A stretch of DNA of 12,172 nt from an uncultured Intrasporangium sp. (GTDB taxonomy: Bacteria > Actinomycetota > Actinomycetes > Actinomycetales > Dermatophilaceae): contig CALMNV010000262.1 in the NCBI GenBank assembly GCA_937873285.1, positions 1-12,172 of the forward strand. Reading direction: 5' to 3'. Below, piece after piece: positions 1 to 12,172 of the stretch. Every line of letters starts with the position of its first letter. Positions within the stretch are counted from its first letter, which is position 1. Below the pieces are notes generated by a model that saw only the letters and a list, made by a program, of their open reading frames with translations, ran no database searches and was not told the DNA's origin. The position numbers were made by a program, and so were the translations under genes.

Positions 1-929
1 AGCAGGGCCGTCGCGTCGGCACGTCGGGGAAGCCGGGCGCCTGCATGCAGGTATGCCGCGTGCGTCCACCCGGGCACGACGACCGGCACGAGCTCGTGGT
101 CGGCCACGAGCCGGGCGACGGCAGGACGCACCTGCGCCCGGTCCAGGCGGAAGTAGTCGGCGAGACAGCGCTCGGTTGCCACGCCGTAGGCTCGCGCGGC
201 GATGCGCACGAGCTCGGCGACGGCGTCGGCGTCCCCCTCGGGCCCCGGCCGATGGAGCCAGGACTCCCGGCAGGAGGGCGGCGCGACGACGTCGAGCGCG
301 GCATACCGGCGCTCGAACTGGCTCGTGCGACCGGCCGAGCTGATGCGACCGGACCAGAAGAGATACTCGAGCGCCGACTTGACCTGTGACCAGTTCCACC
401 CCCAGTCGCCGGTGCCGCGAGGAAGGTCGTCCTGCAGGGCGAGCTCGACCTGACGGGAGGTCAGTGGGCCGCGGCGCTCTATCTCGGCCTGGACCGCCGA
501 GACGAGCTCGGGCCGCTGGGTCCCGACCCGACGCATGGACCCCCAGGACGACTCGGCGGCCCGCCGCATCCGGAAGGCGAGGAGCGGCCAGGTCGCGGGC
601 GGGATGAGGCTTGCCTCGTGGGCCCAGTACTCGACCACCCGGCGAGGCGCACGGTCCCGGGCGGTGTCGAGCAGGCGGAGGTCGTAGGGCCCGAGCCGCG
701 AGAAGAACGGCAGGTAGTGGCTGCGGACCAGAGCGTTGACGCTGTCGATCTGCACCACCCCGACCCGGTCCAGCACGCGTTGCACGTGCCGCGCGGTCCC
801 AGCCCAGGGTTGCGGACGGGAGTCGAGGAAGCCCTGCGCCGCAAGCGTCACCCGGCGGGCCTGCTCCCTCGTCAGCCGAGCTGGCCGGACCCGTGTGCCG
901 GGCGAGCCCGCGGTGCTCGCCGCCCTCAT
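1..929 (-). CDS. YcaQ/AlkZ-type winged-helix DNA glycosylase-like protein (3' end outside window)
   Basis: I translated this frame by hand from the ATG at 929-927; it stays open for 309 codons to the window edge, so the C-terminus is missing (family members are usually near 400 residues). Family hallmarks are visible: a Q-I-D triad at residues 60-62 in a VGVVQIDSVNALVRSHY context, where the HTH_42 family (PF06224) carries its Q-x-Q or Q-x-D catalytic motif, and an EYWAHEASLIP block at about 100-110. Characterised relatives excise alkylated bases or unhook interstrand crosslinks; I infer a related repair role here, and the exact substrate is unknown. The start codon overlaps the stop of the upstream response regulator as ATGA (929-926) with no good separate SD, so translation is probably coupled. 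Annotators often call this family only 'winged helix DNA-binding protein'. The family call is firm; the activity is inferred. Confidence 0.85.
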   Translation of the reverse strand, partial: MRAASTAGSPGTRVRPARLTREQARRVTLAAQGFLDSRPQPWAGTARHVQRVLDRVGVVQIDSVNALVRSHYLPFFSRLGPYDLRLLDTARDRAPRRVVEYWAHEASLIPPATWPLLAFRMRRAAESSWGSMRRVGTQRPELVSAVQAEIERRGPLTSRQVELALQDDLPRGTGDWGWNWSQVKSALEYLFWSGRISSAGRTSQFERRYAALDVVAPPSCRESWLHRPGPEGDADAVAELVRIAARAYGVATERCLADYFRLDRAQVRPAVARLVADHELVPVVVPGWTHAAYLHAGARLPRRADATAL

Positions 930-1615
930 TCGCCTGGGTCGATGAGCCGCTGTCGGACGGCATACATCGCCGCCTCCATCCGGGAGTGCATCTGCAGCTT
1001 GTCGAGGATGTTGCGGATGTGGTTGCGCACCGTGTTCTCGGAGATGAAGAGCTCCTCGGCGATCTGCCGGTTGAGCCGGCCGCGGGCGACCAGGCGCAGG
1101 ATGTCGAGCTCGCGATCGGTCAGCCGGGGCAGCTCGAGCCCCACCGCCGGCGCGGGCGGCGCCTGCAGGGCGCTGAGGGAGGCGAACTCGGTGAGCAGCT
1201 TGGAGGCCATGAGGGGCGAGAGCAGCGACTGGCCGCCATGCAGCCCCCGGATCCCGGCGGCGACCTCCTCGGGAGGCACGTTCTTGAGGAGATAGCCGTT
1301 GGCACCCGCCCGGATCGCGTCGAAGAGATGCGACTCGTCCTCGGAGCTGGTGAGCATCAGGATGCGCGCCCAGGGCAGTCGGTCGCGGACCGCCCGGCAC
1401 GCCTCGACTCCACCACCCTTCGGCATGCTGACGTCCATGACCACGACGTCGGGGACGAGGCGCTCCGCCTGGGCCACCGCCTCCACCCCGTCGGCGGCCT
1501 CCCCGACGACGTCGATGCCCTCCTCCGTCTCGAGAATCGTCAGCAGCCCGCGCCGGTAGAGCGCGTGGTCGTCGACGATGAGGACGCGGATCGGTGTCGT
1601 GAAAGGCCCCTGCAC
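926..1615 (-). CDS. Orphan NarL/LuxR-family response regulator
   Basis: A 229-residue two-domain regulator. The receiver domain (about 9-125) has the acidic pair D15/D16 (VLIVDDHALYRRG), predicted phosphoacceptor D61 (VMDVSMP), T89 and K111. The LuxR-type HTH (about 165-220) reads LTDRELDILRLVARG, then ISENTVRNHIRNILDKL. No histidine kinase lies beside it, so it is an orphan. Its place between hpf and a ycaQ-like gene matches the S. coelicolor regulator I recall as SCO3008 (OrrA); that orthology is from memory and not tested. The start is GTG at 1615-1613, chosen because GGGAG sits 9 nt upstream at 1629-1625. That SD directly follows the T tract of the hpf terminator, leaving little room for a separate promoter; expression may rely on readthrough or on a promoter inside hpf. 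The stop overlaps the next start. Confidence 0.93.
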   Translation of the reverse strand: MQGPFTTPIRVLIVDDHALYRRGLLTILETEEGIDVVGEAADGVEAVAQAERLVPDVVVMDVSMPKGGGVEACRAVRDRLPWARILMLTSSEDESHLFDAIRAGANGYLLKNVPPEEVAAGIRGLHGGQSLLSPLMASKLLTEFASLSALQAPPAPAVGLELPRLTDRELDILRLVARGRLNRQIAEELFISENTVRNHIRNILDKLQMHSRMEAAMYAVRQRLIDPGE

Positions 1616-1624
1616 GGGCCTATG

Positions 1625-1629
1625 CTCCC
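1625..1629 (-). promoter_or_regulatory. Shine-Dalgarno of the response regulator, abutting a terminator
   Basis: GGGAG on the minus strand, 9 nt before the GTG start, begins immediately after the TTTTT of the upstream terminator. It decides the GTG start, because no other in-frame start close by has an SD. Confidence 0.65.
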
Positions 1630-1659
1630 AAAAAGGCGCGACCTTCGGGGTCCTGCGCC
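1630..1659 (-). terminator. Intrinsic terminator downstream of hpf
   Basis: On the minus strand a GGCGC/GCGCC stem continues, after a 2-nt bulge, as GACC/GGTC around a CCGAA loop, and TTTTT follows at 1634-1630. It starts about 20 nt after the hpf stop and is the clearest Rho-independent terminator in the window, the only one with a T tract. Its end lies only 14 nt before the next start codon, so it could also act as an attenuator for the regulator gene. Confidence 0.85.
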
Positions 1660-1678
1660 GACCGGGTGGACGGGCCGC

Positions 1679-2323
1679 TCAGCCGGTGGCGGCGGTGAGG
1701 TCCTCGCCCTCGGCGGTCTCGAGGTGGAGCACTCCATAGCTCCAGCCGCGGCGCCGGTAGACGACGCTCGGACGGTCGGCCTCGGCGTCGTGGAAGAGGA
1801 AGAAGTCGTGACCGACGAGCTCCATCTGGTTGATCGCGTCCTCGAGGGTCATCGGCGCCGCGATGTGGACCTTCTCGCGCACCTCGATGGGCGAGTTGCC
1901 GACCGCTCCGAAGCGGTCGAGGTCGTCCGGCCCGTCGGGCCCCGGCTCGCCGCCGGGCGCTCCGCCGGCCTCGAGCGGCGCGAGCCGCGCACTCGCCTGG
2001 GCAACGGACTCCGGCAGTCGCCGTCCCCGGCTGATCCGCTTGCGGTCGTGGATCCGCCGCAGGCGCTCCATGAGCTTGTCCACCGCCGCGTCCAAGGCCG
2101 CGAACTTGTCGTCCTTGCACGACTCGGCCCGGATGACAGGGCCTTTGGCGTGGCACGTGATCTCGACTCGCTCGGAGCTGCCGTTCACGGCCTCATGCGT
2201 GACGACGACGTCGATGCGGTGCACCTTGGGAGCGAGGGCTGGCACCTTGGCCAAGCGCTCCTCGAGCTGCTCACGGAATCGATCCGGGACCTGGACGTGG
2301 CGTCCAGTGACGACGATCTCCAC
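1679..2323 (-). CDS. hpf: Long-form ribosome hibernation promoting factor (HPF/S30AE family)
   Basis: A 214-residue protein. The N-terminal S30AE domain (about 1-98) opens MEIVVTGRHVQVPD and contains the basic helix DKLMERLRRIHDRKR. A Pro/Gly/Asp-rich linker (about 115-145) leads to the C-terminal dimerisation domain (about 147-204) with FFLFHDAEADRPSVVYRRRG, the signature of long HPF. In the long form this domain pairs two 70S ribosomes into inactive 100S dimers in stationary phase or stress; the S30AE domain occupies the decoding centre. The start is GTG at 2323-2321 behind the near-perfect SD AAGGAGGAA (2334-2326), so strong translation is expected. The 139-nt gap upstream separates it from comF and should hold its promoter, though I see no convincing -35/-10 pair. 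A terminator follows. Comparable to mycobacterial Rv3241c by gene context. Confidence 0.95.
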   Translation of the reverse strand: MEIVVTGRHVQVPDRFREQLEERLAKVPALAPKVHRIDVVVTHEAVNGSSERVEITCHAKGPVIRAESCKDDKFAALDAAVDKLMERLRRIHDRKRISRGRRLPESVAQASARLAPLEAGGAPGGEPGPDGPDDLDRFGAVGNSPIEVREKVHIAAPMTLEDAINQMELVGHDFFLFHDAEADRPSVVYRRRGWSYGVLHLETAEGEDLTAATG

Positions 2324-2325
2324 GG

Positions 2326-2334
2326 TTCCTCCTT
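2326..2334 (-). promoter_or_regulatory. Strong Shine-Dalgarno of hpf
   Basis: AAGGAGGAA on the minus strand, 2 nt before the GTG start. It is the best SD in the window and supports the GTG at 2323 as the true start. Confidence 0.8.
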
Positions 2335-2420
2335 GCTCGCTTGCTGCCGATGCTCCTCGGGCCGGACCGGCCAGCCCTGCCTGCGACCTCCTCCCTTCTG
2401 TTGCGTCGGGCCCAGCCAGG

Positions 2421-2439
2421 CAGCGCCGCTTTCCCGCTG
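2421..2439 (-). terminator. Weak hairpin after comF
   Basis: A CAGCG/CGCTG stem with a 9-nt loop, 23 nt past the comF stop and without a T tract. It may end comF transcripts or be chance in GC-rich DNA. Confidence 0.25.
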
Positions 2440-2462
2440 TCAGGCCCTTCCTACCGCCGACC

Positions 2463-3230
2463 CTACCCCCGGGGGCGGACCGCGGACGCTGGGCGCTCCG
2501 GTGTCCCGGACGCCCTCTGCCCGGCGCGCCTCCCGCCGTGGCGGCGCCTCGTCGCCGCCACGGTCGCGGCGGCCACGCCGGAGGCGCCAGCCTCGTGCAG
2601 CGCCCGGGCAGACTCCGCCAACGTCGCCCCGGTCGTCACGACGTCGTCGACGAGGAGGCAGCGCCGCCCGGCGACGACGGCGGCCCAGCGCGCCTCGACA
2701 AGTAGCGCCCGGTCGAGGTTGCGCGCTCGGTCGCGTTGCCCCAGCCGCGCCTGGTCGGCGATGGCTCGCCCCGCCGACAGCACCGGCGCGACCCGGGTCG
2801 CGGGGCGGCGATCCGGGGCAGTGGCGAGGACCAGTCGCACGAGCTCGTGGAGGGGCCGCTCACCGCGGGCGCGGCAGGCACGCGCGGAGGACGGGGCCGG
2901 GACGAGCACCACCGGATCCGTCGACCACCCGGTCGCCGTCAGCGCCGCGTCGACGGACCGGGCGAGCAGCGGTGCGAGAACCGCTGCCAGGTCCCGCCGG
3001 CCCTCGTCCTTCCACGCGCTGATCGCCGATCTCAGCGGCTCGTCGTAGGAGCCCCAGGCGTAGGTGGGCGGCATCCCGGCCGGAGCGGGGTGCGGCACCA
3101 CCCGGCCCGGCCCCCCCGCAGACTCGAGCCGCTCCAGCGCGGCGGCGCAGCGCCGGCACCACGGCGTCCCCGGACGCCGGCAGGCGGCGCACTCCAGCGG
3201 CAGGACGAGGTCGAGCAGCGCACGGATCAC
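2463..3230 (-). CDS. comF: ComF-family phosphoribosyltransferase-like protein
   Basis: 255 residues. The N-terminus carries a probable zinc site, C14-x2-C17 and C25-x2-C28, around CAACRRPGTPWCRRC. The phosphoribosyltransferase fold follows: VPAPSSARACRARGERPLHEL at about 110-130 and the PRPP-binding loop CLLVDDVVTTGATLAES at about 191-207. In Bacillus, ComF supports DNA uptake and its relatives resemble GntX; the actinobacterial copy is conserved beside lpqB but its task is not established, so competence should not be assumed. The tail from about residue 227 is Arg-rich and low in complexity, and not typical of the fold. The start is GTG at 3230-3228 with a poor SD, and two hairpins lie just upstream, suggesting low or structured initiation. 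A 111-nt gap separates it from lpqB. Confidence 0.9.
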   Translation of the reverse strand: MIRALLDLVLPLECAACRRPGTPWCRRCAAALERLESAGGPGRVVPHPAPAGMPPTYAWGSYDEPLRSAISAWKDEGRRDLAAVLAPLLARSVDAALTATGWSTDPVVLVPAPSSARACRARGERPLHELVRLVLATAPDRRPATRVAPVLSAGRAIADQARLGQRDRARNLDRALLVEARWAAVVAGRRCLLVDDVVTTGATLAESARALHEAGASGVAAATVAATRRRHGGRRAGQRASGTPERPASAVRPRG

Positions 3231-3239
3231 CTGCCAAGC

Positions 3240-3255
3240 CTCGCTTCGGCGCGAG
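3240..3255 (-). other. Hairpin just upstream of the comF start
   Basis: A CTCGC/GCGAG stem with a 6-nt loop (GCCGAA on the minus strand), ending 9 nt before the comF GTG. In mRNA it would sit over the initiation region, which has only a weak SD. Any regulatory role is inferred. Confidence 0.3.
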
Positions 3256-3282
3256 GGCGCACCGACCCGCGCGGGGGCGCCC
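3255..3282 (-). terminator. GC-rich hairpin in the lpqB-comF gap
   Basis: A GGGCGC/GCGCCC stem (3255-3260 with 3277-3282) encloses the perfect palindrome CCCGCGCGGG at 3266-3275. It lies about 60 nt past the lpqB stop and lacks a T tract. It is a candidate terminator for mtrAB-lpqB, or a leader structure of comF. Confidence 0.4.
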
Positions 3283-3331
3283 CGTGGACGAGCGCGAGAT
3301 CTTCGTGCGCCCCTGTGGACAGCGCCGACGC
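3277..3331. repeat. Imperfect direct repeat with DnaA-box-like cores
   Basis: Two copies of a roughly 23-nt unit lie in the lpqB-comF gap, at 3277-3299 and 3308-3331. Both start GCGCCCC and contain GTGGAC. The second core reads CTGTCCACA on the minus strand (3322-3314), one mismatch from the actinobacterial DnaA box TTGTCCACA; the first, TCGTCCACG (3291-3283), is weaker. Binding is not shown; at this GC content one such match may be chance. Confidence 0.3.
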
Positions 3332-3341
3332 GCGAGGCGGC

Positions 3342-5165
3342 TCAGCGGCTTGGCACGAGCAGGTCGCTGCCCGTGGCGATCTGCCGCCAGGTGGCTCCGG
3401 CGCGGGCAAGGATCCGGTTGTCCTCCGTGATGACGACGAGCCCCCGAGGCCCGCCTACCGAGGTGATGGAGGTGCCGGAGGGCACGGGAGCCAGCCGGCT
3501 CTCCGCGGGAGCAGCCGCCCCGCGTCGGCGCATGCCTTCCAGCCCCGCTCCCACGTGGCCGACCCAGGGCCGGACGGGGTCTCGCTGGTCGGTGCGGCCG
3601 AGGACGGCGAACGCGTTGGCCTCCACCCAGGTCACGTCGCGCATCAGCGTGAGCGGCTGCGCCTGACGCCAGGGGGCCGCGAGGGAGAGGGGCTTGCCGT
3701 TCGGCGCCCGGACGACGCCGGTCAGTCCGAGCTGGGTGTCGCTGCCGTCGACCCGGCTGCTGATGACGAGCAGGCGGGTCGAGTCGGGAGAGACCGCCAG
3801 GGCGTCGATGCGGCGGCCGGACAGCCAGGGCGCGCTGACGGCAAACGGCGCCGAGCGCTCCGTGGCGCTGCCCGTCGCGAGTGCCCACACTCTCGGCTTC
3901 CCGTCTGGTGCCGTGCCGCCGACCCAGAGGTAGCCGAGGGAGTCGTACTCGGGCCGGGTCAGGCGCTCGCCGAACGGTGCGACGGGCAGGAACTGGTTGC
4001 CGCGCCAGCGGGAGAGCTCCTTGAGGTCACCGCCGACGGCAGCCATCTCCTTGCCGTCGGCGGAAAGCGCCAGTCGGACCCATCCCTCGGGGATGCGGGC
4101 GGGGTCGCCGTCCCGGGTCGGGGTGGTGGAGCGCCGCTTGTCGGGCGGCCCGTCGACGACGTTGCGCGGGTCGATGCGAGTGAGGCGGTCATGCATGCGC
4201 ACGATGGCGGTGTCGAAGGACGGGGCCGGCACGGTCGCGTACCCGAGGTCGGATGCCGACGGCACGGCGCTGGCGAGTCCGGGCAGCTCGAGCGGGATGC
4301 CCTCCACCGCCAGCGAGACGGATCCCACCGCCGGCACCTGCTGCAGCGTGGCGATGAGCTGGGCCCACATCGCCGCCCGCTCGATGGGGTCGGCGTCGAG
4401 AGCCTGGGGGCTGAGGTTGACGATCGCCCGCCCGTTGTCGACCGGGACCGCGTTGACCGCGAGCTTGGTGTTGGAGGGCACGCCGGTGGTGACCGCGTCG
4501 GCGAGGTAGTCCGGCACGGCGCTGAGCTGGGCCCGGGCCAGGGCGGTCGCCATGGCCGTGCCCGCCTCGATCCACCGGGTGTCGGGCACCAGGCGCCGGC
4601 CGCTCGGCGTCACGTAGAAGACCTGCCGGGCGGCATACAGCCGGTCGAAGGCGCTACTGTCGAGCCACAGCCCGAAGCCCGTGGAAGGCAGCTCGATGCG
4701 CCACTGGCCACCGACCTTGGTCAGACGCAGGGTGACCGAGACCATGGTGCCGGCCCGGAGCTCCTCGTAGCGGCCCTCGGGTGTGAGCCGGGCGACCGCG
4801 GTGGTGCGCACCTGCAGCCGGTCGGGCCCGGTGCGGCGCACCTGCAGGTCGTCGGCGGTGTCGTAGACGATGACGTCGGCGCTGGACCAGCGCCAGAGGT
4901 CCACGGAGGACGGCGCGAGATAGGACTTGCCCGTCTCCCGGTTCTCGTCGGCGTCCTCGCCGGCGCGGATGAGGCCGAGCGCGACGGCCTCCTGAGAGGC
5001 TCCGGCGACGGGCCCCTGTGGCACGAGGCGGACGGGGTCGCTGATCGGCTCATCCAGCCGCCTGCCCTCGATGACCGCAGAGGTGCCGGGCAGCCCGCCG
5101 CAACCGGTGACACTGAGCATCACGGTGGCCGCGAGGGACAGCGCGACGGCGCGCCTGGCCCTCAT
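3342..5165 (-). CDS. lpqB: Lipoprotein LpqB, GerMN and propeller-like domains
   Basis: 607 residues from the ATG at 5165. The N-terminus is a lipoprotein signal: MRARR, a hydrophobic stretch at 6-18, and a lipobox VTGC with predicted lipidated Cys22. A GerMN-type domain covers about 180-296 (QVFYVTPSGRRLVPDTRWIE through AIVNLSPQALDADP and AVEGIPLELPG). The rest (about 325-600) holds blade-like repeats such as VRLALSADGKEMAAV and IDALAVSPDSTRLLVISS, typical of LpqB. In mycobacteria LpqB acts outside the membrane with the MtrB sensor and affects MtrA signalling; I infer the same here. The start overlaps the mtrB stop as ATGA and lacks its own SD, indicating coupling. A longer in-frame reading reaches 5372, but it would add 69 Arg-rich residues and bury the signal peptide. 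Confidence 0.95.
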   Translation of the reverse strand: MRARRAVALSLAATVMLSVTGCGGLPGTSAVIEGRRLDEPISDPVRLVPQGPVAGASQEAVALGLIRAGEDADENRETGKSYLAPSSVDLWRWSSADVIVYDTADDLQVRRTGPDRLQVRTTAVARLTPEGRYEELRAGTMVSVTLRLTKVGGQWRIELPSTGFGLWLDSSAFDRLYAARQVFYVTPSGRRLVPDTRWIEAGTAMATALARAQLSAVPDYLADAVTTGVPSNTKLAVNAVPVDNGRAIVNLSPQALDADPIERAAMWAQLIATLQQVPAVGSVSLAVEGIPLELPGLASAVPSASDLGYATVPAPSFDTAIVRMHDRLTRIDPRNVVDGPPDKRRSTTPTRDGDPARIPEGWVRLALSADGKEMAAVGGDLKELSRWRGNQFLPVAPFGERLTRPEYDSLGYLWVGGTAPDGKPRVWALATGSATERSAPFAVSAPWLSGRRIDALAVSPDSTRLLVISSRVDGSDTQLGLTGVVRAPNGKPLSLAAPWRQAQPLTLMRDVTWVEANAFAVLGRTDQRDPVRPWVGHVGAGLEGMRRRGAAAPAESRLAPVPSGTSITSVGGPRGLVVITEDNRILARAGATWRQIATGSDLLVPSR

Positions 5166-6901
5166 GGCTGCCGATCCGCGGCGGCGGCAGGTGCTGTGGC
5201 AGAGCCGACCGTCGCCGCGCGACCGCCGGGCGGCGGGTCGGGTGGAGACGTGCGCGGTGGGCTCGCCGGCCCGAGCCGGTGATCGGATCGCGCGGCGCCG
5301 AGGGGGTTCAGGGGCAGCGGCGAGGAGACGATCGCGCCCTCCGCGTGCCGCGGCAGGGTCAGCCGGAAGCACGACCCCTCACCGGGGGCGCCCCACGCCT
5401 CCAGCCGGCCGGCGTGCAGCCGGGCGTCCTCGAGGGAGATCGCCAGCCCCAACCCGGTGCCCCCCGTGGTCCGGGCTCGGGCGGGGTCGGCCCGCCAGAA
5501 CCGGGTGAAGACGAGCGCGGCCTCCCCGGGCCGCAGGCCGACCCCGTGGTCGCGCACCGTCACCGCGACCGCCGAGTCGTTGGAGCCGAGCGAGACCTCG
5601 ATCGGGCGGCCGTCCCCGTGCTCGATGGCGTTGGACACGAGGTTGCGCAGGATCCGCTCGATGCGTCGCGAGTCCATCTCGGCGACAACCAGCCCGGGAG
5701 GCTCGCGCACCGCGATGGTGCTGCCCCGGCGCTCGGCCAGCGGCGCGAGCGACGCGACGACCCGGTCCACGCAGGCGCCGAGGTCGGTCGCCTCGACCTC
5801 CAGGGACGCCGCCCCGGCGTCGAACCGGGAGATCTCCAGCAGGTCGGACAGCAGCGACTCGAACCGGTCGAGCTCGCCGCGCAGCAGCTCCGCCGACCGC
5901 GCCACAGCGGGGTCGAACGACGAGCGCGCGTCGTGGATGAGCTCGCCCGCCATCCGGATCGTCGTGAGCGGCGTGCGCAGCTCGTGCGAGACGTCGGAGA
6001 CGAAGCGCTGCTGCACCCGCGAGAGGTTCTCCAGCTGGGCGATCTGCTGCTGGATGGACGTCGCCATGGCGTTGAACGAGTTGCCGAGCCGCGCCAGGTC
6101 GTCCTCGCCCTTGGCGCGCATCCGCTCGCCGAGGTGTCCGTCGGCGAAGCGCTCCGCGACCCGGGCGGCCCGTCGGACGGGGTCGGCCACCAGTCGGGTC
6201 ACGACGAAGGCGATGATGCCGATGAGCACGATGAGGGCCGCGCCGCCCAGCAGGAAGGTCTGCCCGATGAGGCTGATGATCTCCCGCTCGCGCTGCATCG
6301 GGTAGATGAAGTAGATGCCGTAGGTGCCCGCGACGGGAATCTCGATGGGCTGCCCGACGATGACGGCCGACACCTCGTCGCCGTTCTCCGTGACGGTCGC
6401 CACCTGCAGGTGCTGACGCCCGGGAGCTGTCGAGACCGCCTGGCGCAGGGTCGCGGGGATGTAGCGCAGACCCACCGAGCTCGTCTCGACCGGTGGGATG
6501 ACGAACGGCCGGCTGTTGCTGTCGGCCCGGGTGATCACGACGTAGCGCCGCTCGCTCCGCGCGTTCTGGGTGTAGCCCTTGGCGAGGTCTGTGGCCATCT
6601 GCGTCAAGGTGGCCACCGACTCGGTCTTGTCCGTCGCGTCGAACTGCCGCTGGGCGTCGCGGGCCAGCACGAGGCTGTCGTCCGCGGCGATCTTCTGGCG
6701 GCCGTCGACCAGGCCCTGGGCGATCGAGCCGTAGAGGTAGGTGCCGACGGCGCTCAGGACGAGTAGGCCGAGCAGCATCGTGACGACGACGACGCGGAAG
6801 GCGAGCGACGCCCGCCACAGGTGCCGCAGGCGGCGGCTCCCGCCCCGCAGCGCAGACCCGGCCCGCTCGGCGAGCCCGCGCGCGACGGCCCGCGCGGCCA
6901 T
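5162..6901 (-). CDS. mtrB: Sensor histidine kinase MtrB
   Basis: 579 residues from the ATG at 6901. TM1 is at about 34-57, an extracytoplasmic sensor region at 58-210, TM2 at about 214-236 and HAMP at about 237-290. The HisKA domain has phosphoacceptor His306 (VSDVSHELRTPL). The ATPase domain shows the N box (LRNLVSNAIEHGDG, about 418-431), G1 (DHGVGLRPGE, about 451-460), an F-box-like VFTRFWR and G2 (TGGTGLGLAI). MtrB phosphorylates MtrA and is tied to the division site and septal wall synthesis in mycobacteria. A Pro/Ala-rich tail (about 522-579) follows the kinase core, as in other actinobacterial MtrB. The start lies 1 nt past the mtrA stop (TGAGATG). An upstream in-frame GTG at 6934 would add 11 residues and overlap mtrA; I prefer 6901, though neither has a strong SD. 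Confidence 0.96.
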   Translation of the reverse strand: MAARAVARGLAERAGSALRGGSRRLRHLWRASLAFRVVVVTMLLGLLVLSAVGTYLYGSIAQGLVDGRQKIAADDSLVLARDAQRQFDATDKTESVATLTQMATDLAKGYTQNARSERRYVVITRADSNSRPFVIPPVETSSVGLRYIPATLRQAVSTAPGRQHLQVATVTENGDEVSAVIVGQPIEIPVAGTYGIYFIYPMQREREIISLIGQTFLLGGAALIVLIGIIAFVVTRLVADPVRRAARVAERFADGHLGERMRAKGEDDLARLGNSFNAMATSIQQQIAQLENLSRVQQRFVSDVSHELRTPLTTIRMAGELIHDARSSFDPAVARSAELLRGELDRFESLLSDLLEISRFDAGAASLEVEATDLGACVDRVVASLAPLAERRGSTIAVREPPGLVVAEMDSRRIERILRNLVSNAIEHGDGRPIEVSLGSNDSAVAVTVRDHGVGLRPGEAALVFTRFWRADPARARTTGGTGLGLAISLEDARLHAGRLEAWGAPGEGSCFRLTLPRHAEGAIVSSPLPLNPLGAARSDHRLGPASPPRTSPPDPPPGGRAATVGSATAPAAAADRQP

Positions 6902-6902
6902 C

Positions 6903-7580
6903 TCAGGCCGGGCCGGCCTTGTAGCCGACGCCACGGACGGTGACGACGATCTCAGGACGCTCCGGGTCGTGCTCGATCTTGGAGCGCAGCCGCTGCACGT
7001 GGACGTTGACGAGCCGGGTGTCGCCGGCGTGCCGGTAGCCCCACACCTGCTCCAGCAGCAGCTCCCGGGTGAACACCTGCCACGGCTTGCGGGCCAGCGC
7101 CACCAGGAGGTCGAACTCCAGCGGGGTCAGCGACAGCGCGACGCCGTCGCGCCTGACCGAGTGGCCGGCGACGTCGATCTCGAGGTCGCCGATGGTGAGC
7201 CGCTCCGGCGCCGGCTCGTCGCCGCGCCGGAGCCGGGCACGGACGCGGGCGATGAGCTCCTGGGGCTTGAACGGCTTGACGACGTAGTCGTCGGCGCCGG
7301 ACTCCAGCCCCACGACGACGTCGACGGTGTCGGTGCGCGCGGTCAGCATGACGATGGGCACGCCGCTCTCCCCGCGGATGCGCCGGCACACCTCCATGCC
7401 GTCGAGCCCGGGCAGCATCACGTCGAGCAGGACGAGGTCGGGCCGGCTCTCGCGGAAGATGGCGAGCGCCTCGGAGCCGTCGGCGCAGTGGGCAACCTCC
7501 AGCCCCTCGTTGCGCAGCACGATGCCGAGCATCTCCGCCAGCGCCAGGTCGTCGTCGACGACCAGCACCCGACCTCTCAC
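6903..7580 (-). CDS. mtrA: OmpR-family response regulator MtrA
   Basis: 225 residues from the GTG at 7580 (M/V-RGRVLVVDDD). The receiver domain has D9/D10, phosphoacceptor D53 (VLLDVMLP), T80 and K102 (DDYVVKPFKP). The C-terminal winged helix spans about 128-222, with LTPLEFDLLVALARKPWQVFTRELLLEQVWGY as two adjoining conserved parts and the recognition region DTRLVNVHVQRLRSKIE. The sequence is close to mycobacterial MtrA along its whole length. MtrA controls cell wall hydrolases, division genes and, in several actinobacteria, development. I chose the GTG because GGAGGGA lies 6 nt upstream and because it gives the usual length and N-terminus; an in-frame ATG at 7616 would add 12 atypical residues. 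It is first in the mtrA-mtrB-lpqB operon; its promoter should lie in the 137-nt gap after ahcY. Confidence 0.97.
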   Translation of the reverse strand: MRGRVLVVDDDLALAEMLGIVLRNEGLEVAHCADGSEALAIFRESRPDLVLLDVMLPGLDGMEVCRRIRGESGVPIVMLTARTDTVDVVVGLESGADDYVVKPFKPQELIARVRARLRRGDEPAPERLTIGDLEIDVAGHSVRRDGVALSLTPLEFDLLVALARKPWQVFTRELLLEQVWGYRHAGDTRLVNVHVQRLRSKIEHDPERPEIVVTVRGVGYKAGPA

Positions 7581-7586
7581 GACCGC

Positions 7587-7593
7587 TCCCTCC
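7587..7593 (-). promoter_or_regulatory. Shine-Dalgarno fixing the mtrA start
   Basis: GGAGGGA on the minus strand, 6 nt before the GTG at 7580. It lies inside the longer reading from 7616, so it favours the downstream GTG. Confidence 0.75.
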
Positions 7594-7635
7594 GTGGCGG
7601 CGCCGCGCACCGCCATCTTGTCGAAAGTCTGTCAC

Positions 7636-7647
7636 ACCCCGCGGGGT
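7636..7647. promoter_or_regulatory. 12-bp palindrome in the mtrA upstream region
   Basis: ACCCCGCGGGGT is a perfect inverted repeat 56 nt upstream of the mtrA start and past the ahcY terminator hairpin, where an operator could sit. It does not resemble the MtrA direct-repeat site I know of. Pure G/C palindromes occur by chance at this composition. Confidence 0.25.
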
Positions 7648-7661
7648 CGGCCCTCAGGTGT

Positions 7662-7698
7662 CGTATGCCGCCCACCCGCTGCGGGCAGGCGGCACACG
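7662..7698 (-). terminator. Long hairpin after ahcY
   Basis: An interrupted stem: CGT/ACG outer pairs, one mismatch, TGCCGCC/GGCGGCA (7666-7672 with 7688-7694), a 2-nt internal loop, then CCCGC/GCGGG around a single T (in practice CCG/CGG with a slightly larger loop). It begins about 20 nt after the ahcY stop. No T tract follows, as is common in actinobacteria. One arm contains the octamer GTATGCCG (7663-7670) and the other a near copy. Confidence 0.7.
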
Positions 7699-7717
7699 TC
7701 TCGGCCGACGCCGCCGC

Positions 7718-9193
7718 TCAGTAGCGGTAGTGCTCGGGCTTGTACGGTCCGGAGACGTCGACGCCGAGGTATTCCGCCTGGTCCTTGCTCAGCTCGGTCA
7801 GCCGCACGCCGAGGGCCTCGAGGTGCAGCCGGGCCACCTTCTCGTCGAGCACCTTGGGCAGCGTGTAGACCTGCGCGGCGTACTCGTCGGTCTTGGTGAA
7901 CAGCTCGATCTGGGCGATCGTCTGGTTGGAGAACGAGTTGCTCATGACGAAGGACGGGTGCCCGGTCGCGTTGCCGAGGTTCATCAGCCGGCCCTCGGAC
8001 AGCACGATGACCGACCGCTCCGGACGGCCGTCGGCCGCCGGGAAGGTCCACTCGTGCACCTGGGGCTTGATCTGCGTCTTGGTGACCCCGGGAACTCGAG
8101 CCAGGCCGGCCATGTCGATCTCGTTGTCGAAGTGGCCGATGTTGGCCACGATCGCCTTGCTCTTCATCTGCTGCATGTGCTCGGCGGTGATGACGTCGTA
8201 GCACCCGGTGGCGGTGACGAAGATGTCTCCCTGGGCGACGACGTCCTCGAGCCGGGCCACCTGGTAGCCCTCCATCGCGGCCTGCAGCGCGCAGATCGGG
8301 TCGATCTCGGTCACCACGACGCGCGCGCCCTGGCCGGCGAGGGCCTGGGCGCAACCCTTTCCGACGTCGCCGAAGCCGCACACGACGGCGACCTTGCCGC
8401 CGATGAGCACGTCCGTGGCCCGGTTGAGCCCGTCGATGAGGGAGTGCCGGCAGCCATACTTGTTGTCGAACTTGCTCTTGGTCACCGAGTCGTTGACGTT
8501 GATGGCGGGAAAGAGCAGCTCGCCCGTCTCCGCCAGCTGGTAGAGCCGGTGCACGCCGGTCGTGGTCTCCTCCGTGACGCCCTTGACGCCGGCCGCGACG
8601 GTGGTCCACTTCTGCGGGTCCGCCAGGAGCGTGCCGCGGACGAGCTCCTTGAAGACGGCGAACTCCTCGGAGTCCGCCTCGGTCGTCGCTGGCACCTGCC
8701 CGGCCTGCTCCCACTCGCGGCCCTTGTGCACGAGCATGGTCGCGTCGCCGCCGTCGTCGAGGATCATGTTCGGCCCGACCGGCGAGAGGTCGGAGCCCCC
8801 GGAGCCGGCGGGCCAGCTGAGGATCTGGTCGGTGCACCACCAGTACTCCGCCAGCGTCTCGCCCTTCCAGGCGAAGACGGGGACGCCCTGGGGGTCCGCC
8901 GGTGTGCCGCGGGGTCCGACGACGACAGCGGCAGCTGCCTCGTCCTGGGTCGAGAAGATGTTGCACGACGCCCACCGCACCTGCGCCCCGAGGGCGGTCA
9001 GGGTCTCGATGAGGACGGCCGTCTGCACGGTCATGTGCAGCGACCCGGCGATGCGCGCGCCGCGCAGCGGCTGGCTGGCGGCATACTCCTCGCGCAGCGC
9101 CATGAGACCGGGCATCTCGTGCTCGGCCAGGCGGATCTGGTGGCGGCCTGCCTCGGCGAGGCTCAGGTCGGCAACCTTGTGGTCAAAGGACAT
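7718..9193 (-). CDS. ahcY: S-adenosyl-L-homocysteine hydrolase (adenosylhomocysteinase)
   Basis: 491 residues. The enzyme splits SAH to adenosine and homocysteine with a tightly bound NAD, relieving product inhibition of methyltransferases. Visible features: [15 protein letters not shown] (about 51-65), [14 protein letters not shown] (76-89), the catalytic acidic cluster [22 protein letters not shown]239 and D243 in [14 protein letters not shown], the NAD loop [10 protein letters not shown] (271-280), H354 in NIGHFDNE, and the C-terminal KPEHYRY that closes the partner's cofactor site. The extra segment near 150-195 matches the longer bacterial form, as in M. tuberculosis SahH. The ATG at 9193 follows GGAAGAG with 7 nt between. 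A possible -10 (TACACT, 9288-9283) lies about 90 nt upstream, with no clear -35. In mycobacteria tmk separates sahH from mtrA; here nothing does. Confidence 0.97.
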
Positions 9194-9217
9194 GGGGGAT
9201 CTCTTCCGTTGATCGTC

Positions 9218-9229
9218 GGTCTGCAGACC
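9218..9229. promoter_or_regulatory. 12-bp palindrome in the ahcY leader
   Basis: GGTCTGCAGACC is a perfect inverted repeat 24 nt upstream of the ahcY ATG, between the possible -10 and the SD. It could be an operator or a small RNA hairpin. It is not the SAH riboswitch consensus as I know it. Confidence 0.35.
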
Positions 9230-9253
9230 CGGCGCGCCCCTCTGGGCTCATCG

Positions 9254-9269
9254 GTGGGTCGTCTCCCAC
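9254..9269 (-). terminator. Hairpin after the DUF808 gene
   Basis: A perfect GTGGG/CCCAC stem with a 6-nt loop, 23 nt past the DUF808 stop. There is no T tract. It could end the DUF808 transcript or form part of the ahcY 5' leader. Confidence 0.35.
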
Positions 9270-9292
9270 GCCGGCAGTGGCCAGTGTAGGCG

Positions 9293-10225
9293 CTAGTGCG
9301 CGGCGGCTCTCCTGCGCGGGAGGACCTGCAGGGCGGCGACGACGAGGGCGCCGACCACGAGCCCCAGCAGCGCGGAGGCGAGCGTGTTGGCCACCCACGC
9401 GAGTATGCCGCCCACCCCCGCGACGCCCGACACCGCCACCTCGAGGTGGTGGACGAGGTCGTAGGGGCCCTTCCAGCCGAGCTCGTCCATGCCGACGAGG
9501 AGGATGTGCCCGCCGACCCAGAGCATGGCCGCGATGCCAACCGTCGCCAGCAGCTGGAGCAGCCTCGGCATGCCCTTGACGAGCGCCCGGCCCACACGCT
9601 GGGCGGCGCCGGAGCCGCGCTGGCCGAGTCGCAGGCCGATGTCGTCCATCTTCACGATGAGCGCCACCACCCCGTAGACCAGGGCGGTGATGAGCACCGC
9701 GACGACGATGAGGATGGCGCCGCGCGCGACGAACGGCTCGTTCTCCACCTCGTTGAGGGCGATGACCATGATCTCGGCCGAGAGGATGAAGTCGGTCCGG
9801 ATGGCGCCCGAGACCACGGTGTTCTCGCTGTCCGCGTCACCACTGACGGGCTGCTTCTCGCCGCCGTGGCCCGAGAGCGCCTCCCACACCTTCTCCGCGC
9901 CCTCGTAGCACAGATACGCACCGCCGAGCATGAGGATGGGAGTGAGCAGCCACGGCAGGAACTGGCTGAGCAGCATGGCGGCCGGCAGGATGATGAGCAG
10001 CTTGTTGCGCAGCGATCCCATGGCGATGCGCTTGATGATGGGCAGCTCGCGCTCGGGTGACAGTCCCTGCACGTAGCGCGGGGTGACGGCCGTGTCGTCG
10101 ACGACGACGCCGGTCGCCTTGAGGCTCGCCTTGGTGGCGGCCGCGCCCACGTCGTCGACCGAGGCCGCGGCCAGCTTCACGAGCGCCGCGACATCGTCCA
10201 AGAGGGCTACCAGTCCACCTGCCAT
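9293..10225 (-). CDS. DUF808/YedI-family inner membrane protein
   Basis: 310 residues. The N-terminus MAGGLVALLDDVAALVKLAAASVDDVGAA, read as two adjoining parts, is characteristic of the DUF808 (PF05661) family that includes E. coli YedI; next come VVVDDTAVTPRYVQGL and ELPIIKRIAMGSLRNK, also typical. Hydrophobic segments lie at about 73-107 (one or two helices), 165-192, 219-246 and 265-303, giving four or five membrane helices. A charged segment between (about 108-160) includes YEGAEKVWE and ENTVVSGAIRTDFILSAEIMVIALNEV in consecutive blocks. Biochemical function is unknown across the family. The ATG at 10225 has no SD, but TACGAT ends 6 nt upstream, so the mRNA may be leaderless. Neighbouring hairpins suggest it is transcribed alone. 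Confidence 0.92.
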   Translation of the reverse strand: MAGGLVALLDDVAALVKLAAASVDDVGAAATKASLKATGVVVDDTAVTPRYVQGLSPERELPIIKRIAMGSLRNKLLIILPAAMLLSQFLPWLLTPILMLGGAYLCYEGAEKVWEALSGHGGEKQPVSGDADSENTVVSGAIRTDFILSAEIMVIALNEVENEPFVARGAILIVVAVLITALVYGVVALIVKMDDIGLRLGQRGSGAAQRVGRALVKGMPRLLQLLATVGIAAMLWVGGHILLVGMDELGWKGPYDLVHHLEVAVSGVAGVGGILAWVANTLASALLGLVVGALVVAALQVLPRRRAAAH

Positions 10226-10231
10226 GGCGAC

Positions 10232-10237
10232 ATCGTA
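10232..10237 (-). promoter_or_regulatory. Candidate -10 box for a leaderless DUF808 transcript
   Basis: TACGAT fits TANNNT and ends 6 nt before the ATG, the spacing that puts the transcription start at the A of ATG. No SD precedes the gene. No convincing -35 is visible. Confidence 0.4.
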
Positions 10238-10246
10238 GGTGGACGC

Positions 10247-10264
10247 CGAGCCCTGCCGGGCTCG
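10247..10264 (-). terminator. Second hairpin after the coiled-coil gene
   Basis: A perfect 7-bp stem, CGAGCCC/GGGCTCG, with a 4-nt loop and no T tract. With the hairpin at 10286-10299 it forms a pair between the coiled-coil stop and the DUF808 promoter. Confidence 0.5.
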
Positions 10265-10285
10265 TGGACCACGCGGTATGCCGCA

Positions 10286-10299
10286 GCCTGCACGCAGGC
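10286..10299 (-). terminator. First hairpin after the coiled-coil gene
   Basis: GCCTGC/GCAGGC separated by AC (effectively 5 bp with a 4-nt loop), directly after the stop codon at 10305-10303. The octamer GTATGCCG lies next to it at 10276-10283 and is itself flanked by GCGG/CCGC. Confidence 0.45.
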
Positions 10300-10302
10300 G
10301 GG

Positions 10303-12172
10303 TCAGCGCGCCCTGGCGTCGCGCAGCAGCCGCACGTCGTCCCGGGCCGCGGCCACCGCGTCGAGCACGGCCCGCACGTCGTCGGTATCGCCGCCGCCGG
10401 CGCCGACCGCGGCCAGCAGGTCCTGCTGGCTCGCCGCGACCTCTTCGCGAAGGCCTTGGAGGTCCTCCTGGGCGGCCACGACCTGGCCCAGCACGACGGA
10501 CAGGTCCTCGTGCAGATCAGCGACGACGGCCTCGACGTCGCTCGTCACGTCGACCGGAGCGGGCTCGGGGCGGGCCCGGCTCAGCACCTGGCGCAGCCGG
10601 TCGAACTGGCCGCGGACCTCCTCGGCGAGGGCGCCCACATCGGCGCGCACCTCTCCTGCGAGGCTCTCGACGACCGGGCCGACGTCGTAGCCCGGCGTGG
10701 CGGGCGCGCCGTCGCGCCCGGTCAGCGTCTCCAGCACGTCGGCCCGCAGCCCGGACACCTCCTCGTTTCCGGCGACGAGCTGCTGGGCGAGGATGGCGAG
10801 GTCGTCGCGGACATCGGCCAGCAGCGTCTCGAGCTCGGCCCGCACGTCGGCGGCCGCCAGCGGCTCGGGCTGGTCGGCCACGAGGCGGCGCACGCTGTCG
10901 AGCTCGTCCCGCAGGTCGGAGACGGCCGCGCCCAACCCCGCGTCGATGTCGGCGCGGAGCCCGTCGACGAGCTCGGCCACGTCCGGTCCGGGGTCGACCT
11001 CGACCTCCTCGTAAGCCTCCTCGTAGGCCTCTTCCGCCGGCTCGCCCTCTGGTGCGGCCAGCGCGGCGACGGCGTCCGCCAGCTCGGCCAGCGATTCGCG
11101 GAGCGCGTCGAGCTCCTGCTGTGTGCCGGACATGCTCCGCACGATCACCGAGAGGTCGTCGCCCACCTCGGCGAGGGGCGGCGCCAGCTCGTCTCGCAAC
11201 CGGCGGACCAGCGCGTCAGTGTCCACCGCGGGCTGATCGCGCCTGTCGCCGGCCGCCACCAGGGTCTCGCGCACGTCGTCGAGCTCGCGCTGGCTGGCTG
11301 CGAGGCGCTTGAGCACGAGCGTGAGGTCCTCGTGCAGATCGCCGACCGCGCCCAGCACGTCGTCACGCGCCGACGCCACCACCGGTCCGAGCACGGCGGT
11401 GGGATCCTCGCCCGAGCCAGCCGTGGACGCGGCCGCTTCGGTGTGGCTGGCGGTCAGCTCGGTGATGGCGTCCCGCAAGGACTCGAGCTCCTGGTTGCCG
11501 GCCAGCACCTGGCGCATGACCAGGGCGAGGTCGTCGTGCAGCTCGGCGATGAGCGACTCCGCGTCGGTGCGGACCTCGCTGGTGCTGGCGGCGACGGCAC
11601 GCTCGAGTGCGGCGGGCAGCTCCTTCTCGATGCGGGTCCGCAGCTCCTCGACCCCGCGCTGGCTGGCCGAGGCGCGCTTGGCCATCGTCGCCATGTCATC
11701 CGCCAGCGCGAGGACGTCGGTGCGGAGGCGCTCGACCGGCCGCTCGTCGGGCTGGTGCGCGGCCAGGGCGGTGTCGACGACGGCCTCGAAGCGGCTCTGG
11801 AGCTCGTCGGCAACCTCTTCCACGTCGGCGCGAGCGGCCAGTCCGTCCACGAACTCCCGCAACTCGACGATGTCGCTGCGGACCGCGAGCGTCTCCACGA
11901 GCTCCCGCAGCTCCTCGAGCTCCTGCTGGCCCGCCAGCCGACGCGACAGGACGGCGCGGTCGTCGTGGACCTCGGTCGCGAGGCGGTCCATCTCGTCGCG
12001 CAGGTCGTTGATCCACGGCCGCAGCGCGGCCTCGACTTCGGCGCGCACGGCGTCGGCGGTGAGCGGCGGCCCCTCGGGCTCGGTGAGCTCGCGCACCCGC
12101 CGGGCCAGTACGGCCCGCTCGTCGCGCAGCTCGCCGATCAGCGCGTCGAGTTGTCCCGTGAAGCGCTCGGCG
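10303..12172 (-). CDS. Repetitive coiled-coil protein of unknown function (5' end outside window)
   Basis: I see 622 codons; the frame stays open past the GTG at 12096 to the window edge, where it still encodes repeat-like helix (QLDALIGELRDERAVLARR), so the start lies upstream. The protein is almost wholly predicted long helices rich in Asp, Glu, Arg, Leu, Val and Ala. I count no cysteine, one tryptophan and three lysines. No membrane segment or catalytic motif is visible. Seven clear copies and one partial copy of a roughly 30-residue unit recur (see the repeat entry), separated by spacers; an acidic EEAYEEAYEEVEVD linker lies near the middle. I do not recognise the family. Database hits to SMC-like or apolipoprotein-like coiled coils would probably reflect composition. 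A structural, scaffold or envelope-associated role is possible but unsupported. Two hairpins follow the stop. Confidence 0.85.
   Translation of the reverse strand, partial: AERFTGQLDALIGELRDERAVLARRVRELTEPEGPPLTADAVRAEVEAALRPWINDLRDEMDRLATEVHDDRAVLSRRLAGQQELEELRELVETLAVRSDIVELREFVDGLAARADVEEVADELQSRFEAVVDTALAAHQPDERPVERLRTDVLALADDMATMAKRASASQRGVEELRTRIEKELPAALERAVAASTSEVRTDAESLIAELHDDLALVMRQVLAGNQELESLRDAITELTASHTEAAASTAGSGEDPTAVLGPVVASARDDVLGAVGDLHEDLTLVLKRLAASQRELDDVRETLVAAGDRRDQPAVDTDALVRRLRDELAPPLAEVGDDLSVIVRSMSGTQQELDALRESLAELADAVAALAAPEGEPAEEAYEEAYEEVEVDPGPDVAELVDGLRADIDAGLGAAVSDLRDELDSVRRLVADQPEPLAAADVRAELETLLADVRDDLAILAQQLVAGNEEVSGLRADVLETLTGRDGAPATPGYDVGPVVESLAGEVRADVGALAEEVRGQFDRLRQVLSRARPEPAPVDVTSDVEAVVADLHEDLSVVLGQVVAAQEDLQGLREEVAASQQDLLAAVGAGGGDTDDVRAVLDAVAAARDDVRLLRDARAR
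10429..12132 (-). repeat. Degenerate internal repeats of the coiled-coil gene
   Basis: The unit reads roughly [DE]-[LV]-H-[DE]-D-L-x-L-V-x4-[LV]-A-x-x-Q-E-L-x-x-L-R. Copies lie at 11887-11973, 11617-11703, 11455-11544, 11251-11340, 11080-11169, 10723-10815 and 10429-10518, with a partial one at 12085-12132. Spacing is irregular, about 54 to 118 codons, and the widest gaps contain half-units such as SDLRDELDSVRRLV. DNA identity is mostly lost, except for AGGTCCTCGTGCAGATC (17 bp), present at both 10502-10518 and 11324-11340. Confidence 0.75.

Follow-up and report, generated by a model that had tools for sequence, protein, structure and literature searches.

Of the described word systems, those closest to the one reported here are found in DNA uptake, in cyanobacterial genomes and in chromosome maintenance. 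The DNA uptake sequences (DUS) of Neisseriaceae occur in thousands of copies and form dialects, with one genome carrying two dialects in equal numbers and some lineages carrying no word (passages of PMC3630211), and inverted repeats of DUS act as terminators (excerpts of PMC12616744). The latter excerpts also describe the USS of Pasteurellaceae, a short word enriched genome-wide, with two word types in one family. HIP1 is an 8-mer present about once per kb; some lineages have alternate words in its place, others are without it, and some HIP1-rich genomes lack a CGATCG methyltransferase (parts of PMC4390886). A missing methyltransferase can therefore not exclude a word of the HIP1-like kind. 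Chi and KOPS are strand-biased.

The window, as we call the whole stretch of 12,172 nucleotides analysed here, contains eight exact copies of the 8-mer GTATGCCG, four per strand, at all of the positions given in a preliminary description of this DNA (51, 7663, 9403 and 10276 on the + strand; 299, 958, 4631 and 9079 on the − strand). About one copy or fewer had been estimated to occur by chance; base composition (72.8% GC) gives an expectation of 0.39, and dinucleotide shuffles of the window had a mean of 0.11 copies, a maximum of 1 and in 0 of 200 cases reached eight. The codons had been described as unusual, and we find them so. The AlkZ-like gene, encoded on the − strand, holds the copy at 51..58 (+), read as GCG GCA TAC, and the copy at 299..306 (−), read as CGG TAT GCC GCG. 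TAT-GCC codons recur at 958..965 (−) in a LuxR-type response regulator gene (ATG TAT GCC GTC), at 4631..4638 (−) in a gene with a Germane domain, which we take to be LpqB-like because a histidine kinase and a response regulator are encoded next to it, and at 9079..9086 (−) in ahcY (GAG TAT GCC GCC), whereas the copy at 9403..9410 (+) in a DUF808 gene is read on the − strand as GGC GGC ATA CTC. Of the two intergenic hairpins claimed, one stands: the copy at 7663..7670 (+), downstream of ahcY, is one arm of a near-perfect hairpin (7662..7698, − strand; −33.9 kcal/mol for 7650-7702, − strand), which holds the word and an inverted partner with one mismatch and is terminator-like, without a visible T-run. 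The other, at 10276..10283 (+), is only a small inverted repeat (GCGG-TATG-CCGC, 10273-10284) with a 4-bp stem.

The source genome, a MAG of 58% completeness, contains 1341 copies of GTATGCCG and 189 of the reversed word, and the count is far above expectation; the possibility of a genome-wide count near chance, considered in the preliminary description, is thereby removed. In this genome and many relatives the density is about one copy per 1-2 kb, inside and between genes. A comparison with related genomes, proposed earlier, found 46 of 89 genomes of the same family (Dermatophilaceae) enriched, with 221-1125 copies per Mb, against at most 90 per Mb in the other 43, and no GTATGCCG-high genome among 58 from other families of the order or 213 from other orders. 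The phenomenon is thus larger than had been supposed. In the four larger samples from word-high genomes, no 8-mer ranks above GTATGCCG (z 30-79); 100 kb from a word-low relative of similar GC contain a single copy. GTATGCCG is not the top word in every 20-kb sample, and that of G018, which is high genome-wide, has only 3 copies. For most genomes, word-negative status was assigned from 15-20 kb of sequence, so that dialects of low frequency or greater length could have escaped. The tree comprised 59 genomes, was computed from three proteins of one locus and was rooted at its midpoint. Along the complete chromosome of G064, the spacing of the word is near-random. One stretch of 20 kb in one genome has 3 words, where the other 20 stretches average 13.9, and is called island-like here from our own reading of its proteins. 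In one genome, the density rises with GC, with fewer copies at low GC.

Using custom scripts for gene calling and a codon model, we found more copies of GTATGCCG than codon usage predicts in each of the six coding phases, and an excess in intergenic sequence as well. In the source genome, the counts were 59 against 3.8 expected in the Tyr-Ala phase, 38 against 0.9 in the Ala-Tyr phase, 8 against 0.2 in the Gly-Ile phase and 14 against 0.6 in intergenic sequence, where G064 has 49 against 1.0. Since the excess extends over six phases and the space between genes, Tyr-Ala codon-pair bias, which the preliminary description had considered as a full explanation, is refuted. Comparison with neighbour words showed that it is the exact word that is enriched. 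None of the one-base precursors with an expectation above 5 was strongly depleted (lowest ratio 0.62), for which reason we rejected Vsr-like or other conversion bias; neighbour words with an expectation below 5 scatter widely, with ratios from 0 to 11 on 0-9 copies. Codon retention across species was compared in 11 genome pairs (9 for GTATGCCG, 2 for GGATGCCG): TAT was kept in 37 of 46 cases inside the word and 41 of 128 outside it, and GCA in 21 of 32 and 59 of 452, respectively, counts that are not independent because G016, G066 and G067 were used twice and both directions were counted. Exceptions were the pairs G072/G034 and G021/G066, in which 0 of 4 words and 0 of 1 were kept. The codon-model excess, the exactness and the retained codons show that the constraint is on the DNA word itself, as had been proposed.

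On the replication strands of 21 stretches of the G064 chromosome, we counted 140 forward and 141 reverse copies, with no stretch clearly one-sided; the check for strand bias around origin and terminus, also proposed earlier, thus revealed none. Forward and reverse totals are almost equal in word-high genomes, and within the genes of G064 the sense strand carries 126 copies and the antisense strand 100. Neither the word nor its variants are palindromic. Neighbouring copies less than 60 bp apart are mostly inverted, both where they are wholly intergenic (21 inverted, 3 direct) and where they are coding or mixed (27 inverted, 3 direct). As inverted pairs are equally preferred within genes, they can be explained without a role in termination. 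The word has a weak extended footprint, with A at position −8 (39% against a background of 16%), C or T at +1 and a weak A also at −5. Beyond such few weak positions the flanks are not shared, and we therefore reject the spreading small repeat suggested in the preliminary description.

Some genomes low in GTATGCCG carry a variant instead, GTACGGCG, GGATGCCG or GTATGCGG. These dialect words are one or two bases from GTATGCCG and have the common pattern G-N-A-Y-G-N-S-G; GTACGGCG and GGATGCCG were counted genome-wide, the other variants in samples of 20-97 kb. GAATGCCG in G042 (8 copies, 0.9 expected) belongs to the low-expectation words with their wide scatter. A weak case is GGATGCCG in G001, with 1336 copies genome-wide (614 and 949 in its genus mates G052 and G082) and a 20-kb sample that does not clearly exceed the codon model. 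Among the f5 genomes raised for GTACGGCG, one 20-kb sample, from G092, had 5 copies against 1.9 expected, without clear excess. CGACGNCG, a candidate dialect in Arthrobacter, Micrococcus and Sinomonas, was dropped because it exceeds the codon expectation only about 1.1- to 2.5-fold. Micrococcus is a genus with Flp-pilus-dependent competence; two of its loci (43 kb) contain no word as strong as GTATGCCG.

Among competence genes, we found ComEC in 138 of 147 genomes, DprA in 74 of 74 and TadE in 72 of 74. Next to comEC, ComEA was found at 40 of 42 loci from word-positive genomes and at 13 of 18 from word-negative ones, a weak trend; it was not found there in the word-positive G026, and ComEC was not found in the source MAG (58% complete). 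All four proteins are also widespread among word-negative genomes, and so no one of them explains the word. A type IVa pilus was rejected as a correlate, as PilT exceeded the curated cut-off in only one of 89 family genomes (G025); G005 has split matches under the cut-off. Columns co-varying with the GTACGGCG dialect, by a threshold of our own, numbered 0 of 192 in ComEA and 4 of 710 in ComEC, rates no higher than in control proteins (1/945, 3/280, 1/305, 2/233) and thus no dialect signal. The three methyltransferase families searched were likewise rejected as correlates: PF00145, PF01555 and PF02384 are absent from 14, 23 and 15 of 38 word-positive genomes, respectively, so that none is common to all carriers, and G034, word-positive with a completeness estimate of 100% in 10 contigs, lacks all three. 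Their patchy presence and the non-palindromic form of the 8-mer weaken the methylation site considered earlier. Among the genes tested, none tracks the presence of the word.

We estimate a probability of about 0.5 that GTATGCCG serves throughout the genome as a DUS/USS-like word for self-recognition. This candidate, the most speculative of the preliminary description, fits the density, balanced strands, inverted pairs and dialects best. A cell-surface DNA-binding protein would recognise the word, and DNA bearing it would preferentially be taken up via a Flp/Tad-type pilus and the ComEA-ComEC channel. Once the incoming DNA was recombined, molecular drive, plus any benefit of kin DNA, would maintain the copies; shifts in receptor specificity would yield new dialects, and inverted pairs between genes may secondarily serve as terminators. 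Several results weigh against this reading: the competence genes of word-negative genomes, the G026 locus in which ComEA was not found beside comEC, the lack of dialect-specific columns in ComEA and ComEC, the single family genome with PilT over the cut-off, the inverted pairs within genes and the two Micrococcus loci. With somewhat more reserve, we propose that Actinobacteria, at least in this family and one other of the order, may possess sequence-specific self-recognition for natural transformation, with several dialects (GTATGCCG, GTACGGCG, GGATGCCG, GTATGCGG, GTATGACG and GAATGCCG) that switch even within a genus. Given the PilT count, the receptor would differ from the type IVa minor pilin ComP.

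The word could instead accumulate as HIP1 does in cyanobacteria, through modification or mismatch repair that preserves word-creating mutations and erases others. HIP1 is about as dense, at close to one copy per kb, and has given way to alternate words in some lineages (parts of PMC4390886), and all three methyltransferase families are missing from 3 of 12 word-negative genomes and 1 of 38 word-positive ones, a weak trend in the same direction; yet HIPs are palindromic, the three families are patchy and missing altogether from G034, and one-mismatch precursors are not strongly depleted, so that we regard this origin as unlikely. Still less probable is that an abundant nucleoid or chromosome-organising protein binds the word, structuring the chromosome or marking self DNA. 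Such a protein would not predict the inverted-pair excess, and it is hard to see why the sites of a structural protein should all change by one or two bases from one relative to another, even though the genome-wide spread, the weak footprint at −8 and +1 and the scarcity of copies in the island-like stretch and at low GC are consistent with it. We know of no protein of this kind that uses thousands of exact 8-mers.

A Chi- or KOPS-like signal for recombination or segregation would also be a non-palindromic 8-mer enriched genome-wide, but is contradicted by the even strand counts in G064 and the near-equal totals in word-high genomes, and we consider it very improbable. Codon-pair or mutation bias without a function at the DNA level is hardly credible: Tyr-Ala is indeed the commonest coding phase in the source genome and G064, where sense copies exceed antisense ones, but the intergenic and six-phase excess refutes codon pairs, codons are retained mostly within the word, the density rises with GC while a relative of similar GC nearly lacks the word, and a context-dependent mutator should deplete the precursors, which is not seen.

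In open-licence PMC text, we found no mention of GTATGCCG as a whole word, and matches to GTATGCC, GGCATAC or CGGCATAC were unrelated by title. None of the titles listed reported such a word in searches of this text for uptake sequences together with Actinobacteria or Micrococcus, and for Intrasporangiaceae with overrepresented words the matches listed were unrelated by title. According to an excerpt of PMC10526031, no uptake word has been reported for mycobacteria. As far as searched in open-licence PMC text, a DUS/USS-like word in Actinobacteria is thus unreported. If GTATGCCG is an uptake word, a Gram-positive phylum would supply a third, independent case of such a word with dialects and, with it, a new setting for testing selection against molecular drive. 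Dozens of environmental genera would then be expected to have a competence so far overlooked, and a new class of surface receptor that recognises specific DNA sequences could follow. Even otherwise, an exact, switching, family-wide 8-mer of this density demands explanation.

Compared with the known systems, GTATGCCG shares with Chi and KOPS that it is a short, non-palindromic, genome-wide word, but differs in having no replication-strand bias. HIPs are palindromic and generally have matching methyltransferases, whereas GTATGCCG is no palindrome and its carriers share no one of the three families. Unlike the USS, for which the receptor candidate is a type IV minor pilin, it is a different word, with a flank signal limited to weak A at −8 and −5. 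From the DUS, which have 10-12 bp, it differs as an 8-bp word of a Gram-positive, high-GC phylum, in a family without an obvious ComP (PilT in 1 of 89) and with an uptake bias that is only putative. Like the DUS of Neisseriaceae, it has exact copies in the thousands, dialects one to a few bases apart, and lineages without the word.

All eight copies of the octamer GTATGCCG that the preliminary description had placed between positions 51 and 10283 of the window, four per strand, were recovered by counting, and inspection of the genes bore out the unusual codons it had remarked on (TAT for Tyr at 299, 958, 4631 and 9079, GCA for Ala at 51, ATA for Ile at 9403). The copy at 7663 forms one arm of a hairpin below ahcY. 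Among the matches listed, from which very near genomes are possibly absent, the closest named relative of AhcY is that of Knoellia aerolata (80% identity), which makes Dermatophilaceae/Intrasporangiaceae the probable family; a contig labelled as an Acidobacteria MAG (L042), perhaps mis-binned, carries an ahcY with 75% identity to the actinobacterial protein of the window. The 597-residue protein encoded at 10303-12096 on the minus strand has several similar repeats, as judged by eye, and only a borderline Pfam match, to a putative adhesive domain.

In the genome containing the window (1.84 Mb in 344 contigs, 58% complete; the window is its contig 262), GTATGCCG occurs in 673 + 668 copies and the reversed word in 89 + 100. 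Under an order-3 Markov model it was the most over-represented octamer in four samples from genomes rich in the word, with z-scores of 46 in the window's own genome (146 kb), 49 in G007 (96 kb), 30 in G042 (77 kb) and 79 in G064 (420 kb); G068, of similar GC content, has it once in 100 kb. Given the proteins and their codon usage, all six coding phases lay above expectation in each sample, by 2.4- to 150-fold, several phases holding just one to three copies. Intergenic copies numbered 14 in the own genome (0.6 expected), 49 in G064 (1.0), 20 in G007 (0.4) and 7 in G042 (0.15). When words were masked from the model, GTATGCCG was about 60- to 170-fold enriched and its one-base neighbours with an expectation above 5 were at 0.6- to 2.5-fold, the ratios of rarer neighbours being more scattered. 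The enrichment is exact for GTATGCCG, which is a word at the DNA level.

We compared 11 pairs of related genomes, in which G016, G066 and G067 were used twice and both directions counted, so that the numbers are not independent. At conserved tyrosines, 37 of 46 TAT codons within the word were retained, as against 41 of 128 outside it; the corresponding values were 21/32 and 59/452 for GCA, and 9/13 and 3/10 for ATA. The entire word was retained in 66 of 145 cases, compared with 22% for other octamers of the same AT content.

The 204 intergenic copies in 182 kb of word-rich genomes have a weak flank, with A at -8 (39% vs 16%), A at -5 (28%) and C or T at +1. Neighbouring copies less than 60 bp apart were inverted in 21 cases and direct in 3 between genes, several of the inverted pairs being perfect hairpins. 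Since inverted pairs dominate also where coding sequence is involved (27 to 3), inversion is a general preference that goes beyond a terminator effect.

Along the chromosome, spacing is almost random (gap CV 1.04), and 21 stretches of one complete chromosome showed no strand bias (140 forward, 141 reverse). Genic copies in G064 are sense in 126 cases and antisense in 100, and densities per kb, intergenic vs genic, are 1.13 vs 0.60 there and 0.88 vs 0.83 in the own genome. Over 84 windows of 5 kb, density climbs as local GC does (Spearman 0.41), a trend that base composition does not predict. One 20-kb island-like stretch of G064, which by our own reading, made without a family search, is a copper-resistance island with insertion-sequence genes, holds 3 words, whereas the remaining 20 stretches average 13.9.

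Within the family, 46 of 89 genomes carry 221-1125 copies per Mb and 43 carry 2-90. Among named genomes, stretches of 15-21 kb contain 9 copies in Knoellia aerolata, 11 in Ornithinimicrobium tianjinense and 6 in a Serinicoccus. No genome was high among the 58 sampled in the order's other families, nor among the 213 from other orders of the class, where the densest had about 51 per Mb by our reading. A tree of 59 genomes built from three proteins interleaves lineages high and low in GTATGCCG, with switches between sisters (G004/G010, G046/G008, G011 vs G014 and G061, G025/G068).

In several genomes that are low or mixed for GTATGCCG, a close variant ranks among the top words; it occurs in several frames and, in the majority of these genomes, between genes as well. 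We call these variants dialects. G068 holds 3117 copies of GTACGGCG (intergenic 19 vs 1.0 expected in its sample), while its genus mate G025 uses GTATGCCG; G023, G076, G047, G053 and G080 hold 1251-1550, G039 1031 and the remaining family genomes up to 579. Genus mates of G053 (G002, G083) are not high for any of the three words with genome-wide counts. GGATGCCG reaches 3816-3949 copies in G026, G063 and G016, is weaker in G001 (1336), and stands alongside GTATGCCG in G043 (2195) and G078 (2099). It recurs in another family of the order, in G124 (4491), G139 (4128) and G108 (1548), and two samples bear it out: 40 kb of G124, with 46 coding copies (8.7 expected) and 11 intergenic ones (0.6 expected), and, more weakly, 20 kb of G139, with 11 copies (3.0 expected). 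Sample counts alone give GTATGCGG in G020, GTATGTCG in G034, GTATGCCC in G046, GTACGCCG in G047 and G039 and, beside GTATGCCG, GTATGACG in G003, G027 and G004 and GAATGCCG in G012. Every dialect except GTATGCCC matches G-N-A-Y-G-N-S-G. GTATGCCG and its dialects are real, occur widely across the family and, to the extent that open-licence PMC text was searched, had not been reported before.

Other motifs were seen in passing. GTACGGCG is raised to about 180-220 per Mb in G092, G110, G126 and G141 of another family (f5), where it may be a weak dialect, although 20 kb of G092 did not confirm it. CGACGNCG lies at about 1.5 to 2.5 times codon expectation in Arthrobacter and relatives (L032-L035, L039, L040, L050, L060); it has ACGNCG in common with the GTACGNCG dialects. 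The own genome also contains a dispersed repeat (30 copies in 146 kb, e.g. on L179, L170 and L169, none in the window), which looks like a REP-type element; its core is TCGAGTGGCCA, and GTTCCG or CTTCCG often comes next. The palindrome AAGTACTT, over-represented in pooled ComEC-region loci of word-low and word-high genomes alike, may be a conserved binding site.

Machinery for DNA uptake is at hand. Actinobacteria can become competent via Flp pili with ComEA and ComEC, as Micrococcus luteus does (PMC6370729). We found ComEC in 138 of 147 genomes (the family's four misses are G000, G032, G033 and G084), DprA in 74 of 74 and TadE in 72 of 74. ComEA adjoins comEC at 40 of 42 word-positive loci (the exceptions being G026 and G045, the latter at the end of a contig) vs 13 of 18 word-negative ones, a favourable but weak trend. 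As word-negative lineages mostly carry the same machinery, it is available yet non-discriminating, and no tracking of dialects by ComEA or ComEC was found. A PilT-type ATPase is rare in the family (G025:C2:219671; G005:C233 and C236, the G005 matches being split across two contigs).

The main rival, a repair or methylation word like the cyanobacterial HIP1, is weakened because GTATGCCG is not palindromic and methyltransferases of the three families searched (PF00145, PF01555, PF02384) are patchy among word-positive genomes; it stays in play because HIP1 too has exceptions without its methyltransferase (PMC4390886). A site for a chromosome-binding protein ranks third. Given the non-discriminating machinery, the weak ComEA trend and the absence of dialect tracking, we put the probability that GTATGCCG serves as an uptake-type word at about 0.5. 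In its traits the word bears a close likeness to uptake sequences, as these are described in PMC3630211 and PMC12616744.
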